DNA of 5,233 bases from Thermoproteota archaeon. Lineage in GTDB: Archaea > Korarchaeota > Korarchaeia > B14-G2. Numbering within the stretch: position 1 is the first letter of the stretch; every line of letters starts with the position of its first letter. The notes below the pieces were generated by a model, which searched no databases, was not told where the DNA came from, and saw only the letters and a list, made by a program, of their open reading frames with translations. Shown here piece by piece: positions 1 through 5,233 of the stretch. A program made the position numbers and the translations under genes. The stretch lies in contig QMWA01000129.1 of NCBI GenBank assembly GCA_003661385.1, positions 1 through 5,233 on the forward strand, written 5' to 3'.

Positions 1-553
1 AGCCTGGAGGGCAGCACCAGTAGTAGCAGTAATAGTAGCACTCTGGGTATGGGTAGTAGGGTGGGTAGCAAGGCGGGTAGCAGGAGGGATAGCAGCATGG
101 TGGGCAGCAGGGTGGGTAGCATGATGTGCAGGGTGGGTAGCATGGGCAGCAGCCTCCTACAACTTCTAGGGTTGTTGAGTTTAGGAGAGTGCTCTTATAG
201 TAGACTGAGACTGTGAGGTTGTTTGGGCCTATCGCGAGGTAGGGTACTGTCAAGGTTATTGACCTTGTTGAGAGAGCAGGTATGTAGACGTAGCATGAGG
301 TGCACCAGTATGGGCCCAGGTAAGCTGATAGCTGTAGGACTATGAGCACTGTGACTGACGTGGAGTTGTTGTTCTTTAGCCTTATGTACACTGGGAAGGG
401 CTGGTTGTAGGGGAAGACTGAGGGGGCTTTCACACTGAGTATGCTAATGCTTGGCTGAGCACTAAGCTCTGATACTGGTGATGCTAAGGTGAGCGTGAGC
501 AGGGTGAGAATGATGTATGGTAGGGGGTTTACTCGCGTGCTCAAGTCTAGCAC
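1..553 (-). CDS. Secreted Ig-like protein with Cys/Pro/Tyr-rich tail (partial, C-terminus outside window)
   Basis: An open frame of 184 codons runs off the left edge without a stop. The chosen start is GTG at 553, about 26 bases downstream of the TATA box centre, which fits a leaderless transcript; TTG at 544 is the alternative. Residues 1-32 look like a signal peptide: Arg7, a hydrophobic core at about 11-24, and likely cleavage after Ala32 (ELSA/QPS). Residues 34-132 alternate hydrophobic and polar residues like a CARDB/Ig-type beta-sandwich. They contain sequons at N62, N63, N112 and N125 and a WCTSC pair (C84, C87). From residue 135 to the edge (50 residues) I count 15 Cys, 16 Pro and 13 Tyr, in units such as CYPPC and CCPPCC. 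The protein is probably extracellular or cell-surface. Its function is unknown; disulfide cross-linking, metal binding or a structural filament are possible. The frame and composition are seen directly; the fold is inferred. Confidence 0.8.
   Translation of the reverse strand, partial: MLDLSTRVNPLPYIILTLLTLTLASPVSELSAQPSISILSVKAPSVFPYNQPFPVYIRLKNNNSTSVTVLIVLQLSAYLGPYWCTSCYVYIPALSTRSITLTVPYLAIGPNNLTVSVYYKSTLLNSTTLEVVGGCCPCYPPCTSCYPPCCPPCCYPSCYPPCYPPYYPYPECYYYCYYWCCPPG
2..151 (-). repeat. Degenerate Cys-Tyr-Pro-Pro coding repeat
   Basis: This stretch encodes the Cys/Pro/Tyr tail. On the plus strand the 12-mer GGGTGGGTAGCA occurs at 59-70, 110-121 and 131-142; read on the minus strand it encodes Cys-Tyr-Pro-Pro. 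Variants with CCN and TGC/TAC/TAT codons fill the gaps, so the repeat is irregular and better kept in the protein than in the DNA. The plus strand is rich in GGG runs as a result. Confidence 0.8.
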
Positions 554-573
554 CTGAGTAGGTGGCTTGAGGC

Positions 574-590
574 ATCTTTAAAACTTTTGG
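574..590 (-). promoter_or_regulatory. TATA/BRE promoter of the secreted-protein gene
   Basis: The minus strand reads CCAAAAGTTTTAAAG here, with a TATA-like TTTTAAAG core at 583-576. The core centre lies about 26 bases from GTG 553, the usual archaeal TATA-to-transcription-start distance, so the mRNA probably begins at or next to the start codon. The box lies just past the MoaD-like stop, showing that the secreted gene can be transcribed independently of the AOR genes. Confidence 0.65.
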
Positions 591-598
591 TGGACAAG

Positions 599-850
599 CT
601 AGCCTCCGCTTACAATCGGGACGAACCTCACTACGTCACTTGGCTTGATGACTTGGCTTAGGCCTTGAGCTGGCTTCTCGTTGACGAGGACTATCACCCT
701 GAGCCTCCCGTCCTCAGCTAGTATGAGCCTCCTGGCCTCCTGAGGGAGCTTCTCTAAAATTTGGGAGAGGGTGATGGGTGAGCTGGCTTCAAGCTCGAGC
801 TCTGATCCCAGGATCTCCCTTAGCCTCCCTATGAACCTGAGTCTAGGCAT
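599..850 (-). CDS. MoaD/ThiS-family beta-grasp sulfur-carrier protein
   Basis: The 83-residue product has the ubiquitin-like MoaD layout. A first strand and helix begin at PRLRFIGRLREILG, a central helix covers about 28-42, strands lie around VIVLVNEKP, and the C-terminus is RFVPIVSGG. In this family the terminal Gly-Gly is adenylated and converted to a thiocarboxylate that donates sulfur to molybdopterin. The ATG start lies one base after the AOR stop and has a strong Shine-Dalgarno sequence, so the two genes are surely cotranscribed. Pairing with an AOR suggests a role in making or specialising the tungsten/molybdenum pterin cofactor. Archaeal relatives of this size can also act as ubiquitin-like modifiers (SAMPs) or in tRNA thiolation, so the exact role is open. 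No E1-like partner is in the window. Confidence 0.88.
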   Translation of the reverse strand: MPRLRFIGRLREILGSELELEASSPITLSQILEKLPQEARRLILAEDGRLRVIVLVNEKPAQGLSQVIKPSDVVRFVPIVSGG

Positions 851-851
851 G

Positions 852-2735
852 CTACTCCTCTAGCTTCATGCCCTGTGCCTCGAGCTGCTCAGCTACGTAG
901 CCTAAGCCTCTCTCCCTTAGGGTCGACTTCCTTGGTAGGCCTCTGCTGTCCCATCCCCTGGCCTCGTAGTACCATGATAGGAGCTTGTCGTAAGCTTCCT
1001 TGCTCAGCTTAGAGCCTGCTAGCGGCCCTCTTGTGAGAGGCTCCTTAAACCACCTCTCAGGTGGGTAGTCCATTTCCCTGCTCCACCCGCCGTGCTCTCT
1101 GGCCCAGAAGCACCTTATGAGGTCGTATATCCTGTCAGCCATCTCATACAGCTCCTTTAGGGTGAAGTCTAGGCCTGTCGCTGCCTTGAGGTACTTGGGG
1201 TACCACTCGAGGCTGAAGCCTAGCTCGATCCAGGGGAGCCTGCATGCCACTGCTGCCTCGAACAAGCCTCCTCTTATCCTCTGCATCTCCAGCAGCCTGT
1301 CTACTTTCTCCTTGGATATCACGTCTCTGCCTATCTTGAGCTCCCATGCTATGAACCAGGCGTCCTTGTGGTGTGCTCCTATCGGTGAGGTCGCGAAGGC
1401 TAGGGCCATGCCTGGGGCAGCGTGGCAGTCGTAGGCTGATATCTCGAGGCCCTTGATGTGCATTGCGAACCACTCTCCCCCTAGCGCCTTCGATAGGGCC
1501 TTGACTCCCTCTCCTAGCTTCTCTCCGAAGCCCTTTCTCTCAGCTATCAGCTCAGCTAGCTGGAGCATGGCTTCGCCATCACCCCACCTGAGCTTTAGGC
1601 CTAGCTTGTCCTCTGGTAGCATCCTCTTCTCCACGAGCTCTGCTGTGAAGGCTAGGACTGAGCCTAGGGTTATGGTGTCTATGCCCTGGAGGTCAGCGTA
1701 GAGGTTTAGGGTCATGGCCCAGTCCATTGAGCCTATCCCGAGGTTTGAGCCGAGCATAGCTATGTTCTCGTAGTCTATTTCGACTCTCCAGCCCTTGTAT
1801 GGGCCCTCCTTTATCTCGCAGATGTTCCCGCACTGCATGTTGCAGAACGGGCAGCCCTTCTGAGCTACCTTGTACACCTTCTCCATGGTTGTGCCGCTTA
1901 TCTCATCTGCTCTCTCGAACCAGCCCTCCCTGAAGTTGTAGCTTGGCAGGACGCTGTTCTCCTGGCTCCACTCTATCGTAGCCATGGTTCCCTGCCTGAC
2001 CCAGAAGTCGTAGTTTGCTGAAGCCTTTATCTCCTTGTAGCCTTCTGCAGCAAGCTCCCTCAGCTCTTCTCTGTTGTATGCTGGTATCTCCTTGGTCCCC
2101 TTTATGACGACTGCCTTCAGGTTCTTTGAGGCCATCACTGTGCCTATCCCAGGCCTCCCTCCTGCTCTGCCCTTCTCTGAGATGACCACACCGAACCTGA
2201 TGAGCTTCTCTGCACCAGGGCCTACCATGAGGATCCCAGCTTCCTTCCCGTGCTTCTCCTCCAGCTCGTCTTGCACGGTGTATGTGTCCTTCCCCCAGAG
2301 GTCATCTGCCTTCTCGAGCTTGATCTCGCTGTCCTCCACCACTAGTACTACTGGCTCCTTGGCTCTGCCCTCCACTACTATGGCGTCGTAGCCTGCTTTC
2401 TTCATCTGGTAGCTTGCTCTAGTCCCTATGTTCCCGTCGCCGTAGCCTCCTGTCAGAGGGGACTTCGAGGCGACTACAAGCTTCCCGCTGCTTGGGAGGG
2501 CGAAGCCTGTGAGGGGGCCTGTAGCTAGGATGAGCTTGTTCTCAGGTGAAAGGGGGTCTGTTCCAGGCTTTAGCTCATCCCACAGGATCTTGACAGCTAA
2601 GCCTCGGCCTCCCATGAAGCTGCGAGCTACCTCGCCATCCAGGTCCTGTACAGCATGCTTCTCTCTCGTCAAGTCTACTCTGAGTATCTTCCCCGTCCAG
2701 CCTCCCTTAAACAAGCTACCACCAGCATCCCCCAC
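852..2735 (-). CDS. Aldehyde ferredoxin oxidoreductase (AOR) family tungsten/molybdenum enzyme
   Basis: The product has 627 residues, normal for the family, which oxidises aldehydes to acids in the cytoplasm and passes electrons to ferredoxin. The N-terminal pterin-binding domain shows WTGKILRVDLT (13-23), GGRGLAVKIL (42-51), ATGPLTG (71-77), KSPLTGGYGDGNIG (91-104) and GRPGIGTVMASKNLKAV (193-209). The 4Fe-4S ligands are C295, C298 and C302 (CxxCxxxC) plus C498. The first DxxGL(C/D) pterin motif is DLQGID (348-353); the second is degenerate (EAAVAC, 493-498). Active-site-like segments are EISAYDCHAAPGMAL (431-445) and GAHH (453-456). The C-terminal YYEARGWDSRGLP is typical. GTG 2735 is the longest start, but the TATA box lies only about 13 bases upstream of it. 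TTG 2714, preceded by GGTGG, would give a more family-like MFKGGWTGK start. The substrate subfamily (AOR, FOR, GAPOR, WOR) cannot be told. Confidence 0.93.
   Translation of the reverse strand: MGDAGGSLFKGGWTGKILRVDLTREKHAVQDLDGEVARSFMGGRGLAVKILWDELKPGTDPLSPENKLILATGPLTGFALPSSGKLVVASKSPLTGGYGDGNIGTRASYQMKKAGYDAIVVEGRAKEPVVLVVEDSEIKLEKADDLWGKDTYTVQDELEEKHGKEAGILMVGPGAEKLIRFGVVISEKGRAGGRPGIGTVMASKNLKAVVIKGTKEIPAYNREELRELAAEGYKEIKASANYDFWVRQGTMATIEWSQENSVLPSYNFREGWFERADEISGTTMEKVYKVAQKGCPFCNMQCGNICEIKEGPYKGWRVEIDYENIAMLGSNLGIGSMDWAMTLNLYADLQGIDTITLGSVLAFTAELVEKRMLPEDKLGLKLRWGDGEAMLQLAELIAERKGFGEKLGEGVKALSKALGGEWFAMHIKGLEISAYDCHAAPGMALAFATSPIGAHHKDAWFIAWELKIGRDVISKEKVDRLLEMQRIRGGLFEAAVACRLPWIELGFSLEWYPKYLKAATGLDFTLKELYEMADRIYDLIRCFWAREHGGWSREMDYPPERWFKEPLTRGPLAGSKLSKEAYDKLLSWYYEARGWDSRGLPRKSTLRERGLGYVAEQLEAQGMKLEE
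855..860 (-). promoter_or_regulatory. Ribosome binding site of the MoaD-like gene
   Basis: GAGGAG on the minus strand lies four bases before ATG 850 and overlaps the last codons of the AOR gene. It supports the ATG start and translational coupling to AOR. Confidence 0.7.
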
Positions 2736-2742
2736 TCGCTCA

Positions 2743-2758
2743 GGTTAAAATACTTTCC
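2743..2758 (-). promoter_or_regulatory. TATA/BRE promoter of the AOR-MoaD operon
   Basis: The minus strand reads GGAAAGTATTTTAACC: a purine-rich BRE followed by TATTTTAA (2752-2745). A start about 25 bases from the box centre would fall near 2723, inside the longest AOR reading frame. This favours the downstream TTG 2714 as the true start codon. Confidence 0.55.
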
Positions 2759-2770
2759 AGACACATCTGG
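2757..2770. repeat. Short inverted repeat upstream of the AOR promoter
   Basis: CCAGA and TCTGG flank the four bases CACA. The dyad abuts the BRE of the AOR promoter on its upstream side, where archaeal activators often bind. It could be an operator, but the arms are only five bases long and chance occurrence is possible. Confidence 0.35.
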
Positions 2771-2812
2771 CGTATATGGCAAGCTGGCACGTAGCCTGAG
2801 GCTTGCAGCACG

Positions 2813-3235
2813 CTACTTCTCCTTGATCTTGTCGAGAGCCCCCTCAGCCTTCTCTAGAATGGACTTCATGTGCCTCTTTAGATCTGATATGGCTTCTAGC
2901 TCTCTTATGGCGGTGTCTAGGAGAGAGGACGCCTTCTCCAGAGACCCCTGGCTTGGCTCTATGCCACGTCTCATGTCATCCCTCATCTGGTCTACTCTCC
3001 CCTGGACGTACTGTAGCTTGACTATAGCCATTATCACTCTTGTTGCTGTATCCATCTCACCCCACTTCTCCTTGGCTGCCTCAAGCAGCTCTGATAGCTC
3101 AGCTGCATCCCTGGACTCGTCTGCCACCTCCTTTATGCTCCTCAGGGCATCCTCCATCCTCTTTGTGAGCTCAGTTATCTCAACAAGCTCTCTTGTCACA
3201 GACTCAAGCTTCCTCTCAAGGTCCTCTAGCTTCAA
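2813..3235 (-). CDS. Hypothetical helical coiled-coil protein
   Basis: The 140-residue protein is rich in Glu, Lys, Arg, Leu and Ala, has no Cys, and reads as almost continuous amphipathic helix. A first coiled-coil stretch covers about 1-55 (LEDLERKLESVTRELVEI). A more hydrophobic central helix (TATRVIMAIVKLQYVQGRV, about 62-80) is followed after a Gly-Ile-Glu-Pro break by a second coiled coil to the C-terminus. No signal peptide or clear membrane span is visible. TTG 3235 is the only sensible start: a TAG stop lies in frame shortly upstream, GTGGT precedes it as a weak Shine-Dalgarno site, and the TATA box predicts a leader of only about 8 bases. The gene is divergent from the acyl-CoA dehydrogenase gene and shares its promoter region. 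I do not recognise the family; it may be an oligomerisation or adaptor protein. Confidence 0.78.
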   Translation of the reverse strand: MKLEDLERKLESVTRELVEITELTKRMEDALRSIKEVADESRDAAELSELLEAAKEKWGEMDTATRVIMAIVKLQYVQGRVDQMRDDMRRGIEPSQGSLEKASSLLDTAIRELEAISDLKRHMKSILEKAEGALDKIKEK

Positions 3236-3263
3236 GCTACCACTGCTAGCCTAGCCGGCAGCT

Positions 3264-3273
3264 GCTTATAAGC
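3264..3273 (-). promoter_or_regulatory. TATA box of the coiled-coil gene
   Basis: GCTTATAAGC, itself a perfect 10-base palindrome, is centred about 33 bases upstream of TTG 3235. It predicts transcription starting near 3243 and a very short leader. Confidence 0.6.
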
Positions 3274-3277
3274 GTAC

Positions 3278-3287
3278 GCTTTTAAGC
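3278..3287 (+). promoter_or_regulatory. TATA box of the acyl-CoA dehydrogenase gene
   Basis: GCTTTTAAGC is centred about 26 bases upstream of GTG 3309, so transcription probably begins at or beside that codon (leaderless mRNA). Confidence 0.65.
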
Positions 3288-3308
3288 ACCAGCTACAGGC
3301 AGGGGCTG

Positions 3309-4850
3309 GTGGCCGGGATGGAAGCGTTCCCGTGGTGGTCTAGCAGGCACATCGAGCTAGCTAAGGAGATCGAGGAGTTTGCTGATGAGCACGCCCACGA
3401 GGCTGTCAAGGCTCTCTGGAAGAGGAAGTACCCTCTTGAGCTCCTCGATGAAGTGCGTAGACGAGGGTGGTTTGGAGCTCTGATACCAGAGGAGTATGGT
3501 GGCTTGGGGCTTGGCGCCACTGGCTCCTGTATAGCAGCCGAGGGGCTTGGCAGGCTCGGCACAATAGCCCACGTGTACACGACGACCATGTTCGGTGGGA
3601 CAGAGCAGATAATGCTCTTCGGGACAGAAGAGCAGAAGGAGAGGTGGCTCCCTAGGATAGCTAAGGGAGAGCTCAAGGGGGCTATAGTGATAACAGAGCC
3701 CTACTTCGGGTCTGATGCAGCTGGGATAGAGACTGTAGCCGTTAGGGAGGGAGACGAGTACGTTATAACCGGGAAGAAGAGGTTCATCACGAACGCTGGG
3801 CTAGCAGACCTCTACATGCTCTACGCCAGGACAAGCGACAGCCCAGAGGACAGAGCTAGATACAGGCACCTGACAGCCTTCATAGTGGAGAAGGGGATGG
3901 AGGGGTTCAGCATCGAGAGGGTGAATGAGCTCTGCGGATGGGATGGGCTGCAGAACGGCTACCTCAACCTAGACGAGGTGAGAGTTCCAGTGGACAACAG
4001 GCTGGGAGAGGAAGGTGATGGCTGGAGGATAATGGTCTCAGGGCTGAACTACGAGAGGACTCTGGTTGCAGCCAGCGCCCTGGGGCCTATAAGAGACGCC
4101 TTGAGGTACGCTGTGTACCACGCTCAGAGGAGAGTGCAGTTCAACCAGCCTACAATAAGCTTCCAAGTCAACCAGTTCAGGATAGCTGACATGATAGCTA
4201 AGCTGAAGACAGCTAGGCTCCTCACCTACTACGCAGCTTACCTCCTAGACAGGGGGGAGGAGGCTGTCCTTGAGGCTACAGCAGCCAAGCTCTATGCTAC
4301 TGAGGTCATGGAGGAGGTCACGAAGACAGCAGTACAGGTGATGGGTGGAGACGGCTGGATGAAGTTCTATCCAGTAGAGCAGCTCTACCGTGACGCCAAG
4401 ATATTCCCGATCATAGGTGGGACAAATGAGGTCATGAAGATCATACTCTTCAGGCAGGGGCTCAGAGCGCTGAGGGAGGAGCTCAAGCCTCCAGTGATGC
4501 TGATAGACCCAGAACTCAACGCTCCACTGCCGCACTTCAAGGTGAAACCAGCTGAGCCAGCTGAGCTCACAGAGGACAAGCTACTTGAGACGCTAGCAGA
4601 GTACTACAAGGCGAACCCAGGGCTATACGCTACGCTAGAGGAGCTGGCGCTCAGGCTTGGAGCTAAGCCAGAGGAAATAGCTAAGCTCGCCCTAGAGCTC
4701 GAGAAGAAGGGGCTAGCAAAGACCTACATAGACCCCAGGAGGAAAGCTGTCAAGATGGTCAGGCCAACATACAAGGGGCTCAAGAAGGCTAAGCCACTCG
4801 AGTACTACAAGTACATGCCAAGCTGGGTAGACCAGAGACTCATCTTCTAG
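3309..4850 (+). CDS. Acyl-CoA dehydrogenase with C-terminal winged-helix-like extension
   Basis: Residues 1-390 are a full acyl-CoA dehydrogenase, an FAD enzyme that makes the alpha-beta double bond of acyl-CoA thioesters. Visible landmarks are the N-terminal helical domain with PEEYGGLGLGATG (60-72), the first signature ITEPYFGSDAAG (128-139), KKRFITNAG (156-164), RRVQFNQPTISFQ (274-286), and the second signature QVMGGDGW (343-350) leading to DAKIFPIIGGTNEV (362-375). The usual catalytic Glu of that last motif is Gly370. E249 in NYERTL takes the position of the base in isovaleryl- and long-chain enzymes. Residues about 420-490 are extra: a helix, TLEELALRLG, KPEEIAKLALELEKKGL, then a basic beta wing, a winged-helix pattern. 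The family is normally about 380 residues. GTG 3309 fits the TATA spacing; ATG 3318 is the alternative. The acyl substrate is unknown, with branched- or medium/long-chain acyl-CoA most likely. Confidence 0.93.
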   Translation: MAGMEAFPWWSSRHIELAKEIEEFADEHAHEAVKALWKRKYPLELLDEVRRRGWFGALIPEEYGGLGLGATGSCIAAEGLGRLGTIAHVYTTTMFGGTEQIMLFGTEEQKERWLPRIAKGELKGAIVITEPYFGSDAAGIETVAVREGDEYVITGKKRFITNAGLADLYMLYARTSDSPEDRARYRHLTAFIVEKGMEGFSIERVNELCGWDGLQNGYLNLDEVRVPVDNRLGEEGDGWRIMVSGLNYERTLVAASALGPIRDALRYAVYHAQRRVQFNQPTISFQVNQFRIADMIAKLKTARLLTYYAAYLLDRGEEAVLEATAAKLYATEVMEEVTKTAVQVMGGDGWMKFYPVEQLYRDAKIFPIIGGTNEVMKIILFRQGLRALREELKPPVMLIDPELNAPLPHFKVKPAEPAELTEDKLLETLAEYYKANPGLYATLEELALRLGAKPEEIAKLALELEKKGLAKTYIDPRRKAVKMVRPTYKGLKKAKPLEYYKYMPSWVDQRLIF

Positions 4851-4865
4851 CCCCCAATTTCTTAG

Positions 4866-4904
4866 ATCAGCATGCTGCAGGCTCTATGCCTGCAGCATGC
4901 TGGT
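4866..4904. terminator. Long perfect hairpin between convergent genes (possible terminator)
   Basis: A 15-base arm CAGCATGCTGCAGGC (4868-4882) is perfectly complementary to 4888-4902 across the five-base loop TCTAT. A U-G and an A-U pair extend the stem by two. It starts 16-18 bases after the acyl-CoA dehydrogenase stop. There is no U-run after it on either strand, so it is not a classic intrinsic terminator. It may block or protect convergent transcript ends, or be a protein site, since the arms contain the palindrome CAGCATGCTG. Confidence 0.55.
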
Positions 4905-4954
4905 AAGTTGAGCTTAGTACTTTGGCTTAAGAAACTTTGCTGCTAGCCAGCTCT

Positions 4955-5233
4955 TCACCAGCGTTTTAAGAGGAGCTCCCCTGTTATGAGCTGATCTAGG
5001 TCTGTTGGGTACTTTGTGAGCACCTCGCATCCTCTCCTCTTCACTGGGACTGTGTCTGAGTGCCTGAATCCCTCTGTCTTCAGGTAGAGGCTGGCTCTAC
5101 ACTGACCACCATGTTCTTCTTGAGAAGGGTTCTGTAGCCTACTGCCAGATAGGGCTCCTCGAGTGTTGAAAGCCTATGCCATGCTCTGACCTATGTAGTA
5201 CCTAGTCTCCGCCCTCTGGTATGCTGCGTGCCC
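4955..5233 (-). pseudogene. Decayed M24-family metallopeptidase (Xaa-Pro dipeptidase-like), C-terminal part
   Basis: Pieces of an M24 'pita-bread' peptidase C-terminus lie in order but in different minus-strand frames. The frame from the right edge reads AYQRAETRYYIGQ and then hits TAG at 5176. The metal-site motif HGIG is in a second frame (5183-5172). LSTLEEPYLAVGYRTLLKKN followed by MVVSVEP is in a third (5172-5092). LYLKTEGFRHSDTV followed by GCEVLTKYPTDLDQLI is back in the first frame and ends at TGA 4957. Restoring one base in each of three places rebuilds the expected HGIGL and VEPGLYL; the last loss sits in the Gly codon of VEPG near 5090. In intact enzymes these motifs supply a metal-binding His and Glu. 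A residue expected to be His (family THEEPYL) is Leu. The 5' part lies outside the window. Sequencing error is an alternative to decay, but the intact neighbouring genes argue for decay. Confidence 0.78.

Follow-up and report, generated by a model that had tools for sequence, protein, structure and literature searches.

Extracellular proteins of hyperthermophiles must endure near-boiling heat, and the means by which they do so in little-sampled archaea are barely known. Thermophilic archaea are known to use disulfides together with a protein disulfide oxidoreductase, in work on cytosolic proteins (PMC3177088). Three described systems come closest to the locus considered here. The CARDB/Transglut_C-type domains, such as that of PF1109 (PDB 3idu), are seven-stranded beta-sandwiches of archaeal extracellular proteins, as the domain described below is predicted to be, although no Cys/Pro/Tyr-rich segment belongs to their definition. 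The Cys-rich domains of cnidarian minicollagens are secreted, cross-linked by disulfides, and combine a four-residue cysteine spacing with nearby prolines; their full pattern is CX3CX3CX3CX3CC (PMC4863159). However, minicollagens are animal proteins that carry a collagen repeat as well as this full pattern, and the likeness is in possible working only. Keratin-associated proteins of the high-cysteine and glycine-tyrosine types are likewise low-complexity, Cys- or Tyr-rich and cross-linked by disulfides, but they are intracellular, have neither an Ig-like domain nor a signal peptide, and are unique to mammals (PMC2528016).

How does the present locus compare with these systems? The window, 5,233 nt in length, spans the whole of contig C129, one of 206 in an archaeal assembly that totals 1.74 Mb and is 91% complete. 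At its left end lies a truncated gene (Table 1) whose product would run from a signal peptide through one Ig-like domain directly into a segment made almost entirely of Cys, Pro and Tyr. Our preferred reading, to which we assign a probability of about 0.52, is that this is an exported surface protein of a hyperthermophile in which the segment serves as a disulfide-knit, proline-stiffened stalk or cross-linking segment. The source organism is very probably a hyperthermophile, as originally suggested for a thermophile, because its genome encodes reverse gyrase (1305 bits against a cut-off of 471.7) and protein disulfide oxidoreductase (229.5 bits against 185). The contig has a composition typical of the genome (tetranucleotide correlation with the rest, 0.970), which does not support the idea that it is a foreign contig in the bin. 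The ORF is single-copy, with nothing similar found elsewhere in its own genome; reading covered all contigs but the 66 smallest, and the 13 largest outside their inner parts. The original prediction spoke of a tail, which describes the segment only as far as the contig runs: the frame continues off the contig end, so that the segment may equally connect one domain to another.

Table 1. Features of the truncated gene at the left end of the window
Feature	Position	Strand	Details
ORF	2..553	−	GTG start; 184 aa visible; no stop ahead of contig end
TATA-like box	576..588	−	AAAAGTTTTAAAG; TTTTAAA at −30 to −24 from GTG start
Signal-peptide-like N-terminus	458..553	−	Residues 1-32; hydrophobic core YIILTLLTLTLA; from sequence and hydropathy
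Ig-like beta-sandwich domain	155..457	−	Residues 33-133; from AlphaFold2 models and PDB matches
CTSC motif	293..304	−	Cys84, Cys87; inside Ig-like domain
Cys/Pro/Tyr segment	2..154	−	Residues 134-184; 15 C, 16 P and 13 Y among 51; period of four residues; CX3C spacing

The folded part of the protein conforms to expectation. A signal peptide followed by a glycosylatable Ig-like domain had been proposed, and a signal-like start, a fold model and four N-X-S/T sequons within the domain (at residues 62, 63, 112 and 125, two of them overlapping) all agree with this. Cleavage is possible near LSA/Q, and codon 4 is TTG, an alternative start. Structure prediction of the body, suggested earlier as a check, gave an Ig-like beta-sandwich: the single-sequence AlphaFold2 models (pTM 0.60-0.65, with a wide spread across the five) place seven strands at residues 36-135. 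Foldseek searches of the PDB with the model matched the Pyrococcus CARDB domain 3idu (E 1.8e-4), which shares only 16% identity with this domain, and the Ig-like domain of Staphylothermus amylopullulanase 7e1y (E 7.8e-6), to which VIA-align superposed 96 aligned residues (Z 11.6, rmsd 2.4). Pfam membership in either family was not found; the Transglut_C match (E 0.0027, 18.2 bits) falls below the cut-off of 26.6 bits, and CARDB has no listed match. The body is predicted to adopt an Ig-like fold, a common one that is uninformative on function. Elsewhere in the same genome, a large protein (L128) that is truncated where its contig stops, with 1,313 residues or more, shows CARDB-like domains by eye, and has a Pro/Thr-rich linker followed by a large second part.

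The segment is a real and very unusual coding stretch in a truncated orphan gene. A recount reproduced the predicted counts and units exactly, with 16 Pro, 15 Cys and 13 Tyr in the final 50 visible residues (151..2, minus strand; 44/50) and the units CYPPC (three times), CCPPCC and CYYYCYYWCC. Given genome residue frequencies (C+P+Y ~10%), the binomial chance of 44/50 is ~1e-37. Among 9,513 stop-to-stop frames from 1.36 Mb, or 78% of the genome, the runner-up 50-residue window holds 27 of these residues and is simply Pro-rich, while the next-highest Cys count is 12. For a prokaryote, 86% of Cys, Pro and Tyr taken together is an extreme composition. The only charged residue is a single Glu. The cysteines stand in CC, CXC, CX2C and CX3C spacings, with CX3C accounting for 6 of the 14 gaps (p 0.002). 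AlphaFold2 leaves the segment unstructured (pLDDT 31-40), as expected without an alignment.

Are there relatives of this gene? The whole protein was compared with its own genome, the only one of its genus and order in the comparison, and with sets of 26 genomes of its class, 29 of its phylum (28 besides its own) and 394 archaea, where it found only one compositional match (G215, discussed below); searches with the segment alone found none. Viral contigs, phages, plasmids and PDB sequences gave no match to the protein. The segment has no match in Pfam and the whole protein none in NCBIfam or PHROGs; together with the PDB sequences, these sources hold no family covering the segment, in keeping with the earlier statement that no named family has this architecture. 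Separate searches of tail and body had been proposed as a way to assess conservation; those with the whole protein and with the segment alone found no homologue at any level searched, so none that keeps or loses the segment. In the DNA of the same 394 archaeal genomes, the pattern [CY][CY]PP[CY][CY]P occurs three times in this gene and five times elsewhere. The latter are at chance level, four falling in frames that are short and the fifth in a frame of 153 codons that lacks a Cys/Pro/Tyr segment, such that only this gene has the pattern in a Cys/Pro/Tyr-rich protein context. The segment is probably lineage-specific. Two matches in the gene's own genome were set aside as chance (L005, and L002, where ABC-transporter genes sit on the other strand), as was one genome-contig match (L003) located antisense to a gene of 740 aa. 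A search of open-access papers for dityrosine in archaea, or for archaeal surface proteins rich in Cys, Pro and Tyr, yielded nothing relevant.

Could the segment be something other than a functional part of the protein? An error of assembly or a shifted frame where the contig ends would mean that the segment is not translated as read; this is highly improbable. The contig does end inside the segment, no overlapping contig was found (the first 21 bases of the contig, used to look for a continuation, have no second copy elsewhere in the genome), low-complexity DNA is error-prone, and shifted minus-strand frames across the segment are also open. However, body and segment form one continuous frame, and codon choice is best there: the codon-fit score of the segment is 0.248; real gene windows have a median of 0.203, and the other two minus-strand frames score 0.049 and 0.089. 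Counting against this, one frame of the segment's DNA on the opposite strand also scores well (0.204). The predicted reading frame is supported. Translation of the product, and its predicted export, are very probable because the segment follows the codon use of the genome, the start is preceded by a TATA-like box at −30, and the body is modeled as Ig-like. The box is in line with a genome-wide rise in A+T at about −37 to −30 upstream of starts; it fits an archaeal promoter, and a leaderless transcript is likely. A neutral, in-frame DNA repeat expansion, which would make the segment functionless or a short-lived accident, is more probable than an artefact and yet is quite unlikely. The segment DNA is indeed a degenerate 12/21-bp tandem repeat, the protein has 22 lag-4 identities where shuffles give 11.2 (p 0.0002), TGC is the codon for every one of the 15 Cys, and the segment is missing from every relative searched. 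On the other hand, the repeat copies are just 67-74% alike, Pro codons vary roughly according to genome usage (CCA 9, CCC 4, CCT 2, CCG 1), and the final CYYYCYYWCC keeps the composition while being no plain repeat of the unit. A preference for C-ending Cys and Tyr codons runs through the whole gene (37/40) rather than the segment alone. Since the four-residue protein period matches the degenerate 12-bp repeat, the segment probably expanded from a CYPP-like unit whose copies diverged later; the repeat origin is likely to be old, with recent expansion not visible. The original prediction had argued from varied codons that the pattern was selected rather than a DNA repeat. Codons do vary for Pro, and slightly for Tyr, but not for Cys; codon choice fits translation, but a degenerate repeat nevertheless underlies the segment.

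If the segment is functional, what might it do other than form a stalk? It could be a terminal polymerization segment that joins many copies of the protein into a sheath, filament or adhesive through cross-links between cysteines, and possibly between tyrosines. The visible protein ends in the segment, and its Pro-separated cysteines at CX3C spacing include two CX3CX3CC-type stretches, part of the minicollagen pattern. Nevertheless, this alternative is unlikely: the full minicollagen pattern has no match in the segment, there is no Gly-X-Y collagen repeat in the 184 visible residues, the gene is single-copy, and no filament partner is seen. It is decidedly unlikely that disulfides, and perhaps tyrosine cross-links as well, polymerize the protein into a sheath or filament stable to heat, which would be an archaeal parallel, independently arisen, to the cross-linking of minicollagens or keratin-associated proteins. 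A metal- or cluster-binding array, in which close-set cysteines bind soft metals outside the cell in the manner of metallothioneins, is very unlikely. Hot-spring archaea encounter much metal, and 15 Cys among 51 residues at such short spacings would suit metal binding. However, metallothioneins as a rule lack aromatics, and 13 Tyr and 16 Pro make the segment unlike them; in addition, the protein is likely exported to where thiols tend to oxidize, and neither Pfam nor NCBIfam gives a match. The only metal-handling gene nearby encodes an oxidoreductase of the tungsten type, and a separate promoter-like box precedes the ORF.

A disulfide-knit, extended stalk appears to be the most economical reading because exported proteins mostly carry paired cysteines and the segment sets 15 Cys among rigid Pro and bulky Tyr, with one Glu as its only charge. 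Outside the cell, most cysteines would pair as disulfides within the segment, and perhaps between molecules; Pro pairs would hold the chain extended, with Tyr packing around it. The outcome would be a stiff stalk or cross-linking segment resisting heat and protease, which might join the Ig-like domain to further domains past the contig end or might end the protein. Its origin would lie in a lineage-specific expansion of a 12-bp, four-residue unit. In kind, a structural, extracellular function exerted through cysteine cross-links is probable. Against the stalk reading, the visible gene lacks its 3' end, and hot, sulfidic, anoxic surroundings can be reducing, which may bear on the oxidation state of the cysteines. 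Provided that it is disulfide-knit, the segment would show how nature can build a heat-proof stalk or cross-link compactly.

A parallel case is found in a genome of a different archaeal phylum (G215; L007/L157), which encodes a 750-aa protein that begins like a signal peptide, has several Ig-like domains and carries a membrane segment at its C-terminus. Here too, an apparently exported protein has an Ig-like domain followed directly by a Cys/Pro/Tyr-rich segment, QPPQCCPYPPCYTPTPTPSCGSYYYPCYTPTPSCQPYCG (24/35), which sits exactly at an Ig-Ig boundary. Unlike the segment described above, the insert is shorter, contains Thr/Ser and lies between Ig-like domains. The match is composition-driven and is not significant after composition adjustment; the two cases would be independent parallels rather than demonstrated homologues. 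Three congeners lack the insert while keeping the flanking domains at 36-53% identity, and a different genus of the family (G283; L161) carries at that boundary a Cys-rich insert of another, unrelated make-up, a comparison that shows Cys-rich segments coming and going at Ig-domain boundaries and offers a precedent for quick origin. For this reason, a linker role in our protein is as likely as a tail. The parallel across archaeal phyla suggests repeated origin of such segments beside Ig-like domains.

The rest of the window and of the genome offers further observations. Several contigs of the assembly, among them L018, L019, L020 and L030, have ~47% G+C (median 54%) and low tetranucleotide correlation, and are perhaps islands or foreign contigs in the bin. 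In the window, the stretch 599-2735 on the minus strand encodes an aldehyde ferredoxin oxidoreductase of the tungsten type and, directly after it and one base apart, a MoaD/ThiS-like small protein ending in GG. An acyl-CoA dehydrogenase at 3309-4850 on the plus strand carries a C-terminal extension of ~90 residues past its catalytic domains that weakly matches winged-helix/HTH domains (E 0.048-0.059); fusion of an enzyme with a DNA-binding-like domain would be unusual. Right behind its stop codon, at 4868-4902, lies a perfect 15-bp inverted repeat, CAGCATGCTGCAGGC / GCCTGCAGCATGCTG, possibly a terminator or a binding site.
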